This document shows positions 1-64,000 of a stretch of 64,000 nucleotides of DNA, in pieces. The stretch is from Bifidobacterium sp. WK012_4_13. Lineage in GTDB: Bacteria; Actinomycetota; Actinomycetes; Actinomycetales; Bifidobacteriaceae. Position numbers and translations under genes: made by a program. The stretch lies in the NCBI RefSeq assembly GCF_041080835.1, contig NZ_CP129683.1, positions 124,001-188,000 of the forward strand. Reading direction: 5' to 3'. A model generated the notes under the pieces. It searched no databases, had not been told where the DNA came from, and saw only the letters and a program-made list of their open reading frames with translations. Position 1 is the first letter of the stretch, and the number at the start of each line of letters is the position of its first letter.

Positions 1-1062
1 GGCGATTACATCGCAGGCAGACGTTCCATAGAAGTTCCCAGAAAGCGCAGGAAGATCCATAGGTCCAAGCAGCTCACGGTCGTCGGTGCGCGGGAAAACA
101 ACCTGAAGAACATCACCGCACGCATTCCACTTGGGGTGATGACCGTCGTCTCCGGCGTATCCGGTTCCGGAAAGTCGACGCTCATCAATTCGATCCTGTA
201 TCCTGCGCTTGCGGACAGGCTCAACGGGGCCCGCATCGTTCCAGGCAAGCACACGAGGATCGAAGGTGTGGATCAGCTCAAGAAGGTCATCCACGTCGAT
301 CAGAATCCGATCGGACGCACTCCACGTTCGAATCCGGCGACGTATACCGGGGTATGGGACAAGATCAGGCAGCTGTTCGCGAAGACTCCGGAGGCGCAGG
401 TTCGAGGATATGGTCCAGGCCGCTTCTCGTTCAACGTCAAGGGTGGTCGTTGCGAGGCGTGCCATGGAGACGGCACGCTGAAGATAGAGATGAACTTCCT
501 TCCCGACGTATATGTGCAGTGCGAGGTGTGCCATGGGCAGCGATATAACCGGGAGACTCTGGAAATCACCTATAACGGCAAGACCGTCGCCGATGTTCTG
601 AACATGCCGATCGAGGAGGCGTCTGAATTCTTCAGATCGTATCCATCGATCCATCGCTATCTGAAGACGCTTGTCGATGTCGGATTGGGCTATATCCGTC
701 TGGGACAGCCAGCGCCGACGCTTTCCGGCGGTGAGTCCCAGCGCGTGAAGCTCGCAACGGAATTGCAGAAGCGCTCGGATGGAACCACCGTATACATACT
801 TGACGAGCCCACGACGGGATTGCATTTCGAGGATGTCAGCAAGCTGCTGAAGGTCTTGCAGGGATTGGTCGACAAAGGCAATACGGTTATCGTGATCGAG
901 CATAATCTCGATGTCATAAAGAGTGCGGACTGGCTTGTCGATCTCGGACCCGAAGGCGGTGATGGCGGCGGTACGATTGTGGACGAGGGCACTCCCGAAC
1001 ATGTTGCCAGGAATCCTCGAAGCTGGACGGGCAAATACCTCAGACCGCTGCTTGAAAGATGA
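1..1062 (+). CDS. uvrA: UvrABC excinuclease subunit A, C-terminal part (5' end outside window)
   Basis: C-terminal 353 residues of the DNA-damage recognition ATPase of nucleotide excision repair; the frame is open from base 1, so the start lies upstream. Visible in order: a second Walker A (GVSGSGKST, near base 157), the zinc-binding module with two CxxC pairs (CEACHGDG near base 451 and CEVCHGQR near base 520), the ABC signature LSGGESQR (near base 721) and Walker [10 protein letters not shown] (near base 799). These are the diagnostic elements of the second UvrA nucleotide-binding domain. uvrC follows 123 bases later on the same strand, a usual repair-gene neighbourhood in actinobacteria. 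Only the truncation by the window edge is unusual. Confidence 0.97.
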
Positions 1063-1185
1063 TGCGGACCGAACCCTGCACCGGCGTCGTGTCGCTGGAA
1101 TGCTGACATGTTCCCAGCCCTGCCGACTCATAACCGGTTCCCTTCAAGGCACAATATGATAGACAGCACAGATAAGATGTGACGG

Positions 1186-3516
1186 ATGACCAACGGCTTC
1201 ATAGAACGACACTCCCCACAGGTATGGCAGATGCGCGCCCACTCATTGATTCAGCATTCGCAGACTGCCATGGCCGGTTCGCAGACCGGTGATGCGCCGA
1301 CGCGCAGGCTGAACAGGAATGGCGCTCCTCTGCTTGGAGACAGCCGTGACCTGTTCAGGCCCCGGACTTCGGATATCCCCAATCAGCCCGGCGTATACAA
1401 GTGGCGTGACGGCGAAGGGCGCGTCATCTACGTCGGCAAGGCCAAGAACCTGCGCAACCGTCTCACGAACTACTTCCAGCCCCTGTCCCAGATGCATCCA
1501 CGAACCCAGACGATGGTGCTTACCGCACGAAGTCTGGAATGGACCGTGGTGGGGACGGAGCTTGAGTCGCTCACCTTGGAATACACGTGGATCAAGGAAT
1601 TCGACCCTCGCTTCAACGTGGTGTTTCGCGATGACAAGACCTACCCGTATCTTGCGATGTCCGTGGGCAACCAGCTGCCGAGGATCTGGATCACGCGAAG
1701 CAGAAACCGCAGAAATACCAGATATTTCGGACCCTACGCGAAAGTTCGTGATTTGCGCAGAACCTTGGACAGGCTCCTCATCGCATTTCCGATCTCCGAT
1801 GCCACGCCCGGGGTGTACGACCGTTCGAAAGTCACGATGCAGACGATCGATCCTGAGCTCCTGAGCGATTACCGGCACAATCAGGAGAGAATCATCGGCA
1901 TCATGACCGGTCGACTCGGATCGAGATATCTGGAGTCGCTCAAGGTCCAGATGCGTGAAGAGAGCGAGAATCTCAACTTTGAAAAGGCTGCACGATTGCG
2001 CGATCAGATAGGGATGCTGAAAACCGTCATCGAGCAGAATGCAGTGGTCTTCGACAGCGATGTGGATGCGGACGTATTCGGACTGGCCTCCGACGAATTG
2101 GAAGCGTCCGTGCATGCCTTTTTCGTGAGATCGGGCGCGATACGCGGCGAACGGAGTTGGAGCGTCGAGCGTGTCGAGGATGTCAGCGACGAGGAGCTCG
2201 TGAGCGATCTGATAACTCAGGTATATTCCGTGCTGTTGGAGGAGAACGAATCGCAGATGAGAAGCGTCGCACCGACTGCTTCATCTGTGCCGCCAGAGCA
2301 TTCATCTCACAATGCGGGCATTTCCGTCTCAAGAGCGCGCGACGCCCTTGGCTCAACCCAGCACATCACCGCAACGGATGCCCTTGCCCGCTCCAAGGCA
2401 ACTCGAGAACGCCACGAACGGCTGGAGACGACCGGGCGTGAGGATCTGCTTGCCCCAATCTCACCGATTCCCAGGGAAGTGATTCTTCCGCTCGTGCCAA
2501 GTCGTATGGAATCCCTGCAGACATGGCTCTCGGAGAAGCGCGGATCCGCAGTCAGGATGCATGTCGCCGAGCGTGGAGAGAAGAAGGCGCTGCTTGAGCG
2601 TGCGAACGCCAACGCCGGGCAGTCATTGCTGCGAAGCAAGATGAGCAGGATAAGTGACATCGGTGCCAGAACCGAGGCCATGAACGACGTCGCAAGGGCC
2701 TTGGGGCTTGAGCAGGCTCCCTTGCGCATTGAATGCTACGATATCTCGAACACCATCGGCGGCGCTTTCCAGGTGGCTTCCATGGTGGTGTTCGAGGATG
2801 CGGTCTCCAAGAAATCCGAATATAGAAGATTCTCCATACGCGGCAACGATGGCAATGGGGCGATCGACGATACCTCTGCGATATATGAGACATTGATGCG
2901 AAGATTCAAGCATGGCAATGTCGCCGGTGATTCGGGCGAAGACATGAGCAACCAGCGTGAGATCGAACTTGCGCGGGAATCAGGTGAGCAAGTCGACGAA
3001 TCCTCGGATGGAATCGTGCAGCAGCGCGTCGCCCCTCACCGTTTCGCATACAAGCCGAATCTGATTGTGGTAGATGGCGGAAAGCCTCAGGTGACCGCGG
3101 CGCAGAGAGCCATGCACGATTCCGGAATAACGGATGTCGCGCTATGCGGCCTTGCCAAGAAGCTCGAAGAGGTCTGGGTTCCGGACGATGACTATCCGAT
3201 CATCCTCAAGCGCCAGTCGGAGGGCCTGTACCTGCTGCAGCGAGTGCGGGACGAATCACATAGATTTGCCATCACCTATCACCGTCAGAAAAGGCGGAAG
3301 GGTGCGCTGCGTTCCGAGCTGGATGGGATTGCGGGTATAGGAGCCTCATATCAGAGACGGCTTCTCCGTCATTTCGGATCGGTCCGGGCGATGAGGAGCG
3401 CAGACAGAGAGGAGCTCTGCAAGGTCAGCGGCATAGGGGCTGCAAAGGCCGACGCGATTTATCAAGCCCTGCATGCCAGTGACAGCCAGGACGGTTCCGA
3501 TGGTTCCTCGAACTGA
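1186..3516 (+). CDS. uvrC: UvrABC excinuclease subunit C
   Basis: Nuclease subunit that makes both incisions around a UvrAB-bound lesion. The GIY-YIG domain is at residues 67-100 (PGVYKW, IYVGKAKNLRNRL), the UVR coiled region near 255-280, the RNase H-like nuclease near 510-640 (IECYDIS, VVDGGKPQV) and the C-terminal helix-hairpin-helix pair near 715-770. At 776 residues it is longer than most UvrC proteins. The extra length is a 45-residue N-terminal extension before the GIY-YIG domain and low-complexity stretches at about 353-427 and 575-618. ATG at 1186 is used; ATG 1231 is an alternative that would remove part of the extension. Confidence 0.96.
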   Translation: MTNGFIERHSPQVWQMRAHSLIQHSQTAMAGSQTGDAPTRRLNRNGAPLLGDSRDLFRPRTSDIPNQPGVYKWRDGEGRVIYVGKAKNLRNRLTNYFQPLSQMHPRTQTMVLTARSLEWTVVGTELESLTLEYTWIKEFDPRFNVVFRDDKTYPYLAMSVGNQLPRIWITRSRNRRNTRYFGPYAKVRDLRRTLDRLLIAFPISDATPGVYDRSKVTMQTIDPELLSDYRHNQERIIGIMTGRLGSRYLESLKVQMREESENLNFEKAARLRDQIGMLKTVIEQNAVVFDSDVDADVFGLASDELEASVHAFFVRSGAIRGERSWSVERVEDVSDEELVSDLITQVYSVLLEENESQMRSVAPTASSVPPEHSSHNAGISVSRARDALGSTQHITATDALARSKATRERHERLETTGREDLLAPISPIPREVILPLVPSRMESLQTWLSEKRGSAVRMHVAERGEKKALLERANANAGQSLLRSKMSRISDIGARTEAMNDVARALGLEQAPLRIECYDISNTIGGAFQVASMVVFEDAVSKKSEYRRFSIRGNDGNGAIDDTSAIYETLMRRFKHGNVAGDSGEDMSNQREIELARESGEQVDESSDGIVQQRVAPHRFAYKPNLIVVDGGKPQVTAAQRAMHDSGITDVALCGLAKKLEEVWVPDDDYPIILKRQSEGLYLLQRVRDESHRFAITYHRQKRRKGALRSELDGIAGIGASYQRRLLRHFGSVRAMRSADREELCKVSGIGAAKADAIYQALHASDSQDGSDGSSN

Positions 3517-3786
3517 GCCGTTTTCCAAGACTGATGCGATGCTTCAGGCTGATGCGAATGCGATGGAGTTCTGCGATTCGTTCTTGACTGCTGTGAGGTC
3601 TTCGGCGAGGGGGGGCTTTTTACGCATTCAGCTATGTTTCCTCGGTTGTTATGAGAGCATGGCACAATCGGAAGAAGCCCGGGCGGTCGCGAAGACTGCC
3701 TGTGAAGGATGATTGGACCCATGCGTGCCGCATATCGGTCGGTGTGGAGATGATCGTGGGCTGGCAGCCGGGAAGAAGGAGAACGC

Positions 3787-4671
3787 GTGCAGTTGGGTAA
3801 ACATCGTTGTGCGGTGCTGGGAAGCCCGATCGCCCACTCGCTTTCGCCTGTCCTCCATCGGGCTGGGTATCGACGGCTGAACCTCGATGGATGGGACTAC
3901 TGCCGACGTGACGTCACGCAGGATGGTCTTCAGGCTTTCATCGACTCCCTTGACCAGGAATGCGCAGGGCTGAGTCTGACCATGCCGCTGAAAAAAACGA
4001 TCATGCCTTTCGGAAAGCCAAGTGATACTTGGTCGCGTGCCTTGAAGGTCGCCAATACTGCGATTTTCCATTGGCAGGATGGAACGGGCATGCGGCCTGA
4101 CATCTCGCTCTACAACACCGATGTGGAGGGCATCGTCCGAGCCCTCGAGCATGCCGAAGGTGGTGCAGATCGTTCGAATCTCCACGATGCAGTGGTCATC
4201 GGGAGCGGCAATACCGCAGCATCGGCCATCGCCGCATGTGCAGAACTCGGCATGGGGCACGTAGACATCGTCGCAAGGAACGAGGCTGCATCCGCACGAC
4301 TGCGAGGGCTGTCCGAAACACTGTCGATGACAGCATCGACATGGCCCATGGACCGGGTTGCGAAGGACATCGACGAAAGACGCTTCGTCATTTCCACATT
4401 GCCGTCCCATGCCGCAGATCCCCTTGCGTCCCTCTGGCGCAAGGCGGGGATGGCGCTGAACGCAACCGTTCTTGACGTGGTGTATAAACCTCGCCCTAGT
4501 ATGTTCGTTGAGACATGTAGACAGCTAGGCGCTGCCGTGATAACAGGAGAGGAAATGCTGATTTATCAAGCCATACCTCAGCTAGCACTGATGACACGAA
4601 CGGCGCAGGCCGATATGCCGTCGGATCTCGATGAAACGATGCGCAAGGCAGTTCAGGAGGCCCTCAGATGA
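3787..4671 (+). CDS. aroE: Shikimate dehydrogenase
   Basis: Catalyses NADPH-dependent reduction of 3-dehydroshikimate in aromatic amino acid synthesis. GTG start at 3787, preceded by a clear AAGAAGGAG about 5 bases away. The N-terminal substrate motif is GSPIAHSLSPVLHRAGY (residues 11-27), the catalytic lysine lies in LTMPLKK, the conserved Asp in YNTDVEG, and the Rossmann glycine motif is GSGNTAASA. The length of 294 is close to the actinobacterial type (about 270-300). The last codon overlaps the rapZ start as ATGA, so the two genes are probably translationally coupled. A 270-base gap separates it from uvrC. Confidence 0.95.
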   Translation: MQLGKHRCAVLGSPIAHSLSPVLHRAGYRRLNLDGWDYCRRDVTQDGLQAFIDSLDQECAGLSLTMPLKKTIMPFGKPSDTWSRALKVANTAIFHWQDGTGMRPDISLYNTDVEGIVRALEHAEGGADRSNLHDAVVIGSGNTAASAIAACAELGMGHVDIVARNEAASARLRGLSETLSMTASTWPMDRVAKDIDERRFVISTLPSHAADPLASLWRKAGMALNATVLDVVYKPRPSMFVETCRQLGAAVITGEEMLIYQAIPQLALMTRTAQADMPSDLDETMRKAVQEALR

Positions 4672-5597
4672 GCGAGAACATAGCTTCGGCCCGCGAACGG
4701 GATGGGGAGGATTCCTCACCGGAACCTGCCGACGACTTCGAAGTCCTGCTCATCACGGGCATGTCGGGGGCTGGCCGCTCCCGTGCGGCAGACAGCGTCG
4801 AGGACATGGGCTGGTATGTCGTGGACAACCTTCCGCCCAAGTTGCTTGTTCCGCTTGTGGACATGATGACTTCCTCGGGTTCGAAGGTGCATAGGCTGGC
4901 AGCGGTAATCGACGTGCGTTCGCGTTCATACTTCGATGATCTTGCTGCGGTTCTCAGCCATCTTGACGACCTGGGAGTGAAATACCGGATTCTGTTCCTG
5001 GACTCCGACAATGACGTGCTCATCAAGCGTTATGAATCAGTGCGCAGGCCTCATCCCTTGCAGCATGGACGCCGACTGATCGACGGCATCAATGAGGAGC
5101 ATGAGCTGCTTTCGAATCTCAAGGAACGTGCGGACGTCGTCATCGACACATCGCATCTGAGCGTTCATCAGCTTTCGACCAAGCTCTACGATGCCCTTCT
5201 GGGCAAGGGGCCACAGACCGTAACCGTGCATATCTTCAGTTTCGGATTCAAGTACGGCCTTCCTCTCGATGCAGATTTCGTCGCGGATGTGCGCTTCCTG
5301 CCCAACCCGTTCTGGGTGCCTCAGCTGTGCGAACTCAACGGACTGAACAAACCGGTGAGCGACTACGTTCTTTCCAGTCCTCAGGCTCATGAGTTCCTCG
5401 ACTACTACTCGAAGGCTATTCTGACAGCGATTCGTGGCTATGCGCGTGAGGACAAGCATTTTGTGACGATTGCGGTCGGCTGCACCGGGGGTCAGCACCG
5501 GTCCGTCGCAATGAGCGAGGCGTTGGCGAAGATATTGAGGGGCCAGGGCCTTTCCGTCACGGTCTCTGCCCGTGAACTTCAACGAAAGCGTGAATAG
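4668..5597 (+). CDS. rapZ: RapZ/YvcJ-family nucleotide-binding protein
   Basis: P-loop protein of the RapZ (YvcJ) family, which binds nucleotides and, in enteric bacteria, acts as an RNase adaptor for GlmZ small RNA; in Gram-positives the role is less clear. Walker A is GMSGAGRS near residue 29, followed by the family hallmark GWYVVDNLPP. The C-terminal half has the conserved FGFKYG, FLPNPFW and GCTGGQHRSV motifs. Length 309 is typical (about 280-300) with a short acidic N-terminal extension. The start ATG overlaps the aroE stop. In many actinobacteria a CofD/YvcK gene lies between rapZ and whiA; here the 166-base gap holds no such gene. Confidence 0.94.
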   Translation: MSENIASARERDGEDSSPEPADDFEVLLITGMSGAGRSRAADSVEDMGWYVVDNLPPKLLVPLVDMMTSSGSKVHRLAAVIDVRSRSYFDDLAAVLSHLDDLGVKYRILFLDSDNDVLIKRYESVRRPHPLQHGRRLIDGINEEHELLSNLKERADVVIDTSHLSVHQLSTKLYDALLGKGPQTVTVHIFSFGFKYGLPLDADFVADVRFLPNPFWVPQLCELNGLNKPVSDYVLSSPQAHEFLDYYSKAILTAIRGYAREDKHFVTIAVGCTGGQHRSVAMSEALAKILRGQGLSVTVSARELQRKRE

Positions 5598-5763
5598 AAA
5601 GCACTTGCAGGACAAGGGAAGGCGATGTGCAATGACCGGTTTGTCCATGTGAATGGCCTGAGGAAATGTCCAAGATATTCTGTATCACAGATAGCCGGTA
5701 GGTTTCGGGAAGAAACCAAAAATTTTAGCCAAGGTCAAGGAATTAACTGTAGGAGGTTAGCTG

Positions 5764-6723
5764 TTGGCTCTACTGGATGATGTCAAAAGCGAACTCGCCG
5801 CGATCGACAACGAACTACCTGCAGCGAAGAAGGCGCAGGCCGCAACGATGATTCGCTTCGGCGGCGGGCTTCATCTTGTACAACGACATATCGTTGTGGA
5901 AGCCCAGTTTGATTCTCGTGACGCTGCGCAGTGGTTGCAAACCGCGATTCAGGAAGTCTACGGACATGAATCGGATGTGATCGAGGTCACGCGTCAGACT
6001 CCGTCGGGTACGGTCGTGAGATATTCGGTCAGAGTGCTTCGCGCTGGCGGGGCTCTGGCCTTGCAGACGGGATTGCTCGATCGGCGCAAGCGCCCGGTGC
6101 GTGGCCTGCCTGCCGAAATAATCGGCGGCAACATAGCGCAGATCAAGGCTGCATGGCGTGGCGCATTCCTGGCGCACGGAGAGCTCTCCGACCCAGGCAA
6201 GGCAAGCTATCTTGAGATCGTATGCCCCGGATCCGAAGCCGCCTTGGCTCTCGTTGGCGCCGCACGTCGTCTTGGAATCAACGCACGAGCTCGCCAGGTG
6301 CGTAGCTCCGAGCGCGTCACGCTTCGCGACCCCGATGCGATCGAGCGCATGCTCAACCTCATCGGCGCTCCGCATTGCGCCCGGGAATGGACGGGCAAGC
6401 GCAGCGATGGGGAGTCCCGTGGCAAGGCCAATAGACTCGCTAACTTCGATGACGCGAACATGCGTAGAAGCGCGAAGGCAGCGGTCGAGGCCAGTGAAAA
6501 GGTCACGAAGGCCTTCCAGATCCTCGGCAAGGACATCCCTGACAATCTGCGTGCCGCGGGTCAGCTCAGACTCGATCATCGCGATGCAAGCCTTGAGGAG
6601 CTGGGCCGTCTGGCCGATCCGCCTGTTACCAAGGATGCCATCGCTGGTCGCATACGCAGACTTCTGCAGCTCGCCGGCAAGATCGAGAAGCAGCAGGCCC
6701 AGAACAACCGGGCGGTCGACTGA
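5764..6723 (+). CDS. whiA: DNA-binding protein WhiA
   Basis: WhiA-family protein: N-terminal LAGLIDADG-like domain plus C-terminal helix-turn-helix. In Streptomyces it controls sporulation genes; in non-sporulating actinobacteria it is linked to division or metabolism. The start is TTG at 5764, supported by a strong GTAGGAGG 5-10 bases upstream; no ATG lies near. Conserved segments include [27 protein letters not shown] and the C-terminal [12 protein letters not shown] and [16 protein letters not shown]. Length 319 matches the family. A short hairpin followed by AAAAATTTT at 5703-5726 may end the aroE-rapZ transcript upstream. Confidence 0.94.
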
Positions 6724-6945
6724 CTCGGTGGTCCCATTCCTCGGGAACGTTTGGCGCAGAAGCATTGATTTTCCGGCTGCGTCTCGTCCATTCGACGCAA
6801 CATTCAGACTGGGGAATGTGCGGGTGCATTGTTCGTTGCCCCTTGTAGTCTGTGAACTGTTATGCGATGTAAACCACTGTTCGTGCGTGAGGCGGAATCG
6901 TTGGTATAAGGCGATTTCGATGAGCACGGCGAGAAAGGATAGTTT

Positions 6946-8142
6946 ATGAAGACACTCAAGGACCTTGGAGATCTGCAAGGCAAGCGTGTTCTGGTTCGAG
7001 CTGATTTCAACGTTCCGCTCAAAGGCACTGACATCACTGATGATGGGCGTATCAAGGCCGCTCTGCCGACTATCGAAACCCTTCGCAAGGATGGCGCCAA
7101 GGTCATTGTGATGGCACATCTTGGCCGTCCAAAGGGCAAGGTCGTTCCTGAGCTGAGCCTGGCCCCCGTCGCCAAGCGTCTCGGCGAGCTGCTCGGCATC
7201 GAAGTTCCGCTGGCATCGGACACCTATGGCGAGGATGCCCAGAGCAAGGTTGCAGCGCTCAAGGACGGCGACGTGCTGTTGCTCGAGAATGTTCGTTTCA
7301 ATCCTGAAGAGACCAGCAAGGACGAGGCTGGCCGTGCCGCCTATGCCAAGAAGATCGCAGCTCTCGGTGAAGTATTCGTCTCCGACGGCTTTGGCGTCGT
7401 CCATCGTGCACAGGGCTCGAACTACGACGTCGCAGCAGATCTTCCATCGGCGGCAGGTCTGTTGGTCGAGAAGGAAGTCAAGGCACTTTCGCATGCAACG
7501 GTCAACCCCGAGCGTCCTTTGACGGTCGTACTTGGCGGATCGAAGGTTTCCGACAAGCTTGGCGTCATCAAGAATCTGCTGGGCAATGCAAACCGTCTCA
7601 TCATCGGCGGTGGCATGGTCTATACATTCCTCAAGGCTCAGGGCTACGAAGTCGGAACTTCCCTCTTGGAAGAGGATCAGATCGACGTCGTCAAGGGATA
7701 TATCGAAGAAGCGAAGCAGAATGGGGTTGAGCTCGTTCTGCCGACCGATATCGTCGTTGCAGACAAGTTCGCGGCGGATTCACCGCACACCACGGTCGCT
7801 GCCGATTCAATTCCAGCGGACAAGATGGGTCTGGACATCGGTCCGGATTCGCAGAAGCTCTTCCACGACAAGATCGTCGATTCCAAGACGGTCGTATGGA
7901 ACGGACCCATGGGCGTATTCGAGTTCCCGGCATTCGCAGCAGGTACCAAGGCTGTCGCACAGGGGCTCGTTGATGCGACCAAGGCTGGTGCCTTCACCAT
8001 CGTCGGCGGCGGCGATTCAGCCTCTGCAGTGCGCAATCTCGGTTTCCCGGAGGATGGCTTCTCGCACATCTCAACCGGTGGCGGTGCCTCGTTGGAGTTC
8101 CTCGAAGGCAAGGAACTTCCTGGACTCAAGGTTCTCGAGTAA
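6946..8142 (+). CDS. pgk: Phosphoglycerate kinase
   Basis: Glycolytic enzyme converting 1,3-bisphosphoglycerate and ADP to 3-phosphoglycerate and ATP; in bifidobacteria it serves the lower half of the fructose-6-phosphate shunt. N-terminal [13 protein letters not shown], substrate motif HLGRPKG, and nucleotide motifs [10 protein letters not shown] and GGGDSASAV are all present. Length 398 is standard. ATG 6946 has GAAAGGA a few bases upstream. It is followed by tpiA after a 113-base gap containing a terminator-like hairpin, so pgk and tpiA may have separate transcripts. Codons are strongly biased, as expected for a highly expressed gene. Confidence 0.97.
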
Positions 8143-8162
8143 GCAGGAATCCCGCCACGAAT

Positions 8163-8190
8163 CGGACGCGATCGAACACGGTTGCGTCCG
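8163..8190 (+). terminator. Terminator-like hairpin after pgk
   Basis: Arms CGGACGC (8163-8169) and GCGTCCG (8184-8190) pair perfectly and are followed by TTTCGTTC. The weak T run makes this a possible rather than certain rho-independent terminator between pgk and tpiA; a TACACT box at 8211 could be the tpiA -10 element. Confidence 0.45.
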
Positions 8191-8255
8191 TTTCGTTCAT
8201 ATCAGCGCCCTACACTTGAGCGTTACCGATCTTGACCGGAAGGAAGGCTGCGGCG

Positions 8256-9050
8256 ATGGCACGCAAACCACTGGTGGCAGGCAATTGGAAGATGAACTTC
8301 GACCACCTCGAGGCTACCTATTTCGTGCAGAAGCTTGCCTGGACCTTGCGAGACGCCCATTTTGACTATAAACGGTGCGAAGTCGCCCTGTTCCCTTCAT
8401 TCACATCGCTGAGAAGCGTGCAGGTGCTCGTCGAGGCAGACAATCTGCATCTGAAATATGGCGCTCAGGCCGTTTCCGTGACCTCCCAGGGGGCGTTCAC
8501 CGGTGATGTCTCGGCGGACATGATAGCGCATCTCGGCTGCTCATATGTGATCGTCGGCCATTCAGAGCGCAGGAAGTATCACCCTGAAGATGACGCGAAC
8601 ATCGTCGATCAGGTGAGGGCGGTGCTCGCAGCCGGAATGCAGCCGATACTATGCGTGGGGGAGAGCTTCGAGGAACGTCGGCAGGGCATTGAGCTCGAAT
8701 TCGCAGTCGGTCAGGTCCATGATGTGACCCGCGATCTGTCCGAGGACGAGACAAAGAGACTGATCATAGGCTATGAACCTGTGTGGGCCATAGGCAGCGG
8801 CATGGTCGCCACTCCAGAATCGGCGCAGGATGCTGCGCGGGCGATTCGGGATCATATCCGGTTGACCTTCGGCACGCATGTCGCTCAGTCCGTCCGCATC
8901 ATCTATGGTGGTTCGGTCACCGCCAAGAATGCCGCACAGTTGCTCGGAGAGCAGGATGTCGACGGCTTCCTGGTCGGAGGAGCCTCCCTGGATGTCGCTG
9001 AATTCGCCAATATCGCACGAATAGCTGAAAAAGTCGCTGCTCGTGAATGA
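8256..9050 (+). CDS. tpiA: Triosephosphate isomerase
   Basis: Interconverts dihydroxyacetone phosphate and glyceraldehyde 3-phosphate. ATG 8256 is chosen over the in-frame TTG 8232 because AAGGAAG lies 9 bases upstream and translation then begins ARKPLVAGNWKMN, the classic N-terminus with the catalytic Lys. The active-site His is in VIVGHSERRKYH, the catalytic Glu in IIGYEPVWAIGSG, and the phosphate loop residues in IIYGGSV. Length 264 fits the family. It sits between pgk and secG, the usual actinobacterial order, although gap is not beside pgk here. Confidence 0.97.
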   Translation: MARKPLVAGNWKMNFDHLEATYFVQKLAWTLRDAHFDYKRCEVALFPSFTSLRSVQVLVEADNLHLKYGAQAVSVTSQGAFTGDVSADMIAHLGCSYVIVGHSERRKYHPEDDANIVDQVRAVLAAGMQPILCVGESFEERRQGIELEFAVGQVHDVTRDLSEDETKRLIIGYEPVWAIGSGMVATPESAQDAARAIRDHIRLTFGTHVAQSVRIIYGGSVTAKNAAQLLGEQDVDGFLVGGASLDVAEFANIARIAEKVAARE

Positions 9051-9115
9051 TTTCACGGGTTTTATTCCCGAGCATGCTGTATTGTTGTTCTAGTTGATTA
9101 AAGGTGGAGGTTCAC

Positions 9116-9364
9116 GTGACCATACTGAAGATTGTTTTGCAAGCCATCGTGGTTATTGCCAGCATTCTGTTGACTTTGCTCATTCTCATGCATAAGGGCA
9201 AGGGCGGTGGTCTCTCCGATATGTTCGGCGGCGGCATCAGTTCCAATGCCGGTACTTCAGGCGTTGCAGAGAAGAACCTTAACAGACTTACCGTCATCGT
9301 CGCCATCACATGGGTCGTGATCATCATCGCGCTTGGCGTGATGAAGCGCTTCGGCCTTATCTAG
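9116..9364 (+). CDS. secG: Preprotein translocase subunit SecG
   Basis: Small membrane subunit of the SecYEG translocon. GTG 9116 is preferred to the in-frame GTG 9104 because the AAGGTGGAGG ribosome site at 9101-9110 would overlap the latter. The 82-residue product has two membrane helices (about residues 3-25 and 56-75) separated by the glycine-rich cytosolic loop GKGGGLSDMFGGG, diagnostic for SecG. The position directly after tpiA is the standard actinobacterial context. A strong hairpin about 120 bases downstream probably ends the transcript. Confidence 0.95.
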   Translation: MTILKIVLQAIVVIASILLTLLILMHKGKGGGLSDMFGGGISSNAGTSGVAEKNLNRLTVIVAITWVVIIIALGVMKRFGLI

Positions 9365-9483
9365 GATCCTAAAGCCTTAAGACCCATAGGCCTTACAATC
9401 CTAGATCCAAGAACCAAGGTGCTTTCCGATGCTCTCCCAGCATTCGATTGAGAGCTATGGCAGACCTTGAACCAGTCCTTTAC

Positions 9484-9515
9484 ACTGAACCCCGGCAGGA
9501 TAGCCGGGGTTCAGT
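9484..9515. terminator. Strong hairpin between secG and the convergent MFS gene
   Basis: Arms 9484-9496 and 9503-9515 are perfectly complementary over 13 bp (core CCCCGGC/GCCGGGG) with a 6-base loop. It lies between two convergent genes and could terminate both. No long T run follows on either strand, so rho-independent function is likely but not certain. Confidence 0.6.
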
Positions 9516-9648
9516 CATTGCTGAACCGCATCGAATCCGAGGGTGGTGTCGCTGTGTCTATGACTGTGCTTGTGACAGTGTTTATGCTACAAGGTCATGC
9601 CGCTCGCCGTCTGTCTCCTGACAGCTGCTGTCAGCCGAAGCTCGGACG

Positions 9649-10884
9649 TTAGTCTTTCCGAACTGCCGATCGACGCTTGATTCGGTTGAGGGATTCGGAC
9701 ATCGCCAAGCCCAGAGCGACGAACAGAGCTATGTAGATCGGGAACAGCCACATTCCCAACCACGCCGAAAGCGCTCCGAACAGTGGGGGTGCCAGAGTCG
9801 AACCGACATAGGCCGACGCCATTTCGATGCCGATGATCGCCTGAGAGTTACCTTCGCCGAAATGCAGTGGCGTCGAATGGATGATGGCAGGATAGATTGG
9901 GGCGGAACCAAGCCCTGCGATCATAAGACCGGCGAGAGCAAGAACCGTGGTCTGGATTGGTAGCGCGATCATGACGGCACCTGCGGCGACGGTTGCGAAG
10001 CCGTATCGGATAAGCAGCCTATCTCCGATCCTATCGGCGAAGAAGCCAGCCAGAAAGCGTCCAACGGTGATTCCCAGCAGAAATAGTGAAGCGAATGCCG
10101 CTGCCGTCGCTGCATCGACTCCGCGGCTGGACACAAGATACGTGGACGACCAGAGCATGGATGTCGCCTCCAATCCGCAGTATGCAAAGAACGCCAGGAG
10201 CACTGGTATCACGCCGGGGATTCGGACAGCCTGCATGAGCGTAACATGTTCGTCCGGCCGGTGCGTGGAATCTGCCTTCGAAGCATCCGACGACGTTGAT
10301 TCCTTTGAGATCGAGGACCTTCTTGGGGGTTCAGGATTAACCTTCTTCCACAGTGGAAGGCTTGCCAGCAAGCACACCGTGAGCACTGCCTGAATGAGTC
10401 CGATGATGCGGTATGCCCTCGGCCAGCCCAGATCAGTTGATAGGGCGAAGCTCATGATGAATGGGCTTATCGAGGCTCCCAGTCCCCAGAAGCTATGCAG
10501 CCAGTTCATATGACGAGCAGCATAGTGCAGGGCGACATAGTTGTTGAGTGCGGCATCGACCGCACCAGCGCCAAGTCCGTAAGGAATCGCCCACAGACAC
10601 AGAACGAGGAAGGAATGCGAGGTGGAGAAGCCCATAAGCGCTGCTGCAGTGAGTCCGACGCTGAAGGCTGTCACCATACCGGCTCCGAAGCGTCGGGTAA
10701 GTCTTTCCGAGGCGAGGCTGGAAAGGATGGTGCAGGCCGCAATGATCATGGTCAGCATGCCCGCACACGAGACCGGGACGCCCAGGTCCGCATGCATCAC
10801 TGGCCAGCCGGCGCCGACGAGAGAATCAGGAAGTCCAAGACTGACGAATGCGATGTAGATGATGGACAGAAGCAGAGAGTACAT
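9649..10884 (-). CDS. MFS transporter (fucose permease-like)
   Basis: Twelve-helix major facilitator permease. The first helix carries AFVSLGLPDSLVGAGWP, typical of the MFS branch annotated as fucose permease-like or sugar MFS. The 411-residue product alternates hydrophobic helices with a charged, Ser-rich central loop (around RRSSISKESTSSDASKADS) between helices 6 and 7. The substrate cannot be read from the sequence. The start at 10884 (MYSLLLS) places the first helix at the N-terminus; ATG 10926 is a possible earlier start, and neither has a strong ribosome site. Convergent with secG. Confidence 0.85.
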   Translation of the reverse strand: MYSLLLSIIYIAFVSLGLPDSLVGAGWPVMHADLGVPVSCAGMLTMIIAACTILSSLASERLTRRFGAGMVTAFSVGLTAAALMGFSTSHSFLVLCLWAIPYGLGAGAVDAALNNYVALHYAARHMNWLHSFWGLGASISPFIMSFALSTDLGWPRAYRIIGLIQAVLTVCLLASLPLWKKVNPEPPRRSSISKESTSSDASKADSTHRPDEHVTLMQAVRIPGVIPVLLAFFAYCGLEATSMLWSSTYLVSSRGVDAATAAAFASLFLLGITVGRFLAGFFADRIGDRLLIRYGFATVAAGAVMIALPIQTTVLALAGLMIAGLGSAPIYPAIIHSTPLHFGEGNSQAIIGIEMASAYVGSTLAPPLFGALSAWLGMWLFPIYIALFVALGLAMSESLNRIKRRSAVRKD

Positions 10885-11097
10885 AGGCGTACCGCGAGGG
10901 CCTTTCTGTATTGGTGTGGGTTGCATACTCCGAGCGTCATCGACGACGATGCGCCTGCAGTGCAGCACTGTGGCTTGGAAGACTCGCAAGAGTCTACACG
11001 GCGAAGCATACATTCGAGGGGAGCGGCATGCGCGCTGCATCGCGCGCATATCCTGTCAGGCTTTCAGATCGGCTTGGCTCGGATGAGAGCAAAGAAA

Positions 11098-11133
11098 AAA
11101 TGCATGCACCGGAATGAACCAGTGCATGCATTT
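11098..11133 (-). terminator. Rho-independent terminator of tal
   Basis: Perfect 12-bp arms AAATGCATGCAC (11098-11109) and GTGCATGCATTT (11122-11133). Read on the minus strand the hairpin is followed by TTTTTTCTTT (complement of 11091-11100), a textbook intrinsic terminator 30 bases after the tal stop. Confidence 0.92.
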
Positions 11134-11162
11134 GAATCGAATCGCCAGGCGATCAGGTCGTA

Positions 11163-12272
11163 TCAGGCGTTCACGCGATCGATGCCGGACTGAACGTCGC
11201 TGAGGACGGAGTCCCAGGACTTGATGAACGCGGCGACGCCATCGGCCTCAAGCTTGTCGGTGACTTCCTTGATGCTGATGCCAAGCTCGGCGAGCTTGTT
11301 CATGACTTCGTGGCTTTCCTCATAGGTATCTACGATGGAAGGCTTGCCATCACCGTGCGCTGCGAGGGCGTCAAGCGTCTTCTCAGGCATGGTGTTCACG
11401 ATGTCCTTGGCGACGAGCTCGTCGACATACTTGCAATCAGAGTATGCAGGGTTCTTGGTACCGGTCGAAGCCCACAGAGGACGCTGCTTCTTGGCACCCT
11501 TGGCCTCGAGATCGGCCCAACGTGGATCCTCGGCGAACTTCTTTTCGAAGAGCTCGTAAGCGAGGCGAGCGTTTGCAACGGCTGCCTTGCCTTCGAGTGC
11601 CTTGGCCTCGTCGGAGCCATTGGCTTCGAGAAGCTTGTCAACGGCGGTATCGACGCGGGAGACGAAGAATGAGGCGACTGAACCCATGTGGCTCAGGTCA
11701 TGGCCATTCTTGTCGGCCTGTGCGATGCCTTCGATGAAGGCATCGGCGACCTGCAGGTAACGCTCGAGGGAGAAGATCAGAGTCACATTCACTGAAATGC
11801 CCTTGGCGAGCGTTGAAGTGATCGCTGGGAGACCCTCAAGAGTTGCAGGAATCTTGATCATTGCGTTAGGACGATCTACCTTTTCCCACAGTTCGACTGC
11901 CTGCTTCTCGGTCTTTGCGGTGTCATGAGCAAAGCGTGGATCGACCTCGATGGAAACGCGGCCATCGACATAGTCGGTGCTCTTGGCGACGTCAGCGAAG
12001 ATATCGGTGGCATTGCGGACATCGGTTGTGGTCAGTTCGCGCACTGCGGTCTCGACGTCTACCTTGCCGAGTTCCTTGAGCTGTGCGTCGTATGGGCCGA
12101 CCTGGCTCAGGGCCTTCTGGAAGATGGATGGGTTGGTGGTTACGCCAACGACGTTCTTCTTGGCGATGAGCTTCTGCAAGCTGCCTGATTCGATGCGTGT
12201 ACGGCTCAGATCGTCGAGCCAGATCGAAACGCCTGAATCGCTCGTACGCTGCGTGTTTTCATTTTCTGCCAT
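11163..12272 (-). CDS. tal: Transaldolase
   Basis: Transfers the dihydroxyacetone unit between sugar phosphates; with transketolase it feeds pentose phosphates into the bifid fructose-6-phosphate phosphoketolase pathway. The Schiff-base lysine is in AMIKIPATLEG. Other family motifs are VTTNPSIF near the N-terminus and LWASTGTKNP near residue 280. Length 369 matches the long actinobacterial class. The start ATG at 12272 has TAAGGAG 5 bases upstream on the minus strand. It lies downstream of tkt with a 103-base gap containing a stem-loop, and ends at a clear intrinsic terminator. Confidence 0.97.
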   Translation of the reverse strand: MAENENTQRTSDSGVSIWLDDLSRTRIESGSLQKLIAKKNVVGVTTNPSIFQKALSQVGPYDAQLKELGKVDVETAVRELTTTDVRNATDIFADVAKSTDYVDGRVSIEVDPRFAHDTAKTEKQAVELWEKVDRPNAMIKIPATLEGLPAITSTLAKGISVNVTLIFSLERYLQVADAFIEGIAQADKNGHDLSHMGSVASFFVSRVDTAVDKLLEANGSDEAKALEGKAAVANARLAYELFEKKFAEDPRWADLEAKGAKKQRPLWASTGTKNPAYSDCKYVDELVAKDIVNTMPEKTLDALAAHGDGKPSIVDTYEESHEVMNKLAELGISIKEVTDKLEADGVAAFIKSWDSVLSDVQSGIDRVNA

Positions 12273-12315
12273 TACTGCTCCTTAACAATTTCCTTCAAAC
12301 ATCTGCATTCATGCA

Positions 12316-12357
12316 GGGGAGTGGGCTGTCTGACCTTCGTCAGCCGACGCACTCCCC
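12316..12357 (-). terminator. Stem-loop between tkt and tal
   Basis: GGGGAGTG (12316-12323) pairs with CACTCCCC (12350-12357), and the inner GGCTG/CAGCC extends the stem. There is no T run on the minus strand, so this may be a processing or stabilising element, or a partial terminator separating tkt and tal levels. Confidence 0.5.
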
Positions 12358-12375
12358 AGCATCAACATTCTTGAA

Positions 12376-14478
12376 TCACTTGGCTGCCTGGACAGCTGCG
12401 ATGGAAGCCTTTGCGGCATCCTCGACGTGCTCGGCTGTAATGCCAAGATCGCGCATGTTCTCGTCTCCGTCACCCTGCAGGCCGAAGCTCTCGATCGAGA
12501 CGGGCTTGCCATACGTGCCGAGGTACTTGTACCAAGGCATCGCGATGCCGGCTTCGACGGATACTCGAGCCTTCACGTCCGCTGGAAGAATCTCTTCGCG
12601 ATATTCCTCTGGCTGCTCTTCGAACCATTCCATGGATGGGACCGAGATGACGCGTGCCTTCACGCCTTCGTCTGCGAGAGACTTGGCGGCTGCAACGGCA
12701 TGCTGGACCTCGGAACCGGTACCCATGATCAGCACGTCAGGCTCACCGTCAGTGTCGACCAGAACGTAGGCGCCGCGACGAACGCCATCGCGTGCCTTAG
12801 CCTTGGTCTCCTCAAGTGTCGGGACGCCTTGGCGGGTGAGGATCAGAGCGGTTGGGAAGGTGTTGTCCTTCTCGAAGAAGTAACGATAGGCTTCCGCTGT
12901 CTCATACTCGTCTGCTGGACGGACGACTTCGAGCTGAGGAATGCCTCGAACCGCTGCAAGATGCTCGATTGGCTGGTGAGTAGGACCATCTTCACCGAGA
13001 GCCACGGAATCGTGGGTCCAGATGTAGAGGTTTGGAATCTCCATGAGGGCTGCGAGACGAACCGCAGGGCGCTCATAGTCAGAGAACTGGAAGAAGGTGC
13101 CATTGAACGGACGGGTGTCGGAACCGAGAAGAATGCCATTGGTGATGGCACCCATCGCGAACTCACGGACGCCGAAGTGGAGCTGACGGCCATATTCGTT
13201 GGCGTCAGGCCACTGAACCGTTGCATCCTTGGCGGGAATGAATGAGGCGGCACCCTTGATGTTGGTGTTGTTGGAACCGCCGAGATCGGCGGAACCGCCC
13301 CAAAGCTCGGGCATGACGGCTGCGATGGCATTGATGACCGCACCGGAAGCCTTGCGTGTCGCTACCTTTGAACCGGTCTCGAACTTGTCGACGAGTTCAT
13401 CGATCGCCTTGTCGAACTCCTCGGGAAGCTTGCCTTCGCGAATTCGATCGTAGAGAGCTGCCTTGTCCGGATTTGCGTTTCTCCAAGCCTCAAACTTCTC
13501 GTCCCACTGCGCATGAGCATCGAGACCACGCTGAGCGACCTCGCGAGCGTGTGCAAGAGCCTCTTCGTCAACCTCGAAGCTCTTGTCTGGATCGTATCCG
13601 AGAACCTTCTTGAGACCGGCCACAGCTTCGCTGCCGAGCTTCGAGCCATGAGAAGATGGGTCATTGGTCTTGCCTGGGGTTGGCCATGCGATAAGCGAGT
13701 CAACCTTGATGAACTTCGGGCGGTCAGTGACTGCCTCTGCCTTTTCAAGGACCTTGGCGAAGCCTTCGGTGTCTTCCTTGTAGGTTCCGTCTGGCTGAAT
13801 GAAGCTGAATTCATCGGTGTACCAGCCGTAGGCTTCATAGCGCTTGAGAATGTCTTCGCCGAACGCGAGCTTGGTGTCGCCTTCGATCTGGATGTGGTTG
13901 GCATCGAAGATGACGGTGAGGTTGCCGAGTTCCTGATTGCCGGCGAGTGAGCTGGCCTCTGACGAGACGCCCTCTTCGACGTCGCCTTCGCCACAGATGA
14001 CCCATACCTTATGGTCGAATGGAGAGGTGCCTGCAGGAGCATCGGGATCGAGCAGACCGCGCTGGAAGCGCTGGCCGTATGCGAAGCCGACAGCCGAGGC
14101 AAGACCCTGTCCAAGAGGACCGGTCGTCATTTCGATTCCTGGCGTCAAGCCGTATTCCGGGTGACCGGGGGTGCGGGTTCCGGCGGTGCGGAACTTCTTC
14201 AGGTCATCCAAGGTCAGGCCATAGCCGGAGAAGAACAGCTGGACGTATTCAGTCAGCGACGCATGTCCGCCTGAGAGAATGAAACGATCACGTCCTGCCC
14301 ACTTCGGGTCATTCGGATCATGCTTGATGAAATGCTGGTAGAGCGTGTAGGCGATTGGAGCCAGAGATATTGGGGAGCCGGGATGGCCGCTTCCTGCTTT
14401 TTCAACCGCGTCCGCAGAGAGGACCTTTGCCATCTTGACTGCGCGGTCGTCCAGCTCAGACCACTTAAAATCGGTCAT
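12376..14478 (-). CDS. tkt: Transketolase
   Basis: Thiamine-diphosphate enzyme of the pentose phosphate part of the bifid shunt. Of 700 residues, the N-terminal pyrophosphate domain has GHPGSPISLAP, GGHASLTEY and the ThDP motif GEGDVEEGVSSEASSLAGN. The middle domain holds the conserved aminopyrimidine-binding Glu (GVREFAMGAI) and HDSVALGEDGPTHQPIEHLA. The C-terminal domain closes with the expected GxGSEV motif. Standard length. The start ATG 14478 has GGAAGG about 12 bases upstream. It is transcribed divergently from hrcA across a 319-base region and is followed by tal. Confidence 0.97.
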   Translation of the reverse strand: MTDFKWSELDDRAVKMAKVLSADAVEKAGSGHPGSPISLAPIAYTLYQHFIKHDPNDPKWAGRDRFILSGGHASLTEYVQLFFSGYGLTLDDLKKFRTAGTRTPGHPEYGLTPGIEMTTGPLGQGLASAVGFAYGQRFQRGLLDPDAPAGTSPFDHKVWVICGEGDVEEGVSSEASSLAGNQELGNLTVIFDANHIQIEGDTKLAFGEDILKRYEAYGWYTDEFSFIQPDGTYKEDTEGFAKVLEKAEAVTDRPKFIKVDSLIAWPTPGKTNDPSSHGSKLGSEAVAGLKKVLGYDPDKSFEVDEEALAHAREVAQRGLDAHAQWDEKFEAWRNANPDKAALYDRIREGKLPEEFDKAIDELVDKFETGSKVATRKASGAVINAIAAVMPELWGGSADLGGSNNTNIKGAASFIPAKDATVQWPDANEYGRQLHFGVREFAMGAITNGILLGSDTRPFNGTFFQFSDYERPAVRLAALMEIPNLYIWTHDSVALGEDGPTHQPIEHLAAVRGIPQLEVVRPADEYETAEAYRYFFEKDNTFPTALILTRQGVPTLEETKAKARDGVRRGAYVLVDTDGEPDVLIMGTGSEVQHAVAAAKSLADEGVKARVISVPSMEWFEEQPEEYREEILPADVKARVSVEAGIAMPWYKYLGTYGKPVSIESFGLQGDGDENMRDLGITAEHVEDAAKASIAAVQAAK

Positions 14479-14656
14479 ATGTGATCAACTTTCCTTCCAA
14501 TTAGTGGGCCTCGCATCTGGCAGGTGCCCAATGCGAATGCGACCCTCACATTGCTCTCCCATGCTAGCTTTCGCAGACGACACATAAGGCAAGGTTTCGT
14601 GTGTCTTGCAGCGTGACAGGCGTCCCCTTCCGGCGTCTTAGCTGTCAACGAAGTAA

Positions 14657-14683
14657 TTAGCAGTCTTCCACGGCGAGTGCTAA
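14657..14683 (+). promoter_or_regulatory. CIRCE operator upstream of hrcA
   Basis: Left arm TTAGCAGTC (14657-14665), 9-base spacer, right arm GAGTGCTAA (14675-14683). This is the CIRCE consensus TTAGCACTC-N9-GAGTGCTAA with one mismatch in the left arm. A TATACT at 14691-14696 could be the -10 box, placing the operator over the promoter. The HrcA product encoded 115 bases downstream is the expected ligand, so hrcA-dnaJ is probably autoregulated and heat-inducible. The remainder of the 14479-14797 gap holds the tkt promoter region; nothing else was recognised. Confidence 0.92.
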
Positions 14684-14797
14684 TACTTCATATACTGCTA
14701 TTGAATTCGTGCACCGCCTGAACTTTCGTATGTGCTGGCCAGGGAAGGAAAGGCACGAATCTGCACAGACCGTAGGACCGCTGATGAGGAGGCGAGC

Positions 14798-16063
14798 ATG
14801 ACGAATACGAGAAGGATGCTTGTTCTGCGGGCAGTGGTCGAGGACTACATTCGCTCCCAGGAGCCTGTTGGTTCCGGTTCGCTGACGAAGTCGCATGATC
14901 TGGGTGTCAGCTCCGCGACCGTGCGCAATGACATGTCTGCGTTGGAGGACGAGGGATTCCTCGTTCAGCCGCATACCTCCGCCGGCCGGATTCCGACGGA
15001 GAAGGGATACCGCTATTTCGTCGACAGACTTGCAAGGATCGTTCCTCTCACACGCGCTCAGCGTCGTGGCATCGATGGCTTCCTGTCCGGCTCGGTGAGC
15101 CTGGAGGATACCTTGCACAGGGCCGCTCAGCTGCTCGCTCAGGTCACCGGACAGGTCGCGATCGTGGCATCGCCCTCGCTTGCGAAATCGGTGCTGAGAA
15201 GGGTCGAGATCGTTCCACTCGCGCCAATGATGCTTCTGGCTGTGGTAATCACCGACACCGGCAGTGTCGTCCAGCGGACCCTGCGGTGTTCCCAGGCTCC
15301 GTCCCAGGAACTCATCGAACGGCTGGGGGATGTGGTCAACGAGCAGTGCCAGGGCTTCTCCCTGTCTGGGACAGGCGAGTTTCTGCGGACGATGTCGCTG
15401 TCCGGCGCCTTTCGGCAGATACGGCCACTCGTGGCTCGGCTGGCTGAGATATTCGAAGACATGGCAGGCGAGGAGCAATCCAGCAAGCTCTATATGGCAG
15501 GAACCTCTCAGCTGACGCATCGCCAAACCTTTGACATGAGTGAACTCGCTCCGTTGTTCGATGCGCTGGAGGAACAGGTCGTGCTCATGAGACTGATGAG
15601 TGCACTCAGTGAGGTCCGGCAGTCTCACGGAGTCAGCGTGGCCATAGGTTCGGAGACCCATACTCCCGGCTTGATCCATGCCGCCGTCGTCACCAGTGGA
15701 TACGGGCGCATGGCTCGACCGATGACCGATGATGCCGCGGCTTCGCCGCATGCCCTTCACAGGTCGGGTTCAGACATGGCAACGGATATGGACACAGATT
15801 CCCTCCCCTCCCTCTCGCATGGAGGAATCGGTGGTGACGGCGCGGTCGATGCGACTGGCTCGGAGCGGACGCGCCCGGAATCCGGGGCAGCTGGTGCATC
15901 TGGAATATCCGGGGCGGCAACGTCGGAACCAGTGGCTTTCATAGGTTCCATAGGTCCCACGCATATGGATTATGCAGCGACGATCGCAGCAGTCCAGGCG
16001 GTGGCACGATACCTGACGGCATGCATTGCTCAGGAGAGTGGGAACGAAGGTTCCACACCTTAG
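14798..16063 (+). CDS. hrcA: Heat-inducible transcription repressor HrcA
   Basis: Repressor that binds CIRCE and controls chaperone genes. ATG 14798 is supported by GAGGAGG 7 bases upstream; the frame is open further 5' but lacks homology there. The N-terminal winged helix is evident (SGSLTKSHDLGVSSATVRND, SAGRIPTEKGYRYFVD), followed by the GAF-like dimer domain. The C-terminal family signature GPTHMDYAATIAAVQAVARYL is present but is separated from the preceding TSGYGR by about 75 Ser/Gly/Ala-rich residues (near 303-380), making the protein 421 residues instead of the usual 340-375. dnaJ follows after 72 bases. Confidence 0.95.
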   Translation: MTNTRRMLVLRAVVEDYIRSQEPVGSGSLTKSHDLGVSSATVRNDMSALEDEGFLVQPHTSAGRIPTEKGYRYFVDRLARIVPLTRAQRRGIDGFLSGSVSLEDTLHRAAQLLAQVTGQVAIVASPSLAKSVLRRVEIVPLAPMMLLAVVITDTGSVVQRTLRCSQAPSQELIERLGDVVNEQCQGFSLSGTGEFLRTMSLSGAFRQIRPLVARLAEIFEDMAGEEQSSKLYMAGTSQLTHRQTFDMSELAPLFDALEEQVVLMRLMSALSEVRQSHGVSVAIGSETHTPGLIHAAVVTSGYGRMARPMTDDAAASPHALHRSGSDMATDMDTDSLPSLSHGGIGGDGAVDATGSERTRPESGAAGASGISGAATSEPVAFIGSIGPTHMDYAATIAAVQAVARYLTACIAQESGNEGSTP

Positions 16064-16135
16064 TTCTTGTGAGTTCTTGGGGTCGGTTCGGCCATATGAG
16101 ACAATTGCACGGCAAGCACAGAGAAAGAATCACCA

Positions 16136-17281
16136 GTGGCAGATTATTACGAGGTCCTTGGCGTAACCCGCGAGGCGAGCGAAGACGAGATCAAGCGAGC
16201 CTACAGGAAGATGAGTCGCAAGTATCATCCTGACATCGCAGGACCTGAGTTCGAGGATAAGTTCAAGGAAGTCAACAACGCATACGACGTGCTGTCCGAT
16301 CCGCAGAAGAAGCAGATGTACGACCAAGGTGTCGATCCGAACAATCCTCAGGCATCCAGCTTCGCCCAGGGTGCGCAGGGGTTCGATGGGTTCGGAGACA
16401 TATTCGGGCAGTTCTTCGGCGGCGGATTCGGATCTGCGGGCCAGGGTCCCATTCCTCGCACGCAGCCCGGCCGAGATGCCCTGTCGCACGTCAGCATTGA
16501 TTTGAAGACCGCGATATTCGGGGGAGTGGCGCATACCTCGATTCATACATATGGGCTGTGCCCTGATTGCGGTGGCGCAGGCACCCGAAACGGAGAGAAG
16601 CCAGTTACCTGTCCGGACTGCAAGGGTCAGGGATTCAGGCAGAAGGTCGTTCGCACGATGCTTGGGCAGATGATGACCTCAGCGCCCTGCGATCGTTGCG
16701 AGGGGCATGGCACGATCATCGAGCACCCGTGCCAGACATGCATGGGGCATGGTCGCGTACAGACCAAGCGCAATGTGGGAGTCACCATACCTGCGGGCAT
16801 CACCGATGACTCCAGACTCCGCCTTGCCTCTCAGGGTGAGGTCGGAGAAGGCGGTGGAGCGGCTGGGGACCTCTACATCGATGTCTCGGTGAATCCGGAC
16901 CCTCAATACACCAGGGACGGCGACGACCTGCACTGCTGGATTCAGATTCCAATGAGCTGGGCAGTTCTCGGCCACGACATCGACATTGATACCTTCGATG
17001 GCAAGAAGACGCTCAGCATTCCGACAGGATGCCAATCCGAGGATGCGATTGCCTTGAAGGGGCTTGGCGTCACGAAGCTGCGGGCCCAGAGTGAGCGTGG
17101 GAACCTGGTTGCCCACATGGTCGTCGACACGCCGACCAAGCTCAGCGATAGGGAAGAGAAGCTGATGATGGAATTCGCGAAGCTTCACGATGCGGATGCC
17201 CACCACACCACCGGAAGATCGCGTCCGAAGCCAAAGGGCCGCAAGGGACTCTTCGGCCGAATCAAGGACGCCCTCGGCTGA
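16136..17281 (+). CDS. dnaJ: Chaperone protein DnaJ (HrcA-linked type)
   Basis: Co-chaperone of DnaK. GTG start at 16136 gives MADYYEVLGV, the canonical J-domain opening. HPD is at residues 31-33, a Gly/Phe-rich stretch runs from about 78 to 105, and four CxxCxGxG zinc repeats lie near 142-205 (CPDCGGAG, CPDCKGQG, CDRCEGHG, CQTCMGHG). The C-terminal peptide-binding domain follows. Length 381 is normal. It follows hrcA under the CIRCE-controlled promoter and ends 30 bases before a large inverted repeat, convergent with the fructosamine kinase-like gene. Confidence 0.96.
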   Translation: MADYYEVLGVTREASEDEIKRAYRKMSRKYHPDIAGPEFEDKFKEVNNAYDVLSDPQKKQMYDQGVDPNNPQASSFAQGAQGFDGFGDIFGQFFGGGFGSAGQGPIPRTQPGRDALSHVSIDLKTAIFGGVAHTSIHTYGLCPDCGGAGTRNGEKPVTCPDCKGQGFRQKVVRTMLGQMMTSAPCDRCEGHGTIIEHPCQTCMGHGRVQTKRNVGVTIPAGITDDSRLRLASQGEVGEGGGAAGDLYIDVSVNPDPQYTRDGDDLHCWIQIPMSWAVLGHDIDIDTFDGKKTLSIPTGCQSEDAIALKGLGVTKLRAQSERGNLVAHMVVDTPTKLSDREEKLMMEFAKLHDADAHHTTGRSRPKPKGRKGLFGRIKDALG

Positions 17282-17310
17282 GTTTTGCCGCAGAGAGGCC
17301 ATCACAGGCA

Positions 17311-17443
17311 TGAAAACTGATGAGATTGCGAGTTTTGCGGCAAGTGTGTGGCTTCATTCCTGATTTTCTGCCGTTTTCACTTGAAAATCAGCCAGAATTT
17401 ATGCCCATTACTGTGAAATTGCCGCAAAACTCGGCAACCTCAG
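17311..17443. repeat. Large imperfect inverted repeat between dnaJ and the kinase gene
   Basis: Left arm 17317-17342 and right arm 17419-17443 are near-perfect reverse complements sharing the core GAGTTTTGCGGCAA / TTGCCGCAAAACTC. A nested hairpin sits between them (TGATTTTC 17361-17368 with GAAAATCA 17383-17390). A further copy of the core (GAGTTTTGCCGCA) overlaps the dnaJ stop at 17280. The whole could fold as a cruciform or long hairpin and act as a bidirectional terminator, or be a small dispersed repeat element. Confidence 0.7.
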
Positions 17444-17480
17444 TTCCCGACGTAGAACAATGGTCGCAGAAGCCAGCGGG

Positions 17481-18281
17481 TCATCGGAGCTGTCCAAGCA
17501 GCGAACGGCACATGGAGCGATACTCGCTCACATAGCCACCGCCGAAGAACACGCAGTGGCCGGCTATGGGATAGAGCTGCCACAAGGTGTATCTCTGCTG
17601 GAAACCGGATGCCAGCCGATGCACTGACTGATATCCGTCGACGATCTGTTCGAGGTACGAGGCGCCGAAAAGATGCAGCATCGCGAGGTCCTCTTCGCGA
17701 TGACCTCCGTGAGCCGCAGGATCGATCAGAACCGCTTGCGTTTCTCCGCCATCTGCCGTCCACATCAGATTCCCACTCCATAGGTCACCGTGCACGCGGG
17801 ATGGACCGTCATCCTTGGCCGCTCCCAGAAGATCGGGAAGAGCCTCGACGATCTCTTCGGTCAGGCGCAGGTCGCTCTCGTTGAGAGCCCTGCGGTCGAT
17901 GCCCATGCGAACCATCGGGAGCAGACGGCCTTCGGCATAGTACTCTGCAGGAGTGTCCCAGGAGCCAGTGTCCATCGGAACCGGATCCTGCAATGGTCCG
18001 AAGTAGCAGGTTCCTGAGTAGTCGCGGGGAGCCGAGCCGAAATGGTCGGCACCTGCGTCGTGCATGTGTGCCAGCGCAGCGCCAAAGTCGTACGCGGCCT
18101 TGGGAGTCGGCGAGGTTGAGTCGACACGCTCGATGTCGAGATAGTCCCTGCCCCAGTCATACACGTCGACCACACGGGGCCCGCCTTGGGATTGTGCCTC
18201 TCCCAGCCATTTCAGGCCCTTTCCCTCGCATTCAAAGAAGCCGGCCGGAGCATGCGCGCGGCTTTTGCGATATGTCGCCAT
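17481..18281 (-). CDS. Fructosamine kinase / aminoglycoside phosphotransferase-family kinase
   Basis: Protein of the fructosamine-3-kinase family (APH fold), which phosphorylates sugar amines (Amadori products) so they can be released from proteins. Seen: catalytic loop HGDLWSGN at 164-171, metal Asp in LIDPAAHGGHREEDLAM (Asp187 and onward), and the N-terminal family segment GFFECEGKGLKWL that replaces the usual kinase Lys region. Length 266 is slightly short of the usual 285-300. The start ATG 18281 has AAGGAGG 6 bases upstream. Divergent from uppP. The real substrate is not known from sequence; bacterial members act on ribulosamines or small Amadori products. Confidence 0.88.
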   Translation of the reverse strand: MATYRKSRAHAPAGFFECEGKGLKWLGEAQSQGGPRVVDVYDWGRDYLDIERVDSTSPTPKAAYDFGAALAHMHDAGADHFGSAPRDYSGTCYFGPLQDPVPMDTGSWDTPAEYYAEGRLLPMVRMGIDRRALNESDLRLTEEIVEALPDLLGAAKDDGPSRVHGDLWSGNLMWTADGGETQAVLIDPAAHGGHREEDLAMLHLFGASYLEQIVDGYQSVHRLASGFQQRYTLWQLYPIAGHCVFFGGGYVSEYRSMCRSLLGQLR

Positions 18282-18422
18282 ATTGGAACCTCCTTGGTAG
18301 TATTCTTACGTTCATTGTGGGCATTCTGCGCGACAATGAGCCCATGAGGACGCATTGCCTGCGGTATATGTATCCTTTTGATTTGGAATGTCCATATTCG
18401 TCAATCAGCAATACGAGGCTTT

Positions 18423-19295
18423 ATGAATTTCTTCGAAGCGATTTTTTTCGGCATCATTCAGGGATTGACTGAATTCCTGCCTGTTTCTTCAAGTGCGCAC
18501 ATCCGCATCATTGGAGCTCTTCTCGGAGACGATCCAGGAGCCGCCTTCACCGCAATCATTCAGATAGGCACGGAATCCGCGGTTCTGCTGTATTTCCGTC
18601 ATGACATTGCAAGGATTCTCTCCCATTGGTACCGCTGCCTTATCGGCACCAATGGCAAGGACATGCACAGCCGTCTTGGGTCTGGCGACAAGGATGCCTC
18701 CATGGGCTGGTACATCATCGTGGGCACCCTGCCGATAGTGATCGCAGGGGTGCTGTTCCAAAAGCGCATCGAGACGAGTCTTCGCAATCTGTGGATCACG
18801 GTTTCCGTGCTCATCATATTCGGCCTGCTGCTGTGGTACTTCGATGCGAAAAGCAGGCAGATCAAGACTCTTGATGACATGAACATGAAGGAAGCCGCGA
18901 TCTTCGGACTTGGACAGATGCTTGCCCTTATCCCAGGCGTTTCGCGGTCAGGCGGTACGATCACCTTCGGCCGCGCCATGGGGTATACGCGCGAGGCGGC
19001 TGCCAGAGTCAGCTTCCTCATGGCTATTCCTGCCGTGTTCGGCGCCGCGGTCCTGGAAACCGTCAAGGCCTTGGGCGACGCATCCTCCGAACCTGGATTC
19101 CCTGGCTGGGGTGCCACGATTTGCGCGACTCTCGTGAGTTTCATCGTCGGGTACATGGTCATCATCGCATTCCTCAAGATCATTTCGACATTCTCGTACA
19201 AGGGCTTCGCCATCTATCGAATCGTCGTCGCCGTACTGGTTGCGATCCTGATGGTTTCCGGCGTGATTCTTCCCATGGCAGGGCCGCAGAGCTGA
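18423..19295 (+). CDS. uppP: Undecaprenyl-diphosphatase (UppP/BacA)
   Basis: Integral membrane phosphatase recycling the lipid carrier for peptidoglycan and polysaccharide synthesis; overexpression confers bacitracin resistance in other species. The N-terminal motif is GLTEFLPVSSSAH (residues 14-26) and the second PGVSRSGGTIT motif lies near residue 174; both form the active site. Several hydrophobic helices span the 290 residues. ATG 18423 has GAGG 6 bases upstream and gives the family N-terminus; the in-frame ATG 18378 would add 15 uncharacteristic residues. It is divergent from the kinase gene and about 100 bases upstream of the TPP riboswitch. Confidence 0.95.
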   Translation: MNFFEAIFFGIIQGLTEFLPVSSSAHIRIIGALLGDDPGAAFTAIIQIGTESAVLLYFRHDIARILSHWYRCLIGTNGKDMHSRLGSGDKDASMGWYIIVGTLPIVIAGVLFQKRIETSLRNLWITVSVLIIFGLLLWYFDAKSRQIKTLDDMNMKEAAIFGLGQMLALIPGVSRSGGTITFGRAMGYTREAAARVSFLMAIPAVFGAAVLETVKALGDASSEPGFPGWGATICATLVSFIVGYMVIIAFLKIISTFSYKGFAIYRIVVAVLVAILMVSGVILPMAGPQS

Positions 19296-19393
19296 CCAGC
19301 GGAAGGCTTGATTCCACCTTGCGTCGGTGAAGCGACGATTCCTAGGCCTCGCAGTCTTGTCTGTGTCGCGGGTTAGCTTCGAAGCGTCGCAAG

Positions 19394-19474
19394 TTGCAGG
19401 GGAACTCATTTCGAGTTGAGATAGGCATGTGCCTGACCCTTAGAACCTGTTGGTTAATACCAGCGTAGGGAGGA
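19394..19474 (+). promoter_or_regulatory. TPP riboswitch (THI element) controlling thiD
   Basis: The conserved THI-box blocks are recognisable in order: CAGGGG (19398-19403), TTGAGATAGG (19415-19424; pyrimidine-sensing region, usually CTGAGA), GACCCTTAGAACCTG (19435-19449), and TTAATACCAGCGTAGGGA (19454-19471). The 3' strand of the closing stem, AGGGAGG, is also the ribosome-binding site 4-9 bases before the thiD ATG. Ligand binding would therefore sequester the ribosome site, a translational off-switch. The P3 region is short. Confidence 0.95.
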
Positions 19475-19477
19475 ACG

Positions 19478-20404
19478 ATGGTGGAGAACGCCACGGAACG
19501 AATCAATAATCCAGAGGCAGCCGGGCAAGGCCCGGTGATGGCCTCGTATGAGGGAACGCATTTGGTTCCCGTGCTGACGATCGCAGGATCTGACTGCTCT
19601 GGCGGTGCCGGAGTGCAGGCAGATGTGAAGGCCATGAGTGCCAATGGCGTCTATGCGGAATCCGTAATCACATCGGTCGTCGCGGAGAATACGGCGAGGG
19701 TCATCAGCGTCCAGAACATCGATGTGAAGATCATCAGGGATCAGATCGATGCCGTGTTCGAGGACATCGTGCCAAGGGCCGTCAAGATCGGCATGCTCGA
19801 CAGCCCGCAAATCATGCATGCGGTCGCTGACAAGCTCGACCAATACAGGCCGGAGCATGTGGTGATCGATCCGGTCATGTATGCCAAGAACGGCGCCGCC
19901 CTCATGGATCCGGACTGCATCGATACGCTGATCGATACGGTCATTCCCCATGCCGATGTGCTGACGCCCAACATACCTGAGGCCGAAAGAATCTGCGGCA
20001 TCGGCATCGATGACCTGGATTCCCAGCGAGAGGCCGCTCGGCTCATACAGAAGATGGGGTGCAGAAGCGTGCTGGTCAAGGGCGGCCACGCCCAAGGCGA
20101 CGCCAAGGACATTCTGTTCGACGGCGAAGGATTCCACGAATTCACGACTGCGCGCATACCCACCAAGAACACCCATGGGACCGGATGCACCTATTCCTCG
20201 GCGATCGCTGCGCAACTCGCGCTCGGATATGGGCGGAACCAGGCGATTGCCCGGGCGAAGCGCTATGTGACCGTAGCGATAGAGCACGCGCTCATGCTGG
20301 GCAGGGGAAACGGGCCCACCAACCATTTCTGGGATGTATACGAGCATGGTCTTAAGGATTCCGTGGTCGGCGGCAGTCCCAGCCGGGACGTGGACGGCGA
20401 GTAG
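19478..20404 (+). CDS. thiD: Hydroxymethylpyrimidine/phosphomethylpyrimidine kinase
   Basis: Phosphorylates HMP and HMP-P for thiamine synthesis. Ribokinase-fold protein with GSDCSGGAGVQAD at residues 37-49 (substrate loop), ITSVVAENT, DPVMYAKNGAAL, and the anion-hole motif KNTHGTGCTYSSAI near 228. Length 308 exceeds the usual 265-275 because of a 30-residue polar N-terminal extension; later in-frame starts lack good ribosome sites whereas ATG 19478 abuts the riboswitch-embedded GGGAGGA. First gene of the thiD-HAD-tenA group. No thiE or thiC domain is fused. Confidence 0.95.
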   Translation: MVENATERINNPEAAGQGPVMASYEGTHLVPVLTIAGSDCSGGAGVQADVKAMSANGVYAESVITSVVAENTARVISVQNIDVKIIRDQIDAVFEDIVPRAVKIGMLDSPQIMHAVADKLDQYRPEHVVIDPVMYAKNGAALMDPDCIDTLIDTVIPHADVLTPNIPEAERICGIGIDDLDSQREAARLIQKMGCRSVLVKGGHAQGDAKDILFDGEGFHEFTTARIPTKNTHGTGCTYSSAIAAQLALGYGRNQAIARAKRYVTVAIEHALMLGRGNGPTNHFWDVYEHGLKDSVVGGSPSRDVDGE

Positions 20405-20452
20405 ACGAACCAGTCATCAGTGAGCGCCTCGTCCAATTTCAATCACTTCTCA

Positions 20453-20479
20453 ATTACTGCCCGCGAAGATGGCAGTAAT
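20453..20479 (+). promoter_or_regulatory. Stem-loop inside the thiamine operon
   Basis: ATTACTGCC (20453-20461) and GGCAGTAAT (20471-20479) pair perfectly around a 9-base loop, between thiD and the HAD gene and 17 bases before its AAGGAG ribosome site. There is no T run. It could protect the 3' end of a processed thiD message or attenuate readthrough. Confidence 0.55.
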
Positions 20480-20505
20480 GCAGCAGGCTATGTCAAGGAG
20501 AGACC

Positions 20506-21279
20506 ATGCAGGGCAGATCCAGAATGACCGAGGAGACATCCTCGAGCATCGCAGCGAGTTCTTTCACGGCCGATTCCACCCCGGAGCGGTCAGACGCGTC
20601 GAAGTCCGTTTCTGGACCGACCTTGCCCAACGAGGGGAAGGCGGCGATCTTCGACCTTGACGGCACCTTGCTCGATTCCATGGGAGTGTGGGATGCCATG
20701 GACGCGCGGTTCTTCAGGGAGCGTGGCATTCGGTGCCCCGACGACTTCTCCACGGCGGTCGCTGCGATGCAGTTCCGGGAGATTGCCGAATATGCGAAGA
20801 AACGCTTCGACCTTCCTGACACTGCTGAGGAGCTGATGGCGATATGGAATCGCATGGCAGCCTATGAATACGCGCATACCGTCGTTCCCAAGCCGCATGC
20901 GCTTTCGTATGTACGCCATCTACATGAGACCGGAGCCAGACTCGCAATCGCCACCACGCTTCCTGCAAGCCTGAGAGAGCCGGCATTGGAGCACGCAGGT
21001 CTGAAGCCATATTTCCATATTCAATGCAGCGCGGGCGATGACAACGGCAAGGGCAAGGAACATGCCGACATCTATCTGCTCGCGGCAACAAGGCTTGGGG
21101 TCAGACCCGAGTCCTGCACGGTCTTCGAAGACATTCTGCCCGGTATCCGCTCAGCTCGGTCAGTGGGCATGAACGCCTGGGCAATGTACGATGCCTCGTC
21201 GGACAAAGACTGGACGAGCATCGGGCAGATTGCCACCGGCACATTGAGGGATTTTTCCGATGCGCCAAACATTCTATAA
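20506..21279 (+). CDS. HAD-superfamily phosphatase of the thiamine operon
   Basis: Haloacid dehalogenase-type phosphatase, subfamily with alpha-helical cap. Motif I is DLDGTLLDS (Asp50 and Asp52), motif II Thr lies in LAIATTLPAS, and motif IV is VFEDILPGI near residue 207. The first 44 residues are polar and probably disordered. ATG 20506 is preceded by AAGGAGAG. Placed between thiD and tenA, it is an obvious candidate for a phosphatase acting on HMP-P or thiamine monophosphate, but that is inference from position; close homologues act on sugar phosphates such as beta-glucose-1-phosphate. 257 residues. Confidence 0.88.
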   Translation: MQGRSRMTEETSSSIAASSFTADSTPERSDASKSVSGPTLPNEGKAAIFDLDGTLLDSMGVWDAMDARFFRERGIRCPDDFSTAVAAMQFREIAEYAKKRFDLPDTAEELMAIWNRMAAYEYAHTVVPKPHALSYVRHLHETGARLAIATTLPASLREPALEHAGLKPYFHIQCSAGDDNGKGKEHADIYLLAATRLGVRPESCTVFEDILPGIRSARSVGMNAWAMYDASSDKDWTSIGQIATGTLRDFSDAPNIL

Positions 21280-21307
21280 GCATCAATATCTTATCCAAGG
21301 GATTTCC

Positions 21308-22204
21308 ATGTCATATGCAGCACCATCAGGCGAAGCCTTCGCCAAATCGGATACGAATGCCGCCAAGCCTGCCAAGGCTGCCAAGGCCGTAACGTCCGTC
21401 ACGGCCTGCAAGGCCGATGAAACACCAACCGCCTCGCTGAAGGGCATCGAGCACTTCGCTGATTTCAGCACGCCGATCAGGAACCTTCCCGATTGCGCGA
21501 TTGCGACGCGCCTCTACGATGCCGCCAGGCAGGTCTGGGAGGAAGGCTACTGCCAGCCGTTCATTCGAGATCTTCGAAGCGGCGGACTCTCGCGCTCCCG
21601 CTTCACCTTCTATATGCTTCAGGATTACCTCTATCTCAACGACTATGCGAAGGTGCATGCCCTGATCCTGTCGAAGACCGATGATGAGGAGGTCGCCGAG
21701 CACATGGTTGGGATCCTGAGTGCAATCGCGAAGGAACGCAGCTCGGTCCACGAGGTATACGCAAGGCAGTATGGCATTGGCGCAGACGAGATCCGAAGCG
21801 CCAGACAGTCGGCATTCGCCCGAGCCTACACATCGAATATCCTTGCGATCGCCTACTCAAGGCCGGTGCTGGACATTCTCGTCGCAGTCCTGCCGTGCGC
21901 ATGGGTCTATGCCGACTACGGGACCCGCATCAGCCTCGAAACCGGAGATGCGCTGGCAGCAAACCCATACAGGACCTGGGTCGATATGTATTCCTCGGAA
22001 GAATTCTGGCAGAGTTCCGTGTGGCTGCTGCAGACGATAGACAGACTTGCCGCGGGCATATCCGATGTTGGCATGGATCGGCTCATCGATGTGTTCGTCA
22101 CCGGAGTGGAGCATGAATACATGTTCTGGAACAGCGCGTATGACATGCAGCTCAGCTGGAAGCCGGGCTGGGAACGTCATGAGGCCGAAGGATCCATGCG
22201 ATGA
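21308..22204 (+). CDS. tenA: TenA-family thiaminase II / aminopyrimidine aminohydrolase
   Basis: Hydrolyses amino-HMP (a thiamine breakdown product) to HMP, which ThiD can phosphorylate. The active-site Cys is in VLPCAWVYADYG (about residue 207), with conserved QDYLYLNDYAKV and the C-terminal Glu in VTGVEHEYMFWNSAY. ATG 21308 follows AAGGGATTT; an ATG at 21260 overlaps the HAD gene but gives no homology. A 50-residue Ala/Lys-rich N-terminal extension precedes the TenA core, giving 298 residues against the usual 220-235. The operon therefore covers pyrimidine salvage; the thiazole and coupling steps are not in this window. Confidence 0.93.
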   Translation: MSYAAPSGEAFAKSDTNAAKPAKAAKAVTSVTACKADETPTASLKGIEHFADFSTPIRNLPDCAIATRLYDAARQVWEEGYCQPFIRDLRSGGLSRSRFTFYMLQDYLYLNDYAKVHALILSKTDDEEVAEHMVGILSAIAKERSSVHEVYARQYGIGADEIRSARQSAFARAYTSNILAIAYSRPVLDILVAVLPCAWVYADYGTRISLETGDALAANPYRTWVDMYSSEEFWQSSVWLLQTIDRLAAGISDVGMDRLIDVFVTGVEHEYMFWNSAYDMQLSWKPGWERHEAEGSMR

Positions 22205-22223
22205 CATGCGCTTCATGTCAGTC

Positions 22224-22287
22224 GTGGAACTGAGCGGATTGTGGAATTGAGCACAGTCGTGGAGCTGAGCACGTTGTTGACTTGAGC
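22224..22287. repeat. Short tandem repeat, four 17-18 bp units, after tenA
   Basis: Four related cores (GTGGAACTGAGC 22224, GTGGAATTGAGC 22241, GTGGAGCTGAGC 22259, GTTGACTTGAGC 22276) with spacings 17, 18, 17. The array starts 20 bases after the tenA stop in the convergent gap before thrC. No hairpin or ORF explains it. Confidence 0.8.
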
Positions 22288-22405
22288 GAGGCTCATGATC
22301 GAGGACCTGCCTTGAAGCGACGGCATTCCGGACTGGGATTCTGACGGATCTGCAGCCCAGCACGGAATTCGGCATCGAATCCGTGCCGGCGTGGTGGAAG
22401 GAAGT

Positions 22406-23947
22406 CTAGAGGTCTGCCTTCTTCGCGGCCTTGCGGACGAAGTCCTTCATGCCTTCGATGGGTATGACATCCTTGAACCGAACGGGTGCGGTCTCCAGGA
22501 AGCGCAACTGGCTGGGTGGGGTGGTGCCTGTGGCGTCGGCTACGGCATCCATGCATTGGAAGTCATTGTCGGGCAGACTCAGCTGCAATGACTCTCCGAC
22601 TGCGCGTGGGAACTTGTAGGGGCTCGCCGTGGAGAGCAGGATTCGAGGAGTCAGGGGATCGGCCTCGACACCGTTCATCACGTGATATCCGCATGCAGTG
22701 TGGGGATCGATCAGATAATGATGCTGCTCCCAGCAGTCATGGATCGCCGATTTCACCTGGCTTTCGCTTGCCCATCCGCATGAGAAGATCTCATCGATGG
22801 CGCTCCTCAGACCTGCCGGAACCTCGAATCGGCCGGTCTCCTTCAAATCCTTCATCAGCGAGGATATGAGCTCGGTGTCACCATCTGACATGTAATAGAG
22901 CATGCGTTCAAGATTCGAGGATATGAGAATGTCCATGCTCGGGGAATTGGTCGTGTAGAACGGACGGTTGCGGTCATAGACTCCGGTGGTGAGGAAGTCG
23001 CAGAGCACGTTGTTTGTGTCGCTGGCCACGATGAGCTTGGAAACGGGAAGACCCATGCGCTTGGCATAATATCCGGCAAGAACGTCACCGAAATTGCCGG
23101 TGGGAACGCAGAATTCCACCTCGTCCCCGACGTTGATGACCTGATCGGTCAGCAGACGCGCATAGGCGACGAAGTAATAGACCACCTGTGGGAAGAGTCG
23201 TCCGATGTTGATGGAATTCGCCGAAGAGAGAACGGTTCTCGAATCGGCATGCAAGGACCGTGCGAGTTCGCGATCCGCGAAGATATCCTTGACTGCGCTC
23301 TGGGCATCGTCGAAGTTGCCCTTCACCGCGCATACGGCAACGTTGCCTCCCAGCTGGGTGGTCATCTGCAGCTGCTGAATCGGACTGACCTGTCCCTGAG
23401 GATAGAACACGGTTATTGCCGTGTTCGGGGCATCTGCGAAGCCCGCGAGTGCCGCCTTTCCAGTGTCTCCTGACGTAGCGGTCAGAATCATGATGCGTTC
23501 CTGCGTGTCGGCTGGCACGTCCTCTGGGCGTGCCTTGGCATCCTGGGCATCATTCTCATTGGGCGCCGCGTTGGTCTTTGACATCAGACGGGGGAGCATC
23601 TGCAGCGCGACATCCTTGAACGCGCTGGTCGGGCCGTGGAAGAGTTCGAGAACGTAGTCGTCTGCAAGAGGCTTCAGCGGGGTGATGCCGGAGTCCGTCC
23701 ACTTCGGTCCATACGCGCCGCCGACGCATTCGGCAAGTTCGGTCTGCGTGAAGTCTGGCAGCAGTGCGCCGAGCACGATCCGCGCAATGTCCTGATAGGA
23801 CTTGTCCGTTATCGTATCCAGGTCGATCTGAACATCTCCCAGCGAATCGGAAACGAACAGTCCGCCGTCGCTGGCGATGCCCTTCCTGATCGCCTGCTTT
23901 GAAGTGAGCTGGTCAGCGATGCCTCGCGTGCTATGAAAAGTGTTCAC
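22406..23947 (-). CDS. thrC: Threonine synthase
   Basis: PLP enzyme converting O-phosphohomoserine to threonine. N-terminal FHSTRG and SDGGLFV match the long (about 450-510 residue) ThrC class, the PLP lysine is in FHGPTSAFKDVALQ, and the phosphate loop is in TATSGDTGKAAL. FCVPTGNFGDVLAGYYA is a further signature. Length 513. GTG start at 23947 with GAGGAT 8 bases upstream on the minus strand. An acidic insert (NAAPNENDAQDAKARPEDVPAD) sits between the PLP lysine and the phosphate loop. Divergent from glyA. No threonine attenuator was recognised upstream. Confidence 0.95.
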   Translation of the reverse strand: MNTFHSTRGIADQLTSKQAIRKGIASDGGLFVSDSLGDVQIDLDTITDKSYQDIARIVLGALLPDFTQTELAECVGGAYGPKWTDSGITPLKPLADDYVLELFHGPTSAFKDVALQMLPRLMSKTNAAPNENDAQDAKARPEDVPADTQERIMILTATSGDTGKAALAGFADAPNTAITVFYPQGQVSPIQQLQMTTQLGGNVAVCAVKGNFDDAQSAVKDIFADRELARSLHADSRTVLSSANSINIGRLFPQVVYYFVAYARLLTDQVINVGDEVEFCVPTGNFGDVLAGYYAKRMGLPVSKLIVASDTNNVLCDFLTTGVYDRNRPFYTTNSPSMDILISSNLERMLYYMSDGDTELISSLMKDLKETGRFEVPAGLRSAIDEIFSCGWASESQVKSAIHDCWEQHHYLIDPHTACGYHVMNGVEADPLTPRILLSTASPYKFPRAVGESLQLSLPDNDFQCMDAVADATGTTPPSQLRFLETAPVRFKDVIPIEGMKDFVRKAAKKADL

Positions 23948-24252
23948 GGTCGAATCCTCAACAATCCTGATCTGTCTTCGTCTGAATTATCCAGACGGTT
24001 CCAGTCTAACGGCCTCTCTAGGCAAGGATTGAGGGATGCCATGTCGCAATTGCGAGTTTTGCCCCGTTTCCCGATGCATCCGGTCACGTGCGGCTCGGAG
24101 TCGGGCAGAGGCCGTGGCCGGCCGGTCACTTTCCATGATGCGAAATCCGTTTCTTCTCACGACATCTTCCGGCGCTACACTGACCTCGACACGTCGGTGC
24201 CATGGAGGGAACATGCCATCGATAACGCAAAATCCGCTTAAGGGGGACACCT
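23948..24252. other. Divergent thrC-glyA intergenic region
   Basis: 305 bases with no credible gene. It must hold both promoters; TACACT at 24175-24180 is a plausible glyA -10 box. The 14-base sequence at 24049-24062 (ATTGCGAGTTTTGC) is identical to one in the inverted repeat at 17325-17338. A GC-rich self-complementary patch lies near 24110-24125. No known riboswitch class was recognised. Confidence 0.5.
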
Positions 24253-25560
24253 ATGGTGCAAGAAGTCCACGCGCAAACTCCAACCGATACGTTCAACGCT
24301 CCGATCTCGCAAAGCGATCCTGAAATCGCAGGGATCCTGGATGCCGAACTTCATCGTCAGCAGGGTGGGTTGGAGATGATCGCCTCCGAGAACTTCGTCC
24401 CAAGGTCCGTCCTGCAGGCCCAGGGTTCTGTTCTGACGAACAAATATGCCGAAGGATACCCGGGACGTCGCTACTATGGCGGATGCGAGGAGGTCGACAA
24501 GGTCGAGACCATCGCACGGGATCGCGCGAAGGAACTGTTCCATGCCGAGTTCGCCAACGTTCAGCCTCACTCAGGCGCGCAGGCGAACGCGGCCGTGTAT
24601 CAGACCCTCGTCAATCCGGGCGATACCATTCTCGGACTTGCGCTGTCGCACGGAGGCCATTTGACGCATGGCATGAAAATCAACTTCTCGGGGCGTTTCT
24701 ATCATGCGGAGTCATATGGGGTCAATCCCGACACCTTCCTGATAGATCCAGAGATCATTCGTCAGCGGGCATTGGAAACGCATCCGGCGATGATCATCGG
24801 CGGCTGGAGCGCGTATCCACGCATCGAGGACTTCAAGGCGATGAAGGAGATCGCCGACGAGGTCGGTGCGAAGTTCTGGGTCGACATGGCCCATTTCGCA
24901 GGCCTTGTCGCAACCGGCCTGCATCCAAGCCCGATCCCCTATGCGGATGTTGTCTCGTCAACGGCCCACAAGACCCTTGGTGGCCCTCGGTCCGGCTTCA
25001 TTCTTGCCAAGAAGGAATATGCGAAGAAAATCAATTCCGCAGTCTTCCCCGGCGAGCAGGGTGGCCCATTGATGCATGTGGTGGCCGCGAAGGCAGTCGC
25101 ATTCAAGATCGCAGGTACGCCGGCATTCAAGGATCGCATGGAGCGCACGCTCGAGGGAGCGCGCATTCTGGCGGACCGTTTGACAGGCAAGGATGTCTCG
25201 GACAACGGCATCAGCGTCCTGACCGGTGGCACCGACGTGCACCTCGTCATGGTGGACCTTCGGCACAGCGACATGGATGGCAAGCAGGGCGAGGACCTGC
25301 TTGCAAGGATTGGCATCACCATCAATCGCAACACGGTTCCGTTCGATCCCCGCCCTGCATCCATAGCATCTGGCCTGCGCATCGGCACGTCTGCGCTCGC
25401 GACCCGAGGCTTCTCCAATGCCCAGTATGAAGAGGTTGCCGATATCATTGCGACGGCTCTTGCCAATGGCGACTCCGCCGACGTGGATGCGCTCAAGGGT
25501 CGCGTCGACAGACTCGTTGAGGACTTCCCTCTATATCCTGGGCTGAATCAGATCGACTAG
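24253..25560 (+). CDS. glyA: Serine hydroxymethyltransferase
   Basis: PLP enzyme interconverting serine and glycine with transfer of a one-carbon unit to tetrahydrofolate. The N-terminal motif is [13 protein letters not shown], the PLP lysine (Lys240) is in [14 protein letters not shown], and the folate-site [15 protein letters not shown] segment is present. 435 residues, normal for the family (415-435). ATG 24253 has AAGGGGG 8 bases upstream. It stands alone with thrC divergent and proA 133 bases downstream behind a hairpin. Confidence 0.97.
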
Positions 25561-25590
25561 TCACCGTTTCGCATACAATCGGTTGTTAAC

Positions 25591-25619
25591 GTGGACGCAG
25601 ACTTCCCTGTTGCGTCCAC
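25591..25619 (+). terminator. Hairpin after glyA
   Basis: GTGGACGCA (25591-25599) pairs perfectly with TGCGTCCAC (25611-25619) around an 11-base loop, 30 bases after the glyA stop. There is no T run, so termination is plausible but unproven. Confidence 0.5.
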
Positions 25620-25693
25620 CAGCGACTTGAATGGCTGCGAGATGCTTCGCATGAGTCGTAGAATCGACAGCATATGCAGGAAGGATATGGCTC

Positions 25694-27064
25694 ATGTCAA
25701 CAGTGGTAACTTCATCGCCAGCGCAAAATCCTCGGACGAAGCAGCCAGCGAGGCCGGATTCCGAGAGTCCATTCTCCGAAGTGCTTCAGCGGGTTTGCGA
25801 GATGGCCTCGCGTGCGCGTGAGGCTCAGGCCAGGCTGGCGCAGGCTGACAGCGAGGCCAAGGACCTTCTGCTGCGTTCCATCGCCGACGCGCTGGTAGAG
25901 CATGCCGACGAGATTGCAGCGGCCAATGAGATGGACATGCAGGCAGCCTTTGAGAGCGGCATGCCCGAGGGTCTGCTGGACCGTCTGCATTTCACCGTGG
26001 AACGCATCGCTGCGACGGCCGAGGGAGTGCGCGCCGTGGCCGGGCTTGCCGATCCCGTAGGAGAGGTGGTCCGAGGACACAACATGCCGAATGGTCTGAG
26101 ACTGGCCCAGGTCCGAGTTCCTCTTGGCGTCGTCGGCATGATCTATGAGGCCCGCCCGAATGTGACGGTTGACGTCGCCTCGCTTTCGTTGAAGTCCGGC
26201 AACGCTGTCCTGCTGCGGGGCGGTCACGCGGCCAGGGAAACGAACAGGGCCACCTTGCGTGTGATCTCCCAGACGCTTGCGGAACACGGCTTCTCAAGTG
26301 ACCTTGTGGCTTCGGTCGACGATTTCGGACGTGCCGGAGCGGATGCGCTGATGCAGGCGCGAGGATACATCGACTTGCTCGTGCCGCGTGGCGGGGCGGG
26401 GCTGATTCGTTCCGTCGTCGAGAATTCCAAGGTTCCGGTCATAGAGACGGGCGCGGGCAACGTCCATATCTACGTCGATGCCGCAGCCGACCTGCACAAG
26501 GCGATCCCCATCATCATCAATGCGAAGACGCAGCGCGTCGGCGTGTGCAACGCAGCGGAGAAGCTGCTGGTCCATAGAAGCGTGGCAAAGGAGTTCCTGC
26601 CAGAGATCGCCCGTGCCCTGTCGGCATATCAGGTCGAGCTGCGCGCGGATGCCGTGTCCATGGACATCATTCAGGCCGCACACGACGAAAGTGCGATCGA
26701 TGGCCTTCGTCTGGAGGCCGCCGGACCCGAGGACTGGGGCACCGAATATCTTGCCCTGAAGATGGGCATCAAGACGGTCGATTCCATCGATGAGGCCATT
26801 GAGCACATCAACGCCTTTTCGACCGGGCATACCGAGGCCATCGTCTCCGAGGACTATGCGGCCATCGAGGAATTCACGAAACGTGTCGATTCTGCGGTTG
26901 TTATGGTGAATGCCTCGACGAGATTCACCGATGGAGGCATGTTTGGTCTTGGTGCGGAACTGGGCATATCGACGCAGAAGCTGCATGCGCGTGGTCCGAT
27001 GGGTCTCCAGGAGCTGACCACGACGAAATGGATCGGATATGGAATGGGGCAGGTACGTCCATGA
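25694..27064 (+). CDS. proA: Glutamate-5-semialdehyde dehydrogenase (gamma-glutamyl phosphate reductase)
   Basis: Second step of proline synthesis: NADPH reduction of gamma-glutamyl phosphate. Aldehyde dehydrogenase fold with catalytic Cys285 in [29 protein letters not shown] and [10 protein letters not shown] for cofactor binding, and the C-terminal [15 protein letters not shown]. Length 456 against a usual 415-430; the extra residues are an N-terminal polar extension. ATG 25694 has GGAAGGAT upstream. The stop overlaps the next gene's ATG (ATGA), and that gene overlaps nadD in turn, so the three form a coupled operon. proB is not in the window. Confidence 0.96.
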
Positions 27065-27624
27065 ATGAGGCTGTAGTCAAGCATGTGCGAGAGGCGTCGG
27101 AAGACCCGAAGATCTGGCTTCGCGTCGCTTCGGAACGGTTGAGCCTGACCCGATATGTGTTCCTGGTGCAGATAGAGGATGGCATCGCCACGGCTGCGCA
27201 GCGCGCCTCCCTGGAATATGCGGATGCCGTGCTTATCGGCTGGCCGGAGCAGGATGCCGAAGACGTGGTGAACGTCGACGATCGGCAACTGGCGAAGATA
27301 CATGAGCAGATTGCGCATATGGAAGGCTATATTCCGAGATTCCAGGAAATGGAACGGACCGGCAACGTCGACAGTCTCGCCGACACCTTGATCCGCATCA
27401 CCGAGTGCGTCGCCGAAGTGCGCAGAATCTATCAGCCAGACTTTCCACTGCCGACGTTCGCGGAGATTCGCAGAGTGGTGCAAGAGGAGTGGGATGCGGA
27501 TATGGACAGAATCGATCCTTCCAATTCTGATCCGACCGTCGATGACATCGAACGCATGAAGGTCGAGACGGACCACAGGCATCAGCATGATGGCCAGGGC
27601 GAGGGAAAGGCGAGCGAGGCGTGA
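27061..27624 (+). CDS. Conserved hypothetical protein between proA and nadD
   Basis: I do not recognise a named family. It encodes a 187-residue soluble, acidic protein with no signal peptide or membrane helix. The centre is rich in Glu/Gln/Met with probable long helices (roughly residues 80-135), and the tail from about 150 is charged, ending in His/Gln/Gly/Lys-rich sequence. Coding is well supported: it starts within the proA stop (ATGA) and its stop overlaps the nadD GTG (GTGA). No catalytic motif is evident. Such tight coupling suggests co-production with ProA and NadD, but not a shared function. Confidence 0.8.
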
Positions 27625-28307
27625 GCGAACCCGTGGTGAAACGACACATGGCCACGCTTTCGACGGAGAGGATCGTCGCCCATGCGAGCCGACTCTCCAC
27701 GCGCGGCAACAAGCATCAGGTTCCGCGCGTCGGCATCATGGGCGGCACCTTCGATCCCATCCATAACGGACATTTGGTCGCCGCTTCCGAGGTCGCCTGG
27801 GTCTATGACCTGGACGAGGTCATCTTCGTGCCGACCGGACGACCCATATTCAAGCTCGACAAGGTGGTCACCAATGCCGAGGACCGATATCTGATGACGG
27901 TCATAGCGACTGCCTCCAATCCGAAATTCACGGTATCCCGTGTGGACATCGACAGACCCGGCGTGACATATACCATCGATACGCTCAGAGACATCAAGGC
28001 TGCGCGCCCGAACGCGGAACTGTTCTTCATCACCGGGGCGGACGCAGTGGCGGAAATCATGAGGTGGAAGGATTTCAATCAGATGTGGGAGCTGGCACAT
28101 TTCGTGGCGGTCTCCCGACCGGGGTATACGGCCACGACGAAGAATCTTGACCTGCCGCCACATACCGTCGACATGCTCGAGATTCCGGCGCTGTCCATTT
28201 CGTCCACGGATGTGAGAAGGCGCTGCGAGAAGCAGGAGCCGGTCTGGTATCTGGTTCCCGATGGCGTCGTGCAATACATCGCGAAGCATGGGCTGTATCG
28301 CAGCTGA
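27621..28307 (+). CDS. nadD: Nicotinate-nucleotide adenylyltransferase
   Basis: Adenylates nicotinate mononucleotide in NAD synthesis. The nucleotidyltransferase motif [13 protein letters not shown] lies at residues 41-53 and the C-terminal [10 protein letters not shown] motif near 193-202; YTIDTLRDI and FITGADAV are also typical. 228 residues, with about 35 extra N-terminal residues relative to the catalytic core. GTG 27621 overlaps the preceding stop. The usual actinobacterial partner rsfS is 4 kb downstream, separated by prs, a tRNA and glmU. Confidence 0.95.
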
Positions 28308-28472
28308 GCCGATGATCTGGGCGTTCCAGATGGTTTTCCTCATTGGAAATCGGCCGTATTCCGGCCGCCCTGCGAGGGCCGATCCCGGAGTGTCGACTCT
28401 AAAATGATTTCTGTCACAGTGGGCAGTTATTATGTGTTCTTGTCCGCTTCAACGACACCAATGTTTGGAGAA

Positions 28473-29489
28473 ATGGTGAGCACAATTCTCGAAGGAAATC
28501 CGGATAAGAACCTGATTCTGGTGGCTGGTAGGTCTCATCCTAAGCTAGCTGCAGATGTGGCAGAGCAGTTGGGGATTGAGGTGCTGGAAACGACCGCCTA
28601 CGACTTCGCCAATGGTGAGATGTACGTTCGCTACACCGAATCCGTGCGTGGTGCCGATGTGTTCGTGCTGCAAAGTCATACGACCCCCATCAACAAGTCC
28701 ATCATGGAGCAGCTCATCATGATCGATGCGCTCAAGCGTGCCTCGGCGCGCTCCATCACGGCAGTCTGCCCATTCCTTGGATATTCAAGGCAAGACAAGA
28801 AGCATCGTGGCCGCGAGCCCATCTCCTGCCGTCTGATGTTCGACCTGCTGAAGACCGCGGGCGCTGACCGCATCATGTCAGTCGACCTGCATGCTGCGCA
28901 ATCCCAAGGATTCTTCGATGGTCCCGTCGACCATCTCATAGCGATGCCAGTGCTCGTCGATTACGTCAGGGATCGTCTTGACCTGTCGAACGTGAGCGTG
29001 GTCTCACCTGATGCCGGTCGAATCCGCGTCGCGGAGCAGTGGGCACAGCGTCTTGGCGGCGGTCCTCTGGCCTTTGTCCACAAGACAAGGGACATCACCC
29101 GTCCGAACCAGGCCGTGGCCAACCGAGTCGTCGGCGATGTCAATGGCAAGGATTGCGTGCTCGTCGATGACATGATCGACACGGGCGGCACGATCATCCA
29201 GGCGATCAACGTGCTGCATGAGGCTGGCGCGAAGTCCATAACCGTGGTTGCGACGCATGGCATTCTCTCCGGCCCGGCTGTCGAGCGCCTGCGAGGCTGC
29301 GGCGCGCGTGAGGTGGTTCTTACCGACACCGTTCCCATTCCTGAAGAGAAGCGCTGGGACGGTCTCACCGTCCTCTCCATAGCCCCCTTGCTCGCGAGCG
29401 CCATCAAGGCGGTGTTCGACGACGGTTCCGTCGCGGAGCTGTTCGATACCTATCCAGAGCATCATGGACAGGGCTTCCTGTTCGCCTGA
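28473..29489 (+). CDS. prs: Ribose-phosphate pyrophosphokinase
   Basis: Makes PRPP from ribose 5-phosphate and ATP. ATG 28473, just after TTGGAGA, gives MVSTILEG, matching bifidobacterial Prs N-termini as I recall them; the frame is open back to 28404 without homology. It has the flexible loop and ATP region YSRQDKKHRGREPIS, the metal site VDLHAAQSQGFF, and the PRPP-binding loop CVLVDDMIDTGGTI. 338 residues. It ends at a strong intrinsic terminator, so it is probably monocistronic or the end of the proA-nadD run. Confidence 0.95.
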   Translation: MVSTILEGNPDKNLILVAGRSHPKLAADVAEQLGIEVLETTAYDFANGEMYVRYTESVRGADVFVLQSHTTPINKSIMEQLIMIDALKRASARSITAVCPFLGYSRQDKKHRGREPISCRLMFDLLKTAGADRIMSVDLHAAQSQGFFDGPVDHLIAMPVLVDYVRDRLDLSNVSVVSPDAGRIRVAEQWAQRLGGGPLAFVHKTRDITRPNQAVANRVVGDVNGKDCVLVDDMIDTGGTIIQAINVLHEAGAKSITVVATHGILSGPAVERLRGCGAREVVLTDTVPIPEEKRWDGLTVLSIAPLLASAIKAVFDDGSVAELFDTYPEHHGQGFLFA

Positions 29490-29512
29490 TTGCCAACGTT
29501 TCTCTACGTCTC

Positions 29513-29551
29513 AGTCGCCACCCTGCGATTTCTCAGCAGGGTGGCGACTGT
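29513..29551 (+). terminator. Rho-independent terminator of prs
   Basis: Perfect 15-bp stem: CAGTCGCCACCCTGC (29513-29527) with GCAGGGTGGCGACTG (29537-29551), 9-base loop, followed by TCGTTTT. Confidence 0.9.
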
Positions 29552-29664
29552 CGTTTTCGGCTCGCTGCGCCGGAGCGTGGGGGAGGCCGAATTCGCCATG
29601 CCGTTGGCTTCCCAAATCCACGGAACATGGCATAATGTTTCCTTGGCGGAATTCGTTCCGCTTT

Positions 29665-29735
29665 TCCCCCATGGTGTAATGGCAGCACACGGGTCTTTGG
29701 AACCTCTAGTCTTGGTTCGAATCCAGGTGGGGGAA
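29665..29735 (+). tRNA. tRNA-Gln (anticodon TTG)
   Basis: Acceptor TCCCCCA (29665-29671) pairs with TGGGGGA (29728-29734). The D-arm is GTGTAATGGCAGCAC and the T-arm carries GGTTCGAATCC. The anticodon loop CTTTGGA places TTG at positions 34-36, reading Gln CAA. CCA is not encoded. The base of the anticodon stem is weak (27:43 is C-C and 28:42 is G-T), which is unusual but tolerable. A possible -10 element CATAAT lies near 29632. Confidence 0.93.
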
Positions 29736-29811
29736 CGGAGTTGGGCCAACCGGTCGGTATGCGAGATTGCTGGCGACCGGCGAGCTTTCCGGTCGGAGGA
29801 AAGGATCTGCA

Positions 29812-30609
29812 TTGACGGTTAAGAAAATCGAAACCTGGCTGACCGATATGGATGGCGTTCTCGTTCATGAGAACACCGCTCTTCCAGGTGCAGCCGAATT
29901 CATTGAAACATTGAAAAGTAATAACCGCCGTTTTCTGGTGCTTACGAATAACCCAATCTACACGCCGCGTGACTTGGCTGCTCGACTTGAGCGCAGCGGC
30001 ATAGACGTGCCTGAGGAGAACATCTGGACCTCGGCATTGGCCACCGCCGATTTCGTTTCGCGTACGATTCCCAACGGATCTGCCTATGTGATCGGGGAGG
30101 CGGGCCTGACGACGGCCTTGCACGAGGCTGGCTATGTGCTTTCCGATTCCAAGCCTGACTATGTGATTCTTGGAGAGACGAGAACCTATTCGTTCGAGGC
30201 GATCACGACGGCGATCCGCCTGATCATCGGTGGCGCGCGATTCCTGTGCACGAATCCCGATCCGACTGGTCCGAGCGAGCATGGGGTGTTGCCTGCCGCA
30301 GGTTCCGTCGCCGCATTGGTCACCAAGGCGACTGGCCGTGAGCCATACTTCGTCGGCAAGCCGAATCCGATCATGTTCCGCACGGCGTTGAATCGTGTCG
30401 GAGGTCATTCTGAGACCACTGCAATGATTGGCGATCGCATGGCGACCGACGTCATCGCGGGAGTCGAGGCGGGCCTGAACACCTTCCTCGTGCTTACGGG
30501 CATCACCAAGCGTGACGAGGTAGAGACCTTCCCATTCAGACCTGATTGGGTCGTGGATGGGATCAAGGATCTGATAAGCGTAGCGGAGACGGGTGAGGTC
30601 GAGCTTTGA
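29812..30609 (+). CDS. HAD-IIA family hydrolase (NagD-like)
   Basis: NagD/PGP-type HAD phosphatase with the large C2 cap. Motif I DMDGVLVHENTALPGA starts near residue 13, motif II is VLTNNP, the motif III Lys lies in FVGKPNP, and motif IV is MIGDRMATDV. 265 residues, standard for subclass IIA. The start is TTG 29812 with GGAGGAAAGGA 6-16 bases upstream; the upstream in-frame codon at 29767 would overlap the region just after the tRNA. It probably acts on small nucleotides or phosphoglycolate, but the substrate is not readable. It overlaps or abuts the glmU reading frame. Confidence 0.9.
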   Translation: MTVKKIETWLTDMDGVLVHENTALPGAAEFIETLKSNNRRFLVLTNNPIYTPRDLAARLERSGIDVPEENIWTSALATADFVSRTIPNGSAYVIGEAGLTTALHEAGYVLSDSKPDYVILGETRTYSFEAITTAIRLIIGGARFLCTNPDPTGPSEHGVLPAAGSVAALVTKATGREPYFVGKPNPIMFRTALNRVGGHSETTAMIGDRMATDVIAGVEAGLNTFLVLTGITKRDEVETFPFRPDWVVDGIKDLISVAETGEVEL

Positions 30610-30659
30610 GCAGTGGCGATATTGCAGAGGAAACGAACGATCAAGGTGAGACGCCCACG

Positions 30660-32099
30660 ATGAATGATTCAAGGAAGGCGTCGAAGTCCGTGCACGATGG
30701 GGAGGCTCGGCGGCTAGGGGTCTCCGCTGCAATCGTCCTGGCCGCAGGTGACGGCACCAGAATGCGTTCTGATACGCCGAAGGTGCTCCATCAGCTTGGA
30801 GGAAGGACACTGCTGAACCGTGTCGTCTCCTCAGTCCGGCAGTTGAATCCGGACAGGCTCGCCGTCGTCGTGCACTACCAGGCAGAGCGTGTCGCCGATG
30901 CGGCTCTGTCCTACGACAGTGGAATAACGATCGTCCGTCAGGACGACATCCCCGGAACCGGACGTGCGGTGCAGTGCGCCATGAAGACGCTGGGCGAGGA
31001 TGAAAGGCTCACAGGCCCTGTTCTGATTGCCGCCTCTGACATGCCTTTGCTTGATTTCACAACGCTCCAGGCACTGATTCACTCACATGTGGAGAGTGGA
31101 AACGGTGCGACCGTGCTTACGGCCAGACTCGACAATCCGACGGGCTACGGCAGGATCATACGTGACCAGCAGGGCAACGTGCTGAGAATCGTCGAGCAAA
31201 AGGATGCGAATAGCACCGAGCTCGCAGTGCATGAGGTCAATACTTCGGTCTACGTCTTCGATGCCGACGTGCTTGGCGCGTCCATCGAGGGGCTTGACGA
31301 CGATAACGCCCAGGGCGAGTTCTATCTCACCGATGCCCTTGAGCAGGCCACGCAGAACGGCAGGCAGGTCGGCGCGTTCGCCGCCCCTGACGCCTTGGCC
31401 GTCGAAGGCGTGAACGATCGAATTCAGCTCGCAAACCTTGCGAAGGCCCATAACAGAAGGGTGTGCGAGGAATGGATGCTCAAGGGGGTCACGATTCTCG
31501 ATCCGGAGACGACATGGATCGATGACGAGGTCGAGATCGCGCAGGATGTGACGGTGCTTCCAGGCAGCTTCCTTCAGCGGCATACCGTCATCGCCAGCCA
31601 TGCTGTCATAGGGCCATATACGACGCTTATCGATGCCAGGATCGACGAGGGTGCAACCGTCGAACGTTCCAGAGTGCAGGATTCTCACATCGGTGCCGAG
31701 GCAAGCATTGGCCCATGGACATACATGCGACCTGGAAACGAGTTGAAGGAGCAGACCAAGGCAGGCGCCTTCGTCGAGATGAAGAAGGCTCATATCGACA
31801 GGGGATCCAAGGTTCCGCATCTCAGCTACATCGGCGATGCCCACATCGGAGAGCACAGCAATGTCGGCGGTGGAACCATAACGGCCAACTATGACGGAGT
31901 CCATAAGCATCGCACGCAGATCGGTTCGCATGTGCATGTCGGTGCCGATAACGTCTTTGTCGCCCCAGTCGAGGTCGGAGACGGCGTCACGACCGGAGCT
32001 GGCTCGGTGATACGCCATCAGGTATCTGACGGCTCGCTGGCATATTCGGAGAACACGCAGCATGAGAAGAAGAACTGGAAGCCGGCCTGGGAGCGCTGA
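30660..32099 (+). CDS. glmU: Bifunctional UDP-N-acetylglucosamine pyrophosphorylase / glucosamine-1-phosphate N-acetyltransferase
   Basis: Makes UDP-GlcNAc for the cell wall. The N-terminal uridyltransferase begins AAIVLAAGDGTRMRSDTPKV, with ASDMPLL and the NPTGYGRI motif. The C-terminal left-handed beta helix carries the hexapeptide repeats and the acetyltransferase site (GAFVEMKKA, NYDGVHKHRT). ATG 30660 has AAGGTGAG 9 bases upstream; a TTG at 30606 overlapping the previous stop (TTGA) is an alternative that adds 18 polar residues. 479 residues from ATG, within the usual 450-490. rsfS follows after 152 bases. Confidence 0.95.
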   Translation: MNDSRKASKSVHDGEARRLGVSAAIVLAAGDGTRMRSDTPKVLHQLGGRTLLNRVVSSVRQLNPDRLAVVVHYQAERVADAALSYDSGITIVRQDDIPGTGRAVQCAMKTLGEDERLTGPVLIAASDMPLLDFTTLQALIHSHVESGNGATVLTARLDNPTGYGRIIRDQQGNVLRIVEQKDANSTELAVHEVNTSVYVFDADVLGASIEGLDDDNAQGEFYLTDALEQATQNGRQVGAFAAPDALAVEGVNDRIQLANLAKAHNRRVCEEWMLKGVTILDPETTWIDDEVEIAQDVTVLPGSFLQRHTVIASHAVIGPYTTLIDARIDEGATVERSRVQDSHIGAEASIGPWTYMRPGNELKEQTKAGAFVEMKKAHIDRGSKVPHLSYIGDAHIGEHSNVGGGTITANYDGVHKHRTQIGSHVHVGADNVFVAPVEVGDGVTTGAGSVIRHQVSDGSLAYSENTQHEKKNWKPAWER

Positions 32100-32251
32100 G
32101 CATTCTCCTCGGCCGACGGTTCCTGGCATGGTCGTTGGCTTCGCAGGCTGCCGCTGTCTGCGAAGCGATGTGAATATCGTCGCATTGACTGATAACGACG
32201 TGGATATGCGGCATAATGGGTAAGTCAAATGCTTCAGGGAAGGGCGGATAC

Positions 32252-32719
32252 GTGTCGGCTGTACAGGATTCTATTGATTGTGTGAGAGTTGCGGCGAGGG
32301 CGGCGGACGCCGTAAAGGCCGAGCATCTGGTGGCCTTCGATGTGACGGAGCCTCTGGCGATAACCGACATATTCATGATTGCCGTCGGCAACAATGATCG
32401 TCAGGTTCTTGCCATAGCAGAGGAGATCGAGAAGCAGCTCCACGTTCAGCGGCAGCGCCAGGCACGTTCCCGGGAAGGTCTGCAAGAGGCGCAATGGATT
32501 CTCCTTGACTATGGTGATTTCGTGATTCATGTGATGAATCCTGAGGCGCATGAATACTATGACTTGGAACGTCTGTGGCGCGACTGCCCGCTGATCGATC
32601 TGCAACTGCCAGAGCATGAGGCCGGTGCCGACCAGGCAGGCGACGAGACAGATGACGAGACAGGTGACGAGTCTTCCACAGCAGATTCAGGCGTGCCATC
32701 TGCCGCGGAAAGAAACTGA
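32252..32719 (+). CDS. rsfS: Ribosomal silencing factor RsfS
   Basis: Binds L14 and blocks subunit joining when nutrients are low. The family core is complete: DVTEPLAITDIFMIAVGNNDRQVLAIA split across residues 31-58, ARSREGLQEAQWILLDYGDFVIHVM, and YDLERLWRDCPLIDL. GTG 32252 has AAGGGCGG 7 bases upstream and gives an N-terminus like other bifidobacterial RsfS; ATG 32216 is open but less likely. The C-terminal tail is a long acidic Asp/Glu/Gly/Thr stretch, giving 155 residues against the usual 110-125. The histidine phosphatase gene starts one base after the stop. Confidence 0.93.
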   Translation: MSAVQDSIDCVRVAARAADAVKAEHLVAFDVTEPLAITDIFMIAVGNNDRQVLAIAEEIEKQLHVQRQRQARSREGLQEAQWILLDYGDFVIHVMNPEAHEYYDLERLWRDCPLIDLQLPEHEAGADQAGDETDDETGDESSTADSGVPSAAERN

Positions 32720-32720
32720 C

Positions 32721-33443
32721 ATGGGCGAGCACGATTCGCAGCCTCACGCCCATTCGATAACGCTGGTTCGCCATGGGCGCACTTCATACAACGCTGCGCA
32801 ACGCCTGCAAGGGCAGATTGACATTCCCCTCGATTCCGTCGGGGAATGGCAGGTGAGACAGACTGCTGCAGCGCTGGGCGAACTGTATGTCAACCCTGTT
32901 CTCGAGCAGGGACGGCAGGTTGTCGTTTCCTCAGATCTGGGAAGGGCCATGGCAACGGCCCATGCCTTCGCCGATCCGCTGGGACTTGAGATTCACCCTG
33001 ACGAGCGTGTTCGAGAACGAGGCTTTGGAGACTGGGAGGGACTCTCGCTTGCCGAGATGCGCTCTCAATGGCCTCGTGACTACAAGCTCTGGGCAAACTA
33101 TCAGGGTGGGGAACTGAAGCACGGAGCTGAACCGAAGGAGGACGTCGGAATGCGTGGCGTCTCAGCCATCGAGGATTGGTCATCGAGAGTCGGGTCCGAT
33201 GTCGATCTATTCTTTTTCTCCCATGGTGCATGGATATCGCAGACCTTGCAGACCCTGCTCGGGCTGAACCTGATTCACGACGACTTCTCGAGCCTGATTT
33301 CCATGCGGAACGCACATTGGACGCATCTGATTCCTCTTGACATGCCTGATGGAACCCTGCGTTGGCGGATGATCGATTACAATCATGGTCCGTCCATCGC
33401 CGAAACGGAGAAGTGGGAGGACCCGCACATTTCCGGGCATTGA
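32721..33443 (+). CDS. Histidine phosphatase (phosphoglycerate mutase-like)
   Basis: Branch 2,3-bisphosphoglycerate-mutase-like phosphatase. The RHG motif LVRHGRTSYNA is near residue 15, the second conserved segment RGFGDWEG near 93, and the late catalytic His is in FFSHGAWIS near 171. 240 residues. In actinobacteria a histidine phosphatase commonly follows rsfS (the Rv2419c-type glucosyl-3-phosphoglycerate phosphatase), so this may be that orthologue; the precise substrate is inferred. ATG 32721 follows GGAAAGAAA and starts one base after rsfS, pointing to one transcript. Confidence 0.9.
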   Translation: MGEHDSQPHAHSITLVRHGRTSYNAAQRLQGQIDIPLDSVGEWQVRQTAAALGELYVNPVLEQGRQVVVSSDLGRAMATAHAFADPLGLEIHPDERVRERGFGDWEGLSLAEMRSQWPRDYKLWANYQGGELKHGAEPKEDVGMRGVSAIEDWSSRVGSDVDLFFFSHGAWISQTLQTLLGLNLIHDDFSSLISMRNAHWTHLIPLDMPDGTLRWRMIDYNHGPSIAETEKWEDPHISGH

Positions 33444-33481
33444 TCCTCGATGGCGCTTTGCAGTGAGATCAGGGCACCCTC

Positions 33482-33505
33482 TTTTTTTTCCCCCCCCCCA
33501 AAAAA
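33482..33505. repeat. Homopolymer tract T8-C10-A6
   Basis: T at 33482-33489, C at 33490-33499, A at 33500-33505, intergenic, 39 bases after the histidine phosphatase stop and 191 bases before the next start. Runs this long slip readily in replication; they are rare in high-GC coding regions. Confidence 0.9.
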
Positions 33506-33516
33506 CTCGTCGGATT

Positions 33517-33615
33517 GCCTCGCATCGGCGAGGCCTCGTATGATTTGCCTTATCATTGCGCTGGCCAAGCTGGGAGATGCCGATCGGTGATGGGACATTC
33601 GTTCAGAGAATGTCC
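33517..33615. other. Two small hairpins in the 33.4-33.7 kb gap
   Basis: GCCTCGC/GCGAGGC (33517-33534, 4-base loop) and GGACATTC/GAATGTCC (33593-33615, 7-base loop), both perfect. The first could terminate the rsfS-phosphatase transcript; the second lies about 80 bases before the Ser/Thr-rich gene and could be an operator or leader hairpin. Confidence 0.5.
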
Positions 33616-33696
33616 AGCGTCGCCTTCTAGGGTTCTGTACAGTTGATTACGGATTACGGAAACGACATCGAGCGAAATCATTAAGGGGAATCGGTT

Positions 33697-34788
33697 GTGA
33701 AAGGTTTTTTCCACAATATCTCATGGGCGCAGATATTCGCAGGAGCTCTGGCTGCAGTCACGGCCTTTCTCCTATCTGCAAAGATCGGTATTGCGGGCTC
33801 GGTGATAGGAGTCGCCGTGGGTTCCATCGTTTCGACGGTGACCACGCAGATCTATCAGCGTGTGCTGAACGAGTCCGGCAAGAAAATACAGAAGACCGTC
33901 GTCAGCGTTCACTACAACCCCAACCGTTCAGATGATGGCGGCGACGAGGACGGCGGTGCGGGGAATGACGGTGCGGGGAATGACGGTTCAGACGCAGAGG
34001 ATACGCGGGTAATCTCGAGTGCGGATGAAACCACGCGGTCTGACGATCGAAAACAGGGCGGCACTTCCGAGCAGAATGCCGGAATGACCGCGGAGTTGCC
34101 GGCCACGATGGCAACTCCCAAAGCCGACAGCAGCGCACTTGATGCGACCTCACGGTTTTCCGCCGTCGGACCGGTCTCCGCCGGCGACTCATCCGGACGC
34201 AAGATAGTCGGAGAGGCGGACGCCTCCTCCAAGACCGGTGCAGCCGGTTCCTCCGACAGCTCCTTCACCAAGAAAATAGAAAGTTCGGCGCACGCAGGCA
34301 AGGCGAGCAAGGCAAAGGTCTCTCATCTCGATTCCAGAAGACGCAAGGTGCTGATAGTTGCCATCGTGAGCGCCGTTCTCGCATTCGGCGGCACTGCGGG
34401 AATCATATATGCGGTCACGAACGGGCAGGGCACGGATCAGGTCGTACGCAATATCGTGAGCCCGTCGAAGACGGCAGCGCCTTCGCCATCGGTTTCGACC
34501 TCGACCGAGAGCGATACCCAGCCAACGCGATCCGACAAGAAGACGGGCCAGACCGAACCATCGCAGACCACGAATTCAAGCGATTCCGACGATTCGGATC
34601 AGTCCACCTCCACCCCTTCCTCCAGTTCGACGCAGACATCGGGAAGCACCTCGACACCATCCACGTCATCATCGAGCAGTTCCAGCTCCTCGTCGACTGC
34701 GACGTCCACAAGCAGCGCTTCTCCGAGCGCCTCGGCGAGCACCTCATCTGCGCAGCCAGAGGCGGCATCGACTTCCTCGACTGACTGA
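33697..34788 (+). CDS. Membrane protein with Ser/Thr-rich C-terminal tail
   Basis: No named family recognised. The 363-residue product has a hydrophobic region at 9-48 (one or two helices), a hydrophilic middle of about 165 residues with the tandem repeat GAGND/GAGND and many charged residues, and a single clear helix at 218-241 (VLIVAIVSAVLAFGGTAGIIYAV) preceded by basic RRRK. A tail from about 255 is almost entirely Ser, Thr, Ala, Pro. By the positive-inside rule the tail is likely outside the cell, resembling a mucin-like, possibly glycosylated stalk. GTG 33697 has AAGGGGA 7 bases upstream. It follows the homopolymer tract and ends inside a tandem repeat. Confidence 0.82.
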   Translation: MKGFFHNISWAQIFAGALAAVTAFLLSAKIGIAGSVIGVAVGSIVSTVTTQIYQRVLNESGKKIQKTVVSVHYNPNRSDDGGDEDGGAGNDGAGNDGSDAEDTRVISSADETTRSDDRKQGGTSEQNAGMTAELPATMATPKADSSALDATSRFSAVGPVSAGDSSGRKIVGEADASSKTGAAGSSDSSFTKKIESSAHAGKASKAKVSHLDSRRRKVLIVAIVSAVLAFGGTAGIIYAVTNGQGTDQVVRNIVSPSKTAAPSPSVSTSTESDTQPTRSDKKTGQTEPSQTTNSSDSDDSDQSTSTPSSSSTQTSGSTSTPSTSSSSSSSSSSTATSTSSASPSASASTSSAQPEAASTSSTD

Positions 34789-34833
34789 CCGTTTCACTGA
34801 CTGACTGTTTCGACTGACTGTTTCGACTGACTG
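34779..34833. repeat. Tandem repeat spanning a stop codon
   Basis: GACTGACTG occurs at 34779, 34799, 34812 and 34825 (spacings 20, 13, 13; unit GACTGACTGTTTC). The first copy contains the stop codon of the Ser/Thr-rich gene (34786-34788); the rest are untranslated. Confidence 0.8.
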
Positions 34834-34840
34834 ACCGCGA

Positions 34841-34901
34841 AGCCAGGTGCCCGTCCAGGCATCTGGCTGAATGCCTTTCCGGCGTGAAAGTGGCGTTCAG
34901 C
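34841..34901 (+). terminator. Two overlapping hairpins after the Ser/Thr-rich gene
   Basis: Stem A pairs 34841-34851 with 34858-34868 (11 bp, one G-T). Stem B pairs 34866-34875 with 34892-34901 (10 bp, one G-T). They share three bases, so both cannot form fully. No T run follows. Probable transcript end or mutually exclusive structure. Confidence 0.45.
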
Positions 34902-34999
34902 ATGGTGTGAGGTTGCTGCGATTGCGGTGATTCAGGGTTCGCGATACGCTCTGAATGTATCAGTGAGAGGGTCAGAGCAAGTTTGCCGCGGGGAGAGTC

Positions 35000-35797
35000 A
35001 TGAAGGTAGCCTTGGAGAGCAATGCCATTTTTATGGGCATCGAGTATCTTGCCGTATTCTGTTCAGGGCTTGCGGGCGGACTTGCTGCAGTGCGCAAGCA
35101 TTATGACATCTTCTCCATCCTGATAATCTCATGGGTCACCGCTCTGGGCGGTGGAATCGTCAGAGACGTGTTGCTCGGCGCTGTGCCGCCTGTCGGCATC
35201 ACCGACAGGGGACTTGTTTTCTCGGCACTGGGCTCCGGCATTGTCGTCGCACTCGCATATCTCGAAATCAGTCATTTCACATGGACTCTGATCATCGTCG
35301 ATGCAATGGCCCTTGGACTGTTCGCAGTCAATGGCACCGCGAAGGCGATGGCCTATGGCACCTCTGGCATGACCGCCGTCTTCATGGGAATGATCACTGC
35401 GCTTGCGGGCGGGCTCATACGTGACATTCTGATCAACGAGGTTCCGATAATCATCCGTGACAAGCATTGGTATGCCGTTCCATCCTTCATGGGCTGCGTG
35501 CTGACGGTGATCGTGGGGAAGTTCGTCAAGGCGGGCATGCTCGACATCACTCAGGAAATGGTCATGGATGTGCTCATCGTTGTGGTCGTCGTTGCGATGA
35601 GGATACTCTCGGTGAAATTCAACTTCGTGCTTCCTGGTGCGGCAAGGCGCACCCACATGCATCTCATCACGCAGACCCGCTATCTGCGCAGACCGGTGAT
35701 CCATCCCAACGTCACCGTCCGCGAGCGGACGGATGAGCCTGAGAGCGGACCATCTGCGAAGGCCGGGGAACGGCTATCGAGGCATGACGAGAGCTGA
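35000..35797 (+). CDS. TRIC-type (UPF0126/YicG) membrane protein
   Basis: Polytopic membrane protein of the bacterial TRIC cation-channel family (formerly UPF0126). It is built from two repeats of about 90 residues, each with the family motif: ALGGGIVRDVLLG near residue 50 and ALAGGLIRDILIN near 136. Seven hydrophobic helices fill residues 10-215; the last 50 residues are hydrophilic and cytosolic. Bacterial TRIC proteins form homotrimeric K+-permeable channels; other members have been proposed as glycine carriers. ATG 35000 has GGGGAGA 5 bases upstream. A 14-bp bidirectional terminator follows. Confidence 0.9.
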   Translation: MKVALESNAIFMGIEYLAVFCSGLAGGLAAVRKHYDIFSILIISWVTALGGGIVRDVLLGAVPPVGITDRGLVFSALGSGIVVALAYLEISHFTWTLIIVDAMALGLFAVNGTAKAMAYGTSGMTAVFMGMITALAGGLIRDILINEVPIIIRDKHWYAVPSFMGCVLTVIVGKFVKAGMLDITQEMVMDVLIVVVVVAMRILSVKFNFVLPGAARRTHMHLITQTRYLRRPVIHPNVTVRERTDEPESGPSAKAGERLSRHDES

Positions 35798-35808
35798 GTG
35801 CCGTTCAT

Positions 35809-35846
35809 GCTTGGAGGCAGAGGGCCAAGCCTCTCTGCCTCCAAGC
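35809..35846. terminator. Bidirectional hairpin between TRIC and symporter genes
   Basis: Perfect 14-bp arms GCTTGGAGGCAGAG (35809-35822) and CTCTGCCTCCAAGC (35833-35846) with a 10-base loop, placed between convergent genes. Confidence 0.7.
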
Positions 35847-35903
35847 TGCCTCCTGGGCCAGTGCGCCTTCTGAATCGATGCCTTTCCTGGATGGGCGTTG
35901 ATG

Positions 35904-37433
35904 CTAGGCGGCTTCCTTCACCGCTCTCTTTGCCGATTCCTTCGAATGCTGACCGTCATCGACGCCGCATGACTCGCCACCGGTGCCCTGCAGGGATTCC
36001 TGAGGAGTGAGATGAAGCAGCGCTGCATGCGAGCCGGCAGCGGCAGGTTCTCCTTCCGATGCCGGCGCCGGCTCATTCTCAGCGCTGGAAACGGATTCCA
36101 CTGCTGCATCGTCATCGACCCATTGCCTGCGCTGCGCATAGAGATCGCGATCCAGCTCGTGTTCCCCTGAAGCCACGATATAGGCAGTGTTCGCTGCACC
36201 TGCGACGTTCACCGCCGTTCTGCCCATGTCCACGATCTGTGAAATCGGCTGTGAGACCGCAATGAATGCGACCGGGAGACCGGCAGAGGCGAAGAGCGCG
36301 GTCGCGGTTACCGTGGCGGTTCCAGGAACGCCGACCGTGCCGATCGAAACCAGAAGCGCCAAGGCTATGAGCAGCAGATACTGTCCGATGGAGTAGTTCA
36401 GACCCTGAGACTGTATTGCGAACACTGCGAGCAGAACCGGCCAGATGCCCGCGCATCCCGGCATGCCCAGGTTCGCTCCCAGACTTGCCACGAATGAGGC
36501 GATGTCTTCGGAGACGCCGCTCCTGCGCAGTTGTCTGACCGTCACGGGAATTGTGCCAATGCTGCTTTCCGATGTGAATGCAACGACACCGGTGGGCCAG
36601 AAAGCCTTGAAGAAGTAAAGGGGATTCACATGCGCGGCTGCGCTGAGAATGGCTGGCTGAACGATGAACAGCTGAAGCGCGAGTGCGATGTATGCGACGA
36701 TGAGGACCGTGACCAAAGGCAGCAGCGCAGAGACCACGCTGTTGCTGACCGCAGCCGCTATGAGTGCGAGAGTGGCGTATGGTGTGAACCCGACGACAAT
36801 CTGAGTCGCTTTCGAGAACACGACGTTTCCGGCATCCACGAAGGCCTTGAAGGGCGCGACTGCGCGTGAACCACGGTCCGTTCTCGAAGACTGATTGAAC
36901 GCCAGTGCCACAAGCAGCGCGAAGATGACGACCGGGACGACTTGGTTCTCGCTCCAGTTCCCGACGAAGTTCGATGGGAAAAGACCTATGAGCGTATCGA
37001 GGACACCGGGAACATCTGTGGTGGATGTTCCTGACGTCTGCGTCCATGAGAAGCCCTTGCCGACATTGAAGAGCAGCCCGAGACCGAGGGCGAGCAAGGC
37101 CGCGGTCAGTGTGTTCAGCAATAGGAACACGACGCTTTTGATGCCAATGCTGCGTAGCTTCAGCGAGCTTCCGAGACCCGTGATGCTGGATATGACACTG
37201 AAGACGAGGAGAGGAACCACGATCGCCTTTATCGCGTTCGACCAGACATCGCCGAATGCCGATGCATAGTCCGTATTGCCCTTGAAAACGACTCCGACGG
37301 CAATGCCGAACGCCGTTGCGATGATCACCCGTATGCTGAAGTTGACGTGGAACCTCCTGTGCAGCAACGCGAGGATCGCAAACAATGCGATGGTCGTCCC
37401 GAGAGCAACCCACTTCAACGCTAGATCTGACAT
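35904..37433 (-). CDS. Dicarboxylate/amino acid:cation symporter (L-cystine TcyP-like)
   Basis: Member of the DAACS symporter family. The serine-rich hairpin FTSESSIGTIPVTVRQLRR and the following MPGCAGIWPVLLAVFA resemble TcyP/YdjN L-cystine symporters more than glutamate or C4-dicarboxylate carriers. Eight or more hydrophobic helices occupy residues 5-420; the last 90 residues are a hydrophilic, charged extension (VDDDAAVESVSSAENEP and onward) not usual for the family. 509 residues. ATG 37433 with GGGGAAG upstream on the minus strand. Likely role: sodium- or proton-driven cystine uptake, by similarity only. Confidence 0.87.
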   Translation of the reverse strand: MSDLALKWVALGTTIALFAILALLHRRFHVNFSIRVIIATAFGIAVGVVFKGNTDYASAFGDVWSNAIKAIVVPLLVFSVISSITGLGSSLKLRSIGIKSVVFLLLNTLTAALLALGLGLLFNVGKGFSWTQTSGTSTTDVPGVLDTLIGLFPSNFVGNWSENQVVPVVIFALLVALAFNQSSRTDRGSRAVAPFKAFVDAGNVVFSKATQIVVGFTPYATLALIAAAVSNSVVSALLPLVTVLIVAYIALALQLFIVQPAILSAAAHVNPLYFFKAFWPTGVVAFTSESSIGTIPVTVRQLRRSGVSEDIASFVASLGANLGMPGCAGIWPVLLAVFAIQSQGLNYSIGQYLLLIALALLVSIGTVGVPGTATVTATALFASAGLPVAFIAVSQPISQIVDMGRTAVNVAGAANTAYIVASGEHELDRDLYAQRRQWVDDDAAVESVSSAENEPAPASEGEPAAAGSHAALLHLTPQESLQGTGGESCGVDDGQHSKESAKRAVKEAA

Positions 37434-37626
37434 GTATCTTCCCCCTGTGAAAAGCCGTTCGACTGTCTTTCGTTCCGACAGCTGGCTTCACAGTAAATGA
37501 AAGGGAGGGAGAAGTCATGCCCGTCGATATTGCGGTTCGTTATATGTCGTTATCGTTTGGCCTGAGCACTGGGATGACTGGAATGGACCGGACCAGGAAT
37601 ATCCATGTCGCGCGGCACTTCGGCGA

Positions 37627-38238
37627 CTACGGCTTTCTGAGCATCTTCGCAACCGCGGCGGTGCGGTCCGATACCTGGAGCTTGACGAAGATGCGTGAGA
37701 AATAGGTTTTGACCGTCGTCTCGCTGATGAACAGCGACGATGCGATCTGTCTGTTCGTCCGACCGTCCGCGGCCAGCGCGAGGACCTTCCTTTCCTGCTC
37801 GGACAGTTCCGTGCGCTGCGATGGGTGGAGCTGATTGGCGACTGCCCGTGCGGCCCGAGGTGCGAGGATGGTCTCTCCTGCGACGGTATTGCGAATCGCA
37901 TCCGCAAGAAGCGAGGGTTCGACGTCCTTGAGCAGGTATCCGTTCGCGCCTGCCTCAATCGCAGGAAGAATGTCGCCATCCGTCTCGTAGGTGGTCAGGA
38001 TCAGCACCTTCATGTCTGGGAAGCGCGTCAGAACGGCGTGGGTGACCTCTGGTCCTTCCATGTCCGGCATGCGCAGATCGAGCAGAAGAAGGTCAGGCCG
38101 GTGAGCGATGACCTCGCGTATGGCCTCATGTCCGTTGGATGCCTCGGCCACGATGTTCAGATCGGCATGTCTGCGCAGCATCGCGCTTATTCCTTCGCGC
38201 ACCAATGGATAGTCATCGGCAATGACTATGGAAATCAT
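37627..38238 (-). CDS. NarL/LuxR-family response regulator
   Basis: Two-component response regulator. The receiver domain (1-120) has the acidic pair Asp8-Asp9, phospho-acceptor Asp54 in LLLLDLRMPDM, Thr82/83 and Lys104 (YLLKD). The LuxR-type HTH (140-203) has LSEQERKVLALAADGRTNRQIA and SETTVKTYFSRIF. 203 residues, standard. The start ATG overlaps the kinase stop (ATGA), so kinase and regulator are coupled. The most obvious target is the promoter of its own operon, which begins with the efflux MFS gene; inference. Confidence 0.95.
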   Translation of the reverse strand: MISIVIADDYPLVREGISAMLRRHADLNIVAEASNGHEAIREVIAHRPDLLLLDLRMPDMEGPEVTHAVLTRFPDMKVLILTTYETDGDILPAIEAGANGYLLKDVEPSLLADAIRNTVAGETILAPRAARAVANQLHPSQRTELSEQERKVLALAADGRTNRQIASSLFISETTVKTYFSRIFVKLQVSDRTAAVAKMLRKP

Positions 38239-39704
38239 TTCTTTCCCACTTTCCCGACAGATGTCTGTTCATCGTCGCTAGATTCGTCGTCTGCCCTTCT
38301 GACGGCATGGATCGGAAGGATGACGGTGATGCTTGTTCCCCTGCCATTGTTCGACTCGACTTCGAGACTGCCTCCGAGCTGCTCGGCCCTTCGCCGCATG
38401 TCAATCAGTCCGAAGTGCCTTCCACTGCTGTCCGGACCGTGTTTTCTTCGCATATCCTGCAAGGCGTCATAGTCGAATCCAATGCCGTCGTCGGTCACGA
38501 CCATCCTGAATTCTCCGGACGGGTCTTCCTTCGTCTGACGCTGCATGGATTGCCTGGAAGGGCCGGGTGACGAAACGATCCCAATGCCTATGGTCACGTG
38601 GCTGGCCCTGGAATGCTTATGAATGTTTGCCAGGGATTCCTGCATGATCCTGAGTATCGCCACCTGCTCCTGTGCCTGCAGTTCAGGCAGGCGGTCCTTG
38701 ATGCTCAGCTTCACGTCCATTGCGCATGTGCGTGGATCCGTCGCGCTGCCCTCATCGGATGGCATCCCGACGCAATCCGGGCCATGGGATTTCGCAAAGG
38801 TGTCCACCGTTCTTGTGAGCGCAGTCTGGAGGCCACTGCCTTCAAGGGAAGAGGGGGTCGTGTCCGCAATCAGCCTTCGTGAATCGTCAAGGCCTTGCTG
38901 CGATGCCATCTCGATCATGGAAAGATGCCTGAGCGCCTGCTCGGTGTGTTCACTGTTCACCTCGATCTTCGCCACCCTTGCGAGGGCCAGTATCGAGGAA
39001 AGCGACTGCGCGATGGTGTCGTGCATCTCACCTGCGATGCGTTGCCTTTCCGCAATCATGCCCTCGCTGCGGCTGAGCCTACGGATCTTGACCTGATCCT
39101 TTTCGAGCTCGTGCAGCAGCAAAGCATTGTGCTTGTTCACCATGTCCAGCTTGTCTATCGCGCTTCCGATCATGGCGCTGAAGAAGACCGATATGCATGA
39201 TGAAACGAGCAGGCTGCCCCAGGATTGGGATGTGCGCTGGCCAATGTCAAGTGCCCCTAGGGCGATGATCGCCAGATTCGTGACGATGACGGTTGAAATC
39301 GCATGCCAGTAGTCGAAGACTATGAACAGCTGAGGAATGACGTAGAACTGCGAATAGAATGCATTCCCGTCCATATGCACGGCCAGTGCGGTGCAGATGA
39401 CTGCCATCGCGGCGAAGCACCATGCCCTGGTTCCTCCCTTGGTCCTGTATCGGGCGTTCGGGGATCGGTACCTTGGGCGTGCGATGGGATACAGCATGGT
39501 GGGGATGCATATCAGCAATGACACGAACAGCCTTGGACCAAGGGAAAGCTTCGACACGGATGCGACAAGTATCGCAAGCAGGGGAGTGGCGACCGCAAAG
39601 TAGACATTCCACCGAAGTTGCACGGCCTTGGCTTCCCCCGCCACACCGGTCGAGGCATGCGGGCGCAATCCCCGCCAGCACTTTCGAAGCATGTCTGCAT
39701 GCAT
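38235..39704 (-). CDS. NarL-type sensor histidine kinase
   Basis: Membrane sensor kinase of the HisKA_3 class. The N-terminal half has five or six hydrophobic helices with short loops and no large external domain, so it probably senses a membrane-associated signal. The dimerisation/H-box is ERQRIAGEMHDTIAQSLSSIL (phospho-His near residue 228), followed by a HATPase_c domain with N-box SLANIHKHSRASH, DDGIGFD and GLIDMRRRAEQLGG. The start at ATG 39704 is chosen because GGTGGAG lies 9 bases upstream; ATG 39713 and 39746 are in frame. 489 residues. It lies 44 bases after the MFS stop and overlaps the regulator. Confidence 0.92.
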   Translation of the reverse strand: MHADMLRKCWRGLRPHASTGVAGEAKAVQLRWNVYFAVATPLLAILVASVSKLSLGPRLFVSLLICIPTMLYPIARPRYRSPNARYRTKGGTRAWCFAAMAVICTALAVHMDGNAFYSQFYVIPQLFIVFDYWHAISTVIVTNLAIIALGALDIGQRTSQSWGSLLVSSCISVFFSAMIGSAIDKLDMVNKHNALLLHELEKDQVKIRRLSRSEGMIAERQRIAGEMHDTIAQSLSSILALARVAKIEVNSEHTEQALRHLSMIEMASQQGLDDSRRLIADTTPSSLEGSGLQTALTRTVDTFAKSHGPDCVGMPSDEGSATDPRTCAMDVKLSIKDRLPELQAQEQVAILRIMQESLANIHKHSRASHVTIGIGIVSSPGPSRQSMQRQTKEDPSGEFRMVVTDDGIGFDYDALQDMRRKHGPDSSGRHFGLIDMRRRAEQLGGSLEVESNNGRGTSITVILPIHAVRRADDESSDDEQTSVGKVGKK

Positions 39705-39748
39705 GGTTGCCATCTCCACCTGTCCATCGATCGTTCGCAAGTCCAATC

Positions 39749-41419
39749 CTATTGCCTGTTTCGCTTCCTGTCAGAAGGATACGCGAGTGCCAGGCACAGG
39801 AATATGACTCCGATTGCCGCCATCATCAAAAACACTCGACCGACCGCCATCGAGTATGACTCTCGCACCGTCGCCATGATAGTGTGCTGGACCTGCGTCG
39901 GCATCTTGCTCAATGCCGAGCCGGTCTGAGATTGGGCGGCCGTTCCTGCGGAGTTTGCAATGGCATCCGCCATGGCCTGGGTCACGCCATAGCGTGACAG
40001 GCCGTTATGCAGCCTGTTCGCAAAGACCGTTGAGCTCAGGCTGGAGAACAGTGCCATGCCCAATGCCCCTCCGAAGTTCTTGAACAACTGCGTTATGGCA
40101 GACACTTCGCCATATGACGCGTTCAAGGCCCTGTTGACCATGTCGGTGGATGTGGGACTGAACATGAAGCCGATGCCGGCACCGCTCAGGGCGATGGCGG
40201 TGTCGAGCACGGATTCCTGACTCGGGATCCCCGCATTGAAGCCGCCGACCGCCGAAGTGAGGTAGAGAAAGCCACCGACCGTGCAGAGTCCGGCGATGAT
40301 GAGCACCCTTCTTGACCCGTGCCTTTCGAAGATGCGAGCGCCGAGCTTTGACGCAATCATGAATCCGATGAAGAAATACAGGATAAGCAGGCTCGCATCA
40401 AGCACGTCCTTGGAGAGCGCAAGCTGCCCATACACGCTCAGAAAATACATGATCGGTATGAATGCCACCGATGCGACAAGATTCGCAATCGCAGAAATCG
40501 AGAAACGAAGGTTGGCGAACACCCGCACATTGATTATCGGGTTCGAGCGTCTCAGTTCGAGTGTGACGAACACCGCAAAGAGCAGCGCTGCCGTGACGAA
40601 GCTGGCGATGATGCGAGGATCGGACCATCCGACGTCGCTTCCCTGCTGCAGCGGGAGAATGAGTGCGACCATCGCTGCGGCAGCCAGGAACGCCCCCAGG
40701 CCGTCCACCTTCGAGAAGCCGCTCCTGTGCAGATGCATCGAGTCCCTGGGAACGAACCACTGGATCAGGACCAGGGAGACCATTGCCAGGGGAAGGTTGA
40801 TGAAGAAGACGTAGCGCCATGAGAATGTGATGACATAGGATCCGACGATCGGACCGATGGCCGTCATAGCGCCTGTGATGGCAAAGAAGCTTGCCATCGA
40901 GGAGGCGCGTCTGTCCGTAGGGGAATAGGTGAACAGGATGCCGATTGCGGCCGGGAACATCCACGCCAGGCCGATTCCTTGAACGATGCGCGATATGACC
41001 ATCCATCCAAGTGCCATGCTTCCTGCCGGCGTGAGACCGCATAGCAGGCTGCCGATGCCGAAGCTCACGATGCCGATGAGCATCGCACGCCTGTACCCGA
41101 GCACGTCTGCCAGACGGCCTGACAGTGGGAACATCGCCGCTGCAGCCAGCAGATATGCATTGATGGCCCATTGGATGCCTGATGCCGTCAACCCAATCCC
41201 GGATTGGATCGTCTGCGCTGAAAGGGATATGACTGTCTGATCGATTGAGCTCATCGAAACGGCGATGACGAGTCCCGTCAGAATGATCTGCATTGAATGA
41301 TGCCGATTGTTCGTATCGCTCCCATGCGTTGCCAAGGGACCATTGGCATTGCCGATGCTCTGTGCAGAGGGTGAGGTCATACGACCCGCGCTCGCTGTGC
41401 TCTGACTGTGTATCATCAT
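39749..41419 (-). CDS. DHA2-family drug efflux MFS transporter (EmrB/QacA type)
   Basis: Fourteen-helix drug:proton antiporter family. After a 40-residue polar N-terminus, helix 1 contains VIAVSMSSIDQTVISLSAQTI (motif D1 region), then the motif A loop GRLADVLGYRRAML and motif C (AIGPIVGSY). 556 residues, right for DHA2. ATG 41419 with AAGGA 8 bases upstream; the frame runs open to 41482. Substrate unknown. First gene of an operon with a histidine kinase and response regulator, suggesting the pump is induced by, or supplies the signal for, that system. Confidence 0.9.
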   Translation of the reverse strand: MMIHSQSTASAGRMTSPSAQSIGNANGPLATHGSDTNNRHHSMQIILTGLVIAVSMSSIDQTVISLSAQTIQSGIGLTASGIQWAINAYLLAAAAMFPLSGRLADVLGYRRAMLIGIVSFGIGSLLCGLTPAGSMALGWMVISRIVQGIGLAWMFPAAIGILFTYSPTDRRASSMASFFAITGAMTAIGPIVGSYVITFSWRYVFFINLPLAMVSLVLIQWFVPRDSMHLHRSGFSKVDGLGAFLAAAAMVALILPLQQGSDVGWSDPRIIASFVTAALLFAVFVTLELRRSNPIINVRVFANLRFSISAIANLVASVAFIPIMYFLSVYGQLALSKDVLDASLLILYFFIGFMIASKLGARIFERHGSRRVLIIAGLCTVGGFLYLTSAVGGFNAGIPSQESVLDTAIALSGAGIGFMFSPTSTDMVNRALNASYGEVSAITQLFKNFGGALGMALFSSLSSTVFANRLHNGLSRYGVTQAMADAIANSAGTAAQSQTGSALSKMPTQVQHTIMATVRESYSMAVGRVFLMMAAIGVIFLCLALAYPSDRKRNRQ

Positions 41420-41545
41420 GCTTTCCTTGCGTTCTGTGCGTGGACCCACAGGAGACCGATGAAGGTCTCCAAGGGTGCGCATCCGTGATTACGTTATGAG
41501 GTTAGAAGCATGCCGAACGCACGTGAGTCAGCCATTCGGGCATAA

Positions 41546-41571
41546 CGCTGTCCTCCATAAGGAGGACAGCG
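41546..41571. promoter_or_regulatory. Strong hairpin or operator upstream of the efflux operon
   Basis: CGCTGTCCTCC (41546-41556), loop ATAA, GGAGGACAGCG (41561-41571): perfect 11-bp stem 127 bases before the MFS start. No T run on either strand, so it reads better as a regulator site or leader structure than as a terminator. Confidence 0.5.
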
Positions 41572-41872
41572 CCAGCGTTCAGCGCGAACGATCCGTCAGC
41601 CCTCGTGCGGAAGCAGACGAGGTGTCTTCCCATGACAGCCGCTGCCGCAGCGTCGCGGCGGATGGGACAGACGGCAGCAGGCGCCAAAACCAAGTGAGAC
41701 CAGGGTTATCGTCTACTCTTCTGCAGGCGTTCTGTTCGAAAGGGGTGTTTCGCTCAATCTGTCAGAAGCCGCCTGGGCGTAGATTGAAGGTATGGGTGAT
41801 GTCGACGTCATCCATGCAGTGCAGGCTCTGTGGGCTGTCGTCATCTGTCGGGAAGTGGGAAAATGTGATTTT

Positions 41873-41890
41873 GATAACTGTGTAGTTATC
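41873..41890. promoter_or_regulatory. Palindrome GATAACT-N4-AGTTATC upstream of ndh
   Basis: 7-bp perfect inverted repeat with GTGT spacer, 107 bases before the ndh start. Candidate operator for the respiratory genes; it does not match the Rex consensus TTGTGAAN4TTCACAA that I know. Confidence 0.45.
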
Positions 41891-41996
41891 CGGCATTCGA
41901 TTGAGAGTAACATTGCTATGTGGTTCGGAGTGCTTGCATGAAGCGGCGAGGTTCAGGGTTCGCCCGAATCGGGGGATTAATTCTTACGGAGGGATC

Positions 41997-43175
41997 ATGG
42001 TGAAAACGATCGCAGTCCTTGGCGGAGGCTACGCGGGTCTACGTGTGGTCAAGTGTCTGACCCATAAGAAGGTCGATGCCCGCATCATACTCATCAATAA
42101 AAACAAGTATCACTATGAATCCACGCAATTGCATGAGGTTGCCGTAGGCAATAAGGAGCCTTCGGACATCAGCTTTGACATCCGCGCAGCGTTGCCGGAT
42201 TCCGTGGATCTGATAGTCGATGCCGTCACCTCGATCGATAGGGAAAATCACAGGGTGATGCTTCAGGAATCCGATCCGGTCGAATACGATTACCTGGTCA
42301 ATGCCTTGGGATTCGAAAGCGAGAGCTTCGGCATCAAGGGGGTTGCCGAACATTCCCTTTCCTTCAATGACATCGATTCCGCGCTCGCCGTCCGCGCCCA
42401 CATCGAGCGCACCCTCGCCAGATACGCCACCAGCCATGACCAGAATGACCTGCACATTCTCGTATGCGGTGCAGGCTTCACGGGCATCGAGCTGCTCGGC
42501 GAGCTCATAGAGCGCATTCCGGAGTGGACCAGACAGTATTCACTGCCAGAGGGCGGAATAACCGTGGACTGCATCGAGGCAGGAAAGAAGATTCTACCGA
42601 TGCTTCCCGAGAATCTATCCTCATGGGCCGTCAAATATCTCACCGATCATGGCATAAAAATTCACAGTGGCACGCCGATCACGGAGGTCAGGGCTGGCTC
42701 CGTGCTCAGCAACGATACCGAGTTCCCCGGAAACATCATCATCTGGACCACCGGCGTCCAGGGAAGCCATGTGATCTGTGATTCTGGGTACTCCCAGAAA
42801 CGCAACCGCGTCGTGGTGGAGAACGATTTGAGAGTGAAGGACCATCCAGATGAATTCCTCATCGGTGATGTCGCGGCTGTTCCCGATCCTGATTCCGGCC
42901 GTTTCTATCCCACGACGGCTCAGATAGCGGTTGCACAGGCAGACTGCGCGGCGTCGAACCTTGCCGCCTTGCTCGATGGCCGGCCTACCAGCGACTTCCA
43001 TTTCTCGAGCGTCGGAACGGTCTGCTCGCTTGGACCAGGTTCCGGCGTCGCGGCGATCGATGAGCTTGGCCATTGGAAGTTCAAGGGACATAAGGTGGGC
43101 CTGCTGAAGAGAATCGTCAATGATCGCTCGGTTCTTGAATTGGCTCATGTCAAGGAAATGCTTGCGAGCCGCTGA
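41997..43175 (+). CDS. ndh: Type II NADH dehydrogenase (NDH-2)
   Basis: Single-subunit, non-proton-pumping NADH:quinone oxidoreductase. ATG 41997 follows ACGGAGGG by 3 bases and gives KTIAVLGGGYAGLRVV, the FAD dinucleotide motif; upstream in-frame codons lack support. The second Rossmann motif, for NADH, is VCGAGFTGIELLGELIE near residue 157. The C-terminal FAD segment is FLIGDVAAVPD, followed by the quinone-side PTTAQIAVAQ. 392 residues. It lies 54 bases before cydA on the same strand, so it would reduce quinone for the adjacent cytochrome bd. Other flavin disulfide reductase-like dehydrogenases are less likely given this context. Confidence 0.92.
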   Translation: MVKTIAVLGGGYAGLRVVKCLTHKKVDARIILINKNKYHYESTQLHEVAVGNKEPSDISFDIRAALPDSVDLIVDAVTSIDRENHRVMLQESDPVEYDYLVNALGFESESFGIKGVAEHSLSFNDIDSALAVRAHIERTLARYATSHDQNDLHILVCGAGFTGIELLGELIERIPEWTRQYSLPEGGITVDCIEAGKKILPMLPENLSSWAVKYLTDHGIKIHSGTPITEVRAGSVLSNDTEFPGNIIIWTTGVQGSHVICDSGYSQKRNRVVVENDLRVKDHPDEFLIGDVAAVPDPDSGRFYPTTAQIAVAQADCAASNLAALLDGRPTSDFHFSSVGTVCSLGPGSGVAAIDELGHWKFKGHKVGLLKRIVNDRSVLELAHVKEMLASR

Positions 43176-43229
43176 ATCCGAATCAGTTCGACTCCATAAT
43201 TGAATCCGTGCAAGAAAGGAAGTGCACAC

Positions 43230-44717
43230 GTGACTATCTTGGGTCTATCTCGCTTTCAATTCGCGATGACGACGATATTCCACTTCTTCTATGTGCCATT
43301 GTCCATCGGTCTGGCCCTATGCGTGGCCATTCTCGAGACGATATATGTCTTCAAGAAAGATGAGATCTATCTGAAGATGGCAAAGTTCTGGGGAAAGATA
43401 TTTCTCCTGAGCTTTGCGGTCGGCGTCGTCACCGGCATCATTCAGGAATTCCAGTTCGGCATGAACTGGTCGAACTACTCCCGCTTCATGGGCGACATAT
43501 TCGGCGCGCCGCTCGCCATTGAGGCGTTGCTTGCGTTCTTCCTCGAATCCGTCTTCATCGGTGCTTGGATGTTCACATGGAACCGCTTCAAGCCAGGAAT
43601 CCATGCCATGTTCATGTGGCTCACATGCCTGGGCTCGATACTTTCGGCGATCTGGATTCTTGCAGCGAACAGCTTCATGCAGCATCCGACTGGATTCGAG
43701 ATCGACACCAAGACGGGACACGTTCGTCTCAGGAACTTCTGGGATGTCCTGGGCAATCCACAGCTGTGGCGCCAGTTCCCTCATGTGCTGTTCGCCGCCG
43801 TCATGACCGGTGCCATGGTGATACTGGGCATGGCCGCCTTCGGACTCCTGCACAAGAAGACGCAGGGCAGCGAATCCGACAGGCTCTTCTTCACCAAGTC
43901 GGTGCGCTTCAGCGCAGTCGTGGCACTCATCGGGGCGGTGCTTTCCATCTATGCCGGTGATCTGCAGACCCAATACGTCGTCCAGGACCAGCCGATGAAG
44001 TTTGCCGCGACCGAGGCGCTGTACAAGGATTCCGGAGACCCTGCGTCATGGGCCGTGGTCTCGCTTATCAATGAGAAGGACAAGACAGCCAAGAGCATCG
44101 AGATTCCCTACATGCTCTCTCTGCTGACCTATCACAAGACAAGCGGCTCAGTGAAGGGCATGGATACCATCAACAAGGAGCTCCACCAGAAGTACGATGC
44201 CAAGTTCGGCAAGGACATGAACTATTACGTTCCAGTCAACGCACTGTTCTGGAGCTTCAGGTTCATGGCTGCGGTCGGATTCGCGGTGGCTCTCGTCTCG
44301 GTGCTTGCGCTTTGGGCCACACGGAAGAACAAGAACACCCTATACAAGATGCGGTGGCTGCTCTGGATCATCGGAATCTGCACATTCCTGCCCTTCATCG
44401 GCAACACCGGCGGATGGCTGATAACCGAGCTTGGACGATATCCATGGCTGGTCTATGGCATGCTGACGATAGCAGATGGCGTTTCGCCGACGGCGACCGT
44501 CGGAAGCCTGTTCTTCACCAATCTCGTGTACTTCCTGCTGTTCCTGGTCATCGGTGCGGTGATGATCACCTACTCGCGCCGCGTGCTGTATCAGGGGCCT
44601 GACGGGGACGGCAGAATTCCAACCCGCAAGGGCACCCTGATATCCGATCTCGAAGCCAAGGACTCGAAGGATTCGAAGAAGTCGAAGACCGCCACAAGGA
44701 GGGTGAGCCTCGCATGA
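43230..44717 (+). CDS. cydA: Cytochrome bd ubiquinol oxidase subunit I
   Basis: Haem-bearing subunit of the bd-type terminal oxidase. GTG 43230 with AAAGGAAG upstream gives TILGLSRFQFAMTTIFHFFY. Haem ligands expected by alignment are present: His18 and His185 (QFPHVLFAA) and Met346 (WSFRFMAAVG). Acidic proton-channel residues Glu98 and Glu106 lie in APLAIEALLAFFLES. Nine hydrophobic helices; the Q-loop is short (Gram-positive/actinobacterial type), giving 495 residues. The usual GRQPW quinol-site motif reads GRYPW here (near 402). cydB overlaps by ATGA. Confidence 0.96.
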   Translation: MTILGLSRFQFAMTTIFHFFYVPLSIGLALCVAILETIYVFKKDEIYLKMAKFWGKIFLLSFAVGVVTGIIQEFQFGMNWSNYSRFMGDIFGAPLAIEALLAFFLESVFIGAWMFTWNRFKPGIHAMFMWLTCLGSILSAIWILAANSFMQHPTGFEIDTKTGHVRLRNFWDVLGNPQLWRQFPHVLFAAVMTGAMVILGMAAFGLLHKKTQGSESDRLFFTKSVRFSAVVALIGAVLSIYAGDLQTQYVVQDQPMKFAATEALYKDSGDPASWAVVSLINEKDKTAKSIEIPYMLSLLTYHKTSGSVKGMDTINKELHQKYDAKFGKDMNYYVPVNALFWSFRFMAAVGFAVALVSVLALWATRKNKNTLYKMRWLLWIIGICTFLPFIGNTGGWLITELGRYPWLVYGMLTIADGVSPTATVGSLFFTNLVYFLLFLVIGAVMITYSRRVLYQGPDGDGRIPTRKGTLISDLEAKDSKDSKKSKTATRRVSLA

Positions 44718-45739
44718 GCGTTTTACAGATTCTATGGTTCTTCGTCGTCGCACTGCTGTTCGCAGTGTTTCTGCTGCTTGAAGGCTTCGATTTCGGCGTG
44801 GGGATGGCGACGCGCTTCATGGCCGAGAACGATGGCGAGAGACAGCTCTATCTCAGAGCCATCGGGCCTCATTGGGACGGCAACGAGGTGTGGCTCATCA
44901 CCGCAGGCGGCGCGATGTTCGCGGCGTTCCCGATGTGGTATGCCAGCCTGTTCTCCGGCTACTACATTCCGCTCTTCCTGGTCTTGGTGGCGCTGATTCT
45001 CAGAGGCGTGTCCTTCGAATTCGCGAGCCATGCGATAACGGTTCGGGAGAGAAGCCTGTGGCAGTGGGCGAATTTCGTCGGAAGCCTCTTCGCCCCATTC
45101 TTCCTTGGCATGATGCTCACCAGCCTGATTCAGGGCGTGCCGATGGACGCTCAGGGCAACGCATGGCTTGGTTTCTTCGACATCGTGAACTGGCTTTCGG
45201 TCGTCGGCGGCATCGCGGTCGTATACTTCTGCTTCCTGCACGGCCTGCATTTCCTCAGCCTCAAGCTGGAACACGACCAAGCACGCCACATGCTTAACGC
45301 ATCGAGCAAGCTGTATTGGATCGCATACCCGGCGCTGGTGGCGTTCGTGGTGCTCGCCTTTGTCTTCACCGACTTCTATAGCGTGCATGCGGTCAGTTCA
45401 TGGATCATCACCGTCATCATCCTTGCGGCGACGATATGCGGGCATCGCGCGGCGGAGGAGAGGCGGGGGGTCATCGCCTTCGTCTCATCCGGCGTGACTC
45501 TGGTGGGCATCATCGCCTTCATCTTCAACGGCATGTTCCCACGCGTCATGGTTTCGGCTGGCGGCGTTCACGACCTGCTGGTGAAGGATGCGTCGGCGTC
45601 CCCGCTGACCCTGGGCATCATGACGGGCGTGCTTTGCGTGCTTCTGCCGATCGTTCTGGGATACATCATCTGGAGCTACCGCATTCAGCGCGGCCGGGTG
45701 AGCGCGAAGGCGCTTGAAGACTCGGCGTATGCGGCTTGA
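44714..45739 (+). CDS. cydB: Cytochrome bd ubiquinol oxidase subunit II
   Basis: Second membrane subunit of the bd oxidase. The N-terminal motif LFAVFLLLEGFDFGVGM (residues 15-31), GPHWDGNEVWLITAGGAMFAAFP and VALILRGVSFEF are the family signatures. Eight to nine hydrophobic helices, 341 residues. It begins inside the cydA stop codon. Followed after 95 bases by cydD on the same strand, so cydABDC is arranged as one assembly-plus-enzyme unit. Confidence 0.96.
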   Translation: MSVLQILWFFVVALLFAVFLLLEGFDFGVGMATRFMAENDGERQLYLRAIGPHWDGNEVWLITAGGAMFAAFPMWYASLFSGYYIPLFLVLVALILRGVSFEFASHAITVRERSLWQWANFVGSLFAPFFLGMMLTSLIQGVPMDAQGNAWLGFFDIVNWLSVVGGIAVVYFCFLHGLHFLSLKLEHDQARHMLNASSKLYWIAYPALVAFVVLAFVFTDFYSVHAVSSWIITVIILAATICGHRAAEERRGVIAFVSSGVTLVGIIAFIFNGMFPRVMVSAGGVHDLLVKDASASPLTLGIMTGVLCVLLPIVLGYIIWSYRIQRGRVSAKALEDSAYAA

Positions 45740-45834
45740 AAGTGGGTCGAGCCGGCGCACGCAGGCTCATGCGAACGCTCGTGTTGAGGCCCAGACCAAT
45801 GGACTGAAGTCCAGACTACGGTGAATCGACTGCC

Positions 45835-47676
45835 ATGATTGACAAGAAGCTATTCGAATTCCAAGGGGTCAGCGCCGCGATGGCGTTTCTGGCGCTGCTT
45901 TCCCTTGCCCAGGCCGTGGCGACCGTGGGACAGGCCTATGGACTCACCCTGGCCTTGGTGGAAATCTGGAAGTTGCATGCCCTTGCCTCGATCGTGATTC
46001 CAGCTGGGATATTCGCAGCGGCCTTCGTCGTTCGGCAACTGTGCGAGGTGGCCAAGAAGTCGGTAGCGACGCACTGCGCCGATCGGATCGTCCGCGACCT
46101 TCGGCCACGGGTGCAGGCCAAGCTGTTTGACGCTGGCCCGGCCGCCATGTCCAGGCGGGGGACTGGCGCCACGGTGACGATGCTTCTCGATGGGTTGGAT
46201 CAGACGAAGACCTATGTCCAGACGATAATGCCCAAGATGCTTGATATGACCATCGTTCCCGTGGTGATTCTTGTCGTCGTATGGTACGAGAACTGGCTTG
46301 CTGGCCTGGTCCTGCTCATCGTGTTCCCACTGCTGATGTTCTTCATGGCGATTCTGGGAATCGTCGCGCGCGATAAGTCCGATAGGCAATACGGTGAGTT
46401 CCAGAATCTGAACAACCGTTTCGTGGATACCATTCTTGGCCTGCCGACGCTGAAGATGCTGGGCGTCAGCGATGACTACGAGGATGAGATATATGGAGTG
46501 AGCGAACGTTTCCGCAGAAGGACTATGAGCGTGATCATGGTGGCGATGTCATCGTCATTTGCGCTTGATTTCTTCACCACGCTCAGCATCGCAGTCGTTG
46601 CCGTCTTTCTTGGAGTGAACCTCATCAACGCCTCCGTGGCACTGCTTCCAGCGCTCTTCGTGCTTATCCTGGCGCCTGAATACTTTCTGCCGATTCGGCA
46701 GTTCGGCAATGACTATCACGCAACGCTCAATGGGAAGAACGCTCTTGCGGACATAACGAGCCTTCTTGACGCTCCTGACCCCGCACGCGACGATGACTTC
46801 GAGATGGGCCGTTGGGACAGTGACAGCGATCTGAGCCTTGCGCACGTCGGCTTCTCATATGAGGTCAGGGACGAGGATTCCTCAAGGAACGATGCTCATG
46901 GCAGGGCGAGCGGAAGACGAGGGAGATCGGGCTCCGACGAGGATACAGGTGCACAGACGCCCGAGCATTCCCATGCTCTTGACGACATTTGCCTTGACTT
47001 CCATGGCGTGGAGAGCGTGGCCATCGTCGGGCGCTCAGGATCGGGAAAGTCAAGTCTCATCGATCTGCTTGCGGGCTTCCACGAGCCGCAATCCGGCGTG
47101 ATCGCCATCGATGGGAAGACGACTCCGCATCTCAACATGGCGGCATGGCAGAGACGTATATGGTACATTCCTCAAAAGCCATACATATTCCACGGAACTA
47201 TCGCAGACAACATTCGCTTCTATGCCCCGACCCATGCCCCGACCGCATCTGCGGACCAGATTCAACGGGCCGCCGAGATGGCAGGGCTGGGCGATTGGCT
47301 TGCGACGCTGCGAGATGGGCTGAACACTCCCATCGGCGAGGGCAACCGTGCCATAAGCGGTGGCCAGGCCCAGCGCATAGCCCTGGCTCGCGTGACGCTG
47401 GACAGCAGCAGGGAGATATTGCTTTTCGACGAGCCGACCGCACATCTGGACATAGAGACCGAATACGAGCTGAAACGGACGCTGGTGCAGATCATGCGCG
47501 GACATCTCGTGATTCTCGCCACGCATCGGCTGCACTGGCTTGATTCGGTCGACAGGGTCGTGGTGCTTGACGAGGGCAGGGTCGTGCAGGACGGCGCTCC
47601 GCGGAAGCTGCTCAGACAGCCCGGCGCACTGAGTGCCCTGATTGGTGAGATGGGCGGCGATCATATTGGCGGCTGA
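45835..47676 (+). CDS. cydD: Thiol reductant ABC exporter subunit CydD
   Basis: One half of the heterodimeric ABC exporter that moves glutathione or cysteine outward and is needed to assemble cytochrome bd. An N-terminal membrane domain of six helices (1-310) is followed by an ABC ATPase: Walker A GRSGSGKSSL, Q-loop IPQKPYIFHGTI, signature ISGGQAQRIALARV, Walker B ILLFDEPTAHLD. 613 residues. A charged, low-complexity stretch of about 35 residues (near 345-382, containing GRASGRRGRSGSDED) is inserted in the first strand region of the ATPase before ICLDFHGVES. CydC follows 13 bases later. Confidence 0.93.
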   Translation: MIDKKLFEFQGVSAAMAFLALLSLAQAVATVGQAYGLTLALVEIWKLHALASIVIPAGIFAAAFVVRQLCEVAKKSVATHCADRIVRDLRPRVQAKLFDAGPAAMSRRGTGATVTMLLDGLDQTKTYVQTIMPKMLDMTIVPVVILVVVWYENWLAGLVLLIVFPLLMFFMAILGIVARDKSDRQYGEFQNLNNRFVDTILGLPTLKMLGVSDDYEDEIYGVSERFRRRTMSVIMVAMSSSFALDFFTTLSIAVVAVFLGVNLINASVALLPALFVLILAPEYFLPIRQFGNDYHATLNGKNALADITSLLDAPDPARDDDFEMGRWDSDSDLSLAHVGFSYEVRDEDSSRNDAHGRASGRRGRSGSDEDTGAQTPEHSHALDDICLDFHGVESVAIVGRSGSGKSSLIDLLAGFHEPQSGVIAIDGKTTPHLNMAAWQRRIWYIPQKPYIFHGTIADNIRFYAPTHAPTASADQIQRAAEMAGLGDWLATLRDGLNTPIGEGNRAISGGQAQRIALARVTLDSSREILLFDEPTAHLDIETEYELKRTLVQIMRGHLVILATHRLHWLDSVDRVVVLDEGRVVQDGAPRKLLRQPGALSALIGEMGGDHIGG

Positions 47677-47689
47677 GAGAATTCATGCT

Positions 47690-49594
47690 GTGACTGATGA
47701 CGGTGGGATGCTGCAGGACGACATGGGCGTGGCCACCGCCAGGGAGCACGGTGGCGACGATGCTGGCCATCAATCAGCCAGCTCCACTGAAAATCCCGGA
47801 TTCCATGAGACTCGCTTCGGTGCCCATGGCAAGCGTGGCCTGGGCGATTATCTGAAGGCCTGGCATCACGATCGTTGGTTCTGGCCCTATCTTCGGCAGA
47901 ACCGGTGGCGCCTTGCACTGATCTTTCTTCTAGGGACACTGACCTTCGTGTGCGCTGCGGGTCTGATGTTCACCTCAGGCTATCTGATAAGCCGCTCCGC
48001 CCGCCACCCATACAATGTGCTCATGGTCTACGTGCCCATCGTGCTCACCCGAGCCTTCGGCCTTGGACGCCCGACATTCAGCTACGCCGAACGCATCCTG
48101 AGCCATGACTGGGTGCTTCATGTGGTGTCGAAGCTTCGCGTCGGCCTTTACCGGACCTTGGCCAGGGACGCATCCTTCCTTGATGAGCATGAGCAGACCG
48201 GCAGTGTGCTTGGAGTCCTTGCGGACGATCTCGATCATCTGGAGAATTTCTATCTGCGCACCATCTTTCCGACCATTGTGGCATTCCTGGTATGGGTTCT
48301 GGTCACCATCTCCCTGGGCATTTTCTCATGGCAGACATGCGTGATGATACTGATCATCTTCGCACTCGTCCTGGTGCTTGCCCCGATGGTTTCGCTGCAG
48401 TTCGCGGACATGCACTACCATCGCGAAAAGGCCGCCCGAAGCCGTGAATACACCAAGGTAGCCGAGGAATATCTTGGTCTGGGCGATTGGATCATCACCC
48501 ATCGTTCCCGCGAGTTCGTCGAAACCGGGGAGGCCGAGTTCAGGACGGTTGCCTCGAGCACCCAATCACGCGAGCGCTTCGAGCGGTGGCGTGACTTCCT
48601 CATCCAGCTTGCCTTCGCGGCCGCCGCCGTGGTGCTGATGGTCGCATCCAGCCTGGTGCTGACATCATCCACCACCCTGGCCGATTATGCCGCCGCTGCG
48701 GTGCTCTCCGTATTCCCCCTCATCGACTGCTTCATCGTCGTGGCACAGGCCATAGCAGAGGTGCCGCTGTATGGCGAATCACTTGCGCATCTCAATGGCC
48801 TGAGTGCACGCGTGGACGGGAATGTGCTTCCCGAGTCACCGCAGCAGAGATTGGAAGGGGGGTTGGAATCCATTGACTTCGATCATGTCACCTTCAGATA
48901 TGGCCCCGACGAGACGGTGCTGCTCGACGACTTCTCGCTGCACATCGATGCAGGGGAGAAGGTCGCGCTTCTCGGCCCGAGCGGGGAGGGCAAGACCACG
49001 ATCCTGCAGCTTCTGCTTGGCGACTTGATTCCGACAAGTGGAGAGGTCAGGATAAACGGAATCCCCGTCCGCGCATTGCAGGAGGAGCGTAAGCGTCTCT
49101 TCGGATATCTGAATCAGAGCCCCTTCATATTCCGGGCAAGCATCGGCGGCAACGTTCGACTGGGCAGACCGGAGGCGAGCGACGAGGAAGTCTGGAACGC
49201 CTTGGAAACCGTGGAGTTGGACGGGTTGGTCAGGGACATGCCCCAGGGACTGGACACGGTTGTCGGTGAGAGGGGAAGCACGCTTTCCGGCGGCCAGCGA
49301 GAGCGTCTTGCTCTGGCCAGGATTCTGGTGAAGGACACGCCGATGGTTCTTCTTGACGAACCGACCATCGGATTGGATCCGATAACGGAACGTCACCTGA
49401 TGTCGACGATATTCAAGGCCAATGCACAGCGAACCATGCTTTGGGTGACTCATCATCTCAAGGGTCTGGAACACGCGGATCGGATGATATTCCTTGAGGG
49501 CGGCCATATCGTCATGCAGGGCGATCCCGAGGAGCTCTACCGAAGCGATGAGCGCTTCCGTGCCCTCTACCGCATGGACGTCGCCGAACTGTGA
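47690..49594 (+). CDS. cydC: Thiol reductant ABC exporter subunit CydC
   Basis: Partner of CydD. The membrane domain starts near residue 60 (LALIFLLGTLTFVCAAGLMFTSG split over helix 1), and the CydC family segment FTSGYLISRSA is present. ATPase: Walker A GPSGEGKTTIL, Q-loop LNQSPFIFRASI, signature LSGGQRERLALARI, Walker B MVLLDEPTIGLD. 634 residues, with a hydrophilic N-terminal 50 residues. GTG 47690 is chosen (GAGAG 9 bases upstream, 13 bases after the cydD stop); ATG 47708 is an alternative. It ends at a perfect palindrome overlapping the stop codon. Confidence 0.92.
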   Translation: MTDDGGMLQDDMGVATAREHGGDDAGHQSASSTENPGFHETRFGAHGKRGLGDYLKAWHHDRWFWPYLRQNRWRLALIFLLGTLTFVCAAGLMFTSGYLISRSARHPYNVLMVYVPIVLTRAFGLGRPTFSYAERILSHDWVLHVVSKLRVGLYRTLARDASFLDEHEQTGSVLGVLADDLDHLENFYLRTIFPTIVAFLVWVLVTISLGIFSWQTCVMILIIFALVLVLAPMVSLQFADMHYHREKAARSREYTKVAEEYLGLGDWIITHRSREFVETGEAEFRTVASSTQSRERFERWRDFLIQLAFAAAAVVLMVASSLVLTSSTTLADYAAAAVLSVFPLIDCFIVVAQAIAEVPLYGESLAHLNGLSARVDGNVLPESPQQRLEGGLESIDFDHVTFRYGPDETVLLDDFSLHIDAGEKVALLGPSGEGKTTILQLLLGDLIPTSGEVRINGIPVRALQEERKRLFGYLNQSPFIFRASIGGNVRLGRPEASDEEVWNALETVELDGLVRDMPQGLDTVVGERGSTLSGGQRERLALARILVKDTPMVLLDEPTIGLDPITERHLMSTIFKANAQRTMLWVTHHLKGLEHADRMIFLEGGHIVMQGDPEELYRSDERFRALYRMDVAEL

Positions 49595-49609
49595 GGCATC
49601 GATGCCTCA
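49592..49609. terminator. Palindrome at the cydC stop codon
   Basis: TGAGGCATCGATGCCTCA is an 18-base perfect palindrome whose first three bases are the cydC stop. It lies between convergent genes; possible weak bidirectional terminator or protein site. Confidence 0.4.
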
Positions 49610-49680
49610 TCGTGCGCCATGCACGGGGGAAGGCCGAAATCTCGTAGGCGTGTCATGTCGCACGTCATGGCGGAGCGCTG

Positions 49681-50643
49681 CTATATGCCTCTGCTGAAGC
49701 GTTCAAGCATCGATTCAAGCAGTTCCTCGATGCCATCGGGGATGTCCATGCTGTGCAGCAGCCGTTCAGCCTCGGCGATGTGCTCCCTTGCGATCTGTTT
49801 GCTCCTGCGAATCGCTTCGGGATTGGAATCGAGAAAGTCCAGCACTGCGGAGACGTCGTTGCTCTGCAGCAGTCCCGAGAATTCAGGGCTCATGTCTCGC
49901 GCGAGCAGCACCGGCAGCGTATAGATGCCATCGCCTATGTCTTCGAGCTTGGGCTTGCCGGTGTCATCCGCAAGATTGAAATCCTCGATGTCGTCGGCGA
50001 TCTGGAAGGCAATGCCCAGGTGCATGCCAAAGCCTGCTGCGGCTCGAAGCAGTGCCTCATCCGGTTTGTTTCCGGTGCTCAGACGCAGCCCAGTGACGCA
50101 TGAGTGCTCGAACAACGCTGCGGTCTTGCCACGTATCGCCTCGATGTAGTGCTCGACCGTCGTGGTGACCCGATGCCTCGCCGATTCCTGGCTGAGCTCA
50201 CCGTTCAGGATTCTGCCCAGAATGGAGGCCTGCTCGTGCATGAAATCCAGGTCGGGAGCTATTTCGGACATGATCTCTATATACCTCGATAGAATCAGGT
50301 CGCCGAGATAGATTGCGGCCTTGTTGCCGACGATCGTCTGCACGGTGGGACTGTTGCGACGAATCGCCGCACCATCGACGACGTCATCATGGACCAAGGT
50401 CGCCAGATGAAGCATCTCTATGCATGAGGCAGCCGTGACGGTCGACTCGTCCAGTCGGACTGCCTCGCCATCGTTCACACGTGCGAAGAGAATGACGAGA
50501 GAGGCCCTCAGCATCTTGCCGTGGTTATCAAGAAGCATCCGGTATTGATCGGCATATGGTTCAAGCGCGGCCTGCTCAGCATGGAGCCGACCCTTGACCC
50601 GCTGCAAGTCTCCCGCGAGTATAACTTCCTGCTTCAATGCCAT
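49681..50643 (-). CDS. Polyprenyl diphosphate synthase
   Basis: Trans-type isoprenyl chain elongase. First Asp-rich motif LVHDDVVDGAAIRR near residue 82, second QIADDIEDFNL near 213, with GKMLRASLVILFA (IPP-binding Arg region) upstream and KTAALFEHSC between. 320 residues, like heptaprenyl/octaprenyl synthases that make quinone tails. The residues ahead of the first motif (MLHLATL) lack bulky aromatics, compatible with a long product. ATG 50643. Convergent with cydC. It may supply the quinone tail for NDH-2 and bd oxidase, or another polyprenol; inference from location only. Confidence 0.9.
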   Translation of the reverse strand: MALKQEVILAGDLQRVKGRLHAEQAALEPYADQYRMLLDNHGKMLRASLVILFARVNDGEAVRLDESTVTAASCIEMLHLATLVHDDVVDGAAIRRNSPTVQTIVGNKAAIYLGDLILSRYIEIMSEIAPDLDFMHEQASILGRILNGELSQESARHRVTTTVEHYIEAIRGKTAALFEHSCVTGLRLSTGNKPDEALLRAAAGFGMHLGIAFQIADDIEDFNLADDTGKPKLEDIGDGIYTLPVLLARDMSPEFSGLLQSNDVSAVLDFLDSNPEAIRRSKQIAREHIAEAERLLHSMDIPDGIEELLESMLERFSRGI

Positions 50644-50823
50644 TGCCCCATCCCAACCTATAGTTACGATCCCACTAAAGTGTACCCAACCTCATAGTCC
50701 GCTGCGAGGAGTGAAATCGAGGAAATGTCTGTGGTCACACTCACCGACCCGGTGAATGTGGCGTGGGAGGCGCAGCCGCCGGAATCCGGAATGCACGACC
50801 ACGAATCCACTTCATGCAGGCGT

Positions 50824-52299
50824 TCAATGCTGGATGCTCTTCGGAAGTGCGAAGACAAGCAGGCATGCGATGACGGCGAGCATGGCGCTTGCGAGCATCG
50901 CGACAGAAGCCGCATGCGTGAAGGTGTCTGCCAGAATCTGTGAAGTGATGCGTCGGTGTGGGAAGTCAAGAGAGCCGAACAGTATCGAACCGATTATCGC
51001 GATTCCAGACGCGGCGCCCACGCGCTGGGCGGTTCCGACTATTCCAGACGCCGCACCTGCATCCGCGCGGTCGACGGTGGCTACGATGAAATCGACATTG
51101 GGTGCGATGAAGAATCCTGAACCTATCCCCGCAATCAGCAGAGGCAGCAGAAGGACCCAGTTATTCAGTTCGTCGGTGGGGAGCAGGGAAAGCATCAGCC
51201 ATACAGAGAGCAGGCCGAAGGCGACCATTCCCGTTCCTATGCTCAGGACCTTCCTGCCCAGTCCATATGCAAGACGGTGGCTTTGCGAGGCCCCGATGAT
51301 CGAACCAATGGCGAAGGGCGCCGACATGTAGCCCGTCTCGAGCGCCGAATGTCCAAGGCCGGACTGCCAGAGAAGCGAAAGCGTAAAGAAAATGCTGGTG
51401 AATGCGGCGAAGTATACCAAGGCGAGAATGATTCCTCCGGTGAACTGCGCCCGGACGAAAAGCTTGGGTGGAATCAGCGGAACGGCTCCAAGACGTGCAA
51501 GCCGCATCTGCCACAATCCGAATGCGACGAGCAGCAGCACGCCTGCGCACATCATGAGCCATGTCCACAGCGGCCAGCCCGAGCCTTCTCCCTGAATCAG
51601 AGGGACCAGAATGGCGCTGAGCGAACATGTCATCAGGATGAGACCGACGACGTCCGCCTTGCCATGCGTTCTGCCTGAGACAGCGGAGGGCAGCGTAATG
51701 ATGCTTCCTATGACCGCGATGATGCCGAAGGGCAGATTTACATAGAATACAGAACGCCATCCCTCGCTCTGGCCGAACCATTCGATGAGGAATCCTCCGA
51801 GAACCGGTCCGATTGCCGTTGAGAAGCCGATGACCGCCCCCATGACGGAGAACGCCCTGCTGCGGGTCTTCCTGACGAAAAGAAGCTGAATCAGCGCCGT
51901 CACCGCTGGATAGAAGACGCCTCCGAAAAGACCCTGAACTATTCTGGCGCATACCAGGCTGAGCGAACTGTCCGATATGGCACACCACAGGCTGGCGAGC
52001 GTGAATCCTGCCAGACCTATCGTGAACACCCACTTATGCCCGAACCTGTCTCCCAGCCTTCCCGCTGGAATCAGGGCGAGTCCGAAAGCCAGTGCGTATC
52101 CGGAAACCACCCACGACAGCACCGATTCGGATGCATGAAGATTGACGCGAATCGTCGGCAGTGCGACGTTGACGATCGTCGTGTCCAGCATTGACATCGC
52201 GACGCCCAGCAAGAGAACCGTCAATGACGGCCAGTTCCTGGAAAGACGCTCGGATGCCATGCTCTTGTTGGGAATTGGCCTGCTGCCATGCTGGGACAT
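50824..52299 (-). CDS. DHA2-family MFS transporter (EmrB/QacA type)
   Basis: Drug:proton antiporter family. LLLGVAMSMLDTTIVNVALP in helix 1 (motif D1), GRLGDRFGHKWVF (motif A), and VLGGFLIEWFGQSEGWR (motif C and the DHA2 loop). About 14 helices in 491 residues. ATG 52299 is chosen (GAAGAAT upstream on the minus strand); the open frame to 52485 reads through a palindromic intergenic region and is not credible. ATG 52260 is also possible. Substrate unknown. It lies downstream of an SDR gene on the same strand, separated by 209 bases with a 19-bp inverted repeat. Confidence 0.88.
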   Translation of the reverse strand: MSQHGSRPIPNKSMASERLSRNWPSLTVLLLGVAMSMLDTTIVNVALPTIRVNLHASESVLSWVVSGYALAFGLALIPAGRLGDRFGHKWVFTIGLAGFTLASLWCAISDSSLSLVCARIVQGLFGGVFYPAVTALIQLLFVRKTRSRAFSVMGAVIGFSTAIGPVLGGFLIEWFGQSEGWRSVFYVNLPFGIIAVIGSIITLPSAVSGRTHGKADVVGLILMTCSLSAILVPLIQGEGSGWPLWTWLMMCAGVLLLVAFGLWQMRLARLGAVPLIPPKLFVRAQFTGGIILALVYFAAFTSIFFTLSLLWQSGLGHSALETGYMSAPFAIGSIIGASQSHRLAYGLGRKVLSIGTGMVAFGLLSVWLMLSLLPTDELNNWVLLLPLLIAGIGSGFFIAPNVDFIVATVDRADAGAASGIVGTAQRVGAASGIAIIGSILFGSLDFPHRRITSQILADTFTHAASVAMLASAMLAVIACLLVFALPKSIQH

Positions 52300-52392
52300 T
52301 GATTCTTCGTTTCTCTCGTCGTGTCGGTGATGATGCCTGAATGAACCTTGCAGGCGTTGGTATTCTATGCGCTTTCGATCGATTGCGCCTAC

Positions 52393-52465
52393 GGCATCCG
52401 AATGGCCCACGCCATGCTCCGCCTGCGATTCATGGCGAATGCGTGACGTGGGCCATTCGGATGCC
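52393..52465. repeat. 19-bp perfect inverted repeat between SDR and MFS genes
   Basis: Arms 52393-52411 and 52447-52465 are exact reverse complements (core CCGAATGGCCCACG / CGTGGGCCATTCGG). Inside, CCATG (52412-52416) and CATGG (52431-52435) can extend the stem after an asymmetric bulge. No T run follows on either strand. Confidence 0.8.
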
Positions 52466-52508
52466 TGCGTCGAAGATGCCTTCATGCAGGCGAGAGGCCT
52501 TGGCCTGC

Positions 52509-53270
52509 TCAGTCCTGCACAGGCTGGCCGCTATAGATTTCGAAGCCTGCTGAGACGGGAATGTTCTGTCCTGTGATCGGATCTGACTCATCGGAAGCCA
52601 GGAAATACATCGTGCGGGCTATGTCCTCTGGCTGGACCAGTCTTCCGAGCGGGCTTGCCTGCGCGAACTCGTCGATTACCGATTGCGGATTGCTTCTGAA
52701 CATCGGTGTCATGGTTGGGCCAGGGTTCACGTTGTTGACCCTGATGCCATACTTGCCGTAGTCAAGAGCCATGGCCCTGACGAGATTGACGACTGCGCCC
52801 TTGGCCGCGTTGTATACGGCCATGTTGTAATCGCCCTGCAGACCTGATATCGAAGCGGTGTTGACGATGGTTCCCGATTTGCGTTCGATCATTTCGGGCA
52901 CGAAGGCCTTCGTCGTCAGATAGATGGACTTCACATCGGTGGCCATGACCCGATCCCACACATCCTCATCGATTTCGTGAACGGCGCCCTTGGCGAAGAT
53001 GCCCGCGTTGTTGATCACGCTGTCGACATGACCGAATGAATCGTGTGTCGCCTGCGCCATCGCGTCGACCGATCGCGCGCTCGATACGTCGCATTGCTGG
53101 AACGCCAGCCGTTCGGGGGAGTACTCGGCCAGAAGTTCCTCGAGGACCTTCTTGCCAAGGTCCTCGTTGAAGTCAGCCATCATCACATTCCAGCCCTTCG
53201 CCAGGAACAGCTTCGAGGTGCTTAATCCGATACCTGACACAGCCCCAGTGATTACAACAGTTCCATTCAT
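52509..53270 (-). CDS. Short-chain dehydrogenase/reductase
   Basis: Classical SDR oxidoreductase. Cofactor motif TGAVSGIG at residues 8-15, an acidic residue after strand 2 (MMADFNED) pointing to NAD(H) preference, NNAG, catalytic Ser in TASISGLQG, and the YNAAKGA YxxxK pair near 155. 253 residues, standard. The start is ATG 53270 (MNGTVVITG); the open frame extends to 53510 without homology. Substrate not readable; relatives include glucose, acetoin and polyol dehydrogenases. Divergent from the zinc alcohol dehydrogenase across 314 bases. Confidence 0.92.
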   Translation of the reverse strand: MNGTVVITGAVSGIGLSTSKLFLAKGWNVMMADFNEDLGKKVLEELLAEYSPERLAFQQCDVSSARSVDAMAQATHDSFGHVDSVINNAGIFAKGAVHEIDEDVWDRVMATDVKSIYLTTKAFVPEMIERKSGTIVNTASISGLQGDYNMAVYNAAKGAVVNLVRAMALDYGKYGIRVNNVNPGPTMTPMFRSNPQSVIDEFAQASPLGRLVQPEDIARTMYFLASDESDPITGQNIPVSAGFEIYSGQPVQD

Positions 53271-53584
53271 GCGTTGTCCCGTCCTTGCATATGAGAGTCG
53301 GCATCGTGCCGAACATCGTGGATTACTTTTCACATCACTACTTATGGTGGACAAATCCGGTATGGTCGACAAATTCTGTGCGGCGCATCGAATATGTCTG
53401 CACACGTGGGAAGGTGCCTCGAGCGGTGCCTCGAAATGTGCAATGGGAGGTGCAATGGAAGACGCGCTGAAGGATATCTTCTCCAGCGTAATCGACTTCA
53501 GGACTCTCATTTGGATTTATGTTTGTTGTATTCGAGCTTTGTCTCAGTAGTCAATGCAGAAGTCAGTGCAGGAAAGGTCTTGTC
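53271..53584. other. Divergent SDR-ADH regulatory gap
   Basis: 314 bases with no credible gene. It contains a direct repeat of TATGGTSGACAAAT at 53343-53356 and 53361-53374 (18-base spacing, on one face of the helix every two turns), a good candidate for a tandem regulator-binding site. Promoters for both flanking genes must lie here. Confidence 0.55.
53343..53374 (+). promoter_or_regulatory. Direct repeat, candidate regulator site
   Basis: Two 14-base copies differing at one position (TATGGTGGACAAAT and TATGGTCGACAAAT), 18 bases apart, about 75 bases upstream of the SDR start. No cognate regulator gene is adjacent. Confidence 0.5.
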
Positions 53585-54598
53585 ATGCGTGGTGTCGTTA
53601 TGGAGTCTGCCGGTGACGTTCGAGTAGAGGATGTTGCCGATGCCAGGATTCACAAGCCTACCGATGCGGTTATCAAGCTTACGGCGGCATGCATATGCGG
53701 CTCGGATCTATGGCCGTACCGAGGCGCTCAGCCGGTTGACCATCAGATGATGGGGCATGAATATGTCGGTGTCGTGACCGAGGTCGGCTCTGATGTGAAA
53801 TCCGTGGAACCAGGGGATTTCGTGGTCGGTTCGTTCTGTCTTTCCGACGGAACCTGTGAGATCTGCACGGACGGGTATCCGTCGCGATGCGTCAATGGCG
53901 GCTTCATGTCAGGCGCTCAGGCTGAGTATGCGCGGGTTCCGCTTGCTGACGGTACCTTGGTGAAGACTCCTGGACAGCCTGACGCTTCGTTGATTCCATC
54001 GTTGCTTGCGGCTTCCGACGTTCTCGGAACCGGTTGGTTCGGAGCCGTGGCCGCTCAGGCAGGCCCAGGAAAGACGGTCGCTGTCGTGGGCGATGGAGCG
54101 GTGGGCCTTATGGCGATACTCGCCGCAAGGCAACTGGGAGCATCGAGGATCATCGCCATGTCTCGCCATGCCTCAAGGCAAAGGTTGGCAAGGGAATTCG
54201 GGGCCACCGACATCGTGGAGGAACGTGGCGATGCCGGTGCCGAAGCGATTCGAAAGCTTACCAACGGTCTCGGGGCTCACAGTGTTGTCGAGGCGGTAGG
54301 CACCCAGGAGTCGATGATGCAGGCAATTCACGCAGCTCGCTCAGGAGGTTCCGTGGGCTTTGTGGGCGTTTCGCATGGCGTTGAGATTCCGGGCAGTGAA
54401 CTGTTCGGCAAGGAGATCCATCTGTTCGGAGGTCCGGCTCCGGTCCGTCTGTTCCTTCCGGATCTGATCGATAGGATCTGGAACCATCAGATCGACCCGG
54501 GCAAGGTGTTCGATCTCACCCTTCCTCTCGAACGAGCCGCAGAGGGATACAAGGCGATGGATGAGCGCAGGGCCATCAAGGTCCTTCTGCAGCCGTGA
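53585..54598 (+). CDS. Zinc-dependent alcohol dehydrogenase (MDR family)
   Basis: Medium-chain dehydrogenase/reductase. Catalytic zinc ligands: Cys in CICGSDLWPYRG (near residue 37) and His-Glu in MGHEYVG (near 60). A Cys-rich lobe FCLSDGTCEICTDGYPSRC (four Cys) can bind the structural zinc. Rossmann motif VVGDGAVGLMAI near 168. 337 residues. ATG 53585 has AGGAAAGG 7 bases upstream. The substrate is unknown; similar proteins act on alcohols, polyols or quinones. Followed by a TGCACCGAGC tandem repeat. Confidence 0.92.
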   Translation: MRGVVMESAGDVRVEDVADARIHKPTDAVIKLTAACICGSDLWPYRGAQPVDHQMMGHEYVGVVTEVGSDVKSVEPGDFVVGSFCLSDGTCEICTDGYPSRCVNGGFMSGAQAEYARVPLADGTLVKTPGQPDASLIPSLLAASDVLGTGWFGAVAAQAGPGKTVAVVGDGAVGLMAILAARQLGASRIIAMSRHASRQRLAREFGATDIVEERGDAGAEAIRKLTNGLGAHSVVEAVGTQESMMQAIHAARSGGSVGFVGVSHGVEIPGSELFGKEIHLFGGPAPVRLFLPDLIDRIWNHQIDPGKVFDLTLPLERAAEGYKAMDERRAIKVLLQP

Positions 54599-55018
54599 GG
54601 AGGCGCTCGCGAACCGTGTGCGGCATGTTGGCTGCACCGAGCGCATGTTGGTTGCACCGAGCATTTCGTCTGCACCGAGCGATTCGTCTGCACCGAGCAA
54701 TTCAGATGCACGGCTGACCCGGATCGCAGCTGATTGAAAGGCCGCAATCGTCATTCATCCAGTGACGGTTTCGGCCGTATTTCGTTTATCGGCCATGACA
54801 ACCACTTGCCGTCATAGTTCGATGTCGATATGTCGGCTCTGCTCGAACTTCGTCGCATGCCATGATTCGCGAGAGGGGCCCCATGACGCAAAGTTCAGCA
54901 ATCCTTCCACTCGCATTCATCTGAAGTCACCCCATGTTTAGTTCCCTGCATTAGTGTTCCGATTGTCTGGGCCAAGCAGCTGCAACAGCTCGAATGAATC
55001 GCAGGATTCATTGGACGA
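54599..55018. other. 420-base gap between ADH and sugar MFS genes
   Basis: No credible gene. The first 120 bases hold a tandem repeat; the remainder presumably contains the promoter of the MFS-phosphatase-GH1 operon. No copy of the GTAATCGATTAC operator seen in the neighbouring ABC promoter was found here by eye. Confidence 0.55.
54633..54716. repeat. Tandem repeat of TGCACCGAGC units after ADH
   Basis: TGCACCGAGC occurs exactly at 54633, 54653, 54671 and 54689, with a decayed fifth copy (TGCACGGCTG) at 54707; spacings 20, 18, 18, 18. It starts 35 bases after the ADH stop. Confidence 0.85.
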
Positions 55019-56557
55019 ATGGCCCAAATGCTGACTCGGAAAGCACATCACGGTATGGGAGCATGGGTTGTGTCAAACATTCATGGAAGTGAAAGAACAA
55101 GCGGATCCACAGCGAATGAGAAGGGTCCAAGCACGACGGATGAGGTGAACGGCGCAGTTCCGATAAGCCGTATCTGGCTTATGGCGGCAATCGAATTCTG
55201 TGCGCTCGGCGCTCTTTCGGGGCCCCTCGCAGTCACACTCTCGCTGAAGGTGCTGCAGATCGTGCCACAGTCGAACAAGGAGGTGGGGCTCAGCATCATA
55301 ACCGCTGTCGGCGCTCTTTGCGCGCTGATTGCCAACCCGATCTTCGGCTATGCTTCGGACCGGACCCGAAGCGCCTGGGGGCGTCGCAGACCTTGGATAG
55401 TCTTTGGAGTCGTTGGCGGCTTCCTCTCCGCCATACTCATCGGCCTGTCGAACAGCATCATGATGCTGACTGTTGCATGGGCGCTGAGCCAGATTTGCTA
55501 CAATGCGACCCTTGCATCCCTCTCCGGTCTTCTTGCGGAGCAGATTCCTGACGTCCAGCGTTCGAAGGCATCGGGAATCTTCGGTGCCGCCGGCTTCCTG
55601 GGGATGATTCCTGCAATGCTCGCTGCCACACTCTTCGCACAGCATGTCTGGGCGATCATCATCGTCATGCCTCTTATCGGCCTGATTCTCGTTCCCCTCA
55701 TATGTCTGATGATCCCCGAAGCCCATATCGGCCGAACCGAGGCCATGAGCTCGAAGGAGTCAATGGGAAGCCTGCTGACATCCTTCTTCTTCAACCCCTT
55801 GAAATACCGGAACTACAGCCTGCTGTGGCTGCAACGGTTCATCATGCAATTCGGCTATACCATCGTTGGCACCTATGCACTGTATTATCTTCTGGTTCGC
55901 ATGCACATGCAGACAGCAGAAGCCACGAAGCTTACGGGAATGGCGACAATCATCGGAGCCGTCTTTAACTTCGGTGCGGCGGTGCTCGTCGGATATCTCG
56001 TTGCCCGCAGCGGCAACTACCTGCATGCGATGAACCTTTCGATCCTGTTCATGGCAGTGTCATTGCTGACAAAGGCATTCACCGACAATCTTGGCGCATT
56101 CTGGTTTGCGACCATTCTCGCCGGATTCGCGTTGGGAATGTACTATGCAATCGATTTGGCCTCGGCAATGCGAGTGCTGCCTGTCGGGAACGAGGGCAGG
56201 TTCCTTGGCATTTTCAATGTCGCGAAATCATTGCCACAGTCACTCGCGCCAGCGGTGGCTCCGCTCTTTCTGACCATCGGTGGAAAGGATCCCATCGTAG
56301 GCAGCCAGCAGAACTATATGTCTCTATACATCGGTGCGGCGATATTCGTCGTCGCCTCATTCTTCCTGGCCCTTCCGATCCGAGACATCCTCTCTCGTCC
56401 GCAATCCCACAGGGATGCGCGCTCTCAGAGCGATTTTCAGGCTGGGTCTGGGTCCATGGACCTGGGTGTGTCAGAAGTCTCCGCGCCTGCGATGCAGCCG
56501 CTCGTTCAGGTCACTCAATCAGTTGCCCATGACGGGACGGGATCGTCTGCACGTTGA
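55019..56557 (+). CDS. MFS sugar transporter (GPH/SLC45-like)
   Basis: Major facilitator of the type found with disaccharide and glucoside genes. After a hydrophilic N-terminus of about 50 residues, helix 1 is MAAIEFCALGALSGPLAVTL. The loop between helices 2 and 3 reads GYASDRTRSAWGRRRPWIVFG, a hallmark of GPH/SLC45-like sugar permeases (D-R-T-R-S-x-x-G-R-R-R-P). About 12 helices, 512 residues. ATG 55019 is used, with weak ribosome signals; ATG 55028 or GTG 55070 are possible. Followed by a PTP-type phosphatase and a GH1 glycosidase, suggesting uptake of a beta-glucoside. Confidence 0.87.
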   Translation: MAQMLTRKAHHGMGAWVVSNIHGSERTSGSTANEKGPSTTDEVNGAVPISRIWLMAAIEFCALGALSGPLAVTLSLKVLQIVPQSNKEVGLSIITAVGALCALIANPIFGYASDRTRSAWGRRRPWIVFGVVGGFLSAILIGLSNSIMMLTVAWALSQICYNATLASLSGLLAEQIPDVQRSKASGIFGAAGFLGMIPAMLAATLFAQHVWAIIIVMPLIGLILVPLICLMIPEAHIGRTEAMSSKESMGSLLTSFFFNPLKYRNYSLLWLQRFIMQFGYTIVGTYALYYLLVRMHMQTAEATKLTGMATIIGAVFNFGAAVLVGYLVARSGNYLHAMNLSILFMAVSLLTKAFTDNLGAFWFATILAGFALGMYYAIDLASAMRVLPVGNEGRFLGIFNVAKSLPQSLAPAVAPLFLTIGGKDPIVGSQQNYMSLYIGAAIFVVASFFLALPIRDILSRPQSHRDARSQSDFQAGSGSMDLGVSEVSAPAMQPLVQVTQSVAHDGTGSSAR

Positions 56558-56572
56558 CAAGACGTTGACAAG
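56551..56572. repeat. 11-bp tandem duplication at the MFS stop codon
   Basis: ACGTTGACAAG is repeated exactly at 56551-56561 and 56562-56572; the first copy contains the MFS stop TGA (56555-56557). Confidence 0.85.
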
Positions 56573-56602
56573 ATGCCCCTTTCAGCTTTCGAGGATAGTT
56601 TA

Positions 56603-57403
56603 TTGAATATGAATAGCATTGATGGATTGAGCAATTTCAGAGACATCGGCGGACTGCCATTGGTCGAAGGCGGAACCACTGTCAGCGGCCGCCTCCTGCG
56701 TTCGGATGCCCTCCAGCATCTGGACGAAGCTGGAATGCGCCAGCTGAGGGCAATACCCGTATGCACCATCGTCGATCTACGCTCTCCCGCCGAGGTGAAC
56801 CATGCCCCGGAGCCCGACATTCCCGGGATTCGGCGTGACGGCATACCGTTGCTTGGTGGTGAGACGGAAAGGATCATGCGGACTGCCATGCTTTCCGGCA
56901 CGGGGATTCAGGCAGGGAACGTGCTTCGGGAGATGTACATGAGCATGATTCGGAGCGAAGGCAGGTCCCTGGCTCGTGTGGTCACGGTGACGGGAGAGAC
57001 CCTGTCTTCGGGCAACGGGGCGGAATTGGTGCATTGCACTGCCGGCAAGGATAGGACTGGAATCGTCATTGCGCTTATTCTCAGCGTGATTGGGGTTCGG
57101 CGTGAGGCCATTGTCGATGACTACGCAAAGACGCAGGAGAACCTGGCGGGAGACTGGTTCCGCACCATGCTTGATTCGTTGCACAGAAATGGCATCGATC
57201 TCGACGAGGAGCTTCAGCGGCTTCTGATACTGAGCTCCCCGGACATCATGGACGATGTGCTGACGACGATTGATGGCAGATACGGCTCTGTAAGGGAATA
57301 TCTGGCACTGCAGGGCATTCGGGATACGACGATAGACGAACTCAGATCCGCGCTGGCCCCAGATTCAGAGCAGGCGAATCGAGAGATGCGAGGAGTCAGA
57401 TGA
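56603..57403 (+). CDS. PTP-fold tyrosine/dual-specificity phosphatase (Y_phosphatase3 type)
   Basis: Cysteine-based phosphatase. The N-terminal family hallmark GLSNFRDIGGLPL is followed by RLLRSDAL, TIVDLRSPAE and the P-loop HCTAGKDRTG (CX5R; Cys near residue 145). About 265 residues. TTG 56603 with GAGGA 7 bases upstream is the best-supported start; ATG 56573 and ATG 56609 are alternatives. Its stop overlaps the GH1 start (ATGA). Members of this family act on phosphotyrosine or phosphoinositides in other bacteria; in a sugar operon a sugar-phosphate or regulatory role is possible but unproven. Confidence 0.88.
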   Translation: MNMNSIDGLSNFRDIGGLPLVEGGTTVSGRLLRSDALQHLDEAGMRQLRAIPVCTIVDLRSPAEVNHAPEPDIPGIRRDGIPLLGGETERIMRTAMLSGTGIQAGNVLREMYMSMIRSEGRSLARVVTVTGETLSSGNGAELVHCTAGKDRTGIVIALILSVIGVRREAIVDDYAKTQENLAGDWFRTMLDSLHRNGIDLDEELQRLLILSSPDIMDDVLTTIDGRYGSVREYLALQGIRDTTIDELRSALAPDSEQANREMRGVR

Positions 57404-58590
57404 AACGGTTTCTGTGGGGTGCATCGTCTTCCGCATTCCAGACGGAAGGCAATAATCTTGCATCGGACTGGTGGCATATCCCCGTCGGAAGCGGCGACGG
57501 CATGATTCAGGAAGCCTCGGGAGATGCCGATGATTCGTATCATCGCTTCGACGAGGACATCGCCCTGCTCGCAGATGCAGGGCTTAACGCGTATCGATTC
57601 TCGATAGAGTGGGGAAGGATCGAGCCTGTCAGAGCCCAGTTTTCTCAGGCGGAGATCGACCATTACCTGCGGGTTCTCGACTCCTGCAGACATCACGGCA
57701 TCGAGGCGGTCATAACGCTGCACCATTTCACCAATCCGACATGGTTCACTGACCAGGGCGGATGGCTCAATGATGAGGCGCCGAAGTTGTTCGAGAGCTA
57801 TGTGCGTGCAGTTGAACCAATTCTCGCGGATTCCGCCGTGCACTATGTAGTCACCTTCAACGAGCCCAACCAGCTTGCGAGTCTGATCGGGCTCATGGAC
57901 CCGGAGAACCATGAACCATTCGACCCTGACCGCATGCCGATTCCCGATCGTCGTGCAGTGTCCAATCTGCTTGCCGCTCATCTCCGGGCAAGGTCAATCA
58001 TTCATGAATGCGGCGATGAGGCAGGCTGGTCCCTTGCGTCGCCTGCATTCGAGACCCCTGATGGAAGGCCTGTCGCCGATCTCAGCGGTGAGGGGAAGAC
58101 ATATGCGGATCGGAGGGAAGGTGATTTTCTCAGACTTTCCCGCGATGACGACTTCATAGGCGTTCAGGCATACACTCGGCATCTTGTGAATGGCGATGGG
58201 CCATTGGGCATCCCATCGGACGCGCGACTGACCGCTAACGGCTGGGAGTATTATCCGCATGCCCTTGCCACAGCGCTTCAGGCCACGGCGGAGATTGCGC
58301 GGATCCCCATCCTCGTCACTGAGAATGGCATTGCCACCGACGATGACGATCGGCGGATCGATTACATGCGTGATGCCCTCGATGATGCCGCACGGGCCGC
58401 AGAATCCCTGGAGGTCCCGATCCTGGGATATCTGCATTGGTCGTTGCTGGACAATTACGAATGGGGAAGCTATGCGCCGCATTTTGGTCTTGTGGCGGTC
58501 GATCGTGGCAACCATTTCGTTCGGCATCCAAAGAAAAGCCTGAAATGGCTCGGGCGGCATTGTCTTGACTGCCCGTCCGGTCTTGCCTGA
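57400..58590 (+). CDS. Glycoside hydrolase family 1 (beta-glucosidase-like)
   Basis: Retaining beta-glycosidase, TIM barrel. Acid/base Glu155 in TFNEP and nucleophile Glu308 in LVTENG are both present, as are LWGASSSAFQTEG at the N-terminus, YRFSIEWGRI and LHHFTNPTWF. The C-terminal aglycone/glycone segment LHWSLLDNYEWG is intact. At 396 residues it is shorter than most GH1 enzymes (430-480), with compact loops, resembling archaeal and some actinobacterial members. There is no signal peptide, so it works inside the cell on imported glucosides or 6-phospho-glucosides. Translationally coupled to the phosphatase; convergent with lacI. Confidence 0.93.
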   Translation: MKRFLWGASSSAFQTEGNNLASDWWHIPVGSGDGMIQEASGDADDSYHRFDEDIALLADAGLNAYRFSIEWGRIEPVRAQFSQAEIDHYLRVLDSCRHHGIEAVITLHHFTNPTWFTDQGGWLNDEAPKLFESYVRAVEPILADSAVHYVVTFNEPNQLASLIGLMDPENHEPFDPDRMPIPDRRAVSNLLAAHLRARSIIHECGDEAGWSLASPAFETPDGRPVADLSGEGKTYADRREGDFLRLSRDDDFIGVQAYTRHLVNGDGPLGIPSDARLTANGWEYYPHALATALQATAEIARIPILVTENGIATDDDDRRIDYMRDALDDAARAAESLEVPILGYLHWSLLDNYEWGSYAPHFGLVAVDRGNHFVRHPKKSLKWLGRHCLDCPSGLA

Positions 58591-58623
58591 GCATGATGGT
58601 CTGCCACGATGCCCCGATCGATT

Positions 58624-58674
58624 TCATATGCAATTGACTGTGATATGCAATCGATGGTCATATGCAATCGAGCG
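58624..58674. repeat. Three exact-period 17-bp tandem units
   Basis: Units start at 58624, 58641 and 58658; each contains ATATGCAAT followed by YGA. The period is exactly 17 bp. The array sits in the 93-base convergent gap between the GH1 gene and lacI, starting 34 bases after the GH1 stop. Confidence 0.88.
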
Positions 58675-58683
58675 GCGTGTGGG

Positions 58684-59715
58684 TCATGCAGAGTCCCTCG
58701 CCACAAGATTGGGCATGAGCGCGATCTGCGAGTATGTTCGTGGGCTTGCATTGCGTGACAGTGTGATGAGTCTGACGGCTTCCTGTGCGATGCGTGCGAC
58801 TGGCTGTGCAATGGTGGTGAGTGCGGGTTCGCTGAGCTGACCGAACAAGGTGTCGTCAAAGCCTGTGACCATCACTTCGCCTGGCACTGAACGATGATCT
58901 GCACGCAGAGCATCCAGCACTCCCAGAGCTATCAGGTCGTTCGCGCATACGATCGCGTCAGGCATGGATATGCTGGAGCGTCGGGACGAGGATATGATGC
59001 TGCGGGTCGCCTCGCGTCCCCATTCGACGCTATAGTCCTTCAGCAGGGTCCACTCGGACCTGGTCGGAAGCCGATGCCTGGCACATTGCTCATTGAAGCC
59101 TTCAAGCCTGTCGCGTGCGGAGGAATTGTTTGTCGATGAGCCGATGAATGCGAGCGATTGCGCTCCACGGTCCACCAGATGCTCAACGATGAGCCGCATC
59201 GCCTGCCTGTCGTCGATGCCGACCCAATCGCAGTCCTCCATATCGACTCGCTGATCGACCTGGACGAGAGGCACCTGTCCGACCATCCGGCATGCCTCGA
59301 CGCTTTGTCGCTCGTCGCAAGGGATGATGATGATGCCGTTCACATTTCTTTCCAGCAGACTCGTGATGCGCTCGCGTTCGATGTCGGGCTCCATATGGGA
59401 GGCGCAGATCAGCATCTCCTGACCTGCGGCATTCACGACGTTCTCCAGTTCCTCCGCCAGTGCGGCAAAGAATGGATTGCTTATCTGAGGCACTATCAGT
59501 CCGATGGTGTCTGACTGGTCCCGCCGCAGTGCACGCGCAGCATGATTGCCCAGATAGTTCAGTTCCTTGGCCGCCTTGCGGACGGCGAGCTGGGTTGCGT
59601 CGTTCTTCTTGCGCTTTCCAGACAGTATTCTCGATACCGTGGCCGTGGAAACGTGCGAGCGACGGGCGACATCGATAAGTGACGGAGCGCCTTCGTGTGA
59701 ACAAGTAGTCATCAT
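58684..59715 (-). CDS. LacI-family transcriptional repressor
   Basis: Sugar-responsive repressor. N-terminal HTH SLIDVARRSHVSTATVSRIL (residues 12-31), hinge AARALRRDQSDTIG, and a periplasmic-binding-protein-like core (GLIVPQISNPFFAALAEEL, CANDLIALGVLDALR, GFDDTLFGQLSEPALTTI). 343 residues. ATG 59715 or the adjacent ATG 59712, with GATGAGGA immediately upstream. Divergent from the ABC operon; two GTAATCGATTAC palindromes between the genes are the likely operators, so it should repress the ABC operon and itself. Inducer unknown. Confidence 0.94.
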   Translation of the reverse strand: MMTTCSHEGAPSLIDVARRSHVSTATVSRILSGKRKKNDATQLAVRKAAKELNYLGNHAARALRRDQSDTIGLIVPQISNPFFAALAEELENVVNAAGQEMLICASHMEPDIERERITSLLERNVNGIIIIPCDERQSVEACRMVGQVPLVQVDQRVDMEDCDWVGIDDRQAMRLIVEHLVDRGAQSLAFIGSSTNNSSARDRLEGFNEQCARHRLPTRSEWTLLKDYSVEWGREATRSIISSSRRSSISMPDAIVCANDLIALGVLDALRADHRSVPGEVMVTGFDDTLFGQLSEPALTTIAQPVARIAQEAVRLITLSRNASPRTYSQIALMPNLVARDSA

Positions 59716-59776
59716 TCCTCATCGTAATGGTTGAGCCGATACTCGACCCGGGGCATATCTACGACATGCAGTTATG

Positions 59777-59788
59777 GTAATCGATTAC
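59777..59788. promoter_or_regulatory. LacI-type operator 1
   Basis: GTAATCGATTAC, a perfect palindrome with a central CG typical of LacI/GalR sites, 62 bases upstream of the lacI start; likely autoregulatory. Confidence 0.75.
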
Positions 59789-59883
59789 ATATAATCATAC
59801 GACAATATGCGTAATCTGACGTTTCAACCAATAATGTTCAAGAAATTTGGCTGAAACTCGCAAGAAATAAATAACTGTTTTTA

Positions 59884-59897
59884 TGTAATCGATTACA
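59884..59897. promoter_or_regulatory. LacI-type operator 2
   Basis: TGTAATCGATTACA, perfect 14-base palindrome sharing the 12-base core with operator 1, 98 bases before the substrate-binding protein start. The 107-base spacing between the cores is near ten helical turns and would allow looping. Confidence 0.8.
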
Positions 59898-59994
59898 GGA
59901 AATGAAACGATCTTCATGTCGTTACTCAGACATCACCTGTTATCGAGGGGACTTCAACCATTCACGAGCTTTCCATCCGAAGGGGAAGAGAATC

Positions 59995-61029
59995 ATGATA
60001 AAAGGCAAATCGGCATTCGCCATTGCGATATCCGCTGCAATGATCCTAAGTTTCAGCGCCTGCGGTGACGGCGGTTCTTCGTCGGCCGCATCCACAGGCG
60101 CGAGCGGCACATCCTCATCCGTGAAGCGTCCGCAGCCCACCGACGTTCCCACGGCCTGCAAGGTCGATGGCAAGACCCTTACGATAGGCGTGGTGAGCAT
60201 CGATGAGCAGACCGCATTCTTCAACCAGCTCAATACCGGCATCAAGGACGTGGCAACGATAGCCGGGGCGAAGATCAACTTCGTATCCGGCAAGGACGAT
60301 GCCGCTACCCAGGTGACAGGAATCGAGAATCTCATGTCGTCCAAGGTCAGCGCATTGATCGTCGACCCCTATGACATGAATGCGCTCGTCCCCGCCTTCA
60401 AAAGCGCCAAGGCAGCGGGAATACCGGTTGTCTCCGTTGATGGACAGGTCGCGGACGCGAGTTCATATGACGCCCAGGTCGGCACCGCCAACAAGGAGGG
60501 CGGTGCGGAACTTGCAAGCACCATGCTGAAGCTTTCGGGTGGCAAGGGCGCCGTCGGCATCGTAGGCGCACTCAACAGCACGATTCAGATACAGCGTCAG
60601 GAAGGCTTCGAAGATGCCGTCAAGGCTGGCGGCATGACGATATCCACGGTCGTGGATGGCCAGAATCAGGCGGATAAGGCACAGACTGCCGCCGAGAATC
60701 TCCTGACGGCGAATCCGAACCTTAAATACATCTATGCGACCGGTGAACCTGCCTTGAATGGTGCAATCGCGGCAGTGAAGAGCCAGGGCAGACAGAACGA
60801 CGTCCAGATCGTCGGATGGGATCTCTCGCAGACCTCGGCATCCGCTCTGACGGCAGGCTTCGTCAAGGCCGTGGTGCAGCAGAACTCCTTTGGATTCGGT
60901 CAGGAGTCGGCCAAGGCCGCTATCAACCTCGCCTGCGGGAAAACGGTGAAGAAGGATATCTCGGTACCCATCAACATCGTCACGTCGGCAAATCTGAAGA
61001 AGTATTCGTACTTCCTCAAGGAATCGTGA
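59995..61029 (+). CDS. Sugar ABC transporter substrate-binding lipoprotein (ribose/fructose type)
   Basis: Periplasmic-binding-protein family 4 (RbsB/FrcB-like). A lipoprotein signal ends at the lipobox LSFSAC (Cys near residue 21), then an acidic/Ser linker, then two Rossmann lobes (TIGVVSIDEQTAFFNQLNTG, ALIVDPYD, GIPVVSVDGQVAD, GAVGIVGALNS). 344 residues. ATG 59995 follows GGGGAAGAG by 5 bases; the frame is open to 59902 but that segment includes the promoter. First gene of a coupled operon behind two LacI operators. The ligand is a small sugar or sugar derivative; it cannot be specified. Confidence 0.92.
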   Translation: MIKGKSAFAIAISAAMILSFSACGDGGSSSAASTGASGTSSSVKRPQPTDVPTACKVDGKTLTIGVVSIDEQTAFFNQLNTGIKDVATIAGAKINFVSGKDDAATQVTGIENLMSSKVSALIVDPYDMNALVPAFKSAKAAGIPVVSVDGQVADASSYDAQVGTANKEGGAELASTMLKLSGGKGAVGIVGALNSTIQIQRQEGFEDAVKAGGMTISTVVDGQNQADKAQTAAENLLTANPNLKYIYATGEPALNGAIAAVKSQGRQNDVQIVGWDLSQTSASALTAGFVKAVVQQNSFGFGQESAKAAINLACGKTVKKDISVPINIVTSANLKKYSYFLKES

Positions 61030-61037
61030 GGCCGGCG

Positions 61038-61805
61038 ATGAGCGCAGAGGATATGTCACGGAATCAATCACTGGTTGAGCTTCATGGAATCACCAAGAAC
61101 TACGGTGTGCTCAAGGTCCTTCGCGGTGTCGAGCTCAGTCTGCTCAGGGGAGAGGTCCTTGGGCTGATCGGAGACAATGGTGCCGGGAAGTCAACCTTGA
61201 TGAAGGTCCTCTCAGGAACGGTGACTCCCGATTCGGGGACGATATTGGTGAAGGGCGATCCACAGCATTTCACCAATCCGAAGGAGGCGAGGAAGCAGGG
61301 CATCAGCATCGTATATCAGGATTTGGCATTGTGCGAGACCCTTGATGTCGCCTCCAATCTCTTTCTTGGCAGGGAACCCACCAAGGGACCGTTGATCGAC
61401 AAGACGACGATGCATAGGGACGCCGCGAACATTCTGAACGACTTTGGCGTTCGGGTCAAATCCACCCATCAGAAGATACAGGAACTGTCTGGCGGGCAGC
61501 GCCAATCGGTTGCCATTGCAAGGGCGGCATCGATGAGTCCACAGATTCTCATCCTTGACGAACCCACGGCCGCCCTGGCCGTCGCCGAGGTCGAATCGGT
61601 GCTCAGGCTCATTCATGACGTAGCGGCCCAGGGAGTGGGAGTGATTCTGATCACTCACCGTCTGCAAGACATCTTCCGGGTATGCGACCGGGTCGCTGTC
61701 ATGTACGAGGGGAAAGTCGTCGAGGAGTCATCGATCGAGGGACTGACGATGGATCGCCTGGTCTCGATGATTACTCAGGAAACCTCGAAAGAAGGAGTGG
61801 CATGA
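61038..61805 (+). CDS. Sugar ABC transporter ATP-binding protein (single-domain, FrcA type)
   Basis: ABC ATPase with Walker A GDNGAGKST (near residue 46), Q-loop VYQDLALCE, signature LSGGQRQSVAIARA, Walker B ILILDEPTAAL and switch His in LITHRL. Only one nucleotide-binding domain (255 residues), unlike RbsA/XylG/MglA, which have two in tandem; this is the FrcA arrangement. ATG 61038 lies 9 bases after the binding-protein stop; ATG 61053 is possible. Its stop overlaps the permease start (ATGA). Confidence 0.93.
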   Translation: MSAEDMSRNQSLVELHGITKNYGVLKVLRGVELSLLRGEVLGLIGDNGAGKSTLMKVLSGTVTPDSGTILVKGDPQHFTNPKEARKQGISIVYQDLALCETLDVASNLFLGREPTKGPLIDKTTMHRDAANILNDFGVRVKSTHQKIQELSGGQRQSVAIARAASMSPQILILDEPTAALAVAEVESVLRLIHDVAAQGVGVILITHRLQDIFRVCDRVAVMYEGKVVEESSIEGLTMDRLVSMITQETSKEGVA

Positions 61806-62809
61806 ATTCCACACAGGTCAGTGGTAGAAAACGATCCATATCGACATTGCTGGAGAAGACCGACAAGTCGCTGCTGCTGTTGATTGTCCTTACCCTCGTC
61901 GTGCTCGTGGCATTCTCAGTGGCGTCGCCAGACTTCATGACGCTTGCGAACATGAGAAACATCGCCGTTCAGGTGGCCCCAGAGGCAATCGTGGCGGTGG
62001 CGATGACCTTCGTGATCACGGCAGGGATGATCGACCTTTCTGTCGGCTCGATCCTGGCCCTGTCCACCGTCGTCAGCGCACTCGTTCTCAAGACGTCCGT
62101 CGATTCCAGCGTCGGCATTCTTGCAGGCATCGCGGTCGGCGCCCTGTGCGGTGTGATCAATGGATGGTTCTCGAGCTATCAGAGAATGCCATCCTTCATC
62201 GTCACACTTGCAACGATGTCTGCGATGCGTGGCGTTGCGCTGCTCATCACCTTGGGCTATTCCATTCCCATCGCTGCCGGACGGTGGTTTACCCAGCTTG
62301 GACAGGGTCGGTTCCTTGGGCTCGGCATACCAGCCTGGATTGCACTGATCGTGGCGATCGTCGGCATGGTCGGACTGCATAACATGCGCTTCGGCGAATA
62401 CATCACCGGCATAGGCTCCAACGAGGAATCCGTCAGACGCGCTGGCGTCAACACGAACGGCATGAAGATGATCGCCCTGACGCTGTCTGGTGCTGCGGCT
62501 GGATTGGCCGGGGTGATCACGGCAGCCAGACTCGGAACCGGCGATGCGAATTCGGCGACCGACTTCGGCATGACGGTCATCACGGCAGTCGTCATCGGTG
62601 GAACTGACCTGCTCGGTGGCAAGGGCTCGGTTCTGGGATCGCTCATTGGCGCGATCCTGCTGGGCATGATCACCGATGGCCTCACATTGCTCAACCTCAG
62701 CCCATATATCATTCCGGTGGTCACGGGCGTGCTGCTTCTCGCCGTCATCTGGGCGAATCTCCATGGGGTCAGCGTTGCGGCGTTCGTCAAGAAAAGGATG
62801 AGATCATGA
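61802..62809 (+). CDS. Sugar ABC transporter permease (RbsC/FrcC type)
   Basis: Permease of the BPD_transp_2 family. Eight to ten hydrophobic helices in 335 residues; conserved segments VAMTFVITAGMIDLSVGSIL and GTDLLGGKGSVLGSLIGA (the EAA-like loop of ribose-type permeases). ATG 61802 overlaps the ATPase stop and its own stop overlaps the PTE gene start (ATGA). A single permease gene implies a homodimeric channel with two copies of the single-domain ATPase. Confidence 0.94.
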   Translation: MNSTQVSGRKRSISTLLEKTDKSLLLLIVLTLVVLVAFSVASPDFMTLANMRNIAVQVAPEAIVAVAMTFVITAGMIDLSVGSILALSTVVSALVLKTSVDSSVGILAGIAVGALCGVINGWFSSYQRMPSFIVTLATMSAMRGVALLITLGYSIPIAAGRWFTQLGQGRFLGLGIPAWIALIVAIVGMVGLHNMRFGEYITGIGSNEESVRRAGVNTNGMKMIALTLSGAAAGLAGVITAARLGTGDANSATDFGMTVITAVVIGGTDLLGGKGSVLGSLIGAILLGMITDGLTLLNLSPYIIPVVTGVLLLAVIWANLHGVSVAAFVKKRMRS

Positions 62810-63861
62810 GCCATGGCGCGGTCGCAGTCCAAACGGTGTGCGGAACCGTTTCCTCTGATGCTCTTGGCTTCACCCTGCCGCACGAGCATCTGCTCAACGA
62901 TATGGCCAGCGGGAATCTACAGCCCGATCCGTTGCATCCAGATCTGCTCGACAGGAAGGTCACGCCCGAGCTGGCGTGGATTCTCAGGGAACATCCGTAT
63001 GGGTGCAGGGACAACTGCGGGCTTGACAGCGTCGACGATGCGATTGACGAGTGCAGCCATTTTCGAGGCTTGGGCGGCGGAACCGTCATTGAGGTCACTC
63101 CGCAAGGTCAGGGCCGTGACAGACTCAGCCTCAGAAAGATCTCGCAGGAATCGGGGGTCACCATCATATCTGGCGGCGGTTGGTATCTGGAGCAGTTCCA
63201 TCCCGATGAGACACGCGTCGATGACATCGACGAGCTTGTCGACATGCTCTACGAGGACTATGTCAATCCCAGCGATGGCATCGCGTCCGGCGTGATAGGC
63301 GAGATTGGAATCTCTCCGAGAATGACCGAACGCGAGATCAAATCACTGAGGGCGGCCTGCAGATTGCAGCGGAGGATTCATCTTCCGATGTACGTTCATC
63401 TTCCCGGATGGACCAAGCTGGCCCGCGACGTGATTCGAATCGCGCTGGACGAGGAGGAAGTCCCACCACAGGCACTGTGTCTGTGCCATATGGACCCATC
63501 CGGTGACGATCCTGAATATCAGTTGGAGCTGGCGTCGTCGGGCGTCCATCTGGAATTCGACATGCTGGGCATGCCCTATAACTATCGCTACCCGGGCGAA
63601 GGGCAATCGCCGTCCCCCGCTGAGACGACGGTGGCCGTGAAAAGGCTCATCGACAACGGATATGCGCATAGCCTGCTGTTCAGCCATGACATGTTTCTCA
63701 AGTCAATGCTGAGAAAAAATGGCGGCAATGGCCTGTCATATGTGTTTGAGTTCCTTGAACGGCTTGCTATCGCCGGCATTGACCCGGCAATCATTCACAG
63801 CGTGAACACGGAGAACGTTCGAGAGTTCTTTGAACTGTCGATGGATGCGGAAGAGGATTGA
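62806..63861 (+). CDS. Phosphotriesterase-family metal-dependent hydrolase
   Basis: Amidohydrolase-superfamily TIM barrel of the phosphotriesterase/PHP group. Metal ligands: His26 and His28 (PHEH), bridging Glu166 in VIGEIG where true phosphotriesterases have a carboxylated Lys, His198 (YVHLPG), His228 (LCHMD) and Asp295 (FSHDMF). The Glu bridge is characteristic of the PHP-like and some lactonase branches. 351 residues. It is coupled to the permease, so it probably acts on the imported compound, for example opening a sugar lactone or cleaving an ester; the substrate is unproven. Confidence 0.9.
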   Translation: MSHGAVAVQTVCGTVSSDALGFTLPHEHLLNDMASGNLQPDPLHPDLLDRKVTPELAWILREHPYGCRDNCGLDSVDDAIDECSHFRGLGGGTVIEVTPQGQGRDRLSLRKISQESGVTIISGGGWYLEQFHPDETRVDDIDELVDMLYEDYVNPSDGIASGVIGEIGISPRMTEREIKSLRAACRLQRRIHLPMYVHLPGWTKLARDVIRIALDEEEVPPQALCLCHMDPSGDDPEYQLELASSGVHLEFDMLGMPYNYRYPGEGQSPSPAETTVAVKRLIDNGYAHSLLFSHDMFLKSMLRKNGGNGLSYVFEFLERLAIAGIDPAIIHSVNTENVREFFELSMDAEED

Positions 63862-63862
63862 A

Positions 63863-64000
63863 ATGAAGAAAGTACTGCTGGCCGGCGAAAGCTGGATGAT
63901 ACGGACTACGGAAACCAAGGGTGTCGACGAGTTCACCGTGTGCTCCTATGAGGAGGCGGGTATCGAGCTCAAGGCGGCGCTGAAGGGGGCCGGATATGAG
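63863..64000 (+). CDS. ThuA/glutamine amidotransferase-like protein, N-terminal fragment
   Basis: The frame runs off the window after 46 codons. It begins KKVLLAGESWM, continues through TKGVDEFTVCSYEEAG and reaches KGAGYE. This resembles the N-terminus of a class I glutamine amidotransferase-like family (cytoplasmic, about 250 residues) often found beside ABC sugar transporters. ATG 63863 lies 1 base after the PTE stop with GGAAGAGG upstream, so it is in the same operon. Function unknown; only the first strand and helix are visible. Confidence 0.75.
   Translation, partial: MKKVLLAGESWMIRTTETKGVDEFTVCSYEEAGIELKAALKGAGYE

What the first reader, a model, noticed from the sequence alone, without database searches (positions are those of the whole stretch)
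41997..49594. Complete NDH-2 and cytochrome bd module in a bifidobacterial genome
ndh, cydA, cydB, cydD and cydC are contiguous and co-oriented, with all expected haem-ligand and ATPase motifs. Most bifidobacteria are fermentative and lack these genes; bee-gut species such as B. asteroides are the known exception. This sets host and lifestyle expectations (microoxic gut) and offers oxygen scavenging plus NADH reoxidation outside the bifid shunt.
Basis: partly seen in the sequence, partly recalled or inferred. Interest (0 to 1): 0.7.

Follow-up and report, generated by a model that had tools for sequence, protein, structure and literature searches.

The report
Borrowed lactic-acid-bacteria respiration in Bifidobacterium
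A water-kefir Bifidobacterium carries an intact oxygen-using respiratory gene set that looks to have come from lactic acid bacteria, and it probably works only when neighbours supply haem and a vitamin-K precursor.

Summary
In detail: ndh, cydA, cydB, cydD and cydC are contiguous, co-oriented and intact at 41997-49594, with haem ligands and ATPase motifs in place. The interpretation needs three changes. (2) The module is not an ancestral actinobacterial trait. Bifidobacterial CydA forms one clade nested in Lactobacillales; joining it with Actinomycetia, or keeping Lactobacillales a clade without it, is rejected; CydB/D/C agree. A convergent polyprenyl diphosphate synthase (49681-50643, minus) belongs to it: same place in 15 of 23 Lactobacillales loci, and in the genus present in 24 of 24 cydA-positive and 0 of 3 cydA-negative genomes. 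This contradicts published accounts of ancestral respiration later lost. (3) No ferrochelatase, MenD or futalosine enzyme was found, but a MenA was. Best reading: a lactobacillus-type conditional chain (NADH, NDH-2, demethylmenaquinone, cytochrome bd, O2) needing outside haem and DHNA or quinone. A new member of a known kind; the origin and cofactor dependence are the useful results.

The parts
41997..43175 (+). ndh: type-II NADH:quinone oxidoreductase (NDH-2), 392 aa
   Evidence: two GxGxxG motifs; TTAQI quinone-site stretch kept
43230..44717 (+). cydA: cytochrome bd subunit I, 495 aa, GTG start, haem ligands present
   Evidence: only PF01654 match in the genome
44714..45739 (+). cydB: cytochrome bd subunit II, 341 aa
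   Evidence: (TIGR00203 over cut-off)
45835..47676 (+). cydD: ABC exporter subunit for bd assembly, 613 aa
   Evidence: TIGR02857 over cut-off; motifs
47642..49594 (+). cydC: ABC exporter subunit for bd assembly; frame 650 aa, true start probably downstream of 47642
   Evidence: TIGR02868 over cut-off, match from residue 78; motifs
49681..50643 (-). Trans-polyprenyl diphosphate synthase, convergent with cydC; predicted to make the side chain of the respiratory quinone
   Evidence: same place and orientation in 15 of 23 Lactobacillales loci; in the genus found in 24 of 24 cydA-positive and 0 of 3 cydA-negative genomes

Best explanation
This is a complete, probably functional, cofactor-scavenging aerobic respiratory cassette of the lactic-acid-bacteria type. 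Shown by sequence: intact NDH-2, CydA/B with the haem ligands, CydD/C, a linked polyprenyl diphosphate synthase, and a MenA elsewhere on the chromosome; no ferrochelatase, MenD or futalosine-pathway enzyme detected. Shown by phylogeny: the cyd genes of Bifidobacterium branch within Lactobacillales, consistent with one acquisition by the lineage sampled here; Galliscardovia has a separately acquired set. Inferred: MenA joins a side chain made by the linked synthase to DHNA taken from neighbours, giving demethylmenaquinone; NDH-2 passes electrons from NADH to it; CydAB, loaded with scavenged haem and matured with CydDC, passes them to O2. This removes O2, reoxidises NADH outside the bifid shunt and builds some proton-motive force (NDH-2 does not pump; bd contributes by charge separation). 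It would be active when haem and DHNA or a menaquinone are available, as in a mixed yeast and LAB fermentation.
For: Intact genes and ligands. CydA tree of 85 rows: 26 bifidobacterial rows one clade 100/99*, inside Lactobacillales (98/92* with 3 Companilactobacillus and 1 Apilactobacillus rows), 17 Actinomycetia rows apart 100/100*. AU tests: bifidobacteria + Actinomycetia as one clade rejected, p 6.7e-7; Lactobacillales + Galliscardovia as one clade without bifidobacteria rejected, p 5.7e-4; bifidobacteria + Galliscardovia as one clade rejected, p 1.2e-79. A CydB+D+C tree agrees. Polyprenyl synthase linked or co-occurring. MenA match in the own genome 189.6 bits against cut-off 102.15. MenD over cut-off 0 of 27; futalosine enzymes 0 of 27; no ferrochelatase match in the own genome. 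Precedent: lactobacilli with cydABCD and only late men genes gain biomass when given haem and menaquinone, and an L. lactis menG knockout still respires (PMC8303990, abstract and passages).
Against: No expression or oxygen-uptake data for this strain were seen; its growth in air was reported as weak. Bee relatives with cyd genes (B. coryneforme, B. indicum, B. actinocoloniiforme, B. bohemicum) showed no O2 uptake in PMC3447821. Absence of genes rests on profile searches; a diverged haem route would be missed. Two cydA-positive genomes of the genus (G002, G013) have only weak MenA matches (E 1.1e-13 and 6.3e-6), as has Galliscardovia-like G154 (1.5e-9), so native MenA is not a fixed partner of cyd. 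A weak Ubie_methyltran match in the own genome (23.7 bits, cut-off 20.1) leaves methylation of the quinone open. The Lactobacillales rows were recruited by similarity to this CydA, and Apilactobacillus is a long branch, so the donor genus is not fixed.
Confidence: 0.75

Rival explanations
1. Respiration is ancestral in bifidobacteria (inherited from an actinobacterial ancestor) and was lost in mammalian species, as proposed for B. asteroides.
For: Published in PMC3447821 and, from matching GC content, in PMC4449606; the GC content of the module here also equals that of the window (0.576 against 0.574).
Against: CydA and CydB/D/C nest in Lactobacillales; joining bifidobacteria with Actinomycetia is rejected. 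GC can equalise after an old transfer. A single old gain inside the family followed by losses remains possible.
Confidence: 0.05
2. The strain is self-sufficient: it makes its own haem and menaquinone, so the chain is constitutively active.
For: menA is present; 14 of 27 genomes of the genus have an intact ferrochelatase; PMC3447821 reports menF, menC, menE and menA in B. asteroides PRL2011.
Against: No ferrochelatase match in the own genome, no MenD over cut-off, no futalosine enzymes, in an assembly 99.57% complete.
Confidence: 0.06
3. The module is kept mainly for oxygen removal, or is nearly silent, with little energy gain.
For: The type strain grows only weakly in air; PRL2011 O2 uptake was low and bee relatives with cyd showed none.
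Against: cydA is full-length without stops in 24 of 27 genomes of the genus and its ligands are conserved here; the other strains tested in PMC11500810 grew well in air.
Confidence: 0.14

Closest known systems
Lactobacillales cofactor-dependent respiration (cydABCD, NDH-2, MenA, polyprenyl synthase; haem and quinone auxotrophic)
   Same: Nearest CydA relatives outside bifidobacteria (53-64% identity for the Lactobacillales rows); cydA-B-D-C order and, in 15 of 23 loci, a convergent polyprenyl synthase; no ferrochelatase or MenD found here.
   Different: Host is an actinobacterium; menA is not in the cluster but about 1.9 Mb away (L125) and its first-listed plasmid-collection matches are actinobacterial; ndh lies directly upstream, as in only 2 of 23 Lactobacillales loci (L016, L064).
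Bifidobacterium asteroides PRL2011 respiratory genes (PMC3447821)
   Same: cydABCD in the same genus name; oxygen uptake measured there; homologous ndh, cyd and polyprenyl synthase in the B. asteroides locus L004.
   Different: Gene order is ndh-cydB-D-C-A in L003, L004 and L205, and cydB-D-C-A by locus tag in PRL2011; many genomes of the genus, including G010 that shares L004's contig length, have a ferrochelatase, this one none.
Actinomycetia cytochrome bd (7nkz, 7d5i; mycobacterial origin recalled)
   Same: Best solved structures by sequence, same ligands.
   Different: Phylogenetically separate; none of the five same-order loci examined (L196-L200) shows an ndh or polyprenyl synthase match near cyd.

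Membership tests
Cytochrome bd quinol oxidase (CydAB) | Subunits I and II with haem b558, b595 and d ligands | tested here: met
   PF01654/PF02322; H18, E98, E106, H185, M346, E400 (E. coli equivalence recalled)
Cytochrome bd quinol oxidase (CydAB) | bd haem spectrum and cyanide-resistant quinol oxidase activity | not testable with these tools
   needs membranes
CydDC exporter | Two half-ABC transporters above family cut-offs with intact ATPase motifs | tested here: met
   TIGR02857, TIGR02868 over cut-off; motifs
NDH-2 | Two dinucleotide folds, similarity to solved NDH-2 | tested here: met
NDH-2 | AQxAxQ quinone-site motif (recalled) | tested here: inconclusive
   AQIAVA here: first Q kept, second Q replaced; the second Q is absent in the bifidobacterial rows and present in only 3 of 13 other rows (L014, L016, L046)
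LAB-type cofactor-dependent respiration | cyd genes descended from Lactobacillales | tested here: met
LAB-type cofactor-dependent respiration | MenA present, DHNA synthesis absent | tested here: met
   (MenB, MenC, MenE, MenF and MenH were not searched)
LAB-type cofactor-dependent respiration | No complete haem synthesis | tested here: met
   no PF00762 match in the own genome; other haem genes not searched
LAB-type cofactor-dependent respiration | Respiration switched on by added haem and quinone precursor | not testable with these tools
   experiment proposed
Actinobacterial (vertically inherited) bd oxidase | CydA groups with Actinomycetia | tested here: not met
   rejected, p-AU 6.7e-7

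The most novel reading that the evidence does not exclude
DHNA, the classic 'bifidogenic growth stimulator', is a vitamin-like precursor for the whole family: nearly all Bifidobacteriaceae keep MenA but few can make DHNA, so they prenylate scavenged DHNA to demethylmenaquinone and use it for electron disposal even without an oxidase. The lactobacillus-derived bd cassette is an add-on that plugged into this standing quinone-scavenging habit.
Probability: 0.35. Interest if true: 0.75.

Novelty: new member of a known kind. Interest (0 to 1): 0.45.

Why it matters
Two published accounts treat bifidobacterial respiration as an ancestral trait lost in other species; the trees here say the cyd genes were borrowed from lactic acid bacteria, at least twice in the family if Galliscardovia is counted. 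The predicted need for outside haem and DHNA gives a testable reason why earlier oxygen-uptake measurements in cyd-carrying bifidobacteria were low or nil, and links cross-feeding of quinones in food and gut to oxygen tolerance in a genus used as probiotics.

Tried and rejected
Gut or insect host inference: rejected on the identity of the assembly. Recent plasmid-borne transfer: comparing the 7.6 kb module with the plasmid collection gave one 107-base match in one Tsukamurella record. A conserved operator upstream of ndh: the upstream regions of the two closest relatives do not align convincingly, so no claim is made. A defective quinone site in NDH-2: not supported, because the second Q of the recalled AQxAxQ motif is missing in the other bifidobacterial rows and in 10 of 13 other rows too. 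Composition as a sign of transfer: module GC equals window GC, uninformative.

Full report
Observation. Five co-oriented genes run from 41997 to 49594: ndh, cydA, cydB, cydD, cydC. All are open, and family matches are strong: CydA and CydB over Pfam cut-offs, CydB, CydD and CydC over NCBIfam cut-offs. NDH-2 identity rests on the best solved relatives, as no NCBIfam model reached its cut-off for it. The haem ligands and the Q-loop lysine and glutamate are present (E. coli numbering recalled), as are the ATPase motifs. The cydC frame opens at a TTG inside cydD, but the family match starts 77 residues later, so its start is uncertain.

Extent. Convergent with cydC lies a trans-polyprenyl diphosphate synthase (49681-50643, minus). 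I count it in the module. In 15 of 23 Lactobacillales cyd loci a homologue lies downstream on the opposite strand; in 8 none was found in the stretch held, two of these (L008, L013) being cut by a contig end. In the genus, a synthase 48.6% or more identical to this one occurs in all 24 cydA-positive genomes (L214-L237), on the same contig within about 11 kb of cydA in 22; in G026 it is on another contig and in G001 about 620 kb away. The 3 cydA-negative genomes have only distant synthases, 23-29% identical (G016 two genes, G023 and G024 one each).

Organism. The assembly is 2,470,594 bp in 2 contigs, the larger 2,427,799 bp, leaving 42,795 bp. Table 1 of PMC11500810 gives B. fermentum WK012_4_13T 2.47 Mbp in 2 contigs with a 42,795 bp plasmid (abstract and passages seen). 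It was isolated from water kefir; the authors call the novel species aerotolerant, catalase- and oxidase-negative, and the strains tested grew well in air except this type strain, which grew weakly. A microoxic gut is therefore not what these genes indicate here.

Distribution. cydA occurs in 24 of 27 genomes of the genus and 50 of 189 of the family, in 3 of 16 genera (one of the 50, G135, is a fragment). PMC5540593 (passage seen) reported the four cyd genes in 11 Bifidobacteriaceae genomes, so presence itself is known. Genus and family are the tool's group codes.

Origin. A CydA tree of 85 rows, chosen by hand from the loci held, puts 26 bifidobacterial rows in one clade (100/99*), inside Lactobacillales (98/92*) with Companilactobacillus and Apilactobacillus, the latter a long branch; 17 Actinomycetia rows (12 of the 30 loci and 5 same-order loci) form a separate clade (100/100*). 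AU tests reject bifidobacteria + Actinomycetia (p 6.7e-7), Lactobacillales alone as a clade (p 6.8e-5), Lactobacillales + Galliscardovia as a clade without bifidobacteria (p 5.7e-4) and bifidobacteria + Galliscardovia (p 1.2e-79). The taxonomic groups were fixed before the tree, but which unions to test was decided after seeing it, and the Lactobacillales rows were recruited by similarity to this CydA. A quick tree of joined CydB, CydD and CydC (66 rows, LG+G4, only 5 Actinomycetia, composition and long-branch warnings) gives the same nesting. Galliscardovia ingluviei carries a separate LAB-type module, sister to Streptococcus didelphis (100/99* and 100*). This disagrees with PMC3447821 (abstract and passages) and PMC4449606 (passages), which infer ancestral presence and loss, the latter from GC content. 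Module GC equals window GC here too, which an old, ameliorated transfer would also give. My searches (listings, plus passages of five of the listed papers) showed no published claim of such a transfer, but the library lacks most subscription papers.

Cofactors. No ferrochelatase match in the own genome; 14 of 27 in the genus have an intact one and one more (G017) a broken piece. MenD is over cut-off in 0 of 27 (all 27 have weaker matches, presumably other TPP enzymes) and in 6 of 189 of the family, two of which (G122, G130) carry cydA. Futalosine-pathway enzymes: 0 of 27. A methyltransferase match is weak (23.7 bits). MenA is present between genes that look by eye like lysS and gpmA; it is in that place in 9 of the 12 other stretches compared, the exceptions being the second locus of G021 and the loci of G002 and G013. 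G002 and G013 have only weak MenA matches genome-wide, although both carry cydA. The MenA's first-listed plasmid-collection matches are actinobacterial, whereas those of the polyprenyl synthase and NDH-2 are led by Enterococcus and by Staphylococcus and Listeria; that collection is not a fair sample. So a native MenA appears to serve a borrowed chain. PRL2011 was reported to have menF, menC, menE and menA; of the classic pathway I searched only menA/UbiA, menD and the menG-like family.

Mechanism. From established knowledge of these enzymes: NDH-2 oxidises NADH without pumping; bd reduces O2 to water with charge separation. The quinone is most likely demethylmenaquinone made by MenA from scavenged DHNA (inference). 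Lactobacilli are the precedent: cydABCD with only late men genes, more biomass in air on added haem and menaquinone, and respiratory growth without menG in L. lactis (PMC8303990, abstract and passages); L. plantarum, a quinone auxotroph, uses exogenous DHNA for extracellular electron transfer (PMC10746273, passages). Water kefir, with yeasts and other bacteria, could supply both (inference).

Results that do not fit neatly. In PMC3447821 four bee species with cyd genes took up no O2. A missing ferrochelatase cannot explain all of them: G001, whose size matches my recollection of B. actinocoloniiforme, has an intact one. Lactococcus lactis also rings for ferrochelatase in the control although LAB do not make haem (PMC8303990), so the gene is not sufficient.

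Verdict. A real, intact module of a known kind in a newly described species; what is new is its inferred origin, its sixth gene and its predicted dependence on others for haem and quinone.

Noticed in passing
G000:C1:2089235-2089861 (L125:7990-9042 +) and 186 of 189 family genomes: MenA (TIGR00751) matches in 186 of 189 Bifidobacteriaceae genomes (176 over cut-off) although MenD is over cut-off in 6 and cydA is present in 50: a nearly family-wide DHNA prenyltransferase without DHNA synthesis. The listings I saw (all rows; 53, 73: 20 of 103 and 20 of 45) did not show this in print.
   Followed up: partly
CydA rows L082, L087, L089 (G017, G014, G015) against loci L205, L207, L208: CydB/D/C of G014 and G017 group with the B. 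asteroides-type G011 (100*), but their CydA groups with the clade of this window (93/83, not starred): cydA and the other cyd genes may have different histories. G011 itself has the order ndh-cydB-D-C-A.
   Followed up: partly
L021:10001-19350: Galliscardovia ingluviei carries a separately acquired cyd module with the polyprenyl synthase and ndh downstream, an arrangement also seen in several Lactobacillales loci.
   Followed up: partly
L131:7593-9526: Two adjacent menA-like genes in the G011 genome, both over the TIGR00751 cut-off; 15 of 27 genomes of the genus show two UbiA-family matches.
   Followed up: no
window 37627-41482 and 50824-52485: A response regulator, a HisKA_3-type histidine kinase and two MFS exporters flank the module (the regulator was not family-searched); matches to kinase, regulator and one exporter also lie near the polyprenyl synthase in G021 (L247).
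   Followed up: no
L189, L190, L195 upstream of cydA: Three genomes of another genus of the family (G127, G122, G133; group g5) carry two tandem ndh genes ahead of cydA.
   Followed up: no
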